Shown here: in pieces, positions 1 through 64,000 of the stretch
Position numbering within the stretch: position 1 is the stretch's first letter
Layout of the letters: every line of letters starts with the position of its first letter
DNA from: Acidobacteriota bacterium
GTDB taxonomy: Bacteria > Actinomycetota > Acidimicrobiia > Acidimicrobiales > Microtrichaceae
DNA length: 64,000 bases
Direction: 5' to 3'
Assembly: GCA_003577145.1 (NCBI GenBank)
Contig: QEUP01000013.1
Location: forward strand, 62,001 to 126,000
Program-made: the position numbers and the translations under genes
The notes under the pieces: model-generated
Databases searched by the model: none
Seen by the model: only the letters and a program-made list of their open reading frames with translations
Told to the model about the DNA's origin: nothing

Positions 1-671
1 GCACCCAGGCCGGCCGGCTCGACACCGGCCTCGAGCACTGCTTCCCAGAACCGACCTGCCACCGTGGACGGGACCGCGCACTCGACGCCGTCCTCGCCCG
101 TGTAGCCGGTGCCGGCCGCGGTGCAGGGCACCCCATCGAACTCGAACGAGGCGACCTGGAACCTGCCCACGCTCGCCGCGGCCGCTGTGACCGGCTCGAG
201 CCTTTCCCGAGCCCGGGGTCCTTGGATCGCCAACACCGCCCGCTGGTCGGTGATGTCGACCGCACTTGTCGGACCGGCTGTCCCCGTCCCCTGCAAGGCC
301 GTCACCACCCGTTGGGTGTTGGAGGCGTTGGGCATGATGTGGAACAACTCGGGTTGGAGCCACCAGATGATGATGTCGTCGAGCACCGATCCGTCAAGGT
401 CGAGCAGGTGGGTGTATTGAGCCCGGCCAGGTTCGATCCGCTGCAAATCGTTGGTCAGGGCACGCTGCAACGCTTCGAGAGCACCGGCTCCCGAGACCCG
501 GACCGTCCCCAGGTGGCTGACGTCGAATACGGCCGCATCCGTCCTACAGGCGCGATGCTCAGCGAGCGTCCCACCCGGGTAGCTGAGGGGCATCTCCCAG
601 CCACCGAAGGGAACCATCTTGGCAGCGAGGCGGCGATGGGCTGCATCAAGGGGAGAGTGGCGAAACGGCAC
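1..671 (-). CDS. gcvT: Aminomethyltransferase, glycine cleavage T protein (partial, 3' end outside window)
   Basis: T protein of the glycine cleavage system: it takes the aminomethyl group carried on lipoylated H protein and forms 5,10-methylene-tetrahydrofolate plus ammonia in the cytoplasm. The 223 visible codons are the N-terminal part; the rest lies left of position 1. Family hallmarks are KMVPFGGWEMPLSYPGG near residues 14-30, FDVSHLG near 48, RIEPGRAQY near 80 and the acidic LDDIII segment near 97. No ATG lies in frame at the right place; the GTG at 671 is chosen because family similarity begins there (SPLDAAHRRLAAK). It lies downstream of two MerR genes, and gcvH is about 2.6 kb upstream on the same strand, so the two glycine-cleavage genes flank a conserved regulatory cluster. 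Confidence 0.9.
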   Translation of the reverse strand, partial: MPFRHSPLDAAHRRLAAKMVPFGGWEMPLSYPGGTLAEHRACRTDAAVFDVSHLGTVRVSGAGALEALQRALTNDLQRIEPGRAQYTHLLDLDGSVLDDIIIWWLQPELFHIMPNASNTQRVVTALQGTGTAGPTSAVDITDQRAVLAIQGPRARERLEPVTAAAASVGRFQVASFEFDGVPCTAAGTGYTGEDGVECAVPSTVAGRFWEAVLEAGVEPAGLG

Positions 672-717
672 GGTCCCAGACGCTACCCGAACCAGATCGT
701 GTGACCGACCGGCAGGC

Positions 718-1212
718 TCAGCCGCTCGAGGCCGGTGAACCGACCCCCAGCTCTGCTGGCATCCCGGCCTGCTCGCTCCGCGGGCGAAGCTCGAGGATCT
801 TGGCGTCGATCTGCTCTTTCACTCCCGCCAGAGGCAACACGTTCAGCACGCCCTGGCCCTTTTGGAGGAGATCGATGAGCTCCTCGCCTGACTTGACGAC
901 GACCGAGGACGACCCGTTGATGACCAGGTTGGCGGTCGTGACATCCTCGCCCAGGTGCTCGCGCATGTAGGTGAAGGCGTCACGAATCGACTCGAGCCTG
1001 ATGCCGGCGTCGAGGAGGCTCTTGATCACCTTCAGCTCCAGCAGGTCGCGGTAGCTGTAGCGGCGACGGCTCCCGCTGCCATGGGCGTCGGCGAGTGAGG
1101 GCCGCACGAGGTCGGTTCGTGCCCAGTAGTCCAGTTGCCGGTAGGTGATACCGACGATCTCGGCGGTCTTTCGCCCGCTGAAGCCCACATCTTCGGGTTG
1201 GTTGCTCACCAT
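718..1212 (-). CDS. MerR-family transcriptional regulator (Rv1830-like)
   Basis: Probable DNA-binding regulator with an N-terminal winged helix of MerR type: FSGRKTAEIVGITYRQLDYW at residues 9-28, followed by the RRYSYRDLLELKVIKSLLDAG helix region. The C-terminal part (to residue 164) lacks Cys or aromatic effector motifs of metal or drug sensors. The ATG at 1212 is chosen over an upstream in-frame codon at 1290 because GAGGTG lies just before it and family similarity starts there. Gene order (gcvH, FHA, MerR, BFN protein, this MerR) matches mycobacterial Rv1826-Rv1830, in which this position is held by a MerR-like regulator. A link to glycine metabolism or cell cycle is inferred from context only. 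Confidence 0.85.
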   Translation of the reverse strand: MVSNQPEDVGFSGRKTAEIVGITYRQLDYWARTDLVRPSLADAHGSGSRRRYSYRDLLELKVIKSLLDAGIRLESIRDAFTYMREHLGEDVTTANLVINGSSSVVVKSGEELIDLLQKGQGVLNVLPLAGVKEQIDAKILELRPRSEQAGMPAELGVGSPASSG

Positions 1213-1258
1213 CTTCACCTCGGTTCGCTCCGGTGTCCCGGGCCCCAGCCGGTCTGGA

Positions 1259-1288
1259 GTCACATGGGCGGAATTACGCGCCTGTGAC
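1259..1288. promoter_or_regulatory. Dyad GTCACA-N18-TGTGAC upstream of the MerR gene
   Basis: Perfect 6-bp inverted arms (1259-1264 and 1283-1288) separated by 18 bp, about 50 bp upstream of the MerR start at 1212. MerR-type regulators often bind dyads placed between or next to promoter elements, so autoregulation is possible. No clear -35/-10 pair was recognised around it. Confidence 0.25.
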
Positions 1289-1340
1289 ACCGTGAGAGTA
1301 GGGCCGCAGGTGGCGTCCAGTCAATGACCGGGCCCGGCGC

Positions 1341-1838
1341 TCAAGAGGCGAAGTCGTCGGGGTTCACGTTGTCGATGAAGTGGCGGAACTCCTCGACGAC
1401 TTCCTCGGTATCGGGAGTCTCGTCCTCGGCGCCGTCCTCGTCGACGTAACCGGCTTGGTCCAAGACGTCCTCCTCGGCGTAGATGGGACAGCCCACCCTG
1501 ACGGCAAGCGCCACAGCGTCGGAGGGCCGGCTGGAGACCTTGTAGGTCTCGCCGAATCCGGTGAGATGGATCTCCGCGAAGAACGTCGTGTCTCGCAGCT
1601 CGGTCACGACTATCCGGTCGACCCTGACGCTCAGCTCGTCCAGGAGCTGCTTCATGAGGTCATGGGTCAGCGGCCGTGGTGTCTCCACGTCTTCGAGCGC
1701 GAAGGCTATGGCGGTGGCCTCCGGGCCACCGATGAAGATCGGCAGCAGGCGCTGCTCCCCGTCCTGTTCCCTGAGCAGGACGATCGGTGTGTTGCTGGGC
1801 AGCTCTACCCTTACCCCTACCAGCTCCATCTCGACCAT
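1341..1838 (-). CDS. Bifunctional nuclease (BFN/DUF151) domain protein
   Basis: 165-residue protein of the BFN/DUF151 family, known in actinobacteria as Rv1829-like. The N-terminal 130 residues carry the fold: VELPSNTPIVLLRE near 12-25, LLPIFIGGPEATAIAFAL near 31-48, and the conserved SSRPSDAVALAVR near 101-113. The C-terminal tail is acidic (EDGAEDETPDTEE) and ends in NPDDFAS. Plant and bacterial members have reported nuclease activity, but the actinobacterial role is not settled. It is flanked on both sides by MerR genes in an arrangement conserved with mycobacteria. Confidence 0.9.
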   Translation of the reverse strand: MVEMELVGVRVELPSNTPIVLLREQDGEQRLLPIFIGGPEATAIAFALEDVETPRPLTHDLMKQLLDELSVRVDRIVVTELRDTTFFAEIHLTGFGETYKVSSRPSDAVALAVRVGCPIYAEEDVLDQAGYVDEDGAEDETPDTEEVVEEFRHFIDNVNPDDFAS

Positions 1839-1918
1839 CGCCGTTGACGATACCTCGTTATCGCCGGAGCCGGGTCCTGGTGGCCATTTGGCGACTGATC
1901 AGGGCACCCGGTGACTGT

Positions 1919-2743
1919 TCACAGATGTCCCCTGAGCGCCTGCCGTAGCAATGCCGCCCGCATCCTCTCCCCGAGAGAAGCCAGCTCGGTCATGGTTTCG
2001 GTCGCCCGTTCGCGGGAGGCGGGATTTCGCTGCTTCAGCAGGTGCATCACGAGCTGCTCGATGAGGTTCGCCTCCCGTTCCGCCGCGACCTTGTACATGC
2101 GCAGGTGGCGGGCCTCGACGCCGTGGCCGGCGAAGTCCGCCGCCAGCTGAGCGATCACTACCGCCTCTTCGTCATAGAACAACGAGGACCCCACCTTGCC
2201 GCCCACGATCAACCCGTAGCGCTCGAGCTCGTCCAGTGCGGCCTCGTCCAACCCCGTCGCCTCGAGCAGCTCCTCACGGCCGAGGGTGAGTGCCGTGACA
2301 CCTGATTGCAGTGCCCCTGTGTCCCGCCGCCTGGGTGCTGCTCTGCCGGCAGTTCCGGCCTTCCTTTCCGGAGGACCTTCCTGCAACGCCGCGACACGTG
2401 CCGCGCTCTGCGCCGCCTCCTGGTCGGACCCCTTCTCGTCGTCGGCCCTGAGCGAACGCGCAGCACCGCCGTTGTCGTGATCACGCGAGAAGTCGACACC
2501 TTGATCGAGCTCGTTCTTGATGACCTTCAACGGGAGGAAGCTCTCCCTTTGCTGGCGAAGTATCCAGCGGAGGCGCCGGATGTCGCCCTCGTAGAACTTC
2601 CTGTACCCCGATGGCGTGCGCTCGGGGTCGATCAGGCCCTGACTCTCGAGGAACCTGATCTTGGAGATCGTGACGTCGGGGAAGTCGTCCTGGAGGAGAC
2701 TGAGCACCTCGCCGATGGACAGGTGAGTTCTCGACTCAGGCAT
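1919..2743 (-). CDS. MerR-family transcriptional regulator (Rv1828-like)
   Basis: 274-residue regulator with an N-terminal MerR helix-turn-helix: HLSIGEVLSLLQDDFPDV, then ISKIRFLESQGLIDPERTP and RKFYEGDIRRLRWILRQQ in the first 65 residues. A variable, charged linker (about residues 80-140) leads to a C-terminal all-helical domain beginning near LTLGREELLEATGLDEAALD, as in mycobacterial Rv1828. The start MPESRTHLS at 2743 overlaps the stop of the FHA gene by 8 bp, which implies translational coupling; the longer upstream reading is the FHA gene in another frame. Effector unknown. Confidence 0.88.
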   Translation of the reverse strand: MPESRTHLSIGEVLSLLQDDFPDVTISKIRFLESQGLIDPERTPSGYRKFYEGDIRRLRWILRQQRESFLPLKVIKNELDQGVDFSRDHDNGGAARSLRADDEKGSDQEAAQSAARVAALQEGPPERKAGTAGRAAPRRRDTGALQSGVTALTLGREELLEATGLDEAALDELERYGLIVGGKVGSSLFYDEEAVVIAQLAADFAGHGVEARHLRMYKVAAEREANLIEQLVMHLLKQRNPASRERATETMTELASLGERMRAALLRQALRGHL

Positions 2744-3233
2744 TTCCCGGCTCCGGTCCGCGGACGAACACCAACTTGAACTTGCCGATCTGGAGCTCGT
2801 CACCGTCGGAGAGTGCCCGGTCCTCGTCGATTCGCTCCCGGTTCACGTAGGTGCCGTTCAAAGAGCCCGCGTCACGAGCGACGTAGCTGCTTCCCACCCT
2901 GAGAAGCTCTGCGTGCCTGCGTGAGACGGTGATGTCATCGAGGAAGATGTCGCTGCCGGGGTGGCGGCCTGCTGTAGTGATCTCGTCGCTCAGAGCGAAC
3001 TTCGAGCCGGCCTTCGGGCCTCGCTTGACGACGAGCATCCCGACGCCGGGCTCGGCGGCCTGCTGCGCGGAGCGGACCACCTCGTCGGTGACCTCGGGCT
3101 CGTCGCCCGCCGAGACGGCTGAAAGAGATGCGGTGTGCTCATCATCGGCGTCGAGCGGGGCGCCGCACGAGGAGCAGTAGTTGGCATCCGCCGGGTTGGC
3201 GTGCCCGCATTCGCCACATGTCACGTCAGCCAC
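2736..3233 (-). CDS. Zinc-ribbon FHA-domain protein (GarA position)
   Basis: 165 residues. The N-terminus is a zinc ribbon (CGECG near 7-11, CSSCG near 20-24). A flexible acidic linker follows, then a C-terminal forkhead-associated domain (GRHPGSDIFLDDITVSRRHA near 94-113, SLNGTYVNRERI near 129). FHA domains bind phosphothreonine; the Arg, Ser and Asn contact residues are visible. In mycobacteria this locus holds GarA, which switches 2-oxoglutarate dehydrogenase and glutamate dehydrogenase and is phosphorylated on an N-terminal ETTS motif. Here that motif is absent and a zinc ribbon takes its place, so the partner set or input may differ. It lies between gcvH (12 bp upstream) and the MerR gene (8-bp overlap). 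Confidence 0.9.
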   Translation of the reverse strand: MADVTCGECGHANPADANYCSSCGAPLDADDEHTASLSAVSAGDEPEVTDEVVRSAQQAAEPGVGMLVVKRGPKAGSKFALSDEITTAGRHPGSDIFLDDITVSRRHAELLRVGSSYVARDAGSLNGTYVNRERIDEDRALSDGDELQIGKFKLVFVRGPEPGNA

Positions 3234-3245
3234 GGCATTGACTCC

Positions 3246-3632
3246 TCAGCCGCTGGTCAGCTCCCGGTAGGCTTCCGCATCGAGCAGGTCGTCGAGCTGG
3301 GAAGCGTTCTCGAGTTGGATGACGGCAATCCAGCCCTCGCCGTAGGGATCTTCGTTCAACCGCTCCGGCGAGTCGGCCAATTCGCTGTTCACCTCGGTGA
3401 TCGTTCCCGAGACGGGAGCGTAGATGTCAGAGACCGATTTCGTTGATTCGACTTCGCTGAAGGTCTCACGCTTCTCGACCCGTGAACCGAGCTCCGGTAC
3501 CTGGACGTAGACGATGTCGCCGAGAGCGTCTTGGGCGTAGTCGGTGATTCCGACCCGAACCCGACCGTCTTCGAGCTTGGCCCACTCGTGATCGGCGGAA
3601 TAGCGGAGGTCGTCGGGAACGTTCATGCCCAT
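3246..3632 (-). CDS. gcvH: Glycine cleavage system H protein
   Basis: Lipoyl-carrier protein that shuttles the aminomethyl group between P, T and L proteins. At 128 residues the length is normal. The lipoylation site is the Lys in FSEVESTKSVSDIYAPVSG (K near residue 65). The N-terminus PDDLRYSADHEWAKLEDGRV and C-terminal NEDPYGEGWIAVIQ are typical. Two candidate ATGs, at 3632 and 3626 (MGMNVPDD); neither has a strong Shine-Dalgarno. An open frame continues upstream to 4154 but only in the shadow of the next gene. It is the first gene of the cluster gcvH-FHA-MerR. Confidence 0.95.
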   Translation of the reverse strand: MGMNVPDDLRYSADHEWAKLEDGRVRVGITDYAQDALGDIVYVQVPELGSRVEKRETFSEVESTKSVSDIYAPVSGTITEVNSELADSPERLNEDPYGEGWIAVIQLENASQLDDLLDAEAYRELTSG

Positions 3633-3697
3633 CGAAGCTACAAGATCATGGGAGCCCACCGAGCCCTGAGGGACCTGACCGGGCCCGGAGCCGGTCC

Positions 3698-6181
3698 TCA
3701 GCCCACCATCTGACGGATCTGAGCGCTGTAATCCCGGCAAAGCCGCTGGGCGGCCTCCCGGCTCTCGCTCTCGGCCCAGAGGTGGGTGAACGGTCCCTCG
3801 GGGTCCGGCAGGATGAGCACCCAGCCCCGATCGTGGAACACCTTCAAGCCGTCGACCAGCAGCGTCTGACGGGCTTTGCTCGACTCCAAGAGCTCGCGCA
3901 TGACCCCGCCCTTTTGTTCCCACGGCGTTGCGACCGTGTCCTCCACGAGGTTGAGCTCGGGAAGGCCCTCGACCACCGATGACAGGCTCCTGCCGGTTAG
4001 CGCCAGCCGCTCCATCAGCAGCACGAGTGCGGCTGCCGCGTCGAAAGCCGGCAGGAAGGCGGGCACGATGAAGCCCCCGCAACCATCGGCCACCAAGATG
4101 GCGTCGGGTTCCTTTGCGCGGTCCATGAGGGCGGGTGCAGAGACCTTCGTCCACACGATCCGTCCGCCATGGGATCGTACGACGTCTTCCACCGCGCCGG
4201 TCACGTTGACGGGCAGCCCGACGAAGCTCTCTGCGAGTCGCTCTGCCAGGACCTCCAGCATTGCCAGCAGCGCCTCGGCATGGGACAGCACACGCCCGGT
4301 GTCATCGATGACGGTGAGCCGCTCCCCGTCCACGCCGAGCACCGCACCCAGATCCGCTGAGGAGGCGACCACCAGCGCCGCCACCTCGCGCGCCCGCGTC
4401 TCATGGTCGCGGGCATGCGCGCCCCTCGTGGACGAGAACGGGTTCACCGCGAGCACCTCCGCTCCCACCTTGGCGAGGACGTTCGGCATCACATGAGAGG
4501 TCGACCCACACGAGTAGTCCAGGACAACCTTGAAGCCGGCACCACCGACGGACGCCAGGTCGATCGTGTGTTCGAGAGCCACGGCGTAGTGCTCGAGCGC
4601 CAGTGGCGGCAGACCGATCTCTCCGATCTCTCCGGGCAGCACCCGCCGAAAGTCACCGCGGGTGAACAACCGCTCCACCTTGCGGCGTCGTTCTTCGGGG
4701 ATGTCGGCTCCGGAACCGTCGAAGAAACGAATCTCGACCGAGTCGGGGTCGTCCTCGAGCAGACCGACCGTCACCCCCGCTGAGACCAACGGCCTGCGAC
4801 ACACGAAGCGTGTCACCGGCACCGATGCCGCCTCGAGATCCAACACGTCGACCCCGCAGGCGTTGAATCCCGCCATCATCGCCCGTTTGAGCATGCGCGC
4901 CGACCTGCTCGAGTCGCGGGAAGCGACAACGACATCCTGCTTCTTGACCGTTGTCGCGAACGCCATCGCCACCTTGGCTGCAAACTCCGGTGTCATGTCC
5001 ACGTTCGCCAGCCCCGATACCCCGTTGCGTCCGAACAGGCTCCGTGCTCCCCGCGATTCCCAGATGATGGAGTTGTTGACGACCGCGCCTGACTCGACCG
5101 ACTTCAGTGGGTAGACCTTCACATCGGCACCGATGACCGCGTGCTCTCCGACGAAGCAGTCGTCGCCCAGTACAACTCCTTCCTCACACCTGACAGACGT
5201 GCGGATATCACATCGACGACCGACAACGGTCCCGCGTAGCTTGACGGCTTCGCCGAGGTAGGCGTTGTCATGAACGACGCTGCGCTCGAGGTCGCAGTCC
5301 TTGTGCAGCCGAACGCTCGCGCCGATCACCGCGTATTCACCGAGCACCGCACCGGCTTCCACCGACGCGTTCTCGCCCACGACTGCCGGACCGACGACGC
5401 GCGCGTCGTGATCGATTCCAGCACCCTCACCCACCCACACGCCTTGTGAGACCTGGAAGCCAGGTATCTGTGCGCTGACCCTCCCGTCCAGGAGGTCCTT
5501 GTGTGCCCGCAGGTAGGAAGCGACCGTCCCCACGTCCTCCCAGTAGCCCTCGGTCAGGCATCCGAACACCCCTCCTCGGTCTATCAGGGAGGGAAACACC
5601 TCACCGCTGAAGTCGACCGGCCGATCCGGTTCGATGTGGTCGAAGATCTCCGGCTCGAGGACGAACACCCCCGTGTTCACAGTGTCGCTGAAGACCTGGC
5701 CCCAAGAGGGCTTCTCGAGGAACCGCTCGACAGAGCCGTCCTCACGGGTGATGACCATCCCGAACTCGAGGGGATTGTCCACTGACACCAGTGCCATCGT
5801 CGCCAGGGCGGGCCTCTCCCGGTGGAACTCGACCAGCTTTGTCAAGTCGATGTCGGTCACGACATCACCGGAGATCACGAGAAAGGTGTCCTCCAGCTCG
5901 CGCCTCGCGTGACGAACCGAGCCCGCCGTTCCCAGGGGAGCTTCCTCGGTGGAATACGTCATCCGCACGTCGTGCTCGCGACCGTCACCGAAGTAGCTGC
6001 TGATGCTGTCAGGCAGGTACGAGAGAGTCACGACGATGTCGTCGAACCCGTTGTCCCGCAACAGCGTCACGACGTGCTCCATCATGGGACGGTTCACGAG
6101 TGGCAGCATCGGCTTGGGCAGATTCGACGTGAGAGGACGAAGACGTGTGCCCTCTCCTCCGGCCATGATGACTGCCTTCAT
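3698..6181 (-). CDS. Fused sugar-1-phosphate nucleotidyltransferase / phosphohexomutase-like protein
   Basis: 827 residues. Residues 1-230 form an NTP-transferase domain (AGGEGTRLRPLTSNLPKPML at 6-25; VISGDVVTDID metal site) expected to make an NDP-sugar, commonly annotated as mannose-1-phosphate guanylyltransferase. Residues about 250-370 are left-handed beta-helix hexapeptide repeats. From about 375 onward the fold resembles phosphomannomutase, but the catalytic TASHNP loop is missing (LLEDDPDSVEIRFFD stands there) and the DGDGDR metal loop reads GVDGERL. The mutase half is therefore probably inactive or regulatory. The same fused architecture is common in actinobacteria. The ATG at 6181 has a GGGGGG Shine-Dalgarno; an upstream in-frame extension to 6313 has no similarity. 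Confidence 0.88.
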   Translation of the reverse strand: MKAVIMAGGEGTRLRPLTSNLPKPMLPLVNRPMMEHVVTLLRDNGFDDIVVTLSYLPDSISSYFGDGREHDVRMTYSTEEAPLGTAGSVRHARRELEDTFLVISGDVVTDIDLTKLVEFHRERPALATMALVSVDNPLEFGMVITREDGSVERFLEKPSWGQVFSDTVNTGVFVLEPEIFDHIEPDRPVDFSGEVFPSLIDRGGVFGCLTEGYWEDVGTVASYLRAHKDLLDGRVSAQIPGFQVSQGVWVGEGAGIDHDARVVGPAVVGENASVEAGAVLGEYAVIGASVRLHKDCDLERSVVHDNAYLGEAVKLRGTVVGRRCDIRTSVRCEEGVVLGDDCFVGEHAVIGADVKVYPLKSVESGAVVNNSIIWESRGARSLFGRNGVSGLANVDMTPEFAAKVAMAFATTVKKQDVVVASRDSSRSARMLKRAMMAGFNACGVDVLDLEAASVPVTRFVCRRPLVSAGVTVGLLEDDPDSVEIRFFDGSGADIPEERRRKVERLFTRGDFRRVLPGEIGEIGLPPLALEHYAVALEHTIDLASVGGAGFKVVLDYSCGSTSHVMPNVLAKVGAEVLAVNPFSSTRGAHARDHETRAREVAALVVASSADLGAVLGVDGERLTVIDDTGRVLSHAEALLAMLEVLAERLAESFVGLPVNVTGAVEDVVRSHGGRIVWTKVSAPALMDRAKEPDAILVADGCGGFIVPAFLPAFDAAAALVLLMERLALTGRSLSSVVEGLPELNLVEDTVATPWEQKGGVMRELLESSKARQTLLVDGLKVFHDRGWVLILPDPEGPFTHLWAESESREAAQRLCRDYSAQIRQMVG

Positions 6182-6346
6182 GAGCCCCCCAGACGTCGAG
6201 TTCGCGGGATTCGTCGCGGCGGGCGTGCGCTCTCTCAGCGAGACGCTACCGCCGAGGGCGACGCTTGCGCTTGTCGCAAGCGTCCTCGGCTCGGTCGGGA
6301 AGCCAGTGGGCATGGCGGGCGCGGCTGCACGCTGCCGCCGGAGTGA

Positions 6347-7009
6347 TCAGCTCGACCTGTCCGCTCCGTCGGGGGTCCTACCTTCACGTAGCGCTCGGAG
6401 CCCGATGGGGATGTAATAGGCACCGGCCACGTACGCCAGAGCCAGACCCGGCACGCCGAACAGGAAGGCGCCGCCCAGAGCGACGGCGTGCAAGGCTTCA
6501 CTGGTCGACGGGTCGGCCGAGAACAGGAACATCGGGTAGGCGAACATCAGCCCGAACGTCCCCGCCTTCCCCCACCACGTGACGTCGATCCGCTTGGCCC
6601 CGAGCAGCGTGAGCACGACCATCCACGACGAGATGAGGATCTCCCGTACGAGGGTCGACAAGCCGAACCACAACGGTACCGAGCCGTCGAGCATGATCGC
6701 GGTGACAGCAGTAAGCAGCAGTAGGCGGTCCACGGTCGGGTCGAACATCTTCCCGAACTCCGACACCTGATCGAAACGCCTGGCGATCTGGCCGTCGATC
6801 CAATCCGTGGCACCCAGCAGTCCCAGGAGGATCGCGGCGCCGGCGCGCTCACCGAGGCCGAACAGCAGGTACACGAATAGAGGGATGCACAGCAGCCGCA
6901 CCAGCGTGATGAGGTTCGGCACCGTCAAGAGCCGTCGCCGGCCAGGGCTGTCTGCTCCGAGGTCGATCATGCGGTGCGCTCCCTCGGCGGCACCCGCTTG
7001 GTCGGTCAT
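6347..7009 (-). CDS. CDP-alcohol phosphatidyltransferase (PgsA-like)
   Basis: 220-residue inner-membrane enzyme of phospholipid head-group synthesis. It shows the full family signature D-x2-DG-x2-AR-x8-G-x3-D-x3-D: DWIDGQIARRF followed by EFGKMFDPTVDR near residues 67-93. About five or six hydrophobic helices follow. Likely product is a phosphatidylglycerophosphate, phosphatidylinositol-phosphate or cardiolipin-type synthase; the alcohol substrate cannot be read from sequence. It is divergent from the HIT gene with 22 bp between starts. Confidence 0.85.
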   Translation of the reverse strand: MTDQAGAAEGAHRMIDLGADSPGRRRLLTVPNLITLVRLLCIPLFVYLLFGLGERAGAAILLGLLGATDWIDGQIARRFDQVSEFGKMFDPTVDRLLLLTAVTAIMLDGSVPLWFGLSTLVREILISSWMVVLTLLGAKRIDVTWWGKAGTFGLMFAYPMFLFSADPSTSEALHAVALGGAFLFGVPGLALAYVAGAYYIPIGLRALREGRTPDGADRSS

Positions 7010-7031
7010 GGCAATAGCCTAGGATCACATC

Positions 7032-7463
7032 ATGACCGAGACCCCGACCGTGTTCACCCGCATCATCCGCGGTGAGCTCCCGGGCCGGTTCGTGTGGCGA
7101 GACGACTCGGCAGTGGCCTTCTTGTCCATCAACCCGCTGCAACCCGGTCACACCTTGGTCGTGCCTATCGCAGAGATCGATCATTGGATCGACCTCCCTG
7201 CCGGTCTGTGGGCCCACCTGAGTGAGGTGTCTCGTTCCATCGCCGTGACGCTGGCCGAGGTGTTCCAGCCGGTCAAGGTCGGGATGATGCTGGCGGGCCT
7301 CGAAGTGGCGCACTGCCATGTGCACCTGGTGCCGATCCGGGGCGTTCACGATCTCGACTTCGCCAACGCCGACCCTTCACCGGACCCGGCCGCCCTCGAT
7401 GCTGCAGCCGAACGGATTCGCTCGGCACTTCGTGATCGTGGCTTCGTCGAAGCAGTCGGCTGA
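7032..7463 (+). CDS. HIT-family nucleotide hydrolase/transferase
   Basis: 143-residue histidine-triad protein; HCHVHLVP near residues 95-102 is the His-x-His-x-His catalytic motif, and the N-terminal FTRIIRGELPGRFVW and NPLQPGHTLVVP segments are standard. Members hydrolyse adenosine nucleoside phosphoramidates or act on dinucleotides. Convergent with the SRAP gene downstream. Confidence 0.9.
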   Translation: MTETPTVFTRIIRGELPGRFVWRDDSAVAFLSINPLQPGHTLVVPIAEIDHWIDLPAGLWAHLSEVSRSIAVTLAEVFQPVKVGMMLAGLEVAHCHVHLVPIRGVHDLDFANADPSPDPAALDAAAERIRSALRDRGFVEAVG

Positions 7464-7503
7464 CCGCACGCCACACCGGGCTGCGTCGAGCAGTGCCTGG
7501 CGG

Positions 7504-8226
7504 TCAATCCTCGACTTGGCCGTCCTGCAACCGGTCGATCAGCCGTGCCCCGGCACTTCGCGGGTTGTTCACCGCGGTGCTGACCGGGTAGAGGACGGTG
7601 AGGTCTGACGGAGCGGGCACGAGCAGCTTCCCCAGCCTGGAGACATCGTCGACCTCCTCGGACAGCCACTCGTCCCAGGCCCGGCGAGGAAGGATCACCG
7701 GCATGCGGTCATGGACTGCTTCGAGGGCGTCATTGGCGGCACACGTCACGATCGTGCAAGAGCTGACCGGTCCGACGTCATCAACCTCACCGCCTTCGCC
7801 TTCGCCAGCTCCGCGCCAGACCTCCCACAGGCCTGCGAAGGCGTACGGTTCGTCGTCGGGACGGTGGATGTAGAAGGGCTGCTTCGCTCTTCGGCCTGGA
7901 ATCCTCTTCCACTCATAGAAGCCGTTGGCGGGAATGATGCATCGTCGGCTACGGAACGCCCGCTTGTAGGCGTTCTTGTCCGCGAGCGTCTCGGCTCGGG
8001 CGTTGATCATCTTGTACCCGACCGACCGCTCCTTGGCCCAGAACGGAATGAGGCCCCAACGAAACGGTTGGAGTTGGCGGACCGCATCGCGCTCGAAGAC
8101 GGCATAGACCTCCTGGCTGGGGGCGACGTTGTAGGAAGGTTCCAGGTAGGTCTCGGCCACCTCTGCTACATCGAAGTACTTCGCGATCTCATCAGGAGGT
8201 GATGACGATACGAAGCGGCCACACAT
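7504..8226 (-). CDS. SOS response-associated peptidase (SRAP/YedK-like)
   Basis: 240 residues. SRAP proteins form a thiazolidine link between Cys2 and abasic sites in single-stranded DNA. After Met removal the protein starts with Cys (MCGRF), which fixes the start at 8226; the upstream open frame to 8517 overlaps the divergent glycosyltransferase region. Other conserved sites are NARAET, CIIPANGFYEWKR (catalytic Glu) and the HDRMP motif near residue 170. No lexA/recA gene is nearby. An acidic and Gly-rich insertion (EGEGGEVDD) sits in a loop. Confidence 0.92.
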   Translation of the reverse strand: MCGRFVSSSPPDEIAKYFDVAEVAETYLEPSYNVAPSQEVYAVFERDAVRQLQPFRWGLIPFWAKERSVGYKMINARAETLADKNAYKRAFRSRRCIIPANGFYEWKRIPGRRAKQPFYIHRPDDEPYAFAGLWEVWRGAGEGEGGEVDDVGPVSSCTIVTCAANDALEAVHDRMPVILPRRAWDEWLSEEVDDVSRLGKLLVPAPSDLTVLYPVSTAVNNPRSAGARLIDRLQDGQVED

Positions 8227-8313
8227 CGGCCCAACACTAGTGTCCTGTCGCCCAGCTGATGACGGGTCTCGCCCCTCGTTCTCGGTAACCTCACCCAGTG
8301 GCCGATAGGAAGA

Positions 8314-9495
8314 TTGGCCTTTCCGATGATTGACGACTCCCCTGTCGACGCACCTGTCGTCTCGGTGATCACACCCACGTTCAACGAGGCGGCGAACATC
8401 CCCGAGCTTCTCGACCGCCTCGATGCTGCGCTCGACGAGATGCCTCACGAGATCATCGTGGTCGATGACGACTCGCCCGACCGGACATGGGAGATAGCCG
8501 AGAAGGAGGGTGAGCACCGACCCTCGGTACGCGTCCTTCGAAGGTTTGCGGAGCGTGGCCTGTCGAGCGCGGTCGTGTCAGGCATGGAGATCGCCCGCGG
8601 CCAGACTCTGGCCGTGATGGACGCCGATCTCCAGCATGACGAGTCGGTGTTGCCGGAGATGGTCGCCCTTGTCCGCTCCGGCCGTGCCGATGTATGCGTG
8701 GGTACCCGTTCAGCATCCGGCGGCAGCTACGGGGAATGGTCCCTCGGCCGCAGGCTGGTTTCCTGGGTGGCCACCCTGCTGGCGAGGCTGCTCCTGCGAG
8801 TCCCTCTCACGGATCCGATGAGCGGCTATTTCGTCGTGTCCCGGGATGCTTTCCGCAGATGCGCCCCCGACATCAACCCCAAGGGCTTCAAGATCCTCCT
8901 CGAGTTCGTCGGGCGGCACAAGGAACTGGCTGTTGCCGAAGTCGGCTACACCTTCCGTCCCCGGCTGCACGGCGAGACGAAGCTGAGCCCGTCGGTGATC
9001 CGCGCATATCTCCTGGCTATCTTCGAGATGCGTTTCGGAAGGCTCGTCTCGCCCCAGTTCTTCCTCTACGCGCTCGTGGGTGCCTCGGGTGTAATCGTGA
9101 ACCTGGTGGGCTTCGGCATCGGTGAGCTCTTGGACTTCCCGCGGATCGATACCGGGCTGGGCCCACGTTTCGACCCGCTCTACATCTCGGTTGTCTTCGG
9201 AATACAGCTCAGCATCATCAGCAACTACCTGCTCAACAACTACTTCACGTTCTTCGAGGAGAGGTACCGGGGTGTGCGGCTGCTCTGGGGGTTCGTCCTC
9301 TTCGAGCTGATCAGCATCTTCGGAGTGGTCATCCAGGTCTCGGTCTTCCAGTTCTTGCAGAACGCGGGGTTCCTCTCGCTGCTCGGATCGACGCTCGGCA
9401 AGTACGCGAACAACGCCATCGCCATCCTGGTAGCGCTGGTCAGCAACTACTTCTTGAACACCAATTACACCTGGCGGCGCCGGGCGACCGGCTGA
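8314..9495 (+). CDS. Glycosyltransferase family 2 (DPM1-like) fused to a GtrA-like membrane domain
   Basis: 393 residues. Residues 1-240 are a GT-A fold polyprenyl-phosphate sugar synthase: SVITPTFNEAANI, DDDSPD, the AVMDADLQHD metal motif near 100-109 and TDPMSGYFV. Residues about 250-390 hold four hydrophobic helices of GtrA type with FLYALVGASGVIVNL at the start and NYFLNTNYTWRR at the end. Such proteins make polyprenyl-phosphate-mannose or -glucose and help present the lipid-linked sugar. The start could also be the Met at 8326. The gene stands alone, with no glycosylation cluster in direct contact. Confidence 0.88.
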   Translation: MAFPMIDDSPVDAPVVSVITPTFNEAANIPELLDRLDAALDEMPHEIIVVDDDSPDRTWEIAEKEGEHRPSVRVLRRFAERGLSSAVVSGMEIARGQTLAVMDADLQHDESVLPEMVALVRSGRADVCVGTRSASGGSYGEWSLGRRLVSWVATLLARLLLRVPLTDPMSGYFVVSRDAFRRCAPDINPKGFKILLEFVGRHKELAVAEVGYTFRPRLHGETKLSPSVIRAYLLAIFEMRFGRLVSPQFFLYALVGASGVIVNLVGFGIGELLDFPRIDTGLGPRFDPLYISVVFGIQLSIISNYLLNNYFTFFEERYRGVRLLWGFVLFELISIFGVVIQVSVFQFLQNAGFLSLLGSTLGKYANNAIAILVALVSNYFLNTNYTWRRRATG

Positions 9496-9531
9496 GACCG
9501 TACCCAGCCCGGCGGGCCGTGGTGGGCCGGC

Positions 9532-9915
9532 TCAGATCGCCGCCTCGACTGCTTCGATTATCTCCTCGGCGGAGGCGCCCGGGCCCAGCACCGCCTCGAC
9601 GCCGCCTTCGCGGAGGGATTGAACATCTTGCTCGGGGATGATCCCGCCGACGATCACCGGCGTGTCCAGGCCGGCAGCCCGCAGGCCTTCGACGACCCTG
9701 GGAACCAATGCCATGTGTGCCCCACTGAGCATCGAGAGGCCCACGGCGTCGACGTCCTCGTCGACTGCGGCAGCGACGACGGTTTCGGGGGTCTGGCGCA
9801 GGCCGGTGTAGATGACCTCGTAGCCCGCGTCGCGGAGCAGCCGGGCCACGACCTTTACACCGCGGTCGTGCCCGTCGAGTCCGAGTTTGGCCACTAGTAC
9901 CCGTCGCTCCGCCAT
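9532..9915 (-). CDS. B12-binding small subunit of an acyl-CoA mutase
   Basis: 127 residues, a complete cobalamin-binding Rossmann domain of the DxHxxG class: LGLDGHDRG near residues 12-20 supplies the lower-ligand His, followed by SMLSGAHM and VGGIIPEQD and the GPGAS loop. It is the adenosylcobalamin-binding partner of the large subunit encoded 54 bp upstream, so the two make a split mutase of isobutyryl-/methylmalonyl-CoA mutase type. Confidence 0.92.
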
Positions 9916-9969
9916 GTCCTCCTCCTCCTACGGCGACGCCTAGCCCTGATCGTTCACGGTAGGGCCCGA

Positions 9970-11616
9970 CTAGATGGCGGGGGCCTCTTCCCATCGCCCG
10001 AAGACCTCAGCCAGAGCTTGGACGATCTCCCCGACCGTGGCATGACTGCGGACCGCTTCGAGCAGCGCCGGCATCAGGTTCACGTCCGGTCGTCCGGCAT
10101 CTGCGCGCAGACGGTCGAGCACCGCGTCCACCAGCGATGCATCGCGCTCCGCTTTGATCTCCGCGAGACGTTTCACCTGCAGGCTCTCCACCTCCTGGCC
10201 TATGTAGAGGGTCTCAGGGGGTGGTTCGTCATTGCCCTCGGTGAAGGCGTTCACGCCGACCTTCAGGTGGGTTCCTTCGTTCAGCTTGCGTTCCAGCTGA
10301 TAGGCGCTGTCGGCGATCTCGGCCTGGAACCACCCCTCCTCGATGCCGCCGACCACCCCCTCGAACATCGAGCCGCCACCTCTGTGGTCGATCTGAGCGA
10401 GGAGCTCCTCGGCGCGACGCTCCATCTCCCCGGTGAGAGCCTCGACGAAGTAGGAGCCGCCCAGCGGGTCGGCGACGTGGGGGACCTGCGTCTCGTGGGC
10501 TATGACCTGCTGGGTGCGCAGAGCGATTCGTACAGCCTTCTCGGTGGGTAGGGCCAGGACTTCGTCCATGGAGTTCGTGTGGAGGCTCTGTGTCCCTCCC
10601 AGGACTCCGGCCAGCGCCTCGATCGTCGTCCTGACGATGTTCACCTCCGGCTGCTGCGCCGTGAGGGACACCCCGGCGGTCTGGGTGTGGAAGCGGAGCT
10701 GGAGTGACCGCTCTCGCTCGGCCCGGTAGCGATCCTTCATCCAGCGGGCCCAGATGATGCGAGCAGCCCGATACTTCGCGATCTCCTCGAAGAAGTCGAT
10801 GTGGGCGTTGAAGAAGAACGACAGCCGCGGAGCGAACTCGTCCACGCGGAGGCCACCGGCCAACCCGGCCTCCACGTAGGCGAAGCCGTTGGCGAGGGTG
10901 AAGGCCAACTCCTGCGCCGCGGTCGCGCCGGCCTCGCGGATGTGGTAACCGGACACCGACACCGGATGCCATCGCGGCATCTCGGCGGTGCAGAAGCGCA
11001 GCGTATCGGCCACCATCCGCAGCGACGGCCGCGGTGGGAAGATGTACTCCTTCTGCGCTTGGTACTCCTTGAGGATGTCGTTCTGGAGTGTTCCTCCCAG
11101 GTCGGTGCGGGAGACACCCGAGGCTTCGGCCGCCGTGACGTACATGGCCAGCAGGATCGCCGCCGGCGAGTTGATGGTCATCGACGTCGTGACCCCAGCC
11201 AGGTCTATACCGCGGTAGAGATCTTCGACATCGGCGAGGGTGTCGACTGCCACGCCGCACCTGCCCACTTCGCCCGCGCTGAGCGGATCGTCGGAGTCGC
11301 GGCCCATGAGGGTGGGTAGGTCGAAGGCGGTGGAAAGGCCGTCTCCACCGTGAGCCAGGATCTCCTTGAAGCGCAGATTCGTGTCGACGGCCGTGCCGAA
11401 ACCGGCGAACATCCGCATCGTCCAGAGCTTCGTGCGGTACATCGACGCGTACGGGCCCCGGGCGTAGGGATACTGGCCCGGGAAGTCGCCGTGAACCGCG
11501 TCGGCTGGGCCGTAGACCGGCTCGAGCGGGATGCCGGACATGGTCGAGAAGTCGGCTGGTCGTCGAGGGGAGCGCTCGTACGCGACCGACCAGTCCGCAT
11601 GGGCCTCTTCGCTCAT
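9970..11616 (-). CDS. B12-dependent acyl-CoA mutase large subunit, isobutyryl-CoA mutase-type active site
   Basis: 548-residue TIM-barrel subunit. It aligns well with methylmalonyl-CoA mutase ([70 protein letters not shown]). The two residues that distinguish substrates differ: the position of Tyr89 of methylmalonyl-CoA mutase is Phe (RMFAGF) and that of Arg207 is Gln ([10 protein letters not shown]). Phe/Gln is the combination known from isobutyryl-CoA mutase, which interconverts isobutyryl- and n-butyryl-CoA. The B12-binding domain is absent from this chain and is encoded by the next gene. A MarR gene lies upstream and a candidate operator is just before the start. The substrate call is inference from two positions. 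Confidence 0.85.
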
Positions 11617-11626
11617 GAGACCATGA

Positions 11627-11644
11627 TAGTTTGAAGTCCAAATA
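11627..11644. promoter_or_regulatory. Candidate MarR-type operator before the mutase genes
   Basis: The 18-bp site TAGTTTGAAGTCCAAATA contains TTTG-N5-CAAA and is AT-rich against a G+C-rich background. It ends 10 bp before the mutase ATG at 11616, in the 66-bp gap behind a MarR gene. This size and symmetry fit MarR-family operators, so local repression of the mutase by the neighbouring MarR is the simplest reading. Confidence 0.45.
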
Positions 11645-11682
11645 AAAGGGGAAATCTCGCACAGGCCCGGCGAAGACCAGCG

Positions 11683-12192
11683 CTAAGGCTCGAAATCGCC
11701 GGCGGCCATGCGGAGCTTGCGCACCAGCCCGGTGATCTCGCGGCATTCGGCTTCGTTCATGCCGCCGAGGCCGAAACGCGATTGGACGAGCGCGTCGGTC
11801 GCCCCCCGGACCGTGTCACGGCCGGCATCGGTGATCCGAGCCAGCACGGTTCGGCCGTCAGACGGGTGAGGGCGCCGCTCCACCAGGCCTTGTGACTCGA
11901 GACGGTCGATGGCGTTGGTCATGCTCGCCGGGTGCACCATCAGGCGATCACCCATCTTGCCCAAAGGCAGCTCCCCCGCGCGGCTGAAGCGCAGCAGAGC
12001 CAGCGCCTCGTAACGTGCGAACGTCAGGCCGAAGGGCCGCAGCACGCCATCGACGTGGGCCAACAACAGCTGATGAGCGCGCATCACCGAGGTGATGGCC
12101 GCCATCTCTGCTACCGCGCCCAACCGGTGAGTCGCCCACTGCCGCTCTGCCTCGGCTATGGGATCGAAGGACAACCGACGTCGCGCTGTCAC
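11683..12192 (-). CDS. MarR-family transcriptional regulator
   Basis: 169-residue winged-helix repressor: LTFARYEALALLRFSRAGELP near 56-75, the recognition-helix region GDRLMVHPASMTNAIDRLES near 81-100, and the wing LVERRPHPSDGRTVLARIT near 103-121. The GTG at 12192 is chosen because upstream sequence in the same frame has no family similarity. It is cotranscribable with the downstream mutase genes (66-bp gap carrying an 18-bp candidate operator). The ligand may be an acyl-CoA or organic acid; this is not visible in the sequence. Confidence 0.85.
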   Translation of the reverse strand: MTARRRLSFDPIAEAERQWATHRLGAVAEMAAITSVMRAHQLLLAHVDGVLRPFGLTFARYEALALLRFSRAGELPLGKMGDRLMVHPASMTNAIDRLESQGLVERRPHPSDGRTVLARITDAGRDTVRGATDALVQSRFGLGGMNEAECREITGLVRKLRMAAGDFEP

Positions 12193-12260
12193 GCGCGGGA
12201 CATTACCGCCGCCGGCCGCACCCGGGCGGTCGACGGACTGCCGACCAGCTGTCCCCACGG

Positions 12261-13145
12261 TCAAGACGGGGTCGGATCGCGCAGGGTCCGGTTGCGGCGG
12301 CGGATCACCACCAGCGCCGTTGCGGGAACCGCCAGCGCGAGGATCGCCAGGACGATCGACAGCGCCGCCGTGCCGCCCCCATCTCGCCGCTCGTCGCCGG
12401 TCGGAGTGCTCGCCAGCTGCAGGTCGGAGTCGGGCGCAGTGGCAACCTCCCCGCCGGTCTCGCCGGCCTCCGGGTCGGTCGGGGACCCCTCCTCGGAAGC
12501 CTCCTCCTGGGGTTCGCCAGCCGTCGACGGCGGGGGTTGGGGGATGTCGGCAGAACCGGGCGCGACCTCGGTCGTCCCGGCGACCCCGACGGGGGTGTCG
12601 CCTTCCTGGTTCGAGGCGGGTGGCTCCGCGGGCAGCGGGGCGGGTGCGGCTGCCGGCACGCTGCTCGTGGACGATGGCTCCGGACCGCAGACCTCGTCGA
12701 CCGACTGGAGACCGGGTTTCTGGTCCCCCGAGGTGAATATCCAACCTTCGACGTCGCCATCGGCGACCGTTGTGGCCGACGCCCCGAGCTCGGAGTACGA
12801 CCACGATCCGGAGCCGCCCGGAGCGCGGTAGTACTTCCAGCTCTTGGGTGCCTGGCAGGTGAAGCACGACGCAGCAGGACACCCTTCGCCTCCTATCGAG
12901 CAGACACCGGCCCCGAGCCCTCCGAAACCGGCGGTCACCAGTTCGAAGCCGGCTGCTCTCAAGGCGTCGACCCCGCTGATGGACGAGGTGGTGAACCGCA
13001 CACAGCGAGCCACCGTTCCTCCCTGGGTGGTCACGATGACCGCCGCCCGATTGGCTCCCACCGCCTCCACCTGATCGGCCTGGGCGAACAGGCCGGCCAC
13101 CGCCGCACACACCACCAACGCGCTCAGCGCCGCTGCTCTCATCAT
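12261..13145 (-). CDS. Secreted, C-terminally anchored protein with DUF4430/transcobalamin beta-domain-like region
   Basis: 294 residues: signal peptide (MMRAAALSALVVCAAVAGLFA), a domain of about 125 residues, a long Pro/Glu/Thr-rich spacer (about 140-245), one C-terminal transmembrane helix (AALSIVLAILALAVPATALV) and a basic tail. The folded domain contains ISGVDALRAAGFEL, FGGLGAGVCSIGGEGCP, SWKYYRAPGGSGSWSYSELG and VADGDVEGW, which I read as a DUF4430-type beta-grasp similar to the C-terminal domain of animal transcobalamin; it may equal the SCO2322 family of Streptomyces. It has six Cys, likely paired outside the cell. A cobalamin riboswitch precedes it and an ECF importer is divergent, so a surface role in cobalamin capture is inferred. 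The start at 13145 has GGAG spaced correctly; 13142 is the alternative. Confidence 0.75.
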   Translation of the reverse strand: MMRAAALSALVVCAAVAGLFAQADQVEAVGANRAAVIVTTQGGTVARCVRFTTSSISGVDALRAAGFELVTAGFGGLGAGVCSIGGEGCPAASCFTCQAPKSWKYYRAPGGSGSWSYSELGASATTVADGDVEGWIFTSGDQKPGLQSVDEVCGPEPSSTSSVPAAAPAPLPAEPPASNQEGDTPVGVAGTTEVAPGSADIPQPPPSTAGEPQEEASEEGSPTDPEAGETGGEVATAPDSDLQLASTPTGDERRDGGGTAALSIVLAILALAVPATALVVIRRRNRTLRDPTPS

Positions 13146-13194
13146 GACTCCTCTCGCCCCATTCCTCGAGGGCGGTTGGGACCGACAGCGTCCG

Positions 13195-13328
13195 CGCTGC
13201 CGAGCGGCTGCAGGTGCTCTGGCTCGTGAGCTCGACGGCTCACTCACAGTTGCGGGACAGCTCCGGACTTGCACCGGCTTCCCCTGCAGTTGTTGTCTGC
13301 GACGGTCATTGCTGATGCCCGTCGTTCG
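13195..13328 (-). ncRNA. Cobalamin riboswitch upstream of the DUF4430-like gene
   Basis: On the minus strand the leader reads GGGAAGCCGGTGCAAGTCC, then GGAGCTGTCCCGCAACTGTG (13247-13282), followed at 13208-13227 by the B12 box ACGAGCCAGAGCACCTGCAG. These are the conserved core blocks of the cobalamin aptamer. The leader ends about 50 nt before the start codon, leaving room for an expression platform over the Shine-Dalgarno. Boundaries are approximate. Confidence 0.9.
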
Positions 13329-13334
13329 GGGCAT

Positions 13335-13363
13335 AACGTATGGGTCCCCGGCGCTCCCGGCAA
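13335..13363 (-). promoter_or_regulatory. Candidate promoter of the riboswitch-DUF4430 transcript
   Basis: On the minus strand, TTGCCG (13358-13363) and TACGTT (13335-13340) are spaced by 17 bp. Initiation would fall near 13328, at the 5' edge of the riboswitch. On the plus strand the region up to ecfT (13329-13457) carries two copies of GGGTCCCCGGCGCT (13342-13355, 13369-13382) and no aptamer core that I could recognise. Confidence 0.4.
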
Positions 13364-13457
13364 GTACCGGGTCCCCGGCGCTTCCCCCTGAGCGTCCCTG
13401 GGGGCAAACCCGCTCCATGCGCCGGTAGCGCTTCCAAGAACCGAGGACGAGGATTCG

Positions 13458-14549
13458 ATGCACGAGCTGGACCGCCTCCACAGCGTCACCTGGGCCTGCT
13501 GGGCGGCGGCGGCGGCCCTCACCGTCGAGATCGCGCCGAATCCGGTCTATGTGGTGCTCGTGATCTCGCTTTCGGCAATCGTGGTCGAGGTGCACGGTAG
13601 GGACAGGCCCTTGGCTCGTGCCTTCCCGATCCTCCTGCTGGTCGGCGCGACCTTCGGAGCGGTCAAGGTGGCGTTGACAGTGCTAACGGTGCACGGTGTC
13701 GGCGACACTGTCGTGACCCTGCCCGAGTGGACCCTCCCGAGGCTGCTGGGGGGCTTCAGCGTCGGGGGTACCGTCGAGCTCGAGGTGATCCTCCAGAGTG
13801 CAGCCGAGGCACTCGTCATCGTGGGAGTCATGGCCGTGTTCGGAGCGTTCAACGCGGTGGTCTCCCACGACCAGCTCGTGCGCGCGCTACCCCGATCGTT
13901 TCACGAAGCCGGCCTCATCGTCACCGTGGCGCTCGCCTTCGTCCCCTCGACGATGGCCACCGTCCGGTCGGTACAGGAGTCCGACCGGGCGCGGACCGGG
14001 GGCCGAATCGTTCGCCGCGGCCGGCTGGTGCGCTTGGCGCTCCCGATTCTCGCGACCGGTCTCGAGAAGGCCATCGACCTGGCGTCGTCCATGGACTCGC
14101 GAGGCTTTGGCCGCGCAGCCGGCACCCGCGGCGAACGGCTGGCGGCCTGGTTCGCAGCAGGCGGGCTGGTGGCTCTGGCCGCGGCGGTCGTGGCGCTCAT
14201 AGGCGGGTCGGCAGGGCTCGGGATTGCGCTTGTCGCCGCCGGTGCATCCCTGATCGTCCTGGCGATCTTCATCGGCTCATCGGCCGACAATCGCTCCCGC
14301 TACAGGCCCCGCGGGCTGACATGGTCCGACGGAGCCGTGATCGTCGCCTCGGCCGCCGCGGTAATCATCCTCTTGGTGTTCCGGTCGTCCGGCATCGGCT
14401 CGCTCAGCTGGGACCCGGTCCCCCTGAGGTTCCCGACGGTGGAGCCAGTGACAGTCGCCGCGATAGCCCTGCTCTCGGCACCCGCGGCGGCCGGGCCGTA
14501 CGCTGAGGCGCTGGTCTTGCCGAGCACGTCAGACGAGGTCCGAGCGTGA
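13458..14549 (+). CDS. ECF transporter transmembrane (T) component, CbiQ family
   Basis: 363-residue integral membrane protein. The family's coupling motifs that contact the ATPases are visible as DRARTGGRIVRR near 175-186 and SMDSRGFGRA near 213-222. Several hydrophobic helices lie before and after, with an extra C-terminal pair compared with short EcfT proteins. The start ATG is preceded by GAGGAC/GAGGATT. The gene overlaps the ATPase gene by 4 bp (GTGA), giving an operon T-A-S. Cobalamin is the probable substrate because riboswitches flank the locus. Confidence 0.88.
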   Translation: MHELDRLHSVTWACWAAAAALTVEIAPNPVYVVLVISLSAIVVEVHGRDRPLARAFPILLLVGATFGAVKVALTVLTVHGVGDTVVTLPEWTLPRLLGGFSVGGTVELEVILQSAAEALVIVGVMAVFGAFNAVVSHDQLVRALPRSFHEAGLIVTVALAFVPSTMATVRSVQESDRARTGGRIVRRGRLVRLALPILATGLEKAIDLASSMDSRGFGRAAGTRGERLAAWFAAGGLVALAAAVVALIGGSAGLGIALVAAGASLIVLAIFIGSSADNRSRYRPRGLTWSDGAVIVASAAAVIILLVFRSSGIGSLSWDPVPLRFPTVEPVTVAAIALLSAPAAAGPYAEALVLPSTSDEVRA

Positions 14550-16174
14550 AGCAGCTCTGCTTCCGCTCGCTCAGCTTCTCCTACCCCTCGCCTGACGGTT
14601 CTCGGGTGTCCCACTCGACGCGGTGGGAGCGCGCTCGGGATGCGATGACCCCCGGCCTGGCGGACATCGACATCGGGCTGGAGCAGGCAGAGCTCGCCCT
14701 CGTCGCCGGCACGTCGGGCTCCGGCAAGAGCACGTTGTTACGTTGTGTGAACGGGCTGGTGCCGCATTCCAGCGGCGGTGTCCTTGTCGGCGAGGTGGTT
14801 GTGGCCAGCCGATCCACGGTACGCAACAAGCCGCGAGATCTCGCCGACCTGGTCGGCTTCGTGCACCAGGATCCCGAAGCGCACTTCGTCGTCGACCGGG
14901 TGGAGGGAGACATCGCCTTCAGCCTCGAGAACCTGGGCACCGAGCCCGACACGATGCGACGGCGGGTGGAGGAGGTGCTCGACGCGCTCGACATCGCGCG
15001 CCTCCGCCACCGTTCGCCTGCCAGCCTCTCCGGCGGTGAACGCCAGCGTTGCGCGATTGCGTCGGCGCTGGCCGTGGGACCGGCGGTCCTCGTCCTCGAC
15101 GAGCCCACCTCCCAACTGGATCCCCAGGGAGCCGAGGATGTGATCGGGGCTGTTGTCCGGCTCAACCAGGACCTCGGCACAACGGTGCTCATGGCCGAGC
15201 ATCGTCTCGAGCGCGTTGCCGCCTTCGCCGACAGGGCGCTGCTCATGGGTGGGGGTCGAGTCGTGGGCGACGGTGACCCGACCGCGGTGCTCGCGGACTA
15301 TCCCGGAGCGCCGCCGGTGACCAGGTTGGGACGGCTGCTGGGGTGGGACCCGCCTCCACTCACAGTGAAGGGCGCTCTCAGCCACCTGCGCCGGGAACCG
15401 GACGCGGTCCCCGTTCCGGTCGACCCCGCCGGCCCGCCGCCGGCGCCGGCGGCCCCGGGAGAAGCGATCGTCACCGCTGAGGGCCTTGACCTTCGTCACG
15501 GGAAGGTGCGCGTCCTTTCCGACGTCAGCTTCACCGCCAAGGAGGGAGAAGCGATCGCCGTGCTGGGCCGGAACGGCTCGGGCAAGACCACCCTGCTGAG
15601 GACGTTGGCCGGCCTCCATCGCCCGCAGAAAGGCAAGGTCGATTGTCTGCGGCGCGCCTCTTACGTGCCCCAGGACCCCAACACCTTGCTCTCGGCTCCC
15701 ACCGTGCGCGCCGAGCTCGAGCAGACGCAGCGGCTGCTGGGGCGGGTCGACCACCGAGCCGTCGACCACTGGCTCGATCGGCTGCACCTCACGCATCTGG
15801 CACCACGCCACCCGCGGTCCCTGTCGAGCGGTGAGAGGCAACGGGTAGCCATCGCAGCCGTCGCCGTAGGCGGTGCTGAGCTGCTGTTGCTCGACGAACC
15901 GACCCGTGGCATGGATGCCGAATCCCGGGAGGCTCTGCGTTCGGCCATCACCTCCCATGTCGCATCCGGCGGATCGGTGGTCCTCGCCACCCACGACGTG
16001 GAGCTGGCCGCCGGCTGTGCGACGACCGTCGTGGTCCTCGGTGAAGGCCAGATCGTCGCTGCCGGCGCCGGCCGCACCGTTCTCACGGGTTCGTTGTTCG
16101 CTCCGCAGGTACTGAGGGTCATGCCACCGTTCCTGACCGTGGACGAAGTGCGGGCAGCGAGGACGAGCGCGTGA
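14546..16174 (+). CDS. ECF transporter ATPase, two ABC domains fused (A1-A2)
   Basis: 542 residues with two complete nucleotide-binding domains. Domain 1: Walker A GTSGSGKSTLL near 54-64, signature LSGGERQRCAIASAL near 162, Walker B VLVLDEPTSQLD. Domain 2 (from about 310): Walker A GRNGSGKTTLL, signature LSSGERQRVAIA, Walker B LLLLDEPTRG, H-loop ATHD. Both sites look catalytically intact. The GTG start overlaps the T-component stop, and its own stop overlaps the GTG of the S component (GTGA both times), so the three subunits are translationally coupled. Confidence 0.92.
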   Translation: MKQLCFRSLSFSYPSPDGSRVSHSTRWERARDAMTPGLADIDIGLEQAELALVAGTSGSGKSTLLRCVNGLVPHSSGGVLVGEVVVASRSTVRNKPRDLADLVGFVHQDPEAHFVVDRVEGDIAFSLENLGTEPDTMRRRVEEVLDALDIARLRHRSPASLSGGERQRCAIASALAVGPAVLVLDEPTSQLDPQGAEDVIGAVVRLNQDLGTTVLMAEHRLERVAAFADRALLMGGGRVVGDGDPTAVLADYPGAPPVTRLGRLLGWDPPPLTVKGALSHLRREPDAVPVPVDPAGPPPAPAAPGEAIVTAEGLDLRHGKVRVLSDVSFTAKEGEAIAVLGRNGSGKTTLLRTLAGLHRPQKGKVDCLRRASYVPQDPNTLLSAPTVRAELEQTQRLLGRVDHRAVDHWLDRLHLTHLAPRHPRSLSSGERQRVAIAAVAVGGAELLLLDEPTRGMDAESREALRSAITSHVASGGSVVLATHDVELAAGCATTVVVLGEGQIVAAGAGRTVLTGSLFAPQVLRVMPPFLTVDEVRAARTSA

Positions 16175-16995
16175 CCCGGGACCGCCTGACCGCCGGCACG
16201 GCTCTCATCTACACGATGGTGGGGATCTGCGGTGTCGCAGCCTTCCTCTATCCGTTCTGGCTGCCGGGCCGAGCACTTCCATCCGAAGCTCACTCCACTA
16301 CCGCGCCCTTCGTTGCGGCTCTCATGGCAACCCTGGTGATGCTTGCCGTGACCGTCGAGATCAGGCAGGGCACCATGAGCGGCTCCACCGTGGCGGTGCT
16401 GGCCGTGCTCGCGTCGAGTGCCGGCATGCTCAGACTCCTCGACCTGCCGGGTGGGGGCAGCGGGATCTTCTTCCTGGTGGTGCTGGGAGGGGCCGCCTTC
16501 GGGGCCCGCTTCGGGATCCTTCTCGGGCTATCGGCCATGGCGGTGTCGGCCGTGCTGACCGGTGGCATCGGGCCGTGGCTGCCCTTCCAGATGCTCGGTC
16601 TGGGCCTGATGGGAGCGCTGGCAGGATGGGTCGGCTCCTTGACCCGGCGCCTGCCGGCTCGTGGGGAGGTGATCGTGCTCGCAGCACTGGGCTGGGTTTC
16701 GGGCTTCCTGTACGGGGCGGTGCTCAACCTGTGGTTCTGGCCCTTTGCCATCGGCGAAGGGCCGCTGTCGTGGAACCCCGGACTGGGCCTCACCGAGACG
16801 ATCGAGCACTACTGGTCCTTCTACGTCGCCACGTCGCTGGCCTGGGACGCCGCGGGAGCTCTCATGAACGCGGTGCTCATACTCGTCACCGGCATTCCCG
16901 TGATGCGCACGCTGAGGCGCTTCTCGAGCCGGCTGCTGCCCGCCGTCCACATCGAGGCTCCCACCGAGCTCAGCCTTGACGCACCCGTGGGCTGA
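16171..16995 (+). CDS. ECF transporter substrate-binding (S) component, probable cobalamin type
   Basis: 274-residue membrane protein with about six or seven hydrophobic helices; GGGAAFGARFGILLGLSAMA and the GPWLPFQMLGLGLMGALAGW segment resemble the conserved face of ECF S components such as CbrT. It is cotranscribed with the T and A subunits (4-bp overlap). Assignment to cobalamin comes from the riboswitches on both flanks and the secreted partner genes, not from substrate-site residues. Confidence 0.8.
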   Translation: MTRDRLTAGTALIYTMVGICGVAAFLYPFWLPGRALPSEAHSTTAPFVAALMATLVMLAVTVEIRQGTMSGSTVAVLAVLASSAGMLRLLDLPGGGSGIFFLVVLGGAAFGARFGILLGLSAMAVSAVLTGGIGPWLPFQMLGLGLMGALAGWVGSLTRRLPARGEVIVLAALGWVSGFLYGAVLNLWFWPFAIGEGPLSWNPGLGLTETIEHYWSFYVATSLAWDAAGALMNAVLILVTGIPVMRTLRRFSSRLLPAVHIEAPTELSLDAPVG

Positions 16996-17035
16996 CCTTG
17001 GTTCTTCCGGGTGCGGACCGGGCCGTCAGAGGGGG

Positions 17036-17064
17036 TTGACACGACGAGCCGGCCCTGCTTGCAT
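17036..17064 (+). promoter_or_regulatory. Candidate promoter before the second riboswitch
   Basis: A perfect TTGACA (17036-17041) is followed after 17 bp by TTGCAT (17059-17064). It lies between the S-component stop and the aptamer, so the toroid gene can be transcribed on its own, separately from the ECF operon. Confidence 0.5.
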
Positions 17065-17067
17065 ACG

Positions 17068-17180
17068 GGCCGACGAGTACCGCAGCGGCGCTCGGGGGAA
17101 GCCGGTCAGAAGCCGGCGCTGTCCCGCAGCCGTGGGTCGGGAGCGATCCCGACGAGCCGGAGTACCCGGTGTCGCTGTAC
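17068..17180 (+). ncRNA. Cobalamin riboswitch upstream of the toroid-protein gene
   Basis: Core blocks in order: CTCGGGGGAAGCCGGTC (17091-17107), AGCCGGCGCTGTCCCGCAGC (17111-17130), a GGTCGGGAGCGATCCCGAC stem-loop (17135-17153) and the B12 box GAGCCGGAGTACCCGGT (17154-17170). A perfect 7-bp stem (CTGCGGA at 17230-17236, TCCGCAG at 17250-17256) downstream is a candidate part of the expression platform. The toroid gene starts at 17291. Confidence 0.9.
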
Positions 17181-17290
17181 GGCTCTCCACCCCCGTCGAG
17201 GACAACGGGGACGAGCCTCGGGATGTCCTCTGCGGAGGCCGACGCAAGGTCCGCAGTCGAGGTTCCCAGGCCATAGCGAAAGGGAACTTC

Positions 17291-18511
17291 ATGGCACGAG
17301 GACGAACGGTCGCGGCCCTTGTCGCGGCGATGCTCTTGAGCGTCTGGTCAATCACGGCGATCGGTGCGGAGCCGCTCACCGACGACCCCCGCCAGGCGGC
17401 CGAATACGGCGCCGGTTGGCTGGCTGGTCTGCTCGACGGCGACGGATCCGTCGGTGACGCCGGTGCGAACCTGAGCACCGCGCTGGCGCTCGCGTCGTCT
17501 CGAACCGAGGGCGACGCTTTCGACGCCGTCATGGGCTGGCTACGGGCCAATGCGGAGTCCGTGATCAGCGACGGCTCGGCGGACATGCCCGGTCGCCTGG
17601 GACGTCTGATCCTTGTCGCAGTGGCGGCGGGCGACGATCCCCGCGCGTTCGGGTCCGGTTCGCTGGATCTGGTCGGGCGCCTCCAGGCCACCCTCGGCTC
17701 CCACTCCGGAGGGCTGTTCGGCGCGCAGGATCCCACCTACGACGGCGCCTTCCGCCAGGGGCTGGCCCTCCTCGGGCTCCGGGCCGCCGGAGTGACTCCC
17801 TCGGACTGGCCTCCCATGCAGGATGCCATCGACTGGTTGATCGCTCAGCAGTGCGGTGCCGAGAGCCCGCCGGAGTTCCGGGGAGCATGGATGGGCTACC
17901 GCAGCGACACCGGCGCGCCGTGTCTGTCGGATCCGGTCACGTTCGCCGCGCCCGACACCAACCAGACGGCTCTGGCCGTCCAGGGTCTGGAGGCGAACGG
18001 TGTTTCGAGCGGGACCGACTCCGCACTCGACTACTTCGAGTTGGTCCAGGAGGATGACGGCGGGTTTCCCTTCCAGCAGGGCTATGGGAGTGATCCCAAC
18101 TCGACGGCCCTCGTGATCCAGGCGCTGGTCTCCGCCGGGCAGGATCCTCGTTCCTCGCGCTGGAGCGCCGCCGGCCCCTCACCCTATGAGTCGCTGCTCT
18201 CGTGGCAACTCGGCTGCGACTCCCCTGTCGGCGAGCGCGGCGCGTTTTCGTCACCGTTCTCGGACAGCTCGCCGGATGCCTTCGCAACGGTCGATGCCGT
18301 GCCCGGCGCTGCGGGCGTCGCGTATCCATTGCCACCCGTCGACCTCGAGCCGAACGGGTCGACTCCGGATTGCGGTGACGGCGACGACCCCGGTGATCGA
18401 ACGCCCGCAGGCGATGATCCGCCCAAGGTGGCCACGAGCACCGAGGACCGGGCCCCGGCGGCCTCAGGTCCGGCTGTGGCCGTCACCGGGGACCCGCAGT
18501 TCACCGGCTGA
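17291..18511 (+). CDS. Secreted alpha-toroid protein, transcobalamin alpha-domain-like
   Basis: 406 residues with a signal peptide (VAALVAAMLLSVWSITAIGA, cleavage about residue 26). The body shows helical repeats of the prenyltransferase/squalene-cyclase alpha6-alpha6 toroid: SGGLFGAQDPTYDGAFRQGL near 138, DTNQTALAVQGLEANG near 220 and EDDGGFPFQQGYGSDPNSTA near 250. It has paired Cys in the mature part, a Pro/Asp/Thr-rich tail, and ends in GDPQFTG without a membrane helix. The fold is that of the alpha-domain of animal intrinsic factor and transcobalamin. No prenyltransferase or cyclase catalytic motif is seen. Position behind a cobalamin riboswitch and next to the ECF genes makes an extracellular cobalamin-binding role the best inference. 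The ATG follows AAGGGAAC. Confidence 0.8.
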   Translation: MARGRTVAALVAAMLLSVWSITAIGAEPLTDDPRQAAEYGAGWLAGLLDGDGSVGDAGANLSTALALASSRTEGDAFDAVMGWLRANAESVISDGSADMPGRLGRLILVAVAAGDDPRAFGSGSLDLVGRLQATLGSHSGGLFGAQDPTYDGAFRQGLALLGLRAAGVTPSDWPPMQDAIDWLIAQQCGAESPPEFRGAWMGYRSDTGAPCLSDPVTFAAPDTNQTALAVQGLEANGVSSGTDSALDYFELVQEDDGGFPFQQGYGSDPNSTALVIQALVSAGQDPRSSRWSAAGPSPYESLLSWQLGCDSPVGERGAFSSPFSDSSPDAFATVDAVPGAAGVAYPLPPVDLEPNGSTPDCGDGDDPGDRTPAGDDPPKVATSTEDRAPAASGPAVAVTGDPQFTG

Positions 18512-18652
18512 CGGGCCGACGACGCCGCGGGCAGCCATCTGTCCCGACTGGCTGTTTCGGCTCAAGCTCTGCGACAATCATTACGATTTCACTACCAGCG
18601 GTGGCTCCGGCCGAACGTGGCGGGAGGCCGGAGAACAACCCGGTGGGAGAGC

Positions 18653-19405
18653 ATGCAGACACCCTCGTTCGAGATTCCCCGAATCCGGGCACTGGCCCGC
18701 CACGCACTGCCCAGCATCGCCGAGGGCGTGATCGTGCCTGTCGCGCTCTTCATCCTGACCCTCTGGCTGCTGGGTGTCTGGGGGGCGATCGCCGTGGGGA
18801 CCGTGTGGTCCTACGGGTCCATCGTCCGGCGCTTGATCGCCAAGAAGCGCGTCCCGGGGCTCTTGCTGCTGGCAACCGTGACCATCACCGCCCGCACGAT
18901 CATCGCCGCCGCCACGGGCAGCGTGTTCGTGTACTTCCTCCAGCCAACCCTCGGAACAGCGATCGTGGCAGGCGCGTTCCTGCTCTCAGTCCCGTTTGGG
19001 AAGCCCCTCGCCGAGCGCCTGGCGGGCGACTTCTGCCCGCTGCCCGATGACCTTCGGGCAAACCGTCACGTGCGGGCGTTCTTCCGGCGGATCTCACTCC
19101 TGTGGGCGTTCACGCAGTTCGCCAACGCCTCCATCACCCTCTGGCTGTTGCTGAGCCAGTCCGTCGCCACGTTCGTCGTCGCTCGAGCGGGCGTGTCGGC
19201 CCTCCTCACTTGCGCGGCCATCCTCCTGTCGACTGTCTGGTTCAAGTCGTCGATGACCCGTCACGGGATCCTGGCCCCGAGGGCGGCATCGGACCCGACC
19301 CAGGGCATCATGGTAGGAGCAGTCGCCACCTCCGGGTCAGCCTGCCCGGCGACGGGACCCAGGCAACCCTCGGCCGATGGAGACCTGAGACAATGGCATC
19401 CGTGA
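18653..19405 (+). CDS. Integral membrane protein, VC0807-like
   Basis: 250 residues with about five or six hydrophobic helices (VIVPVALFILTLWLLGVWGA, LLLLATVTITARTIIAAATG, FVYFLQPTLGTAIVAGAFLL and others). The middle contains PFGKPLAERLAGDFCPLPDD, typical of uncharacterised VC0807-type proteins related to septation protein A-like families. The ATG at 18653 is preferred over GTG at 18617 because GGTGGGAG precedes it. Function unknown. It follows the B12 locus by 141 bp and is probably separate from it. Confidence 0.6.
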   Translation: MQTPSFEIPRIRALARHALPSIAEGVIVPVALFILTLWLLGVWGAIAVGTVWSYGSIVRRLIAKKRVPGLLLLATVTITARTIIAAATGSVFVYFLQPTLGTAIVAGAFLLSVPFGKPLAERLAGDFCPLPDDLRANRHVRAFFRRISLLWAFTQFANASITLWLLLSQSVATFVVARAGVSALLTCAAILLSTVWFKSSMTRHGILAPRAASDPTQGIMVGAVATSGSACPATGPRQPSADGDLRQWHP

Positions 19406-19451
19406 CCGTTCGAAGGGCCGCGCCGGCCTGGGCAGCAGGGGGGCTCCGCGC

Positions 19452-20198
19452 ATGTCCCGACCGCCCCTGACCACCTCGGACGGGCTCGTACTCGCCGGCC
19501 GACGATGGTTGAGCACCACTCCGCCACGTGCCGCGGTGGTGCTGGTTCACGGCTTCACGAGTTCGGCCGACGATCCTCGGCTCAACGCCATTGCCGAGGA
19601 CCTGCACGCCCAGGGTTTCGATCTCGTGTCCTACGACGCCAGAGGCCACGGGCGTTCGGGCGGCGAATCGACGTTGGGTGATGCCGAGCAGCACGACGTG
19701 GCAGCCGCGGTGGCCACCGCTCGCCTGCGAGCCGACGATGTGATCCTCGTCGGCGCGTCCATGGGAGCGATAGCCGCTCTCCGGTACGCCACCACCGACC
19801 CCATGCTCGCCGGGGTCGTCTCGTTGAGCTCACCTTCGCACTGGCGGCTTCCGCGGACACCGGTGGCGTTGCTGACGACCGCGATGACCCGCACCCGCCT
19901 CGGCCGCCGAGCCGTCGCTCGCTGGCTCCGGGTCCGAGTTGCTCCCCGCTGGACCAACCCCGCGCCGCCGGCGCGCATCGTCGGCCGGATCCGCGTACCC
20001 GTGGCATTCATCCACGGCACCAAAGACCACTTCATTCCCGAGCGAGACGCCCGGGAGCTCTATGACCAGGCTGTTGAACCACGGTTCCTCGACCTGGTCC
20101 CCGGCATGGGACACGGCTTCGATGAAACCGCGGTCGTACCGGTGCGGCGGGCAGTCGAGTGGGCCCTGGCACACCAGCCGCGGCTGTTGACGCTCTGA
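19452..20198 (+). CDS. Alpha/beta hydrolase
   Basis: 248 residues with the alpha/beta hydrolase order: oxyanion segment VLVHGFTSS near 30-38, nucleophile GASMG near 100 (Ser), acid in GTKDHFIP near 195, and catalytic His in GMGHGFDE near 221. The YDARGHGRSGG strand resembles lysophospholipase/esterase members. Substrate unknown. Convergent with the degV-like gene, 13 bp apart. Confidence 0.85.
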   Translation: MSRPPLTTSDGLVLAGRRWLSTTPPRAAVVLVHGFTSSADDPRLNAIAEDLHAQGFDLVSYDARGHGRSGGESTLGDAEQHDVAAAVATARLRADDVILVGASMGAIAALRYATTDPMLAGVVSLSSPSHWRLPRTPVALLTTAMTRTRLGRRAVARWLRVRVAPRWTNPAPPARIVGRIRVPVAFIHGTKDHFIPERDARELYDQAVEPRFLDLVPGMGHGFDETAVVPVRRAVEWALAHQPRLLTL

Positions 20199-20211
20199 CA
20201 CACCCCGTGGG

Positions 20212-21051
20212 CTAGCCGTTGGGGCCTTCCCACCACCAGGCGAGGCCGGCGAGGCCCGGACCGGTGTGAACCACCATCACGCTGCCGAACTCGCCCACGA
20301 ACGCGGTTGCCGGTTCGATCTCGCTTGTTACCTCAGCCATCAGGTCTGCGGCGACATCGGGAGCGAGCGCGTGAAGGGCCGCAACGTGCAGGTCGGCTCC
20401 CTCCACGCGGGACCTGCGCCAGATGTGGACGATTCGTTCGAGGGCGGCCTCGCGGCTCATCGAGGGCCGTAGCCGCTTGGCTTCGCCATCGCGGAACTCG
20501 AACAGCGGGTTGATGTTGAGGCGCCTACCCGCCCAGCCGGCGATGTTGGGGACGCGTCCGCTGCGGACGAGGTGATCGAGGCTCGGGACGGTGGCCACGA
20601 GGCGAACCCGGGCAATGGCCTCGTTGGCGGCGGCCTCGACGGAGTCGAGGTCGCCGCCTCGCGCCGCTTGCTGGGCCGCCGCGAGCACCACGAGGCCCTC
20701 GGCGCCGGCCGCGGTGCCGGTGTCCACGACCCTGACGAGTTGCTCGGAGTTCTTCGCCGCGAGCAGCGCCGCCTGGTGGGTGCTGCTCATGGTGCTGGCG
20801 ATCGTCAGGACCACGACACCCTCAGCCGGGCTGTTGGCCTCGATGGCGGAGGTGAACTCTCCTGGTGAGGGGCCCGACGTGGAGATGTCCTCCTCGGTGA
20901 CGAGCTCCTCCAGTGGACGCTCGCCGGAGCGGACCGGGACGCCTCTCACGTTGAGCCACATGGGGACGACGGTTATGCCGTAGCGGTCGACCAGTTCGGC
21001 CGGTAGGGATGCAGCGGCGTCGGTGACGATCGCGATTGCCATAGTGCTCAT
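20212..21051 (-). CDS. DegV-family fatty-acid-binding protein
   Basis: 279 residues. N-terminal IVTDAAASLPAELVDRYGI with the TS-type lipid-head contact region (ISTSGPSPGEF near 54), and the second domain with LDHLVRSGRVPNIAGWAGR near 152-170. DegV/FakB proteins present a fatty acid to a kinase domain; no fakA-like gene is in this window. A second ATG at 21042 is the alternative start. Confidence 0.88.
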   Translation of the reverse strand: MSTMAIAIVTDAAASLPAELVDRYGITVVPMWLNVRGVPVRSGERPLEELVTEEDISTSGPSPGEFTSAIEANSPAEGVVVLTIASTMSSTHQAALLAAKNSEQLVRVVDTGTAAGAEGLVVLAAAQQAARGGDLDSVEAAANEAIARVRLVATVPSLDHLVRSGRVPNIAGWAGRRLNINPLFEFRDGEAKRLRPSMSREAALERIVHIWRRSRVEGADLHVAALHALAPDVAADLMAEVTSEIEPATAFVGEFGSVMVVHTGPGLAGLAWWWEGPNG

Positions 21052-21092
21052 CTCACACTAACCGTGATCATTCACGCTGACCCTGATCACGG

Positions 21093-22202
21093 TCAGCGAT
21101 CGTGGCGGTTCGACTCTGTCGAGGGCGATTGCGTTACGTGGTCCCGGTCGTAGAGCAACCGGGTCAGGTAGACACGACCACCAGAGCTCTCGGGGGCGGC
21201 GTTGCCGACGAGCCGCTTGAGGAGCATGGGAACGACCACGCAGATCCCTACCCACACCCCGGCCGGACCGTCAGTCAGCGCGAGAAGGGGCACCAGCAGC
21301 ACGTAGGAGACGAACGAACCGAGGGCGGTCTGGCCCGCCAGCCTGCCCACGATCATCCCGCCCATGAGCAACGCCGCCCCGGGCCACGCCGTCACCAGCA
21401 TCGCGCCCATGGCCGGTGATATCCCACGCCCACCGGCGAAGCGCAGGAACGGTGACCAGTTGTGCCCGACCACGGCGAGCCCACCGGCGAGGGCAGCCAG
21501 CTCCGGGCGATCGCCGGTCGCCAGCAGCGGGCCGACTGCGCCTTTGGCTATCTCGAGGATCCCGGCAACCGCGAGCGGGCCGAACCCGGCGACCTTGTAC
21601 AGATTGGTGCCGGAGACGGTGCCTGTGTCCACCTCACGCAGATCGGCACCGCCCGTGAGGCGGGATGCGAGCTGCGAGAAGGGGATCGCGCCGGCCAGAT
21701 AGGCCGCCAGCAGAACGCCCAGCGCTTCCATCCCCCGACATTCTGCCCCAGCGAGGAGCCGATCCGTCGCACCGCCGCTCGGCGTCTCGACCGCGCACCG
21801 CAGCGCGGGGTCTCTCGCCGCCGATCCGTAGCCCGGGTAGCCGGCCCTGGCCGACACATAGGCCCAAGTGCCGGAGATGAACTGGTAGGCGCCGGCGGCA
21901 CCCGATGAGCGGTTGTAGGCGGAGTAGCCGCCTGCCCGGTCCGACTCGTGGGCGCGGACGCAGACGAGGAACGGGTTGTTGTGGATCCGGTTGTAGTAGT
22001 CCACCGCCGCTCTTCGGGCGTTGTACCAGAACACCACGTGGCTCCAGGTCTGGCCGGCGGCAGCGAGCTCCTGCTCGGAGTCGGGTTGGCGGCCGAACCA
22101 GTACTCGAACTGCGAGGGGGTGCAGGCGCTCAGCCCGATCACCAGAGCCAGGACCACCAGCAACGTCCTCGCAATGTTCCTGTTCCGCTTGGGCCGGCCC
22201 AT
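21093..22202 (-). CDS. Rpf-like transglycosylase lipoprotein fused in frame to PlsY-type acyltransferase
   Basis: 369 residues in one open frame. Residues 1-27: lipoprotein signal (LLVVLALVIGLSAC). Residues about 75-130: transglycosylase core of resuscitation-promoting-factor type (VRAHESD with the catalytic Glu, GAAGAYQFISGTWAY). Residues about 158-340: PlsY glycerol-3-phosphate acyltransferase (AGAIPFSQLASRL, GTVSGTNLYKVAGFG, VVGHNWSPFLRFAGGRG) with several membrane helices. The junction (ALRCAVETPSGGATDRLL) has no stop; an internal ATG at 21731 starts the PlsY part. It may be a true fusion, two genes with a lost stop, or a sequence error that removed the end of the first gene. Confidence 0.7.
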   Translation of the reverse strand: MGRPKRNRNIARTLLVVLALVIGLSACTPSQFEYWFGRQPDSEQELAAAGQTWSHVVFWYNARRAAVDYYNRIHNNPFLVCVRAHESDRAGGYSAYNRSSGAAGAYQFISGTWAYVSARAGYPGYGSAARDPALRCAVETPSGGATDRLLAGAECRGMEALGVLLAAYLAGAIPFSQLASRLTGGADLREVDTGTVSGTNLYKVAGFGPLAVAGILEIAKGAVGPLLATGDRPELAALAGGLAVVGHNWSPFLRFAGGRGISPAMGAMLVTAWPGAALLMGGMIVGRLAGQTALGSFVSYVLLVPLLALTDGPAGVWVGICVVVPMLLKRLVGNAAPESSGGRVYLTRLLYDRDHVTQSPSTESNRHDR

Positions 22203-22286
22203 TCATCCGTCTCCTTCGTCGTGCAGCCGTCGAAGGAGGCAAGATAGGAGGCTCGGATACCAGACCTGTAATTATGGACGTGTGAA

Positions 22287-22306
22287 ATATGTAACATATC
22301 CGTAAT
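22287..22306. promoter_or_regulatory. AT-rich palindrome overlapping a GTAAC-N6-GTAAT direct repeat
   Basis: The 233-bp gap between the Rpf-like gene and the solute-binding gene holds a perfect 13-bp palindrome ATATGTAACATAT (22287-22299) in otherwise G+C-rich DNA. Overlapping it, GTAAC (22291-22295) and GTAAT (22302-22306) are six bases apart, the layout reported for MtrA response-regulator boxes, which control rpf-type cell-wall hydrolase genes in actinobacteria. It lies about 85 bp upstream of the lipoprotein start. Confidence 0.4.
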
Positions 22307-22435
22307 GCGTGGCAAGCGGGTCACGAAATGTCCCTGCTCCAACGCTCATCGTGATGAACCGCGCGCAGAAAGGGTCGAAGTGCTCCTTCAGCGACGCCGG
22401 GCTCCTGTCAGGTGCGGTGGACCGAACCGCTCAGT

Positions 22436-23902
22436 TCAGAAGTTCTCCTCGTTGTAGCGTTCGATCGCCTCGGTGATGCTGGCGTCCGCCTCGGCTATCA
22501 CCTCGTCGGGCGTAGCGCGCTCGAACGCCAAGCGGTCGAGCGCGTCACGGATGATGTCACGAACCTCGGTGTAGGGGCCGATCAGCGGTCCCGGGAAGTC
22601 GGTGTCTATGCCGACCAGGGAGTCGTAGGAGATCTTCAACCACTCCCCTGCTTTGTCGCTGCTCCAGAACTCCTGGACCGCCTCGTCCTCGGTCGTCGCC
22701 GGCTCCACCGGATGGTACGAACCCTGGAGGTAGAACTGCACCTGGCTGTCCTTCTCGTTCAGGAACTTCAAGAAATCCCATGCGCCGGCTTGGACCTCGG
22801 GTGGTGTGGTGTTGGTGATGTAGTAGGTGGCTCCACCGACCTGCCCGAGTCCGGGTGCCTCCAGTCCCGGAAGAGCACCCGCACCGATGTCGAGGCCGCT
22901 GACATCGGGGGCCTCTGGGAGGTCCTCCCCCAGTTCGTCTACCTCGAGGTTGCCGGCCAGGAACGCGGTCACCGAGGTGGACGCTGTATCCGATTCGATG
23001 ACCATCGAGGACTGCTCGTTGGCCATCGAGAGGTAATGGTTGATCTGGCCGGGCGTGCCCGAGAAGGGACTGATCAGCCCGTCTTCGATCATGCCGTCGA
23101 TCCATTCGAAGATCTCGTGGGTGCGCTCGTTGTCGAAAGCTGATGCCTCCGCTCTGGCATCACGCCCGTTGTTGTTGTCCACGATCGGTGCCCCTGCTCC
23201 GGTGAGCCAGAACTCCAGGATGAACGGTGTCATGTTGAAGGCGAGAGGGGTCTCGGTCACCCCCGCGGCTTGGATCGCCTCGGCATATTCCCTGACCTCT
23301 TCGAGCGTCTCTGGCGGGTCGTCGGGATCGAGTCCGGCTTCTTCGAAGTGGCCACGGTTGTAGTAGATGAGCGCCGACGCCAGCCCAACCGTGGCCGGGT
23401 ACATGACGTCGTCGATCGAGTAGAAGTCGACCGCCAGTGGCAGCCAGCCGCTGTTGTCGTAACCATCGGCGTCGATGCAGGACTGTGCCGGAATGATCAC
23501 GCCGCTGTCGGACATGAACTGGGTGATCGTGTCATCGAAGACCACCACCGCAGGTAGGTCGCTGGTGGGGATCGCCCGTTCGAACTGCCTCTCGACCTCC
23601 TCGTAGGAGGTGCCCTGGCTCTGGAGGGTCACGTGGACCTTGTCCTGGGAGGAGTTGTACTCCTCGGTCAACGTCTCCAGCGAGGCCAGCGGCTCGGCGA
23701 TCTGGGAATGCCAGAGGAGGACCTCGATGGGGCCGTCGCTGGCGTCGTACTCCTCGAGTGCCTCGACCGGGCACTCGGGAAGATCCCCTGCGGCGGTTTC
23801 GCCGTCCCCTCCGCCGTCCGCGCCGTCTCCGCCACCGCAGGCGGCAGCGAACACCGCGAATGCGAGCAGTGTCGTAGCGGTTCTTGCTGATCTGCGTCTC
23901 AC
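22436..23902 (-). CDS. Extracellular solute-binding lipoprotein, family 1 (UgpB-like), orphan
   Basis: 488 residues. Lipobox-type signal ending AAACGGG near residue 22, a Gly/Asp-rich linker, then a type-1 periplasmic-binding fold: IEVLLWHSQIAEPLASLETL near 58-77, the VGLASALIYYNRGHFEEAGL strand near 168-187, DDPPETLEEVREYAEAI, and WDFLKFLNEKDSQVQFY near 390. Family members bind glycerol-3-phosphate, glycerophosphodiesters or oligosaccharides for ABC import. No permease or ATPase gene is adjacent on either side, so the partners must be elsewhere. Confidence 0.88.
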   Translation of the reverse strand: MRRRSARTATTLLAFAVFAAACGGGDGADGGGDGETAAGDLPECPVEALEEYDASDGPIEVLLWHSQIAEPLASLETLTEEYNSSQDKVHVTLQSQGTSYEEVERQFERAIPTSDLPAVVVFDDTITQFMSDSGVIIPAQSCIDADGYDNSGWLPLAVDFYSIDDVMYPATVGLASALIYYNRGHFEEAGLDPDDPPETLEEVREYAEAIQAAGVTETPLAFNMTPFILEFWLTGAGAPIVDNNNGRDARAEASAFDNERTHEIFEWIDGMIEDGLISPFSGTPGQINHYLSMANEQSSMVIESDTASTSVTAFLAGNLEVDELGEDLPEAPDVSGLDIGAGALPGLEAPGLGQVGGATYYITNTTPPEVQAGAWDFLKFLNEKDSQVQFYLQGSYHPVEPATTEDEAVQEFWSSDKAGEWLKISYDSLVGIDTDFPGPLIGPYTEVRDIIRDALDRLAFERATPDEVIAEADASITEAIERYNEENF

Positions 23903-24041
23903 TGCGATGCCCCACTTTCTGACGCTTGTGGCGAAACGTTAGCCCTGACGGCTCCCTGAACCAGAGTCGAAGGCAGGGGAGCAACAAGAGCGGCCGGTCA
24001 CAGGTCCTCTCTTGCCGGCACCCCGTTGGCAGAATGGAGAG

Positions 24042-24410
24042 ATGCCGGGTTCTCGAGCGGCTCCTTCGAGCGCACCTGAGGTCACTGTGGAGTCCGACAC
24101 CGAGGTCGCCCCGGACAACACGGTGCGCTGCGCCGCTTGCGGTCATGACGTGACCGACCGCCGCCTGGCGATCGAGGTGAGCGGTTCGCACTGGCACAGG
24201 TGCCGCAACCCCGCAGGCTGGTCCTTCCAGATCGGCTGCTTCAGCGACGCCCCGGGATGTTCGAGTGATGGTTCGGCGACCGACCATGCAACCTGGTTTC
24301 CCGGGTATGCCTGGTGCTTCGCCCCCTGCGGCTCGTGCGGAACCCACCTCGGTTGGTGGTATCTCGGCCGCGACACCTTCGTAGGGTTGATCGTCAGCCG
24401 TATCCGTTGA
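24042..24410 (+). CDS. Cereblon-like CULT-domain protein
   Basis: 122 residues. One CULT domain fills the chain: zinc ligands CAACG near 30-34 and CGSCG near 91-95, and the aromatic-cage residues in WFPGYAWCFAPC near 79-90 and THLGWWYLG near 96-104. This is the fold of the thalidomide-binding domain of eukaryotic cereblon; stand-alone bacterial copies exist. Here the tryptophans of the cage look complete. The natural ligand may be cyclic imides or C-terminal degradation products. The ATG at 24042 directly follows GGAGAG; an earlier in-frame codon at 24012 is TTG and less likely. No linked protease gene is seen. Confidence 0.85.
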   Translation: MPGSRAAPSSAPEVTVESDTEVAPDNTVRCAACGHDVTDRRLAIEVSGSHWHRCRNPAGWSFQIGCFSDAPGCSSDGSATDHATWFPGYAWCFAPCGSCGTHLGWWYLGRDTFVGLIVSRIR

Positions 24411-24473
24411 TCCTGCTCGATCAGGTTCGGTGGTCGCCGTTGGAGTCGGCGTGAGGGGCAGCCGCCGCGTCCC

Positions 24474-25106
24474 TCACAGCAAGATGGCGTCGGTTGTCCG
24501 GGCAGCCCGTTCCCTGATGGTTGCGAGGTCGGTCTCCTCCGGACGGAAGAGCCGCTCGATGAAGGAGGTGTAGAGCTGACCCATTATCACGCCGACCGTG
24601 GCGTCGAGGCGTGGTTCGAGGTCTGGGAAGAGCTGGGGCAGCCAGGTCCTCAGCGCCGTCTCGATGGCATCGAGCAGCTCGCGCCCCACCGCCAGCGCAG
24701 TCCGATCGTGCACCAGCGCTTCACCCAGCAGGAGTCGCCAGATCCTTTCCTCCTGGAGGGCTCCGGCCCACATCTCGACTATCAGCTCGGTGAGTAGTTC
24801 CCGGGCAGGGAGACCCAGGTCCCTGACCGGCAGCTCCGAGAGCTGCAGGCCGTATTGACGCTCCTCGATCACCGATCTGATGATCTCGGCCTTGGAGGGG
24901 AAGTAGTGATAGATAGCAGCGACGTTCAGCCCGCACGCGTGGGCGAGCTGGCGCATGCTCGTGCTCCCTGCGCCGTGCTCGGACATGAGCCTGAGAGCGG
25001 CATCGAGGATGTGCTCTCGCCGGCTGCGGTCCGGTGGGCGGTTGTCGCTCACCGTTGCGGCGCCAACCGTGCTGTCCTCGACCACCTCCGGCTCGGCCAC
25101 CGTCAC
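24474..25106 (-). CDS. TetR-family transcriptional regulator
   Basis: 210 residues from GTG 25106. N-terminal TetR helix-turn-helix: REHILDAALRLMSEHGAGST and LAHACGLNVAAIYHYFPSKA, then a helical ligand domain. The GTG overlaps the stop of the P450 gene (GTGA), so the pair is coupled; a longer in-frame start at 25127 lies inside the P450 gene. It probably controls the P450 operon, whose leader carries an AACG-N2-CGTT element. Confidence 0.88.
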   Translation of the reverse strand: MTVAEPEVVEDSTVGAATVSDNRPPDRSRREHILDAALRLMSEHGAGSTSMRQLAHACGLNVAAIYHYFPSKAEIIRSVIEERQYGLQLSELPVRDLGLPARELLTELIVEMWAGALQEERIWRLLLGEALVHDRTALAVGRELLDAIETALRTWLPQLFPDLEPRLDATVGVIMGQLYTSFIERLFRPEETDLATIRERAARTTDAILL

Positions 25107-26404
25107 CCGGTTCGCTGGGCCGGGCACTGGGACTCGGCGGTGAACTCGGCGGGCAGGTGCTGCAGAGCCAGCACCAGGGAGGAGTCACCCCGGTCCAGCG
25201 GCACACCCTCTTTGACGCTGATGTCAGGCAGGCGACCCAGCAGCTCCTGGAGCACGGTCTTGACCTCGGCACGGGCGAGATTGGATCCCAAGCAGAAATG
25301 GGGCCCGATCCCGAAGGCGAGGTGAGGGTTGGGATCCCGCTCGAGATCGAGCTGGTCCGGCTCCTCGAACACGTCCTCGTCCCGGTTGGCGGACTGGTAG
25401 AGCATGAGGATCCGGTCGCCTTCACCGAGATGGAGATCCTTGTAGGTGTGGTCGCGGGTCACGGTCCGGATGAAGCCCAGCACGGGCGACACGTAGCGGA
25501 TGATCTCGTCGACGGCTCGGTCCATCCAGCCTTCGTCCCCGAGATGATCGAGCATCTTCTTCTTTTGCTCCGGGAAGAGGCTCAGCGCGAGGAGGCCTCC
25601 CGAGATGGCGTTCCTGGTTGTCTCGTTGCCGGCCACCAGGAGGACAGTGAGGAAGTTCAGGAGCTCGTCGTCGTCGAGCTGGGGGAGGTCGAGCTCGGCA
25701 ATGCGCGCTTGGTCCACCCCCTGCAATGCCTTGAACTCCTTGTCGAGGTCACCGGCATCGAAAGCCTGGGTGAGGATGCCGATGATGTCGTCGTCGGTAG
25801 GGTTGTCCCGGCGGTCGGCGATCAGCCGTTCGCACACCTCGGCGTACTCGCCGAAGGACTGTGCTGCCCGCTGCAGGACCGGATCGTTCGCCTCGACGTG
25901 GCCGTCCCCGTCCATCATGTCGTCGGACCAGCGGTACATCTTCATCCTCGTCTCGGGATCGAGCCCCATGAGCTCGCAGATGACGATGAGCGGTACGTGA
26001 ATCGCGAAGTCCTCGACGAAGTCGATCTCGGTCCGTTCGCCGATCTCGTCGATGATCTGGTTGCTCAGCTCACGGATGTGGGGAATCAGCTCGCGGACGC
26101 GGCGAGGGGTGAACCCCTGGCTGAGAAGACGGCGCTGCCGGAGGTGTTCGTTGCCGTCCAGGGTGATTATCGACATGTCTCCGGCGATCTTGGGCCTTAC
26201 GCCGAAGCGGTTGCAGTAGGTCTCGCCGTCACGGGAGAAATGGAAGACGTCCTCGTGCTTGCTGGCCACCCAGAGATCGTTGGGCTCGTCCCGGTACAGC
26301 GGCGCGTTGTGGCGCAACCAGCGGTAGGTCTCCCACGGGTCGTCGAAGAGCTTGGCATCGCAGAAGTCGAGTTGACGGTCGGCTACAGGCTCGGTGGCGG
26401 TCAC
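25103..26404 (-). CDS. Cytochrome P450
   Basis: 433-residue soluble bacterial P450. I-helix oxygen-activation motif LLVAGNETTRNAISG near 247-261, ExxR as DEIIRYVSP near 301, and the heme-binding FGIGPHFCLGSNLARAE near 363-379 with the axial Cys. Overall resemblance is to bacterial CYPs acting on sterols, lipids or terpenoids; the substrate cannot be assigned. No ferredoxin or reductase gene is adjacent. GTG start at 26404. Confidence 0.92.
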   Translation of the reverse strand: MTATEPVADRQLDFCDAKLFDDPWETYRWLRHNAPLYRDEPNDLWVASKHEDVFHFSRDGETYCNRFGVRPKIAGDMSIITLDGNEHLRQRRLLSQGFTPRRVRELIPHIRELSNQIIDEIGERTEIDFVEDFAIHVPLIVICELMGLDPETRMKMYRWSDDMMDGDGHVEANDPVLQRAAQSFGEYAEVCERLIADRRDNPTDDDIIGILTQAFDAGDLDKEFKALQGVDQARIAELDLPQLDDDELLNFLTVLLVAGNETTRNAISGGLLALSLFPEQKKKMLDHLGDEGWMDRAVDEIIRYVSPVLGFIRTVTRDHTYKDLHLGEGDRILMLYQSANRDEDVFEEPDQLDLERDPNPHLAFGIGPHFCLGSNLARAEVKTVLQELLGRLPDISVKEGVPLDRGDSSLVLALQHLPAEFTAESQCPAQRTG

Positions 26405-26531
26405 GTCTCCCCCCAGAGGTGGTCGGGTTCAGGTCGGGTCTTGGTGAGCGAACCACGCTGGAAGCGGGCTCCATCAGCAGTGGCCGTTCAGCGGGTGGCT
26501 GGCCGCTGCCGGCACTGGCTCCAGCCTAATC

Positions 26532-26543
26532 AAACGTTCGTTC
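26532..26543. promoter_or_regulatory. Candidate TetR operator upstream of the P450 gene
   Basis: AAACGTTCGTTC contains the inverted arms AACG and CGTT spaced by two bases and the palindrome AACGTT. It lies about 130 bp upstream of the P450 start and just before narI's stop, in a 154-bp gap. Typical of short TetR operators but not distinctive. Confidence 0.3.
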
Positions 26544-26558
26544 AGGAGACAAGGAGGG

Positions 26559-27305
26559 CTAGCGGCGGCCGATGGTGACCCAACCCCGAGTCTCCCCCGG
26601 TACGGGCACGGGGGTGGACCGGCGCCGCCGGTAGATCACATACGGCCGGGTCAGGTACCAGACCGGTGCGCTCCACGCGTGCACCAGCCGAGTGAACGGG
26701 AAGGCCGCGATGAACAGCCAGGCCAGACTCACATGTACCTGATACAGGATCGGGGCTGTCGTCACGCCCGACACGTCGGGACTGAAGGTGAAGATGCCCC
26801 GGTACCACTCGGCGATCGTCGGCCGGTAGTTGTAGCCAGGACCGAGGAGGTTGTACCCGACCGTCTCAGCCATCCCCAGCAGGATCACCAGCCACATCAG
26901 CGGAAACAGGAACTTGTCGGAGTCCGACGTGGCGTTGCGTACCCGTGGATCGGCGAGTCGTCGCAGACTGAGGATTCCGAGCCCGACGACGACCAGGACG
27001 ACCGCGATGGTCCCACCGGTGACAGCGACCAAGGAGTACTCCGACTCGGATATGCCCAGCCATTCGGTCAACGACTCGGGAACGAGGATTCCCAGGGCAT
27101 GACCCATGATGGCCAGGAAGACCCCCAGGTGGAACATGGGGGCTCCCACCCTGAGCCATCGACTCTCGTAGATCTGCGATGAGTGAGATGTCCAGCCGAA
27201 GCGGTCGAAGCGGTAGCGCCAGATGTGACCGACGACGAATACGCTCAGAGCCACGTAGGGAATCGCGACGAACACGAAGATCTGCCACCAAGCGGCGCCG
27301 CTCAT
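26559..27305 (-). CDS. narI: Respiratory nitrate reductase gamma subunit (cytochrome b)
   Basis: 248-residue membrane anchor with five helices; it takes electrons from menaquinol to the NarH iron-sulfur chain through two b-hemes. Candidate heme ligands are His in MFHLGVFLAIMGHALG near 57-70 and in ILYQVHVSLAW and TRLVHAWSAP near 190-215. Last gene of the nar operon; its ATG overlaps the narJ stop (ATGA). Confidence 0.93.
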   Translation of the reverse strand: MSGAAWWQIFVFVAIPYVALSVFVVGHIWRYRFDRFGWTSHSSQIYESRWLRVGAPMFHLGVFLAIMGHALGILVPESLTEWLGISESEYSLVAVTGGTIAVVLVVVGLGILSLRRLADPRVRNATSDSDKFLFPLMWLVILLGMAETVGYNLLGPGYNYRPTIAEWYRGIFTFSPDVSGVTTAPILYQVHVSLAWLFIAAFPFTRLVHAWSAPVWYLTRPYVIYRRRRSTPVPVPGETRGWVTIGRR

Positions 27306-27982
27306 CTGCAGCCCTCCCCGTACGCATCTGCTTGCACGGCCTGGGCTTCGGCCCGCACTCCCGCCGAGGGTGGGCCGTGTTCCCTGAGGCGGTGGGGGGT
27401 CTCCCTGTCGCCTTGGTGAGCCGGCAGCGTGTCGATAAGCGTTTCGACGAGGATCCGAAACGGGCTGTGCGAGTCCCTTAGTGCGAGTTGCAGCGTCGCG
27501 ATTGCCGAGGCGAAACCGGTTAGCAGATCCTCGCCGTCAGGCCATGACGCAGCGAACTCCAGCATCATCGGCAAGTGGTCGGGCAGCTCGCTTGTGACCG
27601 CTGCTGCTCCCCGACCCTCGTAGCGCTCTTTCAGGAGGAGGAGCGCCGAACCGCGGTCGCGCTTGTCGCCCTCGGTGTAGTAGGTGAGGTTCAAGCTGCA
27701 CCGCCGGGTCATGTCGAAGGTGGCGACATACACCGAGGCGCGTTCGATCGCGCCCATCGCCGACCACCAGGTGACGAAATCCCTCAGTGCCTGAGCTTGC
27801 ACCGATGGGGCGAGCTCGGCGAGAGCCGCGCTGACTAGGGCCAGGTCGGCCTCGTGGCGGGCCTCCGGGTAGTCGAGGAGGACGGCCAAGGACTTCCAGA
27901 TGACCCGCCTGTCGGTCGACTCGAGCCCAGCCCCGTCAGTCCCCCTTCTCGACCGGCGTCTCCTCACCGCTGCTCCGATCAT
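27302..27982 (-). CDS. narJ: Nitrate reductase assembly chaperone
   Basis: 226-residue cytoplasmic chaperone of the NarJ/TorD family needed to insert molybdenum cofactor into NarG before membrane attachment. Recognisable stretches: WKSLAVLLDYPEARHEADLA near 29-48, YVATFDMTRRCSLNLTYYTE near 85-104, DHLPMMLEFA near 135-144. The start ATG at 27982 overlaps the narH stop by 4 bp. Confidence 0.93.
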   Translation of the reverse strand: MIGAAVRRRRSRRGTDGAGLESTDRRVIWKSLAVLLDYPEARHEADLALVSAALAELAPSVQAQALRDFVTWWSAMGAIERASVYVATFDMTRRCSLNLTYYTEGDKRDRGSALLLLKERYEGRGAAAVTSELPDHLPMMLEFAASWPDGEDLLTGFASAIATLQLALRDSHSPFRILVETLIDTLPAHQGDRETPHRLREHGPPSAGVRAEAQAVQADAYGEGCR

Positions 27983-29472
27983 TCCGGCCTCACCCTCAAG
28001 CGGAGGCGTCCCTTCTTGTCGCGGTAGTGGTTGCCGGGGAAGTCGGTGCCGGAGTGCTCGGTCTGCAGCGCGCCGGCGTCTTCGCGGTGGCTGGTCGGTA
28101 TGACGTACCGCTCGGAGTAGTTCGCCAAACCGAGTAGTCGGAAGAGGTGCTCCAGCTGCTCCGGGTTGAGCCCTGCCTCGGCGATGGTCCTGGTGTCGCC
28201 CCTGCCAAAGAGCTGCTCTTGCCGTTTGAACGACCGCATCGCCAACTGCTTGCGGAGCGCCTCCTCGATCTGGCCTCTGTCGCCCGCCGCCAGCAGGTTG
28301 GCGAGGTAGTCGATGGGGATCCTCATGTGCTCGATGGCTGCGAAGACCGCGTCGGGGTCCTCGGTGTCGTAGCCGATCGAACCCAGCCCGTGGACGACCG
28401 GCGCCAGCGGTGGCACGTACCAGACCATCGGCATCGTGCGGTACTCGGGGTGCAGGGGCAGCGCCACCCTGAGATCGCACGCCAGGGCGTAGACCGGCGA
28501 GCGCTGCGCCGCCTCGATCCAATCGAAGGGCACACCCCCTCGCTCGGCTTCGCTCATCACCCGGGGATCGTGCGGGTCCAGGAGCAGCTCGCGGTGGGTC
28601 TCCACGAGCCGGTCCTGGGGTACGGACGCCGCGGCGGTGACCGAGTCGAGGTCGTAGAGCACCACACCTATGTAGCGGATCCGGCCCACGCAGGTCTCCG
28701 CGCAGATGGTCGGCATACCGTCCTCGACCCTCGCGTAGCAAAAGGTGCACTTCTCGGCCTTGCCGGTGACGTGGTTGAAGTAGACCTTCTTGTAAGGGCA
28801 GCCCGATACACAGAAGCGCCACCCACGGCACTTGTTCTGATCTGCCAGCACAATTCCGTCCTCTTCACGTTTGTAGAGCGCTCCGGAAGGGCACGAGGCG
28901 ACACAGGACGGGTTGAGGCAGTGCTCACAGATCCTCGGCAGGTAGAACATGAACACGTTCTCGTAGTCGAGCCGGATCTGCTCCTCGAGCCCGGCGATGT
29001 TCGGGTCTTGCCCCAGGCGTTCGTGAGCGCCACCGAGGTCGTCCTCCCAGTTGACTCCCCACTTGAGGCGCGTGGGCTCTCCGGTGAGTTTCGACCGGGC
29101 GCTGATCACCGGCGGGGCGTCGGACAGTGGAGCGGAGATCAGGTGGGAGTAGTCATACGTCCAGGGTTCGTAGTAGTCGTCGATGACCGGCAGGTCGGGG
29201 TTGGCGAAGATGTGGAGCAGCTTGTTGATCCGCCCGCCGGCCCGCAGCCGCAGCCGTCCCCGGCGATCGAGGGCCCAACCCCCGTGCCAGCGTTCCTGGT
29301 CTTCGTACTGCTGCGGATACCCGATGCCCGGCTTCGTCTCCACGTTGTTGAACCAGATGTAGTCAGTGCCGTTGCGATTCGTCCACGCCTGCTTGCAGGT
29401 GACGCTGCACGTGTGGCACCCGATGCACTTGTCGAGTGCCATCACCATCATGAGCTGGGCGCGGACTCTCAT
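27979..29472 (-). CDS. narH: Respiratory nitrate reductase beta subunit (iron-sulfur)
   Basis: 497 residues, the electron-transfer subunit. Cysteine groups CIGCHTCSVTCK near 16, CEHCLNPSCVASCPSGALY near 185-203, and CRGWRFCVSGCPYKK near 218, where Trp replaces one Cys as in the family's [3Fe-4S] cluster, with CTFCYAR after. The start overlaps the narG stop (ATGA) and the stop overlaps narJ. Confidence 0.96.
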   Translation of the reverse strand: MRVRAQLMMVMALDKCIGCHTCSVTCKQAWTNRNGTDYIWFNNVETKPGIGYPQQYEDQERWHGGWALDRRGRLRLRAGGRINKLLHIFANPDLPVIDDYYEPWTYDYSHLISAPLSDAPPVISARSKLTGEPTRLKWGVNWEDDLGGAHERLGQDPNIAGLEEQIRLDYENVFMFYLPRICEHCLNPSCVASCPSGALYKREEDGIVLADQNKCRGWRFCVSGCPYKKVYFNHVTGKAEKCTFCYARVEDGMPTICAETCVGRIRYIGVVLYDLDSVTAAASVPQDRLVETHRELLLDPHDPRVMSEAERGGVPFDWIEAAQRSPVYALACDLRVALPLHPEYRTMPMVWYVPPLAPVVHGLGSIGYDTEDPDAVFAAIEHMRIPIDYLANLLAAGDRGQIEEALRKQLAMRSFKRQEQLFGRGDTRTIAEAGLNPEQLEHLFRLLGLANYSERYVIPTSHREDAGALQTEHSGTDFPGNHYRDKKGRLRLRVRPE

Positions 29473-32400
29473 CCGAAGCTCACGTCCTGGCCTCGGCGCC
29501 GCACCACACACACCTCGTCGCGTTGGATCCCCGTGCAGCCGTAGTAGTTGAACCCATAGGAGAGCTGCGCGTATCCGCCGATCATGTGCGTCGGCTTGAT
29601 GAGGATCCGCGTCAGGGAGTTCTCGGTACCCCCGGAGGAGCCGGTTCTCTCGTTGCGGGGTGTCTCGACGTGGCGATCTTTGGCGTGGTACACGTAGCAG
29701 AGCCCCTCGGGTATGCGCGGGGAGACCACCGCGCGGCAGTCCACCACGCCGTTGCGGTTCCACGACTCCAGCCAGTCGTTGTCCCGCACGCCTATCCGCC
29801 CGGCGTCTTCCACCGACAGCCACATCGTGGGCCCGCCCCGGTGGAGCGTGAGCATCACCAAGTCGTCCTGGTACTCGGAGTGGATCGACCACTTCGAGTG
29901 GGGAGTGAGGTAGCGAAGGACCACCGAGTCGCTGCCCAGTTCGGCGATCTCGGGGTAGTGGTCGGGCATGTTCAACGGCGGGCGGTAGATGGGAAGCTGC
30001 TCGCCGTACTCCGCCAGCCAGTCGTGGTCCAGGAAGGAGTGCATGCGGCCTGTGAGGGTGTGCCACGGCTTGAGCTCCTCGACGTTGATGGTGAAGGCGC
30101 TGTACTGGCGTTCACCGCTCTCGTTGCCGGACCACTCGGGACTGGTGAGCGTCTTCTGCGGCCTGATCTGCGCGTCCGACCACCTGATGTGCCGGTCGCG
30201 CTCGCCGTCGACGAGATGCGCCAGCGGCCTCCCGACCCTCTCCTCGAGCTGACGAAAGCCTTCGTGGGCGAGGGCGCCGTTGGTCGTGCCCGACAAGGCC
30301 AGTATGGCTTCTGCCACGTGCTCTGCGGTCTCGAGACGCGGCCGATCGTCGCCGACCCCGCTCACCACTCGCTCGTTGGCCTCCCTGAGCCACTCCACGG
30401 CCGCAGCCGGCTTCCACTGCACACCTTTGGTGCCGATCCCTACCGACTCGACCAGAGGACCGAGGCTGGTGAGCTTCTCGTGTACCGTCCCGTAGTCACG
30501 CTCGACGAGTGCCAATGCCGGCATGTTGACCCCCGGGTGGGGCTCTACGTCCCCGGAGCGCCAGTCCCTCACCGCCCCACCGGGCTGGGCGATCTCCCCC
30601 GGCGAGTCGTGCTGGAGAGAGGTCGCGACCAGGTCGGCACGCACTCCGAGGTGCTTGGCCGCCAAGGTGGAGAACACCTCGGCGAGGCCCTTGAACGCGT
30701 CCCAATCCGAGCGGGCTTCCCAAGGTGGGTCGATCGCCGCGTTGAAGGAGTGCACGAAGGGGTGCATGTCGGTCATGGACAGGTCGTACTTCTCGTACCA
30801 GGTGGCGGCCGGCAACACGATGTCCCCGAAATGACACGAGCTCGTCATCCGGAAGTCCAGGTTCACGAGCAGGTCCAACTTGCCTTCGGGTGCATCGTTT
30901 CGCCAGACGACGTCTCGGGGTCGCCGATCGGGTGGGGTCTCGGCTGCCGAGGCGTTGTCCCGCGCGCCGAGAAGGTGACGCAGGAAGTACTCGTGACCCT
31001 TGCCGGAGCTGCCGAGCACGTTGGCCCGCCATAGGAACATCAGCCGTGGGAAGTTGGCCGGGTCGTCCGGGTCCTCGATGGCGAAACGCAGGCTCCCGTC
31101 CCTGAGCGAGTCGGCCACGTACTCGCCGACCGGCCGGCCCGATCGGCGGGCTTCGTCAGCGAGCTCGAGCGGGTTCCGGTCGAAGGTCGGGTAGGTCACC
31201 TGCCAACCCATCCTCACCGCCTGGGAGAGGCAGTCGATGGGGGCGAGTTCCTCGAAGAGACCCTTGGCGAGCGGCGAGGACAGCTCGTCGGCCCGGTACA
31301 CCTCGTAGCGCCACTGGTCAGTAGCGAGGTAGAACCAGGCGGTGCCGTTGCACTGGCGGGGAGGGCGGCTCCAGTCGAGTGCATGAGCCAGCGTCACCCA
31401 ACCGGTGAACGTCCTGATCTTCTCCTGCCCCACGTAGTGCGCCCAGCCACCACCGTTGCGACCGATGCATCCGCAGGCGACCAGCAGCGTGATGATCGCC
31501 CTGTAGGTGACGTCTGAGTTGAACCAGTGGTTGATGCCCGCGCCGAGCACGATCATCGAGCGGCCGCCTGTGATCTGGGCGTTGTGGGCGAACTCACGGG
31601 CTACGCGCTCCACCACCTCGGCCGGAACGGTCGTCAGCTGCTCCTGCCAGGCGGGCGTATACGGGTGCTCGGCATCGTCGTAGCCGCCGGGCCACTGCCC
31701 CGGCAGCCCGTCACGGGCCACGCCATATTGAGCGAGGAGCAGGTCATACACCGTGGTGACCAGGTGCCCCCCGACCCTCCTCGCCGGCACACCCCGGAGA
31801 AGCACACCCGCGGGGTCCACATCGAAGCGCGGGAACTGCACCTGCACCGCATCGTGCTCGCCGTCGAGGAATGTAAGAGCCGGGTCGACATCGCCGAGAT
31901 CGAGGTTCCATCGGCCCTTTCCGGACTCGCTCCAGCGAAAGCCCAACGATCCGTTGGGGACGACGGGGTCAGCCGTTCGCGAGTCCACGAGGACCGTCTT
32001 CCAAGCCGCGTCATCCACGCCTTCACCGAGATCGGCCGCGGTCAGGAATCGACCCGGCAGGTAGGCCCCGTCGTCGTGGGCCTCCAACGTCACGAGGAAG
32101 GGCATGTCGGTGTAGGTCTTGACGTACTCGAGGAATCCCGGCACTCGGTCACGGACATGGAACTCGCTGAGGATCACATGACCCATCGCCATGGCGAGCG
32201 CCGAGTCGGAGCCGGGCGCCACATGGAGCCAGTCGTCGGCGAACTTTGTGTGCTCGGCATAGTCCGGGGCGACCACCACGACCTTTTGACCCCGATAGCG
32301 GGCCTCGACCATGAAGTGAGAGTCGGGTGTGCGGGTGACCGGGATGTTCGACCCCCAGACGACCAGGTAGCTCGAGTTCCACCACTCGGCCGTCTCGGGG

Positions 32401-33164
32401 ACGTCGGTCTGATCCCCGAAGACCTGTGGTGATGATGGCGGAAGGTCCGCGTACCAGTCGTAGAACGAGAGGTGTGCGCCGCCGGTGAGCGCCATGTACC
32501 GGGAGCCGGATGTGTAGGAGACGGGCGACATGGCCGGCAGCGGGGTGAACGCGGCAACGCGGTCGGGTCCGTGCTCTTTGATCGTGTGGACGTGGGCCGC
32601 GGCGATGATCTCGTAGGCCTCGTCCCAGGTGGCCCGGACGAAGCCGCCACGACCGCGCGCCTCTTTGTACGAACCGGCCTTTCCGGGGTCTGCCATGATG
32701 CTCGCCCAGGCATCGACCGGGTCATCGTGGTCCGCCCTTGCCTGATGCCACAGATCGAGCAGCACGCCGCGAACGTAGGGATACCGGACCCGTGAGGGGT
32801 TGTAGACGTACCACGAGAAGGTAGCGCCCCTCGGGCACCCGCGCGGCTCGTGGTCGGGCATCCCGGGCCGGGTCTCGGGGTAGTCGACGGCCTGGGTTTC
32901 CCAGCTGATGATCCCGTCGCGAACGAACACCTTCCACGAGCACGAGCCGGTGCAGTTCACCCCATGGGTGGATCGGACCTCTGTGTCGTGACGCCACCGG
33001 TCTCGGTAGAACTCCTCACCAAGGCTGTCGTCGCAGCGCAGGATCACCCGTCCGTCATCGGACGGCTCCCCGCGGCTCAGATAGCGGCGGCGCCCGAGCA
33101 GAGCTTGGGCGGCGGGACGGGAAGACCCGTGAGCGGCTGGGTCGGGATTCTCAGGCTGCTCCAC
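29469..33164 (-). CDS. narG: Respiratory nitrate reductase alpha subunit (molybdopterin)
   Basis: 1231-residue catalytic subunit that reduces nitrate to nitrite at the inner face of the membrane. HGVNCTGSCSWKVF near 67-80 with CPRG near 109 is the HxxxCxxxC FS0 iron-sulfur site; SFYDWYADLPPSSPQVFGDQ near 230 includes the Asp that binds molybdenum in family structures; EWWNSSYLVVWGSNIP follows. GTG start at 33164 preceded by AGGT. First gene of narGHJI; no narK transporter or narXL sensor pair is in the window. Confidence 0.96.
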   Translation of the reverse strand: MEQPENPDPAAHGSSRPAAQALLGRRRYLSRGEPSDDGRVILRCDDSLGEEFYRDRWRHDTEVRSTHGVNCTGSCSWKVFVRDGIISWETQAVDYPETRPGMPDHEPRGCPRGATFSWYVYNPSRVRYPYVRGVLLDLWHQARADHDDPVDAWASIMADPGKAGSYKEARGRGGFVRATWDEAYEIIAAAHVHTIKEHGPDRVAAFTPLPAMSPVSYTSGSRYMALTGGAHLSFYDWYADLPPSSPQVFGDQTDVPETAEWWNSSYLVVWGSNIPVTRTPDSHFMVEARYRGQKVVVVAPDYAEHTKFADDWLHVAPGSDSALAMAMGHVILSEFHVRDRVPGFLEYVKTYTDMPFLVTLEAHDDGAYLPGRFLTAADLGEGVDDAAWKTVLVDSRTADPVVPNGSLGFRWSESGKGRWNLDLGDVDPALTFLDGEHDAVQVQFPRFDVDPAGVLLRGVPARRVGGHLVTTVYDLLLAQYGVARDGLPGQWPGGYDDAEHPYTPAWQEQLTTVPAEVVERVAREFAHNAQITGGRSMIVLGAGINHWFNSDVTYRAIITLLVACGCIGRNGGGWAHYVGQEKIRTFTGWVTLAHALDWSRPPRQCNGTAWFYLATDQWRYEVYRADELSSPLAKGLFEELAPIDCLSQAVRMGWQVTYPTFDRNPLELADEARRSGRPVGEYVADSLRDGSLRFAIEDPDDPANFPRLMFLWRANVLGSSGKGHEYFLRHLLGARDNASAAETPPDRRPRDVVWRNDAPEGKLDLLVNLDFRMTSSCHFGDIVLPAATWYEKYDLSMTDMHPFVHSFNAAIDPPWEARSDWDAFKGLAEVFSTLAAKHLGVRADLVATSLQHDSPGEIAQPGGAVRDWRSGDVEPHPGVNMPALALVERDYGTVHEKLTSLGPLVESVGIGTKGVQWKPAAAVEWLREANERVVSGVGDDRPRLETAEHVAEAILALSGTTNGALAHEGFRQLEERVGRPLAHLVDGERDRHIRWSDAQIRPQKTLTSPEWSGNESGERQYSAFTINVEELKPWHTLTGRMHSFLDHDWLAEYGEQLPIYRPPLNMPDHYPEIAELGSDSVVLRYLTPHSKWSIHSEYQDDLVMLTLHRGGPTMWLSVEDAGRIGVRDNDWLESWNRNGVVDCRAVVSPRIPEGLCYVYHAKDRHVETPRNERTGSSGGTENSLTRILIKPTHMIGGYAQLSYGFNYYGCTGIQRDEVCVVRRRGQDVSFG

Positions 33165-33240
33165 CGGCTACCTGTCGGACGCCGGCTATCACTCTTGATG
33201 GCTCCGCGGAAACGGCACGCGCCACTGCTACGTTCGCACC

Positions 33241-34299
33241 ATGTCGTCCGGTGGCGCGGCCTCGGCCGAGGCAGGATCTCTGGCGAGGCTGAACCCGGGG
33301 TGGTTCGCGTCGGTGATGGCCACTGGAATCGTCTCGATCGCAGCGCACCTGGAGGGATTGACGGCTCCAGCCGAAGTGCTCCTCTGGGCCGGTCTCTTCT
33401 TCTACGCCACTCTGTGCGTTCTCTTCGGCGCGCGGCTGGTGCTGCACACACGGCCGATGATCGACGACCTGGGGGATCACCTCCGGGGCATGGGGTTCTT
33501 CACGATCGTTGCCGGAACAACCGTTCTAGGCAGCGATTGCCTCCTCGTCGGCGGATGGTCAGGTCTGGCCCAAGGGCTCTGGATCGCCGGCACCCTCAGC
33601 TGGTTCGTGCTGGTCTACACGGTCATAGTCGCCCAGATGCTCCGGGAGCCGAAACCTGACCTGGAGACCGGCATCACCGGCACCTGGCTGGTGTGGGTGG
33701 TCGCCACTCAGGGTGTGGCGATCCTCGGACACCAGGTTGCGGGCCAGTTCGCCGGCCATGCGCAGAGCATCGTCTTGTTCAGCTTGTGCATGTGGCTCCT
33801 CGGGGTGGTGTTCTACGTCTCGGTCATCACGCTCATCGTGTTCCGCCTCATGTTCTCCGATCTGGAGCCGAGCGAGCTCTCCCCCACCTACTGGATAACG
33901 ATGGGGGCGGCCGCCATCTCGACACTGGCGGGTGACTTCTTGATCCTGGGCGCTGCGGACTATCCGGTCACCGCCGACCTGGTGCCCTTCCTCGAGGGGC
34001 TCACACTGCTGGTGTGGGCGACCGCCTCGTGGTGGATTCCGTGGCTGCTCATCATGGGTGTCTGGCGGTATGTCATCAACCGCTACCCGTTGGCCTTCGA
34101 GCCGGCCTGGTGGGGCATGGTCTTCCCCATGGGCATGTACACCGCGGCCACCTTCAACCTCTCGAAGGCCATCGGCCACCCGGCACTGGCAGACATCTCG
34201 GCGGTCGCCGTCTGGGTTGCCCTGGCCGCCTGGGTGGTCACCTTCTTGAACATGATCTACACCTTGGCCCGCCGACCGCTCTCGGCGGGAGCGATCTGA
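33241..34299 (+). CDS. TehA/SLAC1-family (TDT) anion channel or transporter
   Basis: 352 residues with about ten membrane helices. N-terminal LNPGWFASVMATGIVSIAAH near 17-36 is the family signature, and the C-terminal WWGMVFPMGMYTAATFNLSK helix contains the region of the gating Phe known from TehA and plant SLAC1. Homologues move C4-dicarboxylates, tellurite-linked anions, sulfite, chloride or nitrate. It is divergent from narG with only 76 bp between start codons, so nitrate uptake or nitrite exit is a reasonable inference. ATG start. Confidence 0.82.
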   Translation: MSSGGAASAEAGSLARLNPGWFASVMATGIVSIAAHLEGLTAPAEVLLWAGLFFYATLCVLFGARLVLHTRPMIDDLGDHLRGMGFFTIVAGTTVLGSDCLLVGGWSGLAQGLWIAGTLSWFVLVYTVIVAQMLREPKPDLETGITGTWLVWVVATQGVAILGHQVAGQFAGHAQSIVLFSLCMWLLGVVFYVSVITLIVFRLMFSDLEPSELSPTYWITMGAAAISTLAGDFLILGAADYPVTADLVPFLEGLTLLVWATASWWIPWLLIMGVWRYVINRYPLAFEPAWWGMVFPMGMYTAATFNLSKAIGHPALADISAVAVWVALAAWVVTFLNMIYTLARRPLSAGAI

Positions 34300-34319
34300 C
34301 AGCCGCTTCCCGCAGGCAC

Positions 34320-34730
34320 TCAGCGATCGGCGTCCATGACGGTGACTACGACCCGGCGTTCAGCACGGGGGCCGTCGAACTCGCACAGGAAGACGTTCTG
34401 CCAAGTCGACAGGCCGATCCTGCCGTCGATGATGGGAATCGTCTCGGACGGGCCGACGAGGCCGGCCTTGAGGTGGGCGTCACCGTTGCCGTCCTGCCGG
34501 TCGTGCAGCCAGACGCCTCGGGGCGCGAGCTGCGCCAGGAGGTTCACGACATCGGTCTGGACGCTCTCGTCCCAGTTCTCCTGGATCATGACCGCAGCCG
34601 TGGCCCCCTGCGCGTACACCGAGACGATGCCGGACCTGACCTTGCTCTCCGCCACCAGGCGACGCACCTGTTCGGTGATGTCGTGGAGGCCCTCCCTCTC
34701 CTCGGTGCTCACGCAGATGACCTGTTGCAT
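34320..34730 (-). CDS. YjbQ/UPF0047 family protein
   Basis: 136 residues, the usual length. Conserved family segments GIVSVYAQGATAAVMIQENW near 34-53, NGDAHLKAGLVGPSETIPI near 81-99 and LSTWQNVFLCEFDGPR near 107-122. Some members have weak thiamine-phosphate synthase activity, which gives the frequent annotation; the real role is unknown. Convergent with the TehA-like gene. Confidence 0.88.
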   Translation of the reverse strand: MQQVICVSTEEREGLHDITEQVRRLVAESKVRSGIVSVYAQGATAAVMIQENWDESVQTDVVNLLAQLAPRGVWLHDRQDGNGDAHLKAGLVGPSETIPIIDGRIGLSTWQNVFLCEFDGPRAERRVVVTVMDADR

Positions 34731-34990
34731 ACGGTCACGACGCTAGCGGCGCGCGGCGCAGAGAGGGCAGCGAGAGGATCAACCACCTCGAACGTGAACC
34801 CTCACGGCGCGAGGGGTTCTGCTGGCCGGAGGACTTCGCCGATCAGATGGAAGGGGCAGTGCGTCCGGGTCGACTTCGCCCTCGCGGGCCTTTCGCGGAC
34901 CAGCCGGATTTCCACGCTTCCCGCAGGGGTGAACCGAAAGCGGCTGCTCCCCACTGCGGCAGGGGAAAGTAGCCGGGTAGTAGCAAGTAG

Positions 34991-35065
34991 TCGGGCTGCC
35001 GGGATTTGAACCCGGGACCTTCGGTCCCCCAGACCGACGCGCTAACCAAGCTGCGCCACAGCCCG
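34991..35065 (-). tRNA. tRNA-Pro (anticodon GGG)
   Basis: The minus strand folds into a full cloverleaf: acceptor CGGGCTG/CAGCCCG, D arm GCGC..GCGC, anticodon arm TCGGT-CTGGGGG-ACCGA with anticodon GGG, T arm CCGGG-TTCAAAT-CCCGG, discriminator A. No CCA is encoded after the discriminator. The 260 bp between it and the YjbQ gene show no further gene. Confidence 0.95.
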
Positions 35066-35170
35066 TGAATCCGCCACCTTAGCGGTCCGACGGGTCGACC
35101 CGTAAGCCTCACCTGGCCGCTGTGTCACGGACCGAAAGGCCGGGACGAGCGGCCAAATAGCATCGCGGCA

Positions 35171-35521
35171 ATGGACAGCATCTATCACGTCGCCAGGGCT
35201 GCCGACTGGGTGGCCGCACAGCAGACCGACGGGTATCGAGTCTCGACACGGGGGGCGACACTGGACGACCTCGGCTTCATTCACTGCGCGTTCCGCGATC
35301 AGGTGGAGACCATCGCCGAACGAGTCTGGGGCGATGCGGCGGAGTCCCTGGTGGTGCTCGTCATCGACCCTGATTCGTTGGCTGCCGAAGTGCGAGTCGA
35401 GAACCTCGACGGGGGTGAGGAGCTCTTCCCGCACGTCTACGGTCCGCTGACTACGGGATCCGTGAGCGACGTGCTCGAATTGCGCCGAGGCTCAGGGGGC
35501 TGGCGGGTGATCTGGCCGTAA
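35171..35521 (+). CDS. DUF952 family protein
   Basis: 116 residues, a complete DUF952 domain: IYHVARAADWVAAQQTDGYR near 4-23, DLGFIHCAFRDQV near 33-45, LVVLVIDPDSLAAEVRVENL near 58-77, FPHVYGPLTTGSV near 85-97. The Tyr/His pattern resembles RNA or tRNA 2'-phosphotransferase-related folds, but function is unknown. Immediately downstream of the tRNA-Pro locus on the opposite strand. Confidence 0.85.
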   Translation: MDSIYHVARAADWVAAQQTDGYRVSTRGATLDDLGFIHCAFRDQVETIAERVWGDAAESLVVLVIDPDSLAAEVRVENLDGGEELFPHVYGPLTTGSVSDVLELRRGSGGWRVIWP

Positions 35522-35550
35522 CCGGGACCGTGACGGTTGCCGGCGTCGCC

Positions 35551-35805
35551 TCAGGTCACCAGCGCGGCGATGCCCTGGACCAGGCGCCACCCCAGGTAGA
35601 TCGCCACCGCGGCGATCATCAACCAGAAGTGCCACGGCGCCTTCGGCGGTGCGCCCGGCTCACCCGTCTGCCGCTGCCCCGCCGCGCCGCCCCGGGGGAC
35701 GGGGGACGCCTGTTGGGCGACTCGCGTGCCGCATCGCGGGCAGGTTCCGTCCTCGGCAAGCGTGTTGGGGTTGTAGAACTTGCTGCACGGTTCGCACCAG
35801 GGCAT
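35551..35805 (-). CDS. Small zinc-ribbon membrane protein
   Basis: 84 residues. N-terminal zinc-ribbon ligands CEPC near 4-7 and CPRC near 22-25, a Pro/Gly-rich linker, and one C-terminal helix (HFWLMIAAVAIYLGWRLV). Typical actinobacterial small protein of unknown function; its topology suggests a membrane-bound cytoplasmic ribbon. Confidence 0.75.
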   Translation of the reverse strand: MPWCEPCSKFYNPNTLAEDGTCPRCGTRVAQQASPVPRGGAAGQRQTGEPGAPPKAPWHFWLMIAAVAIYLGWRLVQGIAALVT

Positions 35806-35871
35806 CGGCGGTCGGATCCTCCTCGCCCAATTCTGCCTCCATCACACACCTGGTTTCACGCGCCGCCACCT

Positions 35872-35975
35872 GAGCTACGACCGTCTCCAGCTCATACCGG
35901 TGGCACCGGATCACCGGCCTCGGCACCCCCGGACTCCTCAGAGCTACGACCGTCTCCAGCTCATACCGGTGGCAC
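35872..35975. repeat. Pair of identical 35-bp direct repeats with a 34-bp spacer
   Basis: Copies at 35872-35906 and 35941-35975 are identical over 35 bp, begin GAGCTACGACCGTCTCCAGC and end CCGGTGGCAC. The intervening 34 bp are unique. Each copy has GAGCT...AGCTC inverted arms. The sizes are those of a one-spacer CRISPR array, but there are no cas genes and only two copies. The second copy supplies the stop codon and last codons of the carboxyltransferase gene. Confidence 0.7.
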
Positions 35976-37502
35976 TCCGTGGCGACGGTCGCTGAAGTGG
36001 CGCGTCTTCGTCCGGGCCCGTAGCAGTCGGCGCTGGATCTCGCTGCGGAGGTCACCGAAGTCGACCACCGCGTCGATCACCAACTCCGAGGCCAGCCGCA
36101 ACAGGTCGACGTCCTCCTCGTAGATGCGTCGCTGCTCGTCTATGAAGGCCTCTCGCTCGGCAGCATCGCTGATCGCGGCGATCTTGTTGGCGAACACGGC
36201 GTTCACCGCCGCTTCAGGTCCCATCACTGCGATCTTCGCGGTTGGCAGGGCGATGGTGGCTTCGGGCGCGAAGGCGGGTCCCGACATGGCGTAGAGCCCC
36301 GCGCCGTAGGCCTTGCGGACGATCACCGAGATCTTCGGCACCGTCGCCTCCGAGACAGCGGTGATCATCTTGGCTCCGTGGCGGATGATTCCCTCGCGTT
36401 CGACCTGGGTACCCACCATGAAGCCGGGTACGTCGGCCAGGAAGATGAGGGGCACGTTGAACGCGTCGCAACACCAGATGAAGCGGGCCGCCTTGTCCGC
36501 CGAGTCGCTGAACAGCACACCGCCCTTCTGCAAGGGATTGTTCGCCAACACCCCTACGGGGTGGCCGTCCAGAAGGCCCAGCCCCACGATCAGCTCGGGC
36601 GCGAACAGCGGCTTGACCTCGAAGAAGCTCTCGGCGTCGACGATCCCCTCGACGAGGGCGTGCATGTCATAGCCCTGCGCTTCCTCGGCGGGGACCGTCT
36701 CGCTCGTGAGAGCGACCGAAGGGTCCAGCGGCTCGTACGCCGGGGGGTCCTCCCGCCAACTCTGCGGGAAGTAGGAGAAGTACGCCTTTGCCTGAGCGAT
36801 GGCGTCCTCGTCGTCGCTCGCGAGGTTGTCCCCGCAACCCGAGATGGTGACATGCATCCTCGCACCGCCCATCTCCTCCAGCGTGGTCTGCTCGCCGATC
36901 ACCATCTCCGCCATGCGCGGCGAGCCCAGGTACATCGACGCGTTGCCGTCGACCATGATCACGAAGTCGCAGAACGAGGGGATGTAGGCGCCGCCGGCGG
37001 CCGAGGGCCCGAACAGGCAGCAGATCTGGGGGACCTTCCCCGACAACCGCACCTGGTTGTAGAAGATCCGGCCGGCTCCTCTGCGACCCGGGAACAGCTG
37101 AACCTGGTCGGTTATGCGGGCTCCGGCTGAGTCGACCAGCCAGAAGACCGGGATCTCGTCCAGTAATGCTCGCTCGGTCAGCCTGACGATCTTCTCGACG
37201 GTACGAGCCCCCCAGGACCCCGCCTTCACGGTCGGATCGTTGGCCATGACACACACCGGACGCCCGTCGATCTCGCCGACACCTGTGATCACGCCGTCGG
37301 CGGGCAGATCAGCGGCAAGCGCATTGGCGAGCAACGCGTCCTCCACGAGGGAGCCGGGATCGAGCAGGAGGTCTAGCCGGTCCCTCACGAACAGCTTGTT
37401 CTGGGAGGCCAGCTTCTCGCCGCCCTTGGCGAGGTTGCCCTCGAGGGCCCGTTCCGCTGCACGTGCCAGGGCCTTGGCGTGTTCGTCGGCCGGGGCGCTC
37501 AT
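35961..37502 (-). CDS. Acyl-CoA carboxylase, carboxyltransferase beta subunit
   Basis: 513 residues of the propionyl-/methylcrotonyl-CoA carboxylase beta type; it moves carboxyl from biotin to an acyl-CoA. The two crotonase-like halves are clear: FGPSAAGGAYIPSFCDF near 164-180 (CoA oxyanion site) and RKAYGAGLYAMSGPAFAPEA near 402-421. Other landmarks are WLVDSAGARI near 120 and LADVPGFMVGTQVE. The C-terminal RRHGVPPV is normal. No biotin-carboxylase alpha gene is adjacent. The last codons lie within a 35-bp direct repeat. Substrate uncertain. Confidence 0.9.
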   Translation of the reverse strand: MSAPADEHAKALARAAERALEGNLAKGGEKLASQNKLFVRDRLDLLLDPGSLVEDALLANALAADLPADGVITGVGEIDGRPVCVMANDPTVKAGSWGARTVEKIVRLTERALLDEIPVFWLVDSAGARITDQVQLFPGRRGAGRIFYNQVRLSGKVPQICCLFGPSAAGGAYIPSFCDFVIMVDGNASMYLGSPRMAEMVIGEQTTLEEMGGARMHVTISGCGDNLASDDEDAIAQAKAYFSYFPQSWREDPPAYEPLDPSVALTSETVPAEEAQGYDMHALVEGIVDAESFFEVKPLFAPELIVGLGLLDGHPVGVLANNPLQKGGVLFSDSADKAARFIWCCDAFNVPLIFLADVPGFMVGTQVEREGIIRHGAKMITAVSEATVPKISVIVRKAYGAGLYAMSGPAFAPEATIALPTAKIAVMGPEAAVNAVFANKIAAISDAAEREAFIDEQRRIYEEDVDLLRLASELVIDAVVDFGDLRSEIQRRLLRARTKTRHFSDRRHGVPPV

Positions 37503-37514
37503 GCCGCCTCAGTC

Positions 37515-38591
37515 CTAGTGCTTGCGGATCGCCAGGATGGCGACGTCGTCGTCCATGGGCACGCTGGCGAAGTCGGTTGCGGCCTCCAGCAGCGACTTGC
37601 AGAGCACATCCGGGGAAACCGTCGGGTCCCGTCGCATCATCGCGGCGATGCGTTCCTCCCCGAACAGCTGCCCTCCGTCGCGCGCTTCGGCGAGGCCATC
37701 GGTGTAGAGCAGGAGCATGTCGTTCACCGCCAGCGGTATTTCCCGCGAGATGTACTTGCCCTCCGGATCGAGCATCAGCAGCGGTCCCGTAGCCCGCAGA
37801 GGACGAACCTCCCGCTCGTGGACCAGCCAGGCTGCGGGATGGCCCGCCGAGGAGTAGCGAAGCGTCTCGGCTTCGCTGTCGAAGACGACGATGCAGACCG
37901 AGATGAACTCCTCGTCGCGCTCCAGCGCCGACATCTGGGTGTTCAGCTCTTCGATGGCCTGCGCGGGATCCCGGAACTGACGAAGAAAGACCCGGAGCAG
38001 GTACTTGCACTGGAAAGCCGTGATCGAGGGCTCGATCCCATGGCCGGCGACATCGCCGATGACGGCGGCCACCCGCGAGGGCGCCACGCGGAAGACGTCA
38101 TAGAAGTCCCCCGCCAACATCCCGCTACCCGCCTGGTAGGCGCTTCCCAGCTCGAACCCGGCGAACTCGGGAAGTGCTTCTGGCGCCAGCCGGGCAGCCC
38201 AGCGCTTCGGCGCCAGGTCCTCTTGCGTGAGAACCTCCTGCGCCCGCTGCTCCAACTGCGACCGACCCTGTGCCAGCCGGGCATCCCGCTTGGCGTTGCG
38301 GGCTTGAAGGACGGTCATGGCGATGGGGAGGGCGAGCAGCGCCAGCACGAGATCGGCGTTCTGGGAATCGGAGACGGCCTCCACCGCGGCGACCAGCGTC
38401 AACACGCCGTAGACGACCGTGGCGTGCAGATTCCTCAGGAGATCGGAGCGGGCCAGAGTCTTGGCGTCGCTGTCGCCGGACGTGGCATCGAGCCGCTTCA
38501 CCACCCTCAGGCGCAGGCGAGCGGACCGGCCCCAGAGGACAGTGGCGACCAGGCAGGCCGACGCGACGATCGCCAGGATGAGCTGGTCCAT
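37515..38591 (-). CDS. Membrane-associated PP2C (SpoIIE-type) serine phosphatase
   Basis: 358 residues. Two or three N-terminal helices (residues 1-90), a short coiled coil (RDARLAQGRSQLEQRAQEVL), then the SpoIIE/RsbU phosphatase: AGDFYDVF near 160, GDVAGHGIEPS near 179-189, YSSAGHPAAW near 244, LYTDGLAEARD near 293 and MDDDVAILAI near 345, which supply the metal-binding acids. Such enzymes dephosphorylate anti-anti-sigma factors. No anti-sigma or STAS gene is adjacent. It is 12 bp upstream of the carboxyltransferase on the same strand. Confidence 0.9.
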   Translation of the reverse strand: MDQLILAIVASACLVATVLWGRSARLRLRVVKRLDATSGDSDAKTLARSDLLRNLHATVVYGVLTLVAAVEAVSDSQNADLVLALLALPIAMTVLQARNAKRDARLAQGRSQLEQRAQEVLTQEDLAPKRWAARLAPEALPEFAGFELGSAYQAGSGMLAGDFYDVFRVAPSRVAAVIGDVAGHGIEPSITAFQCKYLLRVFLRQFRDPAQAIEELNTQMSALERDEEFISVCIVVFDSEAETLRYSSAGHPAAWLVHEREVRPLRATGPLLMLDPEGKYISREIPLAVNDMLLLYTDGLAEARDGGQLFGEERIAAMMRRDPTVSPDVLCKSLLEAATDFASVPMDDDVAILAIRKH

Positions 38592-38715
38592 GAGTAGAGG
38601 AATGGTAGTGGCGGGACGGGTGGTCCCAAAGACTGGCCGGTTTACACCTCGGTGACGGTGATGTGACCTCTAGCCACTGTAGGTGGTAGTCCGTGCTCTC
38701 TCGGGCTCTCTCGTG

Positions 38716-40026
38716 TCACTCAGAGCGTCGCCGAACCCGCAGCTTGACCGGCGTGGACCCCAGGTCCAAAGCCTGGCGCAAGCTCCTCTCCAGGTAACGC
38801 AGGTAGGTGGGGGGCAGCGTCCGGTTGGCGAAGAGGGTGAACGTGGGAGGATCGGTGGCGCCTTGGGTCGCATACAGGACCCGCCCGCCGTGAGGCGCGG
38901 GTTGGGCTTGTTGCGCGCGACGGATGACCTCGTTCACCCTTCGGGTGGGCACCCGACGCTGGTACTCGTCGATGGCAGTTGCCAGCGCGGGGACGAGGCG
39001 CTGCACCCCCCGGCCGCTCAGCGCCGACATGCGCAGAACCGTGGACTCGCCGATGAAGTGAAGCCGGCGACCGAGCTCGGCGAGCACGCGATCCTGTCCT
39101 TCTTGATCCAACAGGTCCCATTTGTTCAGCACCACGACGATCGGGCACCCGGCGATGTCGATCCGCTCCGCCAGCCGCTGGTCCTGATGGGTCACTCCGA
39201 TCGAGGAATCGACGACCAGCAGCGCGACATCGGCATCGTCGACCGCCCGCAGAGCCCGGACCAAGGAGTAGTACTCGGCTCCCTTGCCGATCTTCGCCCT
39301 GCGCCGCATCCCGGCGGTGTCGATGAAGCGGATCGGGCCTTCGCCTGTCTCGACGATCGTGTCGATGGAATCCCGGGTGGTCCCAGGCAGATCGTGCACG
39401 ACGACCCTGTCGTCACCGATGAGCCGGTTGAACAGCGTCGATTTACCCACGTTGGGCCGGCCCAGGATGGCGACCGAGAAGACCCGCTCTGGTTCGCCGG
39501 AGGCGTCAGCGGCGACCTCGGTGTCGTCCTGCTCGGGCAGAACCCCGACGAGGTGATCGAGGAGGTCCCCGGTTCTGCGCCCGTGTAGCGCGCTCACGGG
39601 CCAAGGGTCGCCGAGACCGAGCGACAGGAGCTCCCAGACCAACGGCTCACGGGCGGGATCGTCGACCTTGTTCGCGACAAGGACCACCGGCGTGGGCGAA
39701 CGGCGGAGCAGATCGGCGATCCTGGCGTCCTCGTCGGTCACACCGACGGTCGTGTCCACCACGAACACCACGGCATCTGCCTCCCTCATCGCCAACTCCG
39801 ACTGGCGGCTCACCTGCTCGTCCAGGGTCGAACCGCGGGGCAGCCAGCCCCCGGTGTCGACGACACTGAACCGGTGGCCCTGCCATTCGGCGTCGACGAC
39901 CTTGCGATCGCGGGTGACGCCCGGCTTCTCCTCCACGATGGCTTCAAGGCGCCCCACGATCCGGTTGAGCAGAGTGGACTTACCGACGTTCGGGCGGCCC
40001 ACGATCGCCACCAGCGGCGGCCCCAT
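38716..40026 (-). CDS. der: Ribosome-assembly GTPase Der (EngA)
   Basis: 436 residues with tandem GTPase domains and a C-terminal KH-like domain. Domain 1: GRPNVGKSTLLNR near 10-22, DTGG near 57, ANKVD near 118. Domain 2: GRPNVGKSTLFNR near 188, DTAGMRRR near 235, LNKWD near 301. KH region from about 355. Needed for 50S subunit maturation. It starts one base after the stop of the DUF512 gene. Confidence 0.97.
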   Translation of the reverse strand: MGPPLVAIVGRPNVGKSTLLNRIVGRLEAIVEEKPGVTRDRKVVDAEWQGHRFSVVDTGGWLPRGSTLDEQVSRQSELAMREADAVVFVVDTTVGVTDEDARIADLLRRSPTPVVLVANKVDDPAREPLVWELLSLGLGDPWPVSALHGRRTGDLLDHLVGVLPEQDDTEVAADASGEPERVFSVAILGRPNVGKSTLFNRLIGDDRVVVHDLPGTTRDSIDTIVETGEGPIRFIDTAGMRRRAKIGKGAEYYSLVRALRAVDDADVALLVVDSSIGVTHQDQRLAERIDIAGCPIVVVLNKWDLLDQEGQDRVLAELGRRLHFIGESTVLRMSALSGRGVQRLVPALATAIDEYQRRVPTRRVNEVIRRAQQAQPAPHGGRVLYATQGATDPPTFTLFANRTLPPTYLRYLERSLRQALDLGSTPVKLRVRRRSE

Positions 40027-40027
40027 C

Positions 40028-41392
40028 TCAGCCCCCCAGTGCTCGCCGGAGTGAGGACCCGTCGGTGGGGATCACCTCCACCGGATGGGGGAGCTCACCA
40101 GGGGTGGAGCCGTCCAGAAAGCGGCCCTTCGACAGGCAGACATCGGGCAGCAGGTAGCGTCCGGCAGGTCTTGACCGAATGGCAGTTCCGATGTCGTGGC
40201 CGGTGAGGAGGCCGGTGACGGCGACGTTGCCTCCGAAGAACTCGTTCGGGACCGCGAGCACCTCCGCTTCGAGACCGTGAGCGTCGAGCAGCGGGTCGAG
40301 CACGGCCGCCCCGTACTCCCCGGTCAGAACGGTCACGCTTCCACGTCCTCCTCCGCTCTGACCCCGGGTACTGGCCGCGCGGGTCACCTGCGACCTCGGA
40401 GCCCTGTAACCGGCCGCCGGCGCGCCGTCGATCACCGCAAAGAAGCCACCCCGCCGGACCCGGTTGCCCGATCGGGCGCCGCAGAACTCCATCTCGAAGG
40501 CTCGCGCCATGCCGATGCCGTTCTCGCGCTGGGCGAACTCCCCGTAGGCCTCCGCCGGTGGCATCCGACCACCGGCCAGGAGGTAGTACTCGTCGGCGGC
40601 ATGGACGAGCGGCCGCCCCAGAACCGTCGTGAACACCCGCTGCCACTCCTCCACCGTCTCTACCGTACGCAACACCTCGGCCGGCGTGTGCTCACGAAGC
40701 CCGGCCTCAGCGCTGTGACGGCTCACCCCGAGGGGCACCACACCGAGGCTCGACAGCGCCGGGTACTCGTCCAGCACGCCGCTCAGGGTGTCGTCGAGCA
40801 CTTCTCCGTCGTTGACCCCCGGACAGACCACCACCTGACCGTGGACCTCTATGCCGTTGTCGAGCAGTGCACCGAGCCAGCGCAGGCTGGTAGCGCCTCT
40901 GCGATTGCGCAGCATGCCTGCTCGGACATCGGGATCGGTCGCGTGGATGCTGACGTACAAGGGGGAGAGCCGCTCGGTCACGACTCGTTCGAGGTCGGCT
41001 TCGGTGAACCGGGTGAGCGTCGTGAAGTTCCCGTAGAGGAACGACAGACGGTAATCATCGTCTTTGACATAGAGGCTCGGGCGCATCCCCCGAGGTAGCT
41101 GGTAGATGAAGCAGAACTCGCAGTGGTTGTCACAGGTGCGCACCTGGTCGAAGACCGCTGATTGGACCTCCACTCCCAAGGGTGCGCCGGCCGGTTTCTC
41201 GATCTGCAGATCCAGTTCTACGCGACCTCGACAGAGCTCCAGGGTGAGAGGCCCCTCGTCCACCAGCAACTGGTACTGGATGACATCGCGGGGAGACTGC
41301 CCGTTGATGGACACGATCTGATCGCCGACGAGCACGCCGGCTGTTTCGGCCGGAGAACCTGCTTCGATGGCTACCACGCGGGGCAAGGACAC
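40028..41392 (-). CDS. DUF512 / radical-SAM-like protein with N-terminal PDZ domain
   Basis: 454 residues. A PDZ-like start (AIEAGSPAETAGVLVGDQIV near 8-27) is followed by a radical-SAM-type core with CDNHCEFCFI near 87-96, a CxxxCxxC cluster site, and the C-terminal DUF512 domain (VLTGEYGAAVLDPLL, GRYLLPDVCLSKGRFLDG). The family is widespread, often next to der, with no established reaction. Adjacent to der here as well. Confidence 0.85.
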   Translation of the reverse strand: MSLPRVVAIEAGSPAETAGVLVGDQIVSINGQSPRDVIQYQLLVDEGPLTLELCRGRVELDLQIEKPAGAPLGVEVQSAVFDQVRTCDNHCEFCFIYQLPRGMRPSLYVKDDDYRLSFLYGNFTTLTRFTEADLERVVTERLSPLYVSIHATDPDVRAGMLRNRRGATSLRWLGALLDNGIEVHGQVVVCPGVNDGEVLDDTLSGVLDEYPALSSLGVVPLGVSRHSAEAGLREHTPAEVLRTVETVEEWQRVFTTVLGRPLVHAADEYYLLAGGRMPPAEAYGEFAQRENGIGMARAFEMEFCGARSGNRVRRGGFFAVIDGAPAAGYRAPRSQVTRAASTRGQSGGGRGSVTVLTGEYGAAVLDPLLDAHGLEAEVLAVPNEFFGGNVAVTGLLTGHDIGTAIRSRPAGRYLLPDVCLSKGRFLDGSTPGELPHPVEVIPTDGSSLRRALGG

Positions 41393-41470
41393 GAACTCCG
41401 ATGTTACCGGTCACTCGCATCGCTCCAGGAGGGCGGGCCGGGGGCCCGGGCACAGCCGCTGCACCGAGCC

Positions 41471-42106
41471 TCAGGGCATGTCCCTCCCCCGGAGGCGTAC
41501 CTGGCCCTGCGGGGTGTCCAGCACCGCCTCGAGGCCCGTGACCGGGCCCTCGTTGGCCGTCACGCCGAGCCCGACGGTTCGCAGGAAGCGGTTGAGCTCG
41601 TCGGCGTCGGGGGAGGTGATGATGAGGTGGCGCAGGGAGCATCCGGCCAGATGGCCGTCTGTGGGGTGCGGTGATTCCATCCAGTCGATGAAGAACGGCC
41701 AGACACCGCCGAGCGACCTCCCCTCCAGCCGACCCAGGCGCCACTCGAGCAGCTCACCGTCCGGTCGCCGACGGGTCATCACTGCTTCCTCCAGGTCGTA
41801 ACCCTTGAAGTGCCCTTCCTGCTTCAGGGCCCACATGTCGCCGGTCCGGGCAGCCCAGCCCAGCAAGGCCGGCTGTTCGAGTCCGGCCAGCACCTCACCG
41901 ATGGTCTGGTCGAGCTTCTGGCCCTTGTCAGGGGCGAGGATTTCGACGTAGACCCCACCATCGAGGGGAAGGATGCCGTTGCATGTGCCGGCACCCGGGT
42001 GAGCGCCTCCGGGGACAACTGTTGTACCGCAACGGTCCTCCATGTCCGCCATGCCGAGATCCAGGTCCGGTACACCCCACACGAGATGGTCGACGGCCAG
42101 CATCAC
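41471..42106 (-). CDS. VOC/glyoxalase-like domain protein
   Basis: 211 residues. AVDHLVWGVPDLDLGMADME near 4-23 and the second half HLIITSPDADELNRFLRTVG near 160-179 show two glyoxalase-type modules of the 'glyoxalase-like' family; a possible metal site is H7/E55. Function unknown. Divergent from ispH, with 96 bp between starts. ATGATG offers two start codons. Confidence 0.8.
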   Translation of the reverse strand: MMLAVDHLVWGVPDLDLGMADMEDRCGTTVVPGGAHPGAGTCNGILPLDGGVYVEILAPDKGQKLDQTIGEVLAGLEQPALLGWAARTGDMWALKQEGHFKGYDLEEAVMTRRRPDGELLEWRLGRLEGRSLGGVWPFFIDWMESPHPTDGHLAGCSLRHLIITSPDADELNRFLRTVGLGVTANEGPVTGLEAVLDTPQGQVRLRGRDMP

Positions 42107-42202
42107 CTCGAAGATACGCCGTGGGGCCGCCTGTCCGGGTCACTCGCGTCTATGCACTTCCTCGTCTGCGGATACGAGCCGCGGTGTCGGTACTCTCTCG
42201 GC

Positions 42203-43234
42203 ATGGAGGTAGACCGCGTGCTGCTCGCATCGCCCCGTGGCTTCTGTGCCGGGGTAGAGATGGCGATAAAGGCCCTGGCGTGGATGGTCCGGGCCTTCGA
42301 GCCACCCGTGTACTGCTACCACGAGATCGTGCACAACCAGAAGGTCGTGCAGCGATTCGAGGACCTCGGGGTGGTGTTCGTCGACGACATCACAGTCGTC
42401 CCACCGGGCCGTCCGATCATGCTCAGCGCTCACGGATCTGCTCCCGAGGTGCTCGCAGCGGCCCGAGCAGCGGGAGGGTACGTCGTTGACGCGGTGTGCC
42501 CTCTCGTGACGAAGGTCCATCACGAGGTGAAGGTCCGTTCGGGCAAGGGATACCAGATCGTCTACGTCGGCCACCAAGGCCACGAGGAAGCGGTGGGCAC
42601 GATGGCGGTGGCACCGGATGCCATGCATCGAGTCGAATCGGTTGGTGACGTCGAGGCACTCCCCCAGTTCGAGGAGCCGGTCGCTCTTCTTGCTCAGACC
42701 ACCCTCAGTCACCGCGACTGGGAAGACATCCTCGACGCAACCCGGCGCCGATTCCCCCACGTCTGGACCCCGGGCCGCAGCGACTTGTGCTTTGCCACGA
42801 CCAATCGTCAGTCCGCGCTCACAGAGATCGCCGCGCGATGCGATGCGGTAGTGGTGGTCGGCTCGGCCAACTCCTCGAACACCCTTGCACTCGAGCGGCT
42901 CGCTCGCGAAGTCGGCTGCTCCCGCGTCTTTCGCGTCAACAGCGCCGAGCAGCTCCCGTCGGATCTGCAGGGAATCGTCGGGGTCACTGCCGGAGCGTCT
43001 GCGCCCGAGGAACTGGTGGAATCGGTGATCGCCCACCTCGACCCGACCGATGGCGTCGAGGAAGTCGAGATCACCTCCGAGGACGAGTACTTTCCTCCTC
43101 CTCGTGAGCTGCGGGATCTCCTCTCGGCAGTAGAGGCTTTCGCCGCGTTCAGCCTCGGTGCTGACCACCGGAGCCACCCATCCCTGAACGACCGATCCAT
43201 CCCCGCCAGTCAGGTGCTGGCTGAGCTCAGCTGA
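42203..43234 (+). CDS. ispH: 4-hydroxy-3-methylbut-2-enyl diphosphate reductase
   Basis: 343 residues; last step of the non-mevalonate isoprenoid pathway. Three conserved Cys that hold the [4Fe-4S] cluster: SPRGFCAGV near 10-18, DAVCPLVTKVH near 98, SDLCFATTNRQ near 195. Substrate motifs HEIVHNQKVV near 41 and SANSSNT near 221. Normal length plus a C-terminal extension of about 20 residues. The ATG at 42203 fits; the longer upstream frame overlaps the divergent gene. Confidence 0.96.
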   Translation: MEVDRVLLASPRGFCAGVEMAIKALAWMVRAFEPPVYCYHEIVHNQKVVQRFEDLGVVFVDDITVVPPGRPIMLSAHGSAPEVLAAARAAGGYVVDAVCPLVTKVHHEVKVRSGKGYQIVYVGHQGHEEAVGTMAVAPDAMHRVESVGDVEALPQFEEPVALLAQTTLSHRDWEDILDATRRRFPHVWTPGRSDLCFATTNRQSALTEIAARCDAVVVVGSANSSNTLALERLAREVGCSRVFRVNSAEQLPSDLQGIVGVTAGASAPEELVESVIAHLDPTDGVEEVEITSEDEYFPPPRELRDLLSAVEAFAAFSLGADHRSHPSLNDRSIPASQVLAELS

Positions 43235-43250
43235 GCTCGGAGGAGCGACC

Positions 43251-43649
43251 ATGCTTCCGGTCACGATCAATACCCTGCGCATCTTCCTGCACCTACTGGC
43301 TGTGGCGATCTGGGTCGGCGGGATGCTCACATTGGCCGGCCTGGTGGGGACAGTGCGCCAACTAGGGGACGATGCCCCCCGACGAGTCGCTCGCCAGTTC
43401 AACCGGCTGGCCTGGCCGGCGTACGCCGTCGTGTGGGCCACCGGCATCTGGAACGTGCTGTCCGTGGACCTGACTGCGGTTTCCCTCCAGTACCAGATAA
43501 CCCTGGGCGTGAAGCTGGTCTTGGTCCTGGCCTCGGGAATCGCCGCGTTCCTCCACGCCGAGGTCAGTTCCCGCGTCGTGCTGGCCATCGGTGGCGTGGT
43601 TGCTGCAGCAGGTGCGCTCGGCGCGATGTTCCTCGGCGTGATGCTTTGA
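43251..43649 (+). CDS. CopD-like four-helix membrane protein
   Basis: 132 residues, four hydrophobic helices: IFLHLLAVAIWVGGMLTLAG near 11-30, LAWPAYAVVWATGIWNVLSV near 53-72, GVKLVLVLASGIAAFLHAEV and the last near 108-130. The His/Trp in LHLLAVAIWVGG and the second-helix pattern resemble CopD/YebZ or DUF2269-type proteins. 16 bp downstream of ispH, so likely in the same transcript. Function unknown. Confidence 0.65.
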   Translation: MLPVTINTLRIFLHLLAVAIWVGGMLTLAGLVGTVRQLGDDAPRRVARQFNRLAWPAYAVVWATGIWNVLSVDLTAVSLQYQITLGVKLVLVLASGIAAFLHAEVSSRVVLAIGGVVAAAGALGAMFLGVML

Positions 43650-43664
43650 CGTGCGGAAGGGAGC

Positions 43665-44351
43665 TCAGGCCCCCACGCGCGCCTGGGCCTCGTCGAACAG
43701 CTTCTGGAGCTCCGCCCGCAACCGCTCGGTCAGGTCGGTGACCTTGCTTCGGGGTACCCGCCCCTCTGCCGCTACATCTGGATGAATCGGCTGACCGATG
43801 ATCACCACCATCCTGGTCGGGCGCACCCATTTCCTACCCTGGGGCATCGCCCGCTCGGCGCCTCCGATGCCCACGGGGATGATCGGCACCCGCGCCCGGC
43901 AGGCGATGAAGGCGGGCCCTTGGTACATGTGCCCGACCTCGGGACCCGAGCCTCGAGTTCCCTCCGGGAACATGACCAGTGGTTCTCCCTGGTGAGCCAC
44001 ATGCTCGCATGTTCGCAGCGCCTCGCGGTCGGCGGCTTCCCGGTCCACCGGGAAGCCGCCCAGGGTCGTGAAGAACCAAGCCGAGAAGGACGTCTTCCAG
44101 AGGGTGTCCTTTCCCATGTACCTGATGCGGCGGCGCGTGATGAACGAGGTGACGATCGTGTCGAGATTCGACCGGTGCGCGCCGGGACAGATCACGTAGG
44201 CCCCGTCAGTCGGCACGTTCTCCCTGCCGTCGACGGTGATACGGAACCAGAGCTTGCACCACAGCAGCAGCGCAAACCTCACGAATCGGTACGCCAGCCG
44301 GGATAGCAGGTCGTTGCGCTCCTCATAGCCCCGCCGGGCGAGCTCACTCAC
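43665..44351 (-). CDS. 1-acyl-glycerol-phosphate acyltransferase (PlsC-like)
   Basis: 228 residues with the acyltransferase blocks: GAHRSNLDTIV near 57-67 (catalytic HxxxxD), FPVDREAADREALRT near 98 and MFPEGTRGSG near 124-133. Makes phosphatidic acid from lyso-PA at the membrane. The GTG start overlaps the cmk stop by 8 bp, giving a coupled cmk-plsC pair as in many actinobacteria. Confidence 0.88.
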   Translation of the reverse strand: MSELARRGYEERNDLLSRLAYRFVRFALLLWCKLWFRITVDGRENVPTDGAYVICPGAHRSNLDTIVTSFITRRRIRYMGKDTLWKTSFSAWFFTTLGGFPVDREAADREALRTCEHVAHQGEPLVMFPEGTRGSGPEVGHMYQGPAFIACRARVPIIPVGIGGAERAMPQGRKWVRPTRMVVIIGQPIHPDVAAEGRVPRSKVTDLTERLRAELQKLFDEAQARVGA

Positions 44352-44988
44352 CGTGCGGCTCCAGGTGTGCGACCAAGTCGTCGACTATCTCCTCGACGGT
44401 GCGGTCGCTGGTGTCGACCACTACCGCACCCTCAGGCGTCACCAGCGGATCGTGCTGCCGCTCCGAATCCAAGGCATCCCGGCGGGCGAGGTCGGCGGCG
44501 ACCGTCTCGTAGTCGAGATCGGTGACCTCCTGGGCTCGGCGCTGGGCTCTCACCGCGGGCCGAGCCGTCAGGTAGGCCTTCAAGGACGCATCAGGGAACA
44601 CCGCGCTCCCGATGTCACGTCCCTCCATGACGCCACCACCGTGGGACCTGGCCCATTCGCGCTGTCGCCTGCGCATCTCTGTGCGAACCTCCGGGTTGGC
44701 AGCCACCAGGCTCACCGCGCGGGTGACCTCCGGTCCACGGATCTCGATGGTCGCATCGACGTCGTCGACGATGACCTGGTCTTGGTCCACCGAGAGCTCG
44801 ATGTCACGAACCATGCGGGCGACCGGTTCCTGATCGGACGGGTCGATCCCGCGGCGCAGCGCGGCGAAGGTAACCGCCCTGTACATGGCGCCGGTGTCCA
44901 GGTACTCGAGCCCAAGCCTCTCAGCCAGCGCCTTGGCAACCGTGGACTTGCCCGAACCCGCGGGACCGTCGATTGCAACAACGATCAT
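44344..44988 (-). CDS. cmk: Cytidylate kinase
   Basis: 214 residues. P-loop IDGPAGSGKSTVAKALAERL at 5-24, CMP-binding DTGAMYRAVTFAALRRGID near 31-49, EGRDIGSAVFPDA near 131 and the lid ARPAVRAQRRAQE near 151. The start Met at 44988 is fixed by the P-loop; the frame continues upstream to 45063 without similarity. Confidence 0.96.
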   Translation of the reverse strand: MIVVAIDGPAGSGKSTVAKALAERLGLEYLDTGAMYRAVTFAALRRGIDPSDQEPVARMVRDIELSVDQDQVIVDDVDATIEIRGPEVTRAVSLVAANPEVRTEMRRRQREWARSHGGGVMEGRDIGSAVFPDASLKAYLTARPAVRAQRRAQEVTDLDYETVAADLARRDALDSERQHDPLVTPEGAVVVDTSDRTVEEIVDDLVAHLEPHGE

Positions 44989-45084
44989 GCCGTCGATCCA
45001 ACCATTCCCGTAGATCTGCTCACAACAAGCCCCCTGATCTCTGACCGAGCAGCGCAGAGTCACGTCTCCTGTTGAACCGGGGCC

Positions 45085-46335
45085 TCACCGCAACTCCTCC
45101 AGATCCTGCTCGAACCCCGGATAGCTCGTGGCTACGCAATCCCAACCCTCGATCACACTGACACCGTCAGCAGCGAGGCCCGCGACAACAGCAGCCATGG
45201 CGATCCGGTGGTCGCCGTGCGATCGGACGGACGCGGGTCTGAGACGGCCACCCTGGACGACCAGGCTCTCACCGCCCGCCTCCACGCGCGCACCCAGTGC
45301 ACCCAGTTCGGTCCGGATGGCCTCCAGGCGATCGGATTCCTTCACGCGGAGCTCACCGACGCCGGCGAACCTGGTCTCGCCGGAGGCCACCGCGGCCGCT
45401 ACCGCCAGCGCGGGTATCTCGTCCACCAAGCCCGGGATCTCCGCGGGTTCGACGACCGTTCCTCGCAGATCACTGGATCGGGCGCGCACGTCTCCGGAGT
45501 CGCGGTCGATCTCGAGGTCGGCGCCCATGCGGGTCAGGACATCCAGATACCCGACACGGGCGGGGCCTGTGTAGAGGTTCTCCACGATGACATCACTTCC
45601 TGGCGTGATGCACGCCGCAACGATCCAGAACGCGCCCTGCGAGGGGTCCCCGGGCACTTCCATCTCGAACGGGCTCACCGGCCCCGGAACCAGCCTCACC
45701 GAGAGATCGTCGCAGCTGACCTCCACGCCGCACCTAGCGAGCATCTCCTCGGTGTGCGCCCGCGTCGGTAACGGCTCGTGCACGACGGTCGGTCCATCGG
45801 CACCGAGCCCGGCGAGCAGGATCGCGCCCTTCACCTGCGCGCTTGGAACAGGGAGTTCGTACTCGATGCCGTGCAACCCGCCGCCGCGCACCACCAGGGG
45901 CGGGAACTCACCGTCCTCCCTCCCGTCGATCCGCGCTCCCATCTGGCGCAACGGTCGGACGACGCGCCCCATGGGTCGGCCTGCAAGCGACGAGTCCCCC
46001 TCGAGGACGGTCAGGAAGGGCAGCGCGGCGACCATTCCGGCCAGGAGCCGGATACCTGTACCCGAGTTACCCACATCGATGACCTGTGTCGCTTCACGGA
46101 GGAGTCCTCCGGTCACCTCCGTCACCTCGTCAGTGCGGTGGTTGACAAGCGCTCCCAGAGAAGCCACCGCGGCGGATGTGTGAAGCACGTCCTCGCCGCG
46201 AGACAGACCTCGGATGGTCGAGTTCCCTTCGGCAAGCGCCGCGAGTAGGAGGGCACGATGCGATATCGACTTGTCACCCGGTACCCGGATCCGTCCCCGC
46301 AGCGATGCTGGGCCCTCCACTGTGAGTGACCTCAC
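45085..46335 (-). CDS. aroA: 3-phosphoshikimate 1-carboxyvinyltransferase (EPSP synthase)
   Basis: 416 residues, shikimate pathway. GDKSISHRALLLAALAEG near 20-37, GNSGTGIRLLAG near 88-99, LAGRPMGRVVRPLRQMG near 116-132, SAQVKGAILLAGL near 163 and RVKESDRLEAIR near 329. The GNSGTGIRL loop has Leu where class I enzymes have Pro (E. coli Pro101), and overall the chain resembles glyphosate-tolerant class II enzymes. The GTG start lies in a triple 14-bp tandem repeat shared with the end of tyrA. Confidence 0.95.
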   Translation of the reverse strand: MRSLTVEGPASLRGRIRVPGDKSISHRALLLAALAEGNSTIRGLSRGEDVLHTSAAVASLGALVNHRTDEVTEVTGGLLREATQVIDVGNSGTGIRLLAGMVAALPFLTVLEGDSSLAGRPMGRVVRPLRQMGARIDGREDGEFPPLVVRGGGLHGIEYELPVPSAQVKGAILLAGLGADGPTVVHEPLPTRAHTEEMLARCGVEVSCDDLSVRLVPGPVSPFEMEVPGDPSQGAFWIVAACITPGSDVIVENLYTGPARVGYLDVLTRMGADLEIDRDSGDVRARSSDLRGTVVEPAEIPGLVDEIPALAVAAAVASGETRFAGVGELRVKESDRLEAIRTELGALGARVEAGGESLVVQGGRLRPASVRSHGDHRIAMAAVVAGLAADGVSVIEGWDCVATSYPGFEQDLEELR

Positions 46336-46363
46336 GACAGTGACCTCACGACAGTGACCTCAC
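46326..46363. repeat. Three tandem 14-bp units across the tyrA stop and aroA start
   Basis: GTGACCTCAC recurs at 46326-46335, 46340-46349 and 46354-46363 with a 14-bp period (spacer GACA). On the minus strand each unit reads GTGAGGTCAC and begins with a possible GTG start. The first unit encodes the end of TyrA (VRSLS), and the last contains the aroA start. Each unit is itself a GTGA-N2-TCAC palindrome. Confidence 0.85.
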
Positions 46364-47416
46364 GGACACGTGATAGCCGCCGCCGGCGAGGATGTCACGG
46401 AAAGATGCTGCTCTATGGGCGTCCACCACCATGATCACGACGCCTCTCGGTCCCTCGCTCGAATGGGCGATCTCCATGTCGTAGATGTTCACGCCCAGAT
46501 CGGTCGCCGTGGTGGTGATGGCTGCCAGCTCACCGGGCCTGTCAGGTACCTGGATCCGCAGTTCCGCGAGGTCTTCGGGCTTGGCGGCGGTCGTCGGCAG
46601 GTTCGTCCGCGCAGCCCGGGCGGTCTCGAGGACGTCGAGCAGCGCTTCGCGGTCGTCATCGGCGACGATGGCTCTCACATCGCCGAGTGCGTCGATCAAC
46701 CGGTCGAGGACGTCGATGATCGCCGCCCGGTTCTCGCCGCAGATGTCCGGCCATATCCCCGGATGACCCGCGGCGATCCTGGTCATGTCGCGGAAGCCGC
46801 CGGCGGCGAGCCGGAGCAGCGCCCCATGCTCCACCGCCCGCTCATCGGCGAGCTTCATGAGGGTCGCAGCGGTCAGGTGCGGCACGTGAGACACCATGGC
46901 CACCAGTGCGTCGTGGCGGTCTGCGGGCATCGTCACGACGTCGGCACCGAGGGATGTGACCACCGAGTGGACCTTGGCGTAGGCAGCGTCGTCTGTGTAC
47001 TCACCCGCGGTGAGTACCCATACCGCCCCCTGGAAGAGGTCCTCGTCGGCGCCTTCGACGCCTTCTTGCTCGGAGCCCGCCATCGGATGACCGGGCACGA
47101 AGCGCTCGTCACGCACCGCCGCGCCGATAGGCGCTTTGACGCTGCCCACATCGGTGACCACCCCGCCTCCCCGTGCGAGCGCCAGCTCGACTTCTCGCAC
47201 CACGGTCCCTACCGGCGTGGCAACGAAGGTGATCTCAGCCTCCGGGTCCTCACCTATCGCATCGATGGCGCTCAGCTCGAGCGCCCGTTGGGCAGCCGTC
47301 GGGTCGGCATCGGTGCCGGTCACGTACCAGCCGGCTCGGCGCAATCCCAAGCCGATGGACCCACCGATCAGGCCCGTACCGACAACTGCCGCCCGGCGGA
47401 GGGCTGCATGGCTCAC
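46346..47416 (-). CDS. tyrA: Prephenate dehydrogenase with C-terminal ACT domain
   Basis: 356 residues. N-terminal Rossmann GTGLIGGSIGLGLRRAGW near 13-30, GHPMAGSEQEGVEGAD near 105-120 (His catalytic region), and DRHDALVAMVSHVPHLTAAT near 162-181. Residues about 288-356 form an ACT-like regulatory domain (DRPGELAAITTTATDLGVNI), which suggests feedback by tyrosine or another amino acid. It lies between aroH and aroA: TyrA ends 10 bp before the aroA start. Confidence 0.94.
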   Translation of the reverse strand: MSHAALRRAAVVGTGLIGGSIGLGLRRAGWYVTGTDADPTAAQRALELSAIDAIGEDPEAEITFVATPVGTVVREVELALARGGGVVTDVGSVKAPIGAAVRDERFVPGHPMAGSEQEGVEGADEDLFQGAVWVLTAGEYTDDAAYAKVHSVVTSLGADVVTMPADRHDALVAMVSHVPHLTAATLMKLADERAVEHGALLRLAAGGFRDMTRIAAGHPGIWPDICGENRAAIIDVLDRLIDALGDVRAIVADDDREALLDVLETARAARTNLPTTAAKPEDLAELRIQVPDRPGELAAITTTATDLGVNIYDMEIAHSSEGPRGVVIMVVDAHRAASFRDILAGGGYHVSVRSLS

Positions 47417-47419
47417 CGC

Positions 47420-47788
47420 TCAGGCCGGCAGGTCGTCCCGGAGGCCCCGTGCTCCCTCCAGGTAGACATGGTGCAGCTCGTCACGGGCTCGCTGGGTGTA
47501 GAGATGGGCCATCACTCTTATGCACATAGGCGTCCCGTCCTCAATCGAAAGCTCACGAGCGCAGAGCAGAGGCACGTCGCCCAAACCGAGCTTCCTCGCC
47601 CCCTCTGCAGGGAAAGCAGAGCGTATGTCTTCGGTTGCCGTGAACACGAGGGAGATCAGGTCATCCTTGTCGACCGCGTTGCGGACGAAGAGCTGCTCGA
47701 GGAGCTCGATGACACGCTGATGGACCTGCTCTTTGGTATCGGCGTCGATTGTTGTCGCTCCGCGGAGGGCCCTGACGGTACGAGACAT
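47420..47788 (-). CDS. aroH: Chorismate mutase, AroH type
   Basis: 122 residues, trimeric AroH class: VRALRGATTIDADTKEQV at 5-22 with the catalytic Arg and substrate contacts, LISLVFTATEDIRSAFPA near 44-61, LLCARELSIEDG near 73-84, IRVMAHLYT near 88-96. Provides prephenate for TyrA, 3 bp downstream. The ATG at 47788 is set by family similarity. Confidence 0.93.
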   Translation of the reverse strand: MSRTVRALRGATTIDADTKEQVHQRVIELLEQLFVRNAVDKDDLISLVFTATEDIRSAFPAEGARKLGLGDVPLLCARELSIEDGTPMCIRVMAHLYTQRARDELHHVYLEGARGLRDDLPA

Positions 47789-47799
47789 GGCTGTCGATC

Positions 47800-48537
47800 C
47801 TACTTTGCCGGCCCGCTGGCCCGTTCCAGAGCCCGTAGCTCCTCGGTCGTCAGGCTGCGCCACTGGCCGGGTGCAAGATCACGGTCAGCGATAGGCCCGA
47901 TCCGGGTGCGCAGCAGGCGCTTGACCGGGTGGCCCACTGCCTCGAGCATGCGGCGCACCTGCCGGTTGCGCCCCTCGTGGATGACGATCTTGACCAGGTC
48001 GGGCTCGACGAGCGAGGCGCGCGCGGGGGCAGTGAGACCGTCCTCCAGCTCGACACCCTCACGCAGTCGGCGGATGGCGCCCCGACTCGGTCGTCCGTTC
48101 ACCTGAACGAGGTACTCCTTTTCGATGCCGAAGCTCGGGTGGGTGAGGCGCTGGGTGAGCTCTCCGTCGTTCGTGACGAGCAGCAGCCCTTCGGAGTCAC
48201 CGTCGAGCCGCCCAACCGGGTACACCCGCGGTTCACGCGGGACCAGGTCGGTCACCGTCGGGCGTCCCTGTGGATCCTGCACCGTCGAGATGACACCAGT
48301 GGGCTTGTTGAGCAGGTAGTAGACCAGGCCGGTTGCGATCGACACGGGGACGCCGTCAACCTCGATTCGATCCGTGTCTGGGTCCACCCTGCGCCCGAGC
48401 ATGGCTGCCTGACCGTTGACGAGCACGCGACCGCCGGCGATGAGGTCCTCGCATGCGCGCCTGCTGCCGAAGCCGGCCCTGGCCAGCACCTTCTGAAGCC
48501 GCTCGCCTGTGATAGCCCAACTTGGGTTCTCCGTCAC
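47800..48537 (-). CDS. 23S rRNA pseudouridine synthase (RluB/RsuA family)
   Basis: 245 residues. N-terminal S4 RNA-binding domain (ERLQKVLARAGFGSRRACED near 12-31) and the pseudouridine synthase core with the catalytic Asp in PVGRLDGDSEGLLLVTND near 106-123, plus HEGRNRQVRRMLEAVGH near 185-201. Corresponds in order to mycobacterial Rv1711 between scpB and cmk. Confidence 0.93.
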   Translation of the reverse strand: MTENPSWAITGERLQKVLARAGFGSRRACEDLIAGGRVLVNGQAAMLGRRVDPDTDRIEVDGVPVSIATGLVYYLLNKPTGVISTVQDPQGRPTVTDLVPREPRVYPVGRLDGDSEGLLLVTNDGELTQRLTHPSFGIEKEYLVQVNGRPSRGAIRRLREGVELEDGLTAPARASLVEPDLVKIVIHEGRNRQVRRMLEAVGHPVKRLLRTRIGPIADRDLAPGQWRSLTTEELRALERASGPAK

Positions 48538-48539
48538 CG

Positions 48540-49160
48540 CTACGGCTCGCCGCCCTCGCCGGCGCTCGCATCCCCCGGCTCGTCTTCCTCGACGCGAAGT
48601 CCACGCTCGAGGGCTTCGACCACGTCAGCACCGGGAACGAAGTCGCCAAGAGACGGCAGCTCATCGACCGAATCGAGGGCGAGGCGTTCCAGGAACATGC
48701 GGGTCGTGCCGTACAGCACGGCCTGCCCCGGACCAGGATCGCGAGCGATCTCCTCGACGTAACCCCGATTGTGCAGGGTCCGCATCACCGCATCGACGTT
48801 CACACCCCTGATCGTGGAGATCTGCGCGCGGGAGATCGGCTGCTTGTAGGCGACGATCGCCAACGTCTCCAGTGCCGCGGCGGAGAGCCGCGACGTCTGA
48901 CCTACCAGAACGAAGCGCTCGACATACGAAGCAAGCTCTTCGTGGCTCTGGAACCTGTAACCGCCGGCAACCCTGGCCAACTGGAATCCGCGACCCTCTC
49001 GCTCGTACTCGGTCGCAAGCTCGTGGCACAGCGCCTCGACCACCTCGGGTGGCTGCTCGATGAGCTGGCTTATCAGGAGTGGCTCCGCCGGCTCCTCGGC
49101 CACCATCAGCACGGCCTCGATCGCGCGTTTGGCTTCGTGAGCAGTCAACTCATCGATCAC
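48540..49160 (-). CDS. scpB: Segregation and condensation protein B
   Basis: 206 residues, two winged-helix domains of the kleisin-interacting subunit of SMC: AIEAVLMVAEEPAEPLLISQ near 14-33, RFVLVGQTSRLSAAALETLA near 81-100, YKQPISRAQISTIRGV near 104-119. The GTG at 49160 is chosen; it lies 13 bp after the scpA stop. The upstream frame to 49226 overlaps scpA. Confidence 0.92.
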   Translation of the reverse strand: MIDELTAHEAKRAIEAVLMVAEEPAEPLLISQLIEQPPEVVEALCHELATEYEREGRGFQLARVAGGYRFQSHEELASYVERFVLVGQTSRLSAAALETLAIVAYKQPISRAQISTIRGVNVDAVMRTLHNRGYVEEIARDPGPGQAVLYGTTRMFLERLALDSVDELPSLGDFVPGADVVEALERGLRVEEDEPGDASAGEGGEP

Positions 49161-49173
49161 TCGTCTGACTACC

Positions 49174-49950
49174 TCATCCCTCGTATCGGTCGATTGCCGC
49201 CATATCAGCCCGTGGGCCCATGTCATCTCGCCACACGACCACTATCTCGCCGAAGCTCCTGAACTGTTCGAGGTCGACGAGGCCCTGCTTGAACAACTCG
49301 AGGATCGCCAGGAAACGGACGATCACCGCTATCCGATCGGACAACGAGGCCGTCAGCTCCCGAAATGTCGCTCGGCCGGCGACCGGCAGTTCGCGGAGCA
49401 ACTCCTCGAACGCGTCGGCCACGCTCGCCCGTATCGGAGCGACATGGTCCAGATCGATCGTGGGCATGTGCTTGGGGGTCATGGCCCGGAGGTAAGCCTC
49501 GCGGAGGTCTAGAGGAGTCACCCCTTCGAGGAGGTCAGGAGCAAGGTCGACAAAGCGCTCGTCGACGCCCATCACGCGAGGGTAGGCACGCGAGCTCCGA
49601 TCGTGGAGACGGCGGAGCACCTCGGCGACATCCTTGAACGTCTTGCACTCCAGCAGCCTCGATAGGAGCAGGTCCCGCTCCTCCCAGATCGCCAGCTCCT
49701 CGTCGAGATCAGCCGCGTCATCGCCGGGTAGGAGCCGGCGGGTCTTGAGCTCCACGAGCGTCGCGGCTATGAGGAGGAACTCGGTTGCGACGTCGAGATC
49801 CAGCTCCTCCATTCGCTCCATCTCGGCCAGATAGGCATCGACGATCTCGTTGAGCGCGATCTCGTAGATGTCCACCTGCTCGCGGAGGATCAGGTGCAGC
49901 AGGAGGTCGAATGGTCCTTCGAACACCGTTGTGCGGACCTCGTATGGCAT
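49174..49950 (-). CDS. scpA: Segregation and condensation protein A (kleisin)
   Basis: 258 residues. N-terminal VRTTVFEGPFDLLLHLILRE near 5-24 is the kleisin SMC-binding segment, followed by VDIYEIALNEIVDAYLAEM and the C-terminal winged helix AVIVRFLAILELFKQGLVDL near 210-229. The ATG at 49950 fits. No parA gene is directly adjacent. Confidence 0.94.
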   Translation of the reverse strand: MPYEVRTTVFEGPFDLLLHLILREQVDIYEIALNEIVDAYLAEMERMEELDLDVATEFLLIAATLVELKTRRLLPGDDAADLDEELAIWEERDLLLSRLLECKTFKDVAEVLRRLHDRSSRAYPRVMGVDERFVDLAPDLLEGVTPLDLREAYLRAMTPKHMPTIDLDHVAPIRASVADAFEELLRELPVAGRATFRELTASLSDRIAVIVRFLAILELFKQGLVDLEQFRSFGEIVVVWRDDMGPRADMAAIDRYEG

Positions 49951-49990
49951 CCCCAACAGGTTAGAAGTTGAGAGGCGCGGCGCGGGAGAT

Positions 49991-50176
49991 CTGCGGGCAA
50001 GCGCGGCGCCCGGCCGCGCTCCCCCATCCCGGCGGGGACCCCAACCCCGCCGGCGGCGCTCGCCCCTCACCGATCCAGCGCCGATCCCTCTGCGGGCAAG
50101 CGCCTCGTCCCCCCGGGGGCTGCGCCCCCGACGCACGGCCTGCGGGCAAGCGCCTCATCCCCCCGGGGGCTGCGCC
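49991..50176. repeat. 50-bp period direct repeats between scpA and trpS
   Basis: A 37-bp unit starting CTGCGGGCAAGCGCCTC occurs at 50090-50126 and 50140-50176 with one mismatch; its first 14 bases recur at 49991-50004. Units contain the CCCCCGGGGG palindrome followed by CTGCGCC. The whole 243-bp gap (49951-50193) between divergent scpA and trpS has no gene that I can support; it should hold both promoters. Confidence 0.75.
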
Positions 50177-50193
50177 TAGTACCATCGCCGCCC

Positions 50194-51177
50194 ATGACGC
50201 GGGTCTTCTCGGGAATCAAGCCGACGGGCGAGGTGCACCTCGGCAACCTGCTAGGCGCGCTCCAGTACTGGGTCGAGGACCAGCACAGGGCCGACTCGTT
50301 CTACTGCGTCGTCGACCTCCATGCCCTGACCACGCCCCAGAACCCTGAGGAGCTTCGGGCCAAGACTCTCGATGTCGCCCGGATCCTGCTCGCCATCGGG
50401 CTCGATCCCGAGGTCTGCACGCTCTTCGTGCAGAGCCACGTCCACGAGCACGCCGAGATGGCCTGGCTCATGGAATGCACCGTTTCATACGGCGAGCTGC
50501 GACGGATGACTCAGTTCAAGGACAAGAGCGAGAGCTCGGAGTTCGTGTCCGGTGGCCTTTTCACCTATCCGGCGTTGATGGCGGCTGACATCCTCCTTTA
50601 CGAGACCGATCGGGTCCCGGTAGGTGACGACCAGCGCCAGCATCTCGAGATCACACGGGACATCGCCATGCGGTTCAACAGTCGTTACGGCGACACATTC
50701 GTGGTCCCCGCGGCAGCCATCCCGAGAACAGGTGCGCGTGTGATGGACCTCCAGCAGCCAACCGACAAGATGTCGAAGTCCGACGACTCCCCGCAGGGAA
50801 CGGTCCTTGTCACCGAAGACCCGCGCTCCATCGAAAAGAAGTTCAAGCGTGCGGTCACCGACAGCGGGACCGAGGTTCGCTACGACCCGGAGAACAAGCC
50901 CGGGGTGTCCAACCTGCTGGCCATCCTGGGAGCCGCCACAGGACGTACACCCGAGGAGGCCGCCAAGGGCTATGGGCAATACGGTCCGCTGAAGTCCGAC
51001 ACCGCCGAGGCAGTGATCGAACTGCTGCGGCCGGTGCAGGAGCGCTATCAGATGCTTGCGGACGATCCCGGCCAGACAGCGGCCGTTCTCCGGAGCGGCG
51101 CTGACAAGGCCCAACAGATCGCCGCCTCGGTGCTGGCCAGAGCCAGACGCAACATCGGCCTTCTCAGCCGGCCCTGA
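50194..51177 (+). CDS. trpS: Tryptophanyl-tRNA synthetase
   Basis: 327 residues, class I synthetase. HIGH-type PTGEVHLGNLLGALQYW near 10-26 and KMSKSDD near 191-197 supply the catalytic signatures; MAADILLYETDRVPVGDDQR near 130-149 is the tryptophan-binding block. Length is normal. ATG at 50194, transcribed away from scpA. Confidence 0.97.
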   Translation: MTRVFSGIKPTGEVHLGNLLGALQYWVEDQHRADSFYCVVDLHALTTPQNPEELRAKTLDVARILLAIGLDPEVCTLFVQSHVHEHAEMAWLMECTVSYGELRRMTQFKDKSESSEFVSGGLFTYPALMAADILLYETDRVPVGDDQRQHLEITRDIAMRFNSRYGDTFVVPAAAIPRTGARVMDLQQPTDKMSKSDDSPQGTVLVTEDPRSIEKKFKRAVTDSGTEVRYDPENKPGVSNLLAILGAATGRTPEEAAKGYGQYGPLKSDTAEAVIELLRPVQERYQMLADDPGQTAAVLRSGADKAQQIAASVLARARRNIGLLSRP

Positions 51178-51240
51178 CGTGCCCCCGGGGAGTCGCTCAC
51201 GGAGGCGCCCCCCACCGCCTGCCCTCGAGGTCCGACCGGA

Positions 51241-51768
51241 TCACCGGTCGGCCGCGGTCAGGGCGTCTCCGATCTCGCGGGGAACGGTCCACTCCTCAGG
51301 GGCCATGTGGTGCTCGCGGGCCCAGGCGACGGTGAGCTCGTCGCTTCCTGCGACGCTGAGGAGATCAGCCCCGAGTTGCGGGTATTGGAGGTACAGGCCG
51401 ACCTTGCGGGTCAACCCGGTGCTCCGTTGCCACTCCCGCGCGTAGCCCTCGCCGGCCACCACCGAGGACAGAGTCGCCACAACCCGGCCGTAGGTGCCCA
51501 ACCCGGCGACTGTCTTGCCGACGTCGTGCAGCAGCGCGGCGGCCATCACCGGCTTGCTCGCCGCCGGCCCCAGCCGCTGCTCGACCTTCTTCGCAACCCT
51601 GAGGGCATGGCGCTTGTCGGCGTTGGACATCCTCTCGAACAGTGTCTGCTCCCGCACAGACAGGAAGCCAAGTGCCCAAGCGATATCGCCGCTCTTGGGC
51701 CTGGCCGGCCACAACGAGCCGAAGAACCGCCCAGCCCAGTGCGCAGGCCTCAGGCGCAGTTGATGCAT
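51241..51768 (-). CDS. HD-domain protein
   Basis: 175 residues. RHALRVAKKVEQRLG near 53 provides a His and AALLHDVGKTVAGLG near 76-90 the HD pair; AREHHMAPEEW near 150 gives another His. It is a short, single HD phosphohydrolase-like module with no partner domain. Substrate unknown. Its start overlaps the end of the DksA/TraR-like gene by 19 bp. Confidence 0.8.
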   Translation of the reverse strand: MHQLRLRPAHWAGRFFGSLWPARPKSGDIAWALGFLSVREQTLFERMSNADKRHALRVAKKVEQRLGPAASKPVMAAALLHDVGKTVAGLGTYGRVVATLSSVVAGEGYAREWQRSTGLTRKVGLYLQYPQLGADLLSVAGSDELTVAWAREHHMAPEEWTVPREIGDALTAADR

Positions 51769-52076
51769 CGACGGGTGGTGGGCAGAGCTTCGAGGCGCGC
51801 GTCCGGGATCTGGTTACCACACGCCTCACACACCCCGTAGGTCCCTGCCTCGATCATCGCCAGAGCCTTCTCGACCTCAGCGAGCTCGTGCCGTAGTGAG
51901 GAGGCCAGGACCTTCGCCTCGCCCTGCTCGGCTGCGACCTGGCCCGAGTCGGCAAAGTTGTCGTCGAACGTGAAACTCGTGTCGTGGCCGGCCTCGAGCT
52001 CCTCGAGCTGGTGCTCGAGGCTGGAACGCTCGCGCAGCAGGGTCGCGCGTCGTGAATCGAGATCTTGAACGGCCAT
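51750..52076 (-). CDS. TraR/DksA-type zinc-finger protein
   Basis: 108 residues. A coiled-coil N-terminus (SRRATLLRERSSLEHQLEEL), the DNFADSGQVAAEQGEAKVLA segment and a C-terminal zinc finger CEACG near 82-86 with CINC near 104-107. Related to DksA/RbpA-neighbour proteins of actinobacteria that contact RNA polymerase; the coiled-coil tip has no DxxDxA motif as in DksA. ATG at 52076 chosen over a TTG at 52094. Confidence 0.85.
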   Translation of the reverse strand: MAVQDLDSRRATLLRERSSLEHQLEELEAGHDTSFTFDDNFADSGQVAAEQGEAKVLASSLRHELAEVEKALAMIEAGTYGVCEACGNQIPDARLEALPTTRRCINCA

Positions 52077-52217
52077 GACCAAAGGGTATCCCAACCGCCC
52101 TCGATTCTTTCACAGGAATGCGGCAGCGACGCCGAATCATCATCACCGAGGCATCCGCCCGGGCCCGCTCGGCCGGAGGTCACCCAGCGGGGCGCAGCCC
52201 GGGGGAAGCAGGCCCGT

Positions 52218-53168
52218 TCAACGCTGCACGGCGGACCTTCCGGGCCTCCCACGGGCTCGGGGGTGACACGCGTCGTAGACAGCCTGGAGCCGTTCGGTGG
52301 AGACCCTCGTGTACACCTGGGTGGTGCTTATCGACGCGTGCCCCAGGAGCTCCTGAACGACCCGGATGTCTGCGCCGTGGTCGAGCATGTGAGTTGCACA
52401 CGAATGCCGCAGGACGTGAGGAGAGAGCCGGTCGGTGAGCCCTGCTGAGTCGCCGTACCGCTTCACGATCCCCCACACGCCCTGTCGGGTCAGGCGCCGT
52501 CCCCGCTGGCTCAAGAAGAGGGCCTCGGCGTCGTCCCTCCTGGCCCAGCTCTCGGGATGCATCCGCGGCCGGCCCTCGGGGTCCAGCCAGGCTGCCAACG
52601 CGTGACGTGCGACACGCCCCACCGGAACGAGGCGTTCCTTCGAACCCTTGCCCAGAACCCTGAGGGATTCGGCATCGAGATCGAGGTCGGACAGCGACAG
52701 GCCGCAGAGCTCGCTGATCCGGACACCGCTGCCGTACAGCGTCTCCAGGATCGCCCGGTCGCGCCTTGCCACCGGCTCTGGCCCGACAACCGAGACGAGC
52801 AGCCTCTCGACCTCCGCTTCGGAGAGGGGCCTCGGCAGGCCGGGGGCGACCCTGACGGCTTCGAGGTCGCCCGCCGGGTTCGTGTCGCAGAGCCCTTCCT
52901 CGAGGAGGAAGCGATGCAAGGACCTGACCGCGACAGACGCCCGGGCTCGAGAAGACGCTGCCATTCCCTGCTCACGCAAGGAATGCAGGTAGTCGAGCAG
53001 GTCCGACGAGCGGACCTCGTCGAACGCCACCCCCCTATGGTCGAGGAACTCCCGGTAGCGAGCGAGATCCCTGCGATACGCCATGAGCGTATTCGGTGCT
53101 CGCCCCTTCTCGACGGCCAGCCAGGTCAAGAACTCCTCCGCGGCAACGGGCAGCTCCACGGCGGGCAT
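52218..53168 (-). CDS. xerD: Site-specific tyrosine recombinase XerD
   Basis: 316 residues. SAM-like N-terminal domain (AEEFLTWLAVEKGRAPNTL near 10-28) and catalytic domain with Arg in LYGSGVRISELCGL near 153-166, HVLRHSCATHML near 255-266, LGHASISTTQVYTRV near 279-293 (His and Tyr nucleophile). Acts in chromosome dimer resolution. The ATG at 53168 (or GTG 53174) touches the NUDIX gene stop. It is the Rv1701 counterpart, beside NUDIX and pyrG. Confidence 0.93.
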   Translation of the reverse strand: MPAVELPVAAEEFLTWLAVEKGRAPNTLMAYRRDLARYREFLDHRGVAFDEVRSSDLLDYLHSLREQGMAASSRARASVAVRSLHRFLLEEGLCDTNPAGDLEAVRVAPGLPRPLSEAEVERLLVSVVGPEPVARRDRAILETLYGSGVRISELCGLSLSDLDLDAESLRVLGKGSKERLVPVGRVARHALAAWLDPEGRPRMHPESWARRDDAEALFLSQRGRRLTRQGVWGIVKRYGDSAGLTDRLSPHVLRHSCATHMLDHGADIRVVQELLGHASISTTQVYTRVSTERLQAVYDACHPRARGRPGRSAVQR

Positions 53169-53170
53169 CG

Positions 53171-53719
53171 TCACGCACCCTGGAGGTGCTCGATCGCCAG
53201 CGTCAACCCGATGATCGTCTTGGCATCCCGGATCGTCCCGGAACGGATCAGCCCGAGCGCGTCGGCCAACGGGATCGATTCGATCTCGAGGTGGTGTTCC
53301 TCCACGGTCTGGCGCGAAGGTGGCACCGGACTGAGATCCGTCGCCAGATAGAGGAACGAGTACTCGTCGCAGAAGCCCGGTGAGTTGTAGAACTCGGCCA
53401 GGCGAACCAGCTTGCCTGCTGCCATTCCCACCTCTTCTGCCAGCTCGCGACCGGCAGTGTCCTCGGGGGGCTCGTCCGGTCGATCCCGTTTGCCTGCAGG
53501 GAGCTCGAGAACCTCGCCGTTCACGGCGGCGCGGAACTGCCTGACGAGCAGCGCTGTCCTCCCATCGACGACGGGCGCGATGACCACGGCCCCGGGGTGC
53601 CGCACGATGTCTCTGACGATGCACGAACCGTCGGGCGCGGTGAACACCCCTTCGGCGAAGCTGACCACGTGACCGCGATGGACCTCCTGCTCGCCGACCT
53701 GCTCGAAGACCGGCCTCAT
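53171..53719 (-). CDS. NUDIX hydrolase, ADP-ribose pyrophosphatase-like
   Basis: 182 residues. VLELPAGKRDRPDEPPEDTA near 88-107 followed by GRELAEEVGM gives the NUDIX box G-x5-E-x7-REUxEExGU. PGFCDEYSFLYLATDL near 131 is typical of ADP-ribose enzymes. Between pyrG (22 bp upstream) and xerD, the same place as mycobacterial Rv1700. Confidence 0.92.
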   Translation of the reverse strand: MRPVFEQVGEQEVHRGHVVSFAEGVFTAPDGSCIVRDIVRHPGAVVIAPVVDGRTALLVRQFRAAVNGEVLELPAGKRDRPDEPPEDTAGRELAEEVGMAAGKLVRLAEFYNSPGFCDEYSFLYLATDLSPVPPSRQTVEEHHLEIESIPLADALGLIRSGTIRDAKTIIGLTLAIEHLQGA

Positions 53720-53741
53720 GCCAGGTGGGCCCGGGCGTGTC

Positions 53742-55451
<1,710 letters not shown>

Positions 55452-55483
55452 TCAGATCCGGCAATGCCGGTGGAGCAGGCGAT

Positions 55484-56356
55484 TCAGGCCTTCCTCGGAT
55501 CCTTCCGGCTCCGGTGTGGAGCGAGGCCACGGTCGAGTAGGCGCAACGGAGGTACCGCGTCGATGATGCGGGAGAAGCTCACGACCTCGGAGAGGGCGTT
55601 GAGCGCCGCCAGGACGACGAGGGCAACGGTACGGGAACCGGGACTGGTGACGAGCACGAAACCGAGCCCGAGGGATGCTCCGAGGACATTGGAACCGGCG
55701 TCGCCGAGCATCAGCTTCTCTCTCAGATCTGGTACGACCAGGGCGGTGGCCGCTCCCATCACGATGCTGGCACCGACGAGTTCGGGTGAGCGATGGGAGG
55801 CGATCAGCATCACGATGAACACGAGGCCCGAGATCTTGATCACCCGGCCAGGTGCGCGGTCGAAGAGATTGCCGAGATTGGCAGCCAGAGCGACGACCCC
55901 CGCGTCGCGAAGCAGCGCCCAGGCTCCACCCGGATGATCCGGTCCCAATACCGCAATCGCGAGGGCGGCACCTCCGACGAGCTTCACCATGCCGGTCGTG
56001 GCCCTGCCCCTCACCAGTTCACGCAGGTGCCCTGCGAAACCACCGCTCTGCCCGTGCCCCCCGATGTCGTCCAGCAACCCGAGCAGCGCCATCCCCACCG
56101 CGAGCCAGAGGGTCATCTGCCGCCCCTGGTAGCTCACCCCCGTTGTGTCCCTCAGCCCCATGCTGGACAGGAGCACGGAGGCGCCCTCCACCAGCAGGAT
56201 GGCCAACGCGACGATGACACCCGTCGCCGTCGGGACCTGCTGACCGCGGTAGTTCTGTCTCTGGAACATCGGCTGTCGGAAGGCGTTTCGCAACATGAGC
56301 CACAGGATCAGACCGGTGGTGAAGCCACCTGCGAGCCCGACGCCGATCTTCGTCAC
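55484..56356 (-). CDS. MraY/WecA-like polyprenyl-phosphate sugar phosphotransferase
   Basis: 290-residue membrane enzyme with about nine helices. Family acids: LLGLLDDIGGHGQSG near 91-105, NLGNLFDRAPGR near 159-170 (the N-x2-N-x2-D site), and KLMLGDAGSNVLGA near 212-225. It should move a sugar-1-phosphate from UDP-sugar to undecaprenyl phosphate. The family's usual DGLDG reads DRAPGR here, a variant of unknown effect. First gene of an envelope module after pyrG, next to an alkaline-phosphatase-like membrane protein. Confidence 0.78.
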   Translation of the reverse strand: MTKIGVGLAGGFTTGLILWLMLRNAFRQPMFQRQNYRGQQVPTATGVIVALAILLVEGASVLLSSMGLRDTTGVSYQGRQMTLWLAVGMALLGLLDDIGGHGQSGGFAGHLRELVRGRATTGMVKLVGGAALAIAVLGPDHPGGAWALLRDAGVVALAANLGNLFDRAPGRVIKISGLVFIVMLIASHRSPELVGASIVMGAATALVVPDLREKLMLGDAGSNVLGASLGLGFVLVTSPGSRTVALVVLAALNALSEVVSFSRIIDAVPPLRLLDRGLAPHRSRKDPRKA

Positions 56357-56372
56357 CGTGATCCGCCTGAAC

Positions 56373-58697
56373 TCATGTGCGCACGACTTCGCTGTTACCC
56401 CGATCGCCGTCGTCCATGGCCGGCGCGATCACCACCTCCGGTGAATCCACCGATGCCGTCTCCCGCTCGAGCCGCACGGCGAGATACGCGGTGTAGGCGA
56501 GGCCGACGGCGAGCATCATGGCGGGAACCGCCACGCCGGAGTCGTTGAGGGCCATGCCCAACAGGCCCGCCACGAGGCTGGAGACGCCGAAAGCGCCGTA
56601 GCCGGGATAGCGACGACGAAGTGCCCTCAACGTGCGGCCGGGACGCCAGGTGAGGTAGGCGATGAAGGCCAGCGCCCCAGGCACGATGAGGGTCCACACA
56701 GACGAGACCAGTATCCGGATGTTCGTGCTCAGCTTGCGTTCGAGGACCATACCGGCGTCGCCCTCGAAGACCGTTGCCACGAACCTACCCAGATGCGTCC
56801 GGCTTTCCGCTGGTTGAGCCAGGTCGACGAGCGCGAAGACAGCAAGGACGGCACAGGTCGCCACCAGTATGAGGATGAAGGTGCGCACAGCCACCCTCCG
56901 GCCGGTGAGCATGAAGCCCGCTACCGCGAACGCCGGTACCGAAGCCAGGACTCCGCCGACGTCGGATCCGAGCGACGGAAAGCCGATGAACAACACGAGC
57001 AAGCCGAAGTAGGCCACCAGGGAGGAGACCAGCCAGCTGGGGAGCTGTGTGTCGGTGTAGGCATGCCATCTGCGCCACCAAGCGACTCCGCCGGTGGCGG
57101 AGAGGAGTGCCGAGATGCAAAGGAGCGCGAAAGCCTGGTTGCCGAGTCCCGCGAACCGCCCGGCCACTATCGGCGAGTAACCGAAGACCGTGTTCATCTG
57201 GAGCTCGGCGCCGAGTGCCAGGTCGAACAGGAACATACCGACCATGGCGAGCCCGAGGACCACGGGGGGACCCATCGGGTCGCTGCGGCCAACCCACCAC
57301 GCCAGGGCCGCCAAGGCGGCGGAGGCGGCAAAGAGCACGGCTCCGTAGACGTCGACGGCCAGCGCGTCGTAGCGAAACAGGCCTGACAGGTAGGTACAGG
57401 TCGGAAAGGCCAGCACCATCAGCGCCAGGAAGCTGACGAGGCCCCTGAGCATCTCGAGCCGGGCGAGGCACGCCATGGCGAGAATCATGACCACGGTCAC
57501 GAAGACGATGTAGGCCACGGTGATCGGCCCGGTGGCGGCGTCCCGGTAGCTGGCCTTCTGGTTGGTGGCGATCATCTCATCGAGCTCTGTCTGATCTGGC
57601 GTGCCACCCCCGCTGGAGAAGATCCGAGCATCGATCATTGCCGAGGGGACCTCGACACCGAAGAAGTCGAGGATCGTGGGCGCCACGTCCGTGAGCTGGA
57701 CGTATCCCGGCCGTCTCGTCGAGTTCGACTCGGCCAGTCCCGGCTCGACACCGCGGCCGGCCATGGCGAAGACGGTGAGTTGCTCGTCGGAGAGCGGCGA
57801 TGTCGGACCCAGGACGATCACCAGGTCCTCTTCGAGATGGACATCCTCGAGCATCGAGGCCAACATCGCGTCGGCCTCGGCGAGCGCTTCTCCGAAGAGC
57901 CGATCTCCCTGCTCCTCGGTGCTCTCCACTCTGAAGCGTTCGGCCCTGTCCAGATCGCTCATCTCGACGATCACGAGATCGCTTTCGGCCCAGGCGGATC
58001 GGAACGCTGCTGTGAGGACCTCGGCGTCGGTCCGGATACCGAAAGGAGCTGTCTGGTCGACGACCAGCAGTTCGTCGGACACGGTACCCCTGGCGATCTG
58101 ACCATCCCGGTCCATCCCCATGAGAGCGACCCACCGGCGGTCCTGACCCTCGATCGTGTCGGTATCGGCATTGCCGATGGTGGCCGCGGAGCGCTGCGCG
58201 GATTCGAGAGCCTCACCCAGCGCCCCTACCTCGGTACCGTAGAGGAGGGCCTCGTTGCGCTTGTCGAGGATCGGGAAGCCCAGCTGGAGCACCTCTCCCG
58301 TCGGGGCGACACCGGTGCGGCGCTCATAGATCTCGTCAGGTGTTCCCTCCTCGAGCACCTCGTCTCGTTGCACCGCTACGCCGTCCACGCCCCGGTCGGA
58401 CGTGGCGCGGTTCCCTGCACTCAGAGACAGGTAGGCCTCTCCCGGTGAGGTGGCCGCACCGGTTGTACGGACGCTCAGCGAAGCGACTGCGCTCTGTTCG
58501 TAGAGGTGCATGAGGGTGGGCGGCTGGTATTCGTCGACGAGCTCCCACGTCAGGCGTGGCATGGCGACCACGAGTACCTTGCCGGGGTCATCATCTGCGG
58601 CGGCCGCGGCCCCGGCCCCCGAGCCGGGTGCGACCAGCGCGCCCACGATCGCCAGGACCAGCACCATCAGCGCCGGCGCGACCAGCGACCGCCTCAC
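56373..58697 (-). CDS. Large membrane protein with extracellular alkaline-phosphatase-like domain
   Basis: 774 residues. N-terminal signal/anchor helix (PALMVLVLAIVGALVAPG), then about 370 residues outside the membrane with the alkaline phosphatase superfamily core (LVVAMPRLTWELVDEY, DLVIVEMSDLDRAER, LVIVLGPTSPLSDE, YVQLTDVAPTILDFFGVEVP), followed by about ten transmembrane helices. The metal-binding Asp/His set of active phosphatases is only partly visible. The start GTG 58697 overlaps the GT4 stop (GTGA); earlier in-frame TTG 58712 is less likely. It resembles uncharacterised actinobacterial membrane proteins; a role in modifying or translocating a lipid-linked polymer is inferred from neighbours. 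Confidence 0.7.
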   Translation of the reverse strand: MRRSLVAPALMVLVLAIVGALVAPGSGAGAAAAADDDPGKVLVVAMPRLTWELVDEYQPPTLMHLYEQSAVASLSVRTTGAATSPGEAYLSLSAGNRATSDRGVDGVAVQRDEVLEEGTPDEIYERRTGVAPTGEVLQLGFPILDKRNEALLYGTEVGALGEALESAQRSAATIGNADTDTIEGQDRRWVALMGMDRDGQIARGTVSDELLVVDQTAPFGIRTDAEVLTAAFRSAWAESDLVIVEMSDLDRAERFRVESTEEQGDRLFGEALAEADAMLASMLEDVHLEEDLVIVLGPTSPLSDEQLTVFAMAGRGVEPGLAESNSTRRPGYVQLTDVAPTILDFFGVEVPSAMIDARIFSSGGGTPDQTELDEMIATNQKASYRDAATGPITVAYIVFVTVVMILAMACLARLEMLRGLVSFLALMVLAFPTCTYLSGLFRYDALAVDVYGAVLFAASAALAALAWWVGRSDPMGPPVVLGLAMVGMFLFDLALGAELQMNTVFGYSPIVAGRFAGLGNQAFALLCISALLSATGGVAWWRRWHAYTDTQLPSWLVSSLVAYFGLLVLFIGFPSLGSDVGGVLASVPAFAVAGFMLTGRRVAVRTFILILVATCAVLAVFALVDLAQPAESRTHLGRFVATVFEGDAGMVLERKLSTNIRILVSSVWTLIVPGALAFIAYLTWRPGRTLRALRRRYPGYGAFGVSSLVAGLLGMALNDSGVAVPAMMLAVGLAYTAYLAVRLERETASVDSPEVVIAPAMDDGDRGNSEVVRT

Positions 58698-59785
58698 CCG
58701 AGGACCTCGCAATAGACCGCTTCCACCTCGCGGACGAGCCGTTCAGTCCCGAATCGCGAACGCGCCTTCTCGCGCCCCGCACGTCCGAGCGAGCGCGCTC
58801 CCTGGGGATCATCGAGCACCTCTATGATGCATCGCGCCATGCAATCGGGGTCATCCACCGGACACAGCCTCCCGGTGACACCGTCGGTCACCACCTCGGG
58901 GATGGCGCCGACGGCCGTGGAGACGACAGGCTTGGCGAGCTGCAGCGCTTCGGCGACAACCAGCGGAGAGCCCTCCCACCGCGACGAGAGCGCCACCACG
59001 TCGGCGGCGTTGAGCTCGTCGACGGCGTAGGGGCTCGGGCCGGCGAAGATCGTCCGCTCCGCTACTCCGAGCTCCCGGGCGCGGGTCTTGAGCTCGTCTT
59101 CCAGAGGACCTTCACCGATGATGGCTGCGACCGCCTCCGGGTGCTTCGCGCCGACGATCGACAACGCGCGAAGAAACGTCTCGTGGTCCTTTTGGGCATG
59201 CAGCCGGGCAACGACCACGATCAGTGGACGGTCAGCGTCCACGCCCAGCGCCGCTTTGACCTCGGCCGGCGATCGGCGTGGTTCCGGCGGGCGGGAGGCA
59301 GGCGGTATGACGACGATCCGATCAGCTCCCGGCAGGCCGGCGAAGCGCTCAGCGATCTGCTGTGACACCGCGATCAGCCGATCGGCCCGCCTCGGCAGGC
59401 GCTCTTCGAGACGGCGCAGCACCCCGGCGCCCCTGCCGGCGGCCTCGTCCAGCACGAGGTTGTGGATCGTCACGACCAGGGGTGGGCGGCTGCGCAACGA
59501 CGACGCTATCCAACCCGCCTTGAGGCCGTGTGCATGGACCAGATCCACGGGGGCAAGCGCAGCCAGGTCGCGTCGAGCCCTCCATACCCCCAGGGGGGAC
59601 GTTCCGGGGGGAATCCGGACCTGCTCGGCCAGCGAGCCGACCTCGGCCATGACGCCCGGCGGTCCCGCGACGGGAGCGGTCCAGCCGTGCTGCTCGAGCG
59701 TCTCGGCCAGGACGGCGACGTGACCGCGGATTCCACCGGCTGAGGGACCGAGGAGTTGTCGCACCGTTGCTCCCTCAGGACACAT
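58694..59785 (-). CDS. Glycosyltransferase family 4
   Basis: 363 residues, GT-B fold: N-terminal LLGPSAGGIRGHVAVLAETL near 11-30, LIAVSQQIAERFA near 134, nucleotide-sugar site LIVVVARLHAQKDHETFLRA near 187-206 and the EGSPLVVAEALQLAKPVVST near 282-301 block with the catalytic ExxE-like pair. Start shares one base with the murJ stop (TGATG), so it is translated with murJ. Acceptor unknown, probably a lipid-linked glycan. Confidence 0.88.
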   Translation of the reverse strand: MCPEGATVRQLLGPSAGGIRGHVAVLAETLEQHGWTAPVAGPPGVMAEVGSLAEQVRIPPGTSPLGVWRARRDLAALAPVDLVHAHGLKAGWIASSLRSRPPLVVTIHNLVLDEAAGRGAGVLRRLEERLPRRADRLIAVSQQIAERFAGLPGADRIVVIPPASRPPEPRRSPAEVKAALGVDADRPLIVVVARLHAQKDHETFLRALSIVGAKHPEAVAAIIGEGPLEDELKTRARELGVAERTIFAGPSPYAVDELNAADVVALSSRWEGSPLVVAEALQLAKPVVSTAVGAIPEVVTDGVTGRLCPVDDPDCMARCIIEVLDDPQGARSLGRAGREKARSRFGTERLVREVEAVYCEVLG

Positions 59786-61533
59786 CAGCCGCGCTCCATC
59801 TCGTCCGTTGGTACCGGATCCTCGAGCTCGTCATGGGTTGTCGGCTCCTGGCCGCCTGTGTTCGTGACTCTGATCGCGTTGGTCTCGGGATCCGCGCGCT
59901 CGGTACTACCCAGGTGGCGCAGGGCTTCGCGCGGCGGTGCCCCACCCAGTATCCACTGCAGGAGAAGGTAGATGGCGACACCCAGTGGGGCGAGGACCAG
60001 CAACTGGACCAGCGCCGCAACCCGCCCACCGTCCGGAACGGCCACAGCAGCGAGGTACACGGCAACTCCGGCCAGTCCGGCCGCCACCAGTCGCCGCAGG
60101 AGCGATGGCCACAGGCCGCTGAGCCTTGCCCGGTCACCGAGCACCACCAACCTGAGCAGACCCAGCAGCACCGCCGCACCGAGGAGCATGCCGAAGCTGT
60201 ACGACGCGGCGAGTCCGGTGACCTTGTCGCTCTCCGGGAGCCGCCAGAAGCTCACGAACATCGCAATCGAGCCCGCGACGGCGACGCCGATGTTCACCAG
60301 GGCAGGCGTGCGGGCATCGTCGACCGCGTAGAAGGCTCGGGTCAGGAACAGGAGCGCTCCGAAGCCGACGACACCGGGTGCAAATGCGGCCATTGCAGCC
60401 GCGACGGCGGTGGCGCGACCGCTGGCTGCGCCGAAGATGATCACCTGCGCGAGCAATGGCGCCAGAGCCATCGTGAGTGCGGCAGCGGGGAGTGTGAAGA
60501 AGCCGATGGAGCGCAGACCCCGGACGACCGTGTCACCGTACTGAGCCCACTCACGCCTCTGGGCTTCGCGCGACAGCCTCGGGAACAGCGTTGTCATCAC
60601 GGGGACCGAGAAGAGCGAATGGGGCAGCATGAACATCACATACGCGACCTGATAGACCACCACACCGCCCTCGACGCCGTTGGCGAGGAGCAGCACGACG
60701 ATCAACAGCACCTGGGTCATCGCCAGGAACACCACCGCCCAGGCACCGAGTCGTCCGAGTCGGCGCACTCCGGGATGGCGGTGGTTCAGCTTGGGCAGCA
60801 GACGGAATCCGGTTCTCCACACACCGATCACCGGAACTGCGCAGAAGGCCAGCACCCCCAGGGTGGTGCCACCGGCCAGCACGGTCTTCTCGGCCAACGA
60901 AAGCTCGAGAGTCGGCTCTTGACCGTCACGCATGTACCAGAACAGGACGTATGTGCAGATGACCACCACGTTGTTGAGGACCGGGGCGAACACGGGCAGG
61001 GCGAAGTGGTGCTTGGCGTTGAGCACGGCCGTCGCCACCATGTTCGCCGCGTACAGGATCACCTGCGGAAGGAAGAACCAGAGGAAGAACTGGCCCAGGG
61101 CGATCTCCTGGGCGCGTATCGCCGGGTCGTCGACCGTGGCGGTCAGGATCCGCATTATCCAGGGAGCGGTGACGATTCCGGCAGCCACCAGTCCTGCCAG
61201 CAAAGACGCGACTATCCCCAGGACAGATCCGGCTACCTCCTCGGCCTCGTCCTCCCTGCCCGCGTCGAGCAGTTCGACCATCGATGGCACCAGGACGGCC
61301 TGCAGCGCACCGGCGGCCAGCAACTCGAACAGGATGTTCGGCACCGTGTTCGCCGATTGGTAGGTGTTCCCCAGATAAGAGGTCCCGAGCACCGCAGCCA
61401 CCACGATCACCCGGACGAAACCGGTCGCCCGTGAAACCGCGGTGAGCACGCTCATTCGCACCGTCGACCGGGCAAAGGCGTCGCGGTTCACGTCCTCACC
61501 GGACCTGTCGCCGATGCTGGCGTGGCCGGTCAT
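59785..61533 (-). CDS. murJ: Lipid II flippase MurJ
   Basis: 582 residues, about 14 membrane helices of the MOP family. N-terminal VLTAVSRATGFVRVIVVAAV near 29-48, NTVPNILFELLAAGALQAVL near 63-82 with PSMVEL, and TVLAGGTTLGVLAFCAVPVI in the middle. The C-terminal tail is polar. ATG shares one base with the stop of the MctB-like gene. Expected to flip lipid II, or a related lipid-linked precursor given the neighbouring glycosyltransferases. Confidence 0.9.
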   Translation of the reverse strand: MTGHASIGDRSGEDVNRDAFARSTVRMSVLTAVSRATGFVRVIVVAAVLGTSYLGNTYQSANTVPNILFELLAAGALQAVLVPSMVELLDAGREDEAEEVAGSVLGIVASLLAGLVAAGIVTAPWIMRILTATVDDPAIRAQEIALGQFFLWFFLPQVILYAANMVATAVLNAKHHFALPVFAPVLNNVVVICTYVLFWYMRDGQEPTLELSLAEKTVLAGGTTLGVLAFCAVPVIGVWRTGFRLLPKLNHRHPGVRRLGRLGAWAVVFLAMTQVLLIVVLLLANGVEGGVVVYQVAYVMFMLPHSLFSVPVMTTLFPRLSREAQRREWAQYGDTVVRGLRSIGFFTLPAAALTMALAPLLAQVIIFGAASGRATAVAAAMAAFAPGVVGFGALLFLTRAFYAVDDARTPALVNIGVAVAGSIAMFVSFWRLPESDKVTGLAASYSFGMLLGAAVLLGLLRLVVLGDRARLSGLWPSLLRRLVAAGLAGVAVYLAAVAVPDGGRVAALVQLLVLAPLGVAIYLLLQWILGGAPPREALRHLGSTERADPETNAIRVTNTGGQEPTTHDELEDPVPTDEMERG

Positions 61534-62777
61534 CAGGCAGGTGGGAAGAGGCGGTTCGCGCTTGCCGCTTCTCCGTAGTTCCCGAACAGTGGGATGGCGA
61601 GGTCCTCGACCGTCAGGACGGCCGCCACCCGACCCAGGTCGTCATCGAGGTTGTCCAAGGTGGAGAGGCGGTTGGCAAAGGCCGCGTTGGCTCGCAACGG
61701 ATCGACGAAGGTGCCGCGCTCGGTGTCCTCCTCAGCCGGCGTCTCGGTCTCCTCGTCGACCTCGGGCAGGGCTTCGGCAACGACGAGAGACGCCGGACCT
61801 GCTGCAACCATCTCCTCGATGAGCGGGTACATGAAGCTCTCGTTGGGCACCACCGCTCCGGGGCCGGATACGAAGACCCAGCGCACCCCCGGGGGTGGGA
61901 GGACCGCCGAGGGCTGCTCGGCGGCGGCTGGAGATTCGTACTCGAGCAGCCGCAGTTGACGGAGGAGCTTGACGAAGGCCTGGCCTTCGGTCACCTCGCC
62001 GGAGGGAGGAGCCTCGTCTCCGGCGTCTCCGCCCTGCCCTGTCGTCCCTCCCGATCCATCGGTGGCGGTCGCGAAGGTGACCGAGGGGACACCGGGTACG
62101 AGGGAGTCCCCGCCTTCGGCCCAGAGACCGAGCTCCGCGTTGAGCACCGCGAAAGCCAGCTGCTGTCCGGGCTCGAGCACCACGACTTCCTCTTGTGCCG
62201 ACGGCTCGGCCTCGCTCGACTCGAGAAGCGCGGCGGCCAGGTCCGTGACGAACCTGTCTCGGGCTTCCTCGGGCGTTATGGTGAGCGCCCCGTCCCCGGA
62301 GCCACCCTCACCGCCGGCAGTCGCACCGGAGCCGTTATCGTCGACGTCGGCATACATCTCGGCCAGCTCGGCGAGGACCTGCTCGTCGTCGAGGTCGAGC
62401 CTTTCGTCGACCCACAGGATCCCTTCGAAGTCAGAGCCCGCTTCGACCAGGCGCTGTTGGGTCATCTCGATCGCGCTCGGGTTGGTCCCCCGCACGGCCA
62501 GGATCATGGTCGGCACGTCCGTGAGGGTGCCCTCGATCAGACGGGCAACGCCTTCCTCCTCGAACGCCTCGGTTCTCTCGGTGAGGTCCTCCAGGTCGGT
62601 CTTGAGCAACTCGTTCTCGCCCTTGGTCCGCGCGACCGATTCCTCCAGGCCGTTCAGCTGGGTCCTGAGCACCTCCACGGTCGCTTTGTCGAGGAAGGTC
62701 GCCCCGAGCGCGACGCCTATACCCAGCGCGAGGAACACGGCGGTGATGCTGACGATGTGGTAGCGGAGGTTGATCAT
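61533..62777 (-). CDS. MctB-like (DUF3186) membrane-anchored protein
   Basis: 414 residues. One N-terminal helix (YHIVSITAVFLALGIGVALG near 5-24), a coiled coil (RTQLNGLEESVARTKGENEL near 36-55), then an extracytoplasmic domain with low-complexity insertions (Gly/Ser and Glu-rich stretches near 145-170 and 250-275). In M. tuberculosis the homologue Rv1698 was described as a copper-efflux channel of the outer membrane. Here the N-terminal helix looks like a plain inner-membrane anchor. Directly follows steA, as in mycobacteria. ATG at 62777. Confidence 0.85.
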   Translation of the reverse strand: MINLRYHIVSITAVFLALGIGVALGATFLDKATVEVLRTQLNGLEESVARTKGENELLKTDLEDLTERTEAFEEEGVARLIEGTLTDVPTMILAVRGTNPSAIEMTQQRLVEAGSDFEGILWVDERLDLDDEQVLAELAEMYADVDDNGSGATAGGEGGSGDGALTITPEEARDRFVTDLAAALLESSEAEPSAQEEVVVLEPGQQLAFAVLNAELGLWAEGGDSLVPGVPSVTFATATDGSGGTTGQGGDAGDEAPPSGEVTEGQAFVKLLRQLRLLEYESPAAAEQPSAVLPPPGVRWVFVSGPGAVVPNESFMYPLIEEMVAAGPASLVVAEALPEVDEETETPAEEDTERGTFVDPLRANAAFANRLSTLDNLDDDLGRVAAVLTVEDLAIPLFGNYGEAASANRLFPPA

Positions 62778-62787
62778 CTCTCGAGGT

Positions 62788-63975
62788 TCAATTGGTGAGG
62801 GTGAACCAGAAGCCCCGGAGGACGACACGGACGGGTTCGCTGACGAGGGTTATCACGACCAGCGTGAAGATCGCAGACAGGATCAGCAAGGAGAGATCCC
62901 GCTTGCGGATCCGCGTCTTGTAGAGGCGACTGACGCCCTTGGCGTCGACGAGAATGGGGCCGACCTTCATGCGGACCAGGAACGTCGAGGCCATACCTTC
63001 CCGACCCTTGTCGAGGAACTCCACCATCGAGTTGTGTGTCCCGACGGCAACTATGAGCTCGGCTCCCTTCTCGTACGCGAGAAGCATGGCTATGTCCTCG
63101 CTCGTGCCGGCCGCGCCGAACAGTTGGTATTCGACCCCCATTTCTCGCAACCGTTCGGCGCCTGGCGCCCGTCCGTCCTCGTAGGCGTGGACTACGAGCT
63201 TCGCTCCACAGCAGATGGCCTGCTCACTGACCGAGTCGAAGTCGCCGATGATCAGGTCGGGCTTGAGCCCGCGTTCGAGCAGAGCATCGGCTCCCCCGTC
63301 CACCCCCACCAGGAGCGGGCGCAGCTCTTGGATGTACCCGCTGCCCCGTAGGAGCGCGAGGTCCTCCTTGTAGTCGCTGCCTCTCACGACCAGCAGCACC
63401 TGCCGGTTGGCGAAGTCGATACCGACGTCGGGGATGTCCAGATCATCCCGGACGAGATGGTGTTCCCGCGCCAAGTACTCGAGGGTGTTCTCAGCGAAGC
63501 GTTCGAGCTCGGCTCCGAGTGTCCGGCGTGCCTCATCGAGCACCGCTTCGATGGAGTCGACGCTCTGGCGGGTTCCTGTGGCGATCCGGTGGTCTCCCAC
63601 GAGGACATGGCCTCCCACGACCGAGACCTCGGTGCCCTCGTCGAGCTCATCCATGATCGCCGGACCGACCTCGTCCACGAGGAGCACGCCGGCTTTGAGG
63701 AGGATGAGCGGCCCCTCGTTCGGATAGCGGCCGGTGGTGGAGGCGCTGGCGTTGAGCACCGCGCTCGCGCCCGCCTCGACGAGCGTCTCGGCGGCAACCC
63801 TGTCGATGTCCTCGTGATCGATCACCGCGATCTCACCGGGCTGGAGTCGCTTCACCAGGGCCTTGGTCTTCTTGTCCACCCGGGCCAACCCGACCGCGAC
63901 CTCGTCGCGACCTGCTCGGCGTGACGCCCTCTCCTGTCGCCCGTGGCGGCGTTCGTCCCGTCGAGTGCCCATCAT
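62788..63975 (-). CDS. steA: Putative cytokinetic ring protein SteA
   Basis: 395 residues. Rossmann/TPK-like core: VAVGLARVDKKTKALVKRL near 25-43, VDGGADALLERGLKPDLIIG near 222-241, DFDSVSEQAICCG near 242, LFGAAGTSEDIAMLLAYEKG near 281, and a C-terminal transmembrane helix (LSLLILSAIFTLVVITLV near 362-379) with a short tail. In corynebacteria SteA works with SteB (the MctB-like partner) in cell separation. Two adjacent ATGs; the 5' end is 25 bases inside the window. Confidence 0.9.
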   Translation of the reverse strand: MMGTRRDERRHGRQERASRRAGRDEVAVGLARVDKKTKALVKRLQPGEIAVIDHEDIDRVAAETLVEAGASAVLNASASTTGRYPNEGPLILLKAGVLLVDEVGPAIMDELDEGTEVSVVGGHVLVGDHRIATGTRQSVDSIEAVLDEARRTLGAELERFAENTLEYLAREHHLVRDDLDIPDVGIDFANRQVLLVVRGSDYKEDLALLRGSGYIQELRPLLVGVDGGADALLERGLKPDLIIGDFDSVSEQAICCGAKLVVHAYEDGRAPGAERLREMGVEYQLFGAAGTSEDIAMLLAYEKGAELIVAVGTHNSMVEFLDKGREGMASTFLVRMKVGPILVDAKGVSRLYKTRIRKRDLSLLILSAIFTLVVITLVSEPVRVVLRGFWFTLTN

Positions 63976-64000
63976 CGTCCTCGCTCCGCTGCTGCCGAAG

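Follow-up and report, generated by a model that had tools for sequence, protein, structure and literature searches.

The window analysed here, a stretch of 64,000 nucleotides, carries an ECF T-A1A2-S operon situated between two genes for secreted proteins, each with its own cobalamin riboswitch ahead of it. We infer that these proteins, an alpha chain and a beta chain, probably enclose a corrinoid between them and deliver it to the predicted ECF-type B12 importer, and this likelihood extends to binding, closure and hand-off alike. As judged from their sequences, the window chains keep the order of transcobalamin, and relative to them the counterparts of both in Streptomyces and related lineages are circular permutations, a double change newly described here.

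Organization and regulation of the locus

The T, A and S components of an ECF importer are all present on the forward strand, the T component weakly so. The EcfT-like transmembrane coupling protein (13458..14549) resembles CbiQ (PF02361, E = 2.5e-4) at 21.2 bits, under the gathering score of 25, the fused EcfA1A2 double ATPase (14546..16174) contains two ABC_tran stretches and is over the cut-off of cbiO (TIGR01166, 263.5 vs 211.8), and the substrate-binding membrane component EcfS (16171..16995) is over that of PF12822 (37.8 vs 30.7 bits). A sequence search of the PDB with EcfS gave no match at E values up to 1, so its specificity for cobalamin rests on regulation and context. The beta chain is encoded on the reverse strand (12261..13145) and the alpha chain on the forward strand (17291..18511). 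The beta-side riboswitch (RF00174, 13213..13283, reverse strand, 35.5 bits, model positions 46-168) lies ~70 bases ahead of the beta start, and the alpha-side riboswitch (17072..17187, forward strand, 37.5 bits, full length) lies ~100 bases ahead of the alpha start; both pass the Rfam gathering score of 31.5 bits. The operon flanked by two riboswitch-led secreted proteins, as described in the earlier note, is borne out in its genes, its coordinates and both riboswitches. An Rfam scan of the window detected no riboswitch ahead of EcfT on the T-A-S strand.

In relatives, 36 of 100 fetched loci were scanned, L053 and L087 being one contig. A cobalamin or AdoCbl-II riboswitch was located just upstream of one such gene in 27 of the 36 (14/18 loci in one set, 8/11 alpha loci without beta in the stretch and 5/7 permuted operons), and none over threshold was present in the other nine. 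The genome has no match to cobB, and its three matches to cobQ are all below the cut-off (the best at 31.5 vs 309.9 bits), from which it follows that the organism probably depends on B12 uptake. Genes for a B12-dependent acyl-CoA mutase and its B12-binding subunit adjoin the locus (9532-11616).

The beta chain has a predicted transcobalamin-type fold

The translated beta chain (P0001, 294 aa) consists of a signal-like N-terminus, judged by eye, a transcobalamin-type beta domain, a linker rich in Ser, Thr and Pro, and a C-terminal hydrophobic helix, assigned by hydropathy and followed by an RRR tail. A C-terminal hydrophobic helix occurs in 67 of 78 beta rows, and by hydropathy the beta chain is apparently membrane-tethered through it. 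The beta domain proper (residues 22-165; 12651..13082, reverse strand) was modelled with AlphaFold2 (pLDDT 79.8) from an alignment that left out L088, whose N-terminal half is apparently frame-shifted, and the model is beta-grasp-like in the transcobalamin order. VIA comparison of this predicted fold with the beta domains of transcobalamin (TC), intrinsic factor (IF) and haptocorrin gave Z scores of 10.8-11.6 and r.m.s.d. values of 2.1-2.5 Å over 95-101 residues. The first 15 rows are all such beta domains or 3u7z, the next, unrelated row has a Z score of 5.6, and 5np4 is among the structures listed. Foldseek E values were weak, 1e-2 at best, though with a probability of 1.00. On the predicted model, the fold of the beta chain is that of a transcobalamin beta domain. 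A profile of the beta chain retrieved no transcobalamin from the PDB sequences, and the likeness emerged from structure; the DJ-1-like rows found in the PDB with P0001 as a single sequence are chance matches (E = 0.2 or worse).

The earlier note had called this protein DUF4430-like, a likeness upheld by profile-profile comparison and by the predicted fold but not by the Pfam HMM. PF14478 (DUF4430) matched neither P0001 nor any member of two sets of beta chains (11 and 17 members). By hhalign, the canonical beta domain aligned with DUF4430 over its full length and in the same order (28 rows; 89.9%, E = 1.7e-6), and a 30-row DUF4430 profile, in which rows L151 and L157 were wrongly cut, gave 75% and E = 2.4e-5; the reversed control gave 0.1%. 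The case for profile-level homology to DUF4430 in the same order, as read from these alignments, is good but short of certainty.

The alpha chain is a secreted, predicted toroid

The alpha chain (P0002, 406 aa) is secreted, and its AlphaFold2 model (pLDDT 86.9) is an alpha/alpha toroid. Two blocks are distinguished on the forward strand, A1 (residues about 40-134; 17408..17692) and A2 (about 139-365; 17705..18385), which match positions 256-354 (E = 5.3e-8) and 33-245 of NF053823, respectively. The chain ends in PQFTG, without a C-terminal hydrophobic helix. The proposal of one anchored and one soluble protein describes the window well but does not extend to all relatives, in which 35 of 88 alpha rows also have such a helix.

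The folds nearest to the alpha model are those of squalene-hopene cyclases (Z = 25.8), and IF scores 21.3 over 249 residues, tied with RabGGTase, AprG and cellobiose epimerase. The alpha profile likewise retrieved squalene-hopene cyclases (E = 6e-21) and no transcobalamin from the PDB sequences, and a single-sequence search with P0002 yielded one chance row (E = 1.2). The suggested resemblance to the alpha-domain of IF and transcobalamin is supported as to the toroid but not as one specific to IF, since squalene-hopene cyclases score higher and other toroids tie. Pfam HMM searches placed neither secreted protein in PF01122 or DUF4430. A complete lack of structural likeness to transcobalamin domains, which would have spoken against the model of the earlier note, is not what was seen: the beta domain matches them in its predicted fold, and the alpha chain is modelled as a toroid.

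The alignment shows D-x-N-x in the alpha family at the position of DVDD (DXDD), which we take to be the proton-donor motif of squalene-hopene cyclase. The D and N are invariant in 15/15 and 27/27 rows, and a survey of 88 alpha blocks turned up DXDD just once, as a DDDD loop at another site in L089. A cyclase function of the alpha chain was rejected because DXDD is missing at the catalytic position.

The two chains co-occur

Among 148 genomes of the order, alpha was detected at E<1e-15 in 16, of which 15 also have beta (Fisher p = 2e-14), and beta was detected in 22. At E<1e-10, 18 of 19 alpha genomes also have beta; these two stricter limits were chosen after viewing the hit list, and at the tool's own limit (E<=1e-3) beta accompanies alpha in 19 of 45 genomes (p = 5e-9). 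Conversely, alpha is missing from seven, four and three of the 22 beta genomes at E<1e-15, E<1e-10 and E<=1e-3, respectively, the four being G034, G040, G415 and G417. In G161, G193, G341 and G053 the two genes are unlinked, placed on separate contigs or at a great distance from each other, and in G010 alpha is found at a contig end without beta.

Loci of relatives were gathered with one peptide pattern, and the best 80 of 126 were kept. In the count of gene order, beta is present in 67 of 80 alpha loci and was not found in the fetched stretch of the other 13; all five genes are present in 47, and the order alpha-beta-T-A-S in 45. An ORF fusing alpha and beta, sought as linking evidence, was seen in none of 92 loci, 77 of which have the beta domain. 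The co-occurrence of the pair anticipated in the earlier note is thus found both across genomes (15/16) and in operons with T-A-S, and the two genes do keep company elsewhere.

Both chains are permuted together

SCO2321 (NF053823) and SCO2322 (NF040672) of Streptomyces, family names that exist without a function, are clear homologues of the two chains. P0002 matches SCO2321_fam at E = 7.6e-56 (189.7 bits, under the cut-off of 300) and P0001 matches SCO2322_fam at E = 7.1e-5 (23.2 bits, under the cut-off of 85), whereas the Streptomyces locus L098 scores 575.5 and 231.7. Of the beta domains in canonical order, 17 of 17 score E<=0.01 against SCO2322, the best at 6.2e-23. The families share the ECF gene neighbourhood and, where scanned, the cobalamin riboswitches, but in both window chains the two sequence blocks stand in the opposite order; in the permuted alpha relatives, A1 is at the C-terminal side and A2 at the N-terminal side.

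No mixed-order pair was found among 70 classifiable pairs (48 with permuted and 22 with canonical alpha). These order-matched pairs reflect few evolutionary events, not 70 independent ones, and the 70 beta rows represent 67 distinct loci (L069 is counted twice, and each of the pairs L046/L071 and L047/L076 stands for one contig). Order was called by HMM with rows above E 1e-15 excluded. Motif order settled all but two (L107 and L130) of the 21 beta rows that the HMM left undecided, and the HMM alone stands behind four of the 22 canonical pairs (L058, L069 twice and L086). The pair count leaves out L109 and L122, in which the alpha order is undecided, and L062-L065, in which alpha is weak; the beta order is canonical in all of these except L122.

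Internal toroid repeats were considered as a source of false permutation. This artefact was rejected because the block matches (E = 1.9e-64 and 4.3e-24) are far stronger than the repeat-shifted ones (1.4e-13 or weaker) and because the same swap occurs in the beta domain. A search for duplication intermediates gave two weak multi-hits, in L114 and L105, neither of them convincing. As to a single origin of the permutation, a quick alpha tree places the Frankiaceae pair L078/L080 among the canonical rows via unstarred branches, but an AU test did not reject the grouping of all permuted rows in one clade (p = 0.276).

Discussion

When intracellular cobalamin is low, both riboswitches, going by their class, would presumably permit synthesis of the surface proteins. 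The beta domain, in the predicted model, would sit on a flexible linker tethered to the membrane by the helix assigned by hydropathy, and the alpha toroid, also a predicted fold, would be secreted. One chain may catch cobalamin and the other close over it, much as the separated domains of human transcobalamin assemble in vitro in a cobalamin-dependent manner (PMC5599065, in the part covered), and the tethered complex would then deliver cobalamin to EcfS for uptake via T-A1A2.

It is also conceivable, though unlikely, that the beta chain alone is a tethered corrinoid receptor feeding EcfS, with alpha a separate B12-regulated factor and no closed sandwich; a role of alpha as, for example, a diffusible corrinoid carrier belongs to this same unlikely account. 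The isolated beta domain of human TC binds CNCbl, according to the covered portion of PMC5599065, and alpha sometimes occurs apart from beta and T-A-S with a riboswitch still ahead (8/11 such loci), lacks the C-terminal helix in the window and is itself anchored in some relatives (35/88 rows). The co-occurrence of alpha and beta in genomes even when unlinked, their presence within one stretch in 67 of 80 loci and the switch of topology by both chains in the same lineages argue against this division.

That alpha is instead a secreted enzyme, either of the terpene-cyclase/prenyltransferase fold or corrinoid-modifying, and not a binding lid, appears very improbable: its top profile and fold matches are indeed squalene-hopene cyclases (E 6e-21 and Z 25.8), but the replacement of DVDD by D-x-N-x, with DXDD lacking at the catalytic position, counts against cyclase activity (less so against a corrinoid-modifying one, which stays conceivable), and the gene is controlled by a B12 riboswitch. 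We give hardly any credence to the idea that the locus imports cobalt or another non-corrinoid while the riboswitches merely sense B12 status. EcfT and EcfA do resemble CbiQ and CbiO, and B12 riboswitches control cobalt importers too (PMC3766115, in the text covered), but EcfS falls in the general ECF_trnsprt family, beta has, on its model, a transcobalamin fold, and a cell without cobB and cobQ would gain little from cobalt for B12. Capture of a corrinoid between two chains remains our preferred reading.

Animal transcobalamin, intrinsic factor and haptocorrin resemble the window proteins in the fold and order of the beta domain and in having an alpha/alpha toroid as the other part. They differ in being one chain, whereas the window has two genes with beta apparently membrane-tethered; moreover, the bacterial alpha is nearer to squalene-hopene cyclase by fold, and the Pfam HMMs give no match. 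The two-chain idea is partly in print already. In the text covered, Burroughs 2007 (PMC1796856) proposed B12 scavenging for transcobalamin-like SLBB domains of Gram-positives, often fused to toroids N- or C-terminally and encoded in operons with CbiO/CbiQ, and suggested that paired extracellular SLBB proteins form surface complexes. Those proteins share with the window the secreted transcobalamin-type beta-grasp domain and the CbiO/CbiQ operons; their toroid is described as fused, whereas here no ORF has both, and the actinobacterial pair and its permutation were not met in the same text. In the portion of PMC5997447 covered, the cobalamin transporter ECF-CbrT imports through a dedicated S component, as in the window, but its account includes no extracellular binding protein. 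No report of the actinobacterial pair or of SCO2321/SCO2322 was found at the level of titles and abstract beginnings, with most subscription papers outside this coverage, a level at which absence is unproven. A literature search that likewise took in few subscription papers found no case joining circular permutation to transcobalamin, and the covered part of PMC1949818 mentions permutation for E1/UFD only; the other paper retrieved is on ZNF143.

On balance, we lean towards the fuller view that this is a bacterial two-chain transcobalamin that closes only with ligand, whose partners were co-permuted on the way to Streptomyces and its relatives while staying partners. Such co-permutation would suggest that the sites of the chain ends, be it the anchor, the linker or the EcfS-facing face, matter for hand-off.

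To our knowledge, the usual picture of an ECF system includes no extracellular binding protein, and little is known of how Gram-positive cells gather scarce corrinoids for such importers. If the proposal is true, a two-chain B12 trap would provide these importers with a ligand-gated capture step, SCO2321 and SCO2322, Streptomyces families with locus-tag names only, would gain functions, and bacteria would be seen to have both parts of the animal B12 carriers as two partner proteins. Such a trap is testable, as its proteins are small and secreted and its ligand is coloured, and the fact that the same lineages have both chains permuted would be a natural experiment on the termini that a complex of this kind needs.

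Locus organization and genome context

The window encodes the probably membrane-anchored beta chain P0001 (294 residues; 12261-13145, reverse strand), followed on the forward strand by EcfT (13458-14549), a fused double ATPase (14546-16174), EcfS (16171-16995) and the predicted secreted alpha chain P0002 (406 residues; 17291-18511). Cobalamin riboswitches above the gathering score in cmscan lie ~70 bases upstream of the beta start and ~100 bases upstream of the alpha start. The coordinates, cmscan and Pfam/NCBIfam, the last giving weak support for EcfT, agree with the earlier note, which described an ECF T-A1A2-S operon flanked by two riboswitch-preceded secreted proteins. P0002 and P0001 are sub-threshold relatives of the NCBIfam families SCO2321 (NF053823) and SCO2322 (NF040672), respectively. 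Signal peptides of both chains were assigned by visual inspection. A hydrophobic helix and an RRR tail form the C-terminus of the beta chain; P0002 has no C-terminal hydrophobic helix.

The strand that carries beta also encodes, further downstream and past a MarR regulator gene, an acyl-CoA mutase large subunit and a separate small B12-binding subunit (9532-11616), assigned at the level of acyl-CoA mutase. In the window's genome (96.6% complete), cobB had no match and cobQ had three matches only, all far under the cut-off.

A cobalamin or AdoCbl-II riboswitch was found directly upstream of one of the locus genes in 27 of the 36 related loci scanned (out of 100 fetched, one contig being counted twice), including 8 of the 11 with alpha but no beta in the stretch. 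None exceeded the threshold in L055, L056, L058, L065, L066, L073, L108, L091 and L095.

Folds of the two chains

The AlphaFold2 model of P0001 residues 22-165 (pLDDT 79.8, 17 aligned sequences) contains two long strands, one short helix, a hairpin and additional strands. Its top Foldseek entry was transcobalamin (E 1e-2, probability 1.00). In the VIA comparison, the top 15 rows were the beta domains of transcobalamin, intrinsic factor and haptocorrin and the Ruminococcus protein 3u7z (Z 10.8-11.6, r.m.s.d. 2.1-2.5 Å, 95-101 residues), with the next row at Z 5.6; model residues 8-119 superimposed onto transcobalamin 309-409. The transcobalamin-type fold proposed for P0001 is thus borne out by the model. 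The claimed likeness to DUF4430 failed at the level of Pfam models, none of which matched P0001 or its relatives above chance, but held in profile-profile comparison: a 24-sequence canonical beta profile aligned along its length with the DUF4430 profile (actinobacterial loci) in hhalign, at 89.9% and E 1.7e-6 with 28 good rows and at 75% and E 2.4e-5 when two faulty rows were included (30 in all), against 0.1% for the reversed control. Together, the VIA matches and the hhalign alignment indicate that the modelled beta chain retains the transcobalamin fold and block order.

The P0002 model is an alpha/alpha toroid (pLDDT 86.9), as predicted, but the matches do not mark it out as specifically like intrinsic factor: squalene-hopene cyclases were the top fold matches (Z 25.8), while intrinsic factor (Z 21.3, 249 residues) was on par with RabGGTase, AprG and cellobiose epimerase; the value for rat transcobalamin was Z 20.1. 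Cyclases also ranked first with the alpha sequence profile (E 6e-21), among whose matches transcobalamin was absent. The cyclase DVDD site is D-x-N-x in the alpha family, with D and N invariant in 27/27 rows; DXDD occurred once among 88 alpha blocks, at another position. The modelled fold is thus compatible with a transcobalamin-like lid without singling it out.

Pairing of alpha and beta across genomes

An alpha-alignment search of 84,980 species, one genome each, yielded 126 loci with one conserved pattern. Among the best 80 of these 126, beta lay within the fetched stretch in 67, the complete set of alpha, beta, T, A and S was present in 47, and 45 read alpha-beta-T-A-S, all on the same strand; the 13 stretches without beta included some at contig ends. 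No ORF held both domains in 92 loci (77 with beta).

Within the 148 genomes of the window's order, whose related members are not independent of one another, beta was present in 22, alpha (E<1e-15) in 16 and both in 15 (Fisher p 2e-14); at E<1e-10, 18 of 19 alpha genomes also had beta (p 2e-18), both limits having been chosen after the list was seen. At the tool's E<=1e-3, 45 genomes had an alpha-like match, many of them weak and in ORFs >600 aa, and 19 of these had beta (p 5e-9). The co-occurrence proposed as a check in the earlier note is therefore found both in the order and among the retained loci. Against the pairing, alpha is missing at E<1e-10 from 4 of the 22 genomes with beta, and in one genome (G010) alpha stands at a contig end with no beta. 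In G161, G193, G341 and G053 the two genes are far apart or on separate contigs, and therefore the alpha-beta link exceeds operon structure.

A diverged toroid gene lies near beta in L058, L062-L065 and L069 (E about 1e-25 to 1e-53), with a typical alpha also present in L058 and L069. In genome G004, alpha and beta each match twice, at two sites.

Circular permutation of both chains

The block equal to P0002 about 40-134, N-terminal in P0002 itself, sits C-terminally in the alphas of Streptomyces, Nanopelagicales, Frankiaceae and several Micrococcales-labelled genomes; in their betas the C-terminal half (YWxYW...DGxVEGWRF) is instead N-terminal. In profile comparisons, permuted alpha 22-224 equals canonical 115-321 (100%, E 1.9e-64) and 239-345 equals 9-113 (99.6%, E 4.3e-24); permuted beta 4-48 equals canonical 78-123 (98.9%) and 68-143 equals 4-77 (98.7%). 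The independently built SCO2321 model shows the same swap, its positions 33-245 corresponding to P0002 139-365 and 256-354 to the stretch preceding it.

Block HMMs called 38 alphas canonical and 51 permuted (7 uncalled), and 26 betas canonical and 31 permuted (21 uncalled). With motif order added, permuted alpha paired with permuted beta in 48/48 rows and canonical with canonical in 22/22 (70 rows, 67 distinct loci; L107, L130 and rows with uncalled or weak alpha left out). These counts stem from few evolutionary events, since permuted rows cluster on the alpha tree and a single clade is not rejected (p 0.276); the Frankiaceae pair is placed among canonical rows, without starred support. As the window's beta order is that of transcobalamin, the Streptomyces-type order is presumably derived. 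Permutation of both chains is a strong surprise, beyond the account of the earlier note.

Metagenome-assembled contigs labelled Rubrivirga (L119), Acidobacteria (L123), Bifidobacterium breve (L127) and Lapillicoccus (L069) fall within other alpha-tree groups and may be misbinned or misnamed.

C-terminal ends of the chains

P0002 ends at FTG-stop (18497-18511), as do the alphas of L066, L067, L068, L073, L085 and L089, several of them Microthrix-like; in other relatives, LPxTG-like motifs are followed by a hydrophobic helix, which these alphas lack. PRFTG-stop ends two more signal-bearing, Gly-rich proteins of the window's genome, on contigs C19 (L183/L212) and C68 (L209). Terminal FTG is possibly an undescribed C-terminal sorting signal. 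In the alphas of L057, L079, L082, L083, L084 and L097, other modules, by eye repeats, Ig-like or SLH-like, replace the helix, hinting at a different attachment mode. A Streptomyces beta (L098:11170-11757) ends in a GPS-CTERM domain (NF040681) at residues 168-194 (36.8 bits, cut-off 28).

Discussion

According to Burroughs et al. (2007, PMC1796856), Gram-positive bacteria have transcobalamin-like SLBB domains, commonly toroid-fused, and SLBB genes in operons with CbiO and CbiQ; the authors proposed B12 scavenging, and that paired SLBB proteins build surface complexes. The literature searched yielded no account of an actinobacterial pair made of two chains, of its link with this ECF operon, or of circular permutation in it.

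Human transcobalamin alpha and beta expressed separately are reported to assemble only with cobalamin present, and beta by itself was crystallised with cobalamin (PMC5599065). By analogy, we infer that the bacterial pair would bind, close over and hand off a corrinoid: it would be enclosed on the cell surface by secreted alpha together with tethered beta, whose anchor would hold the complex close to EcfS. The pair with its ECF locus is a real, widely conserved system, and riboswitch control would confine the proposed capture to B12 shortage.
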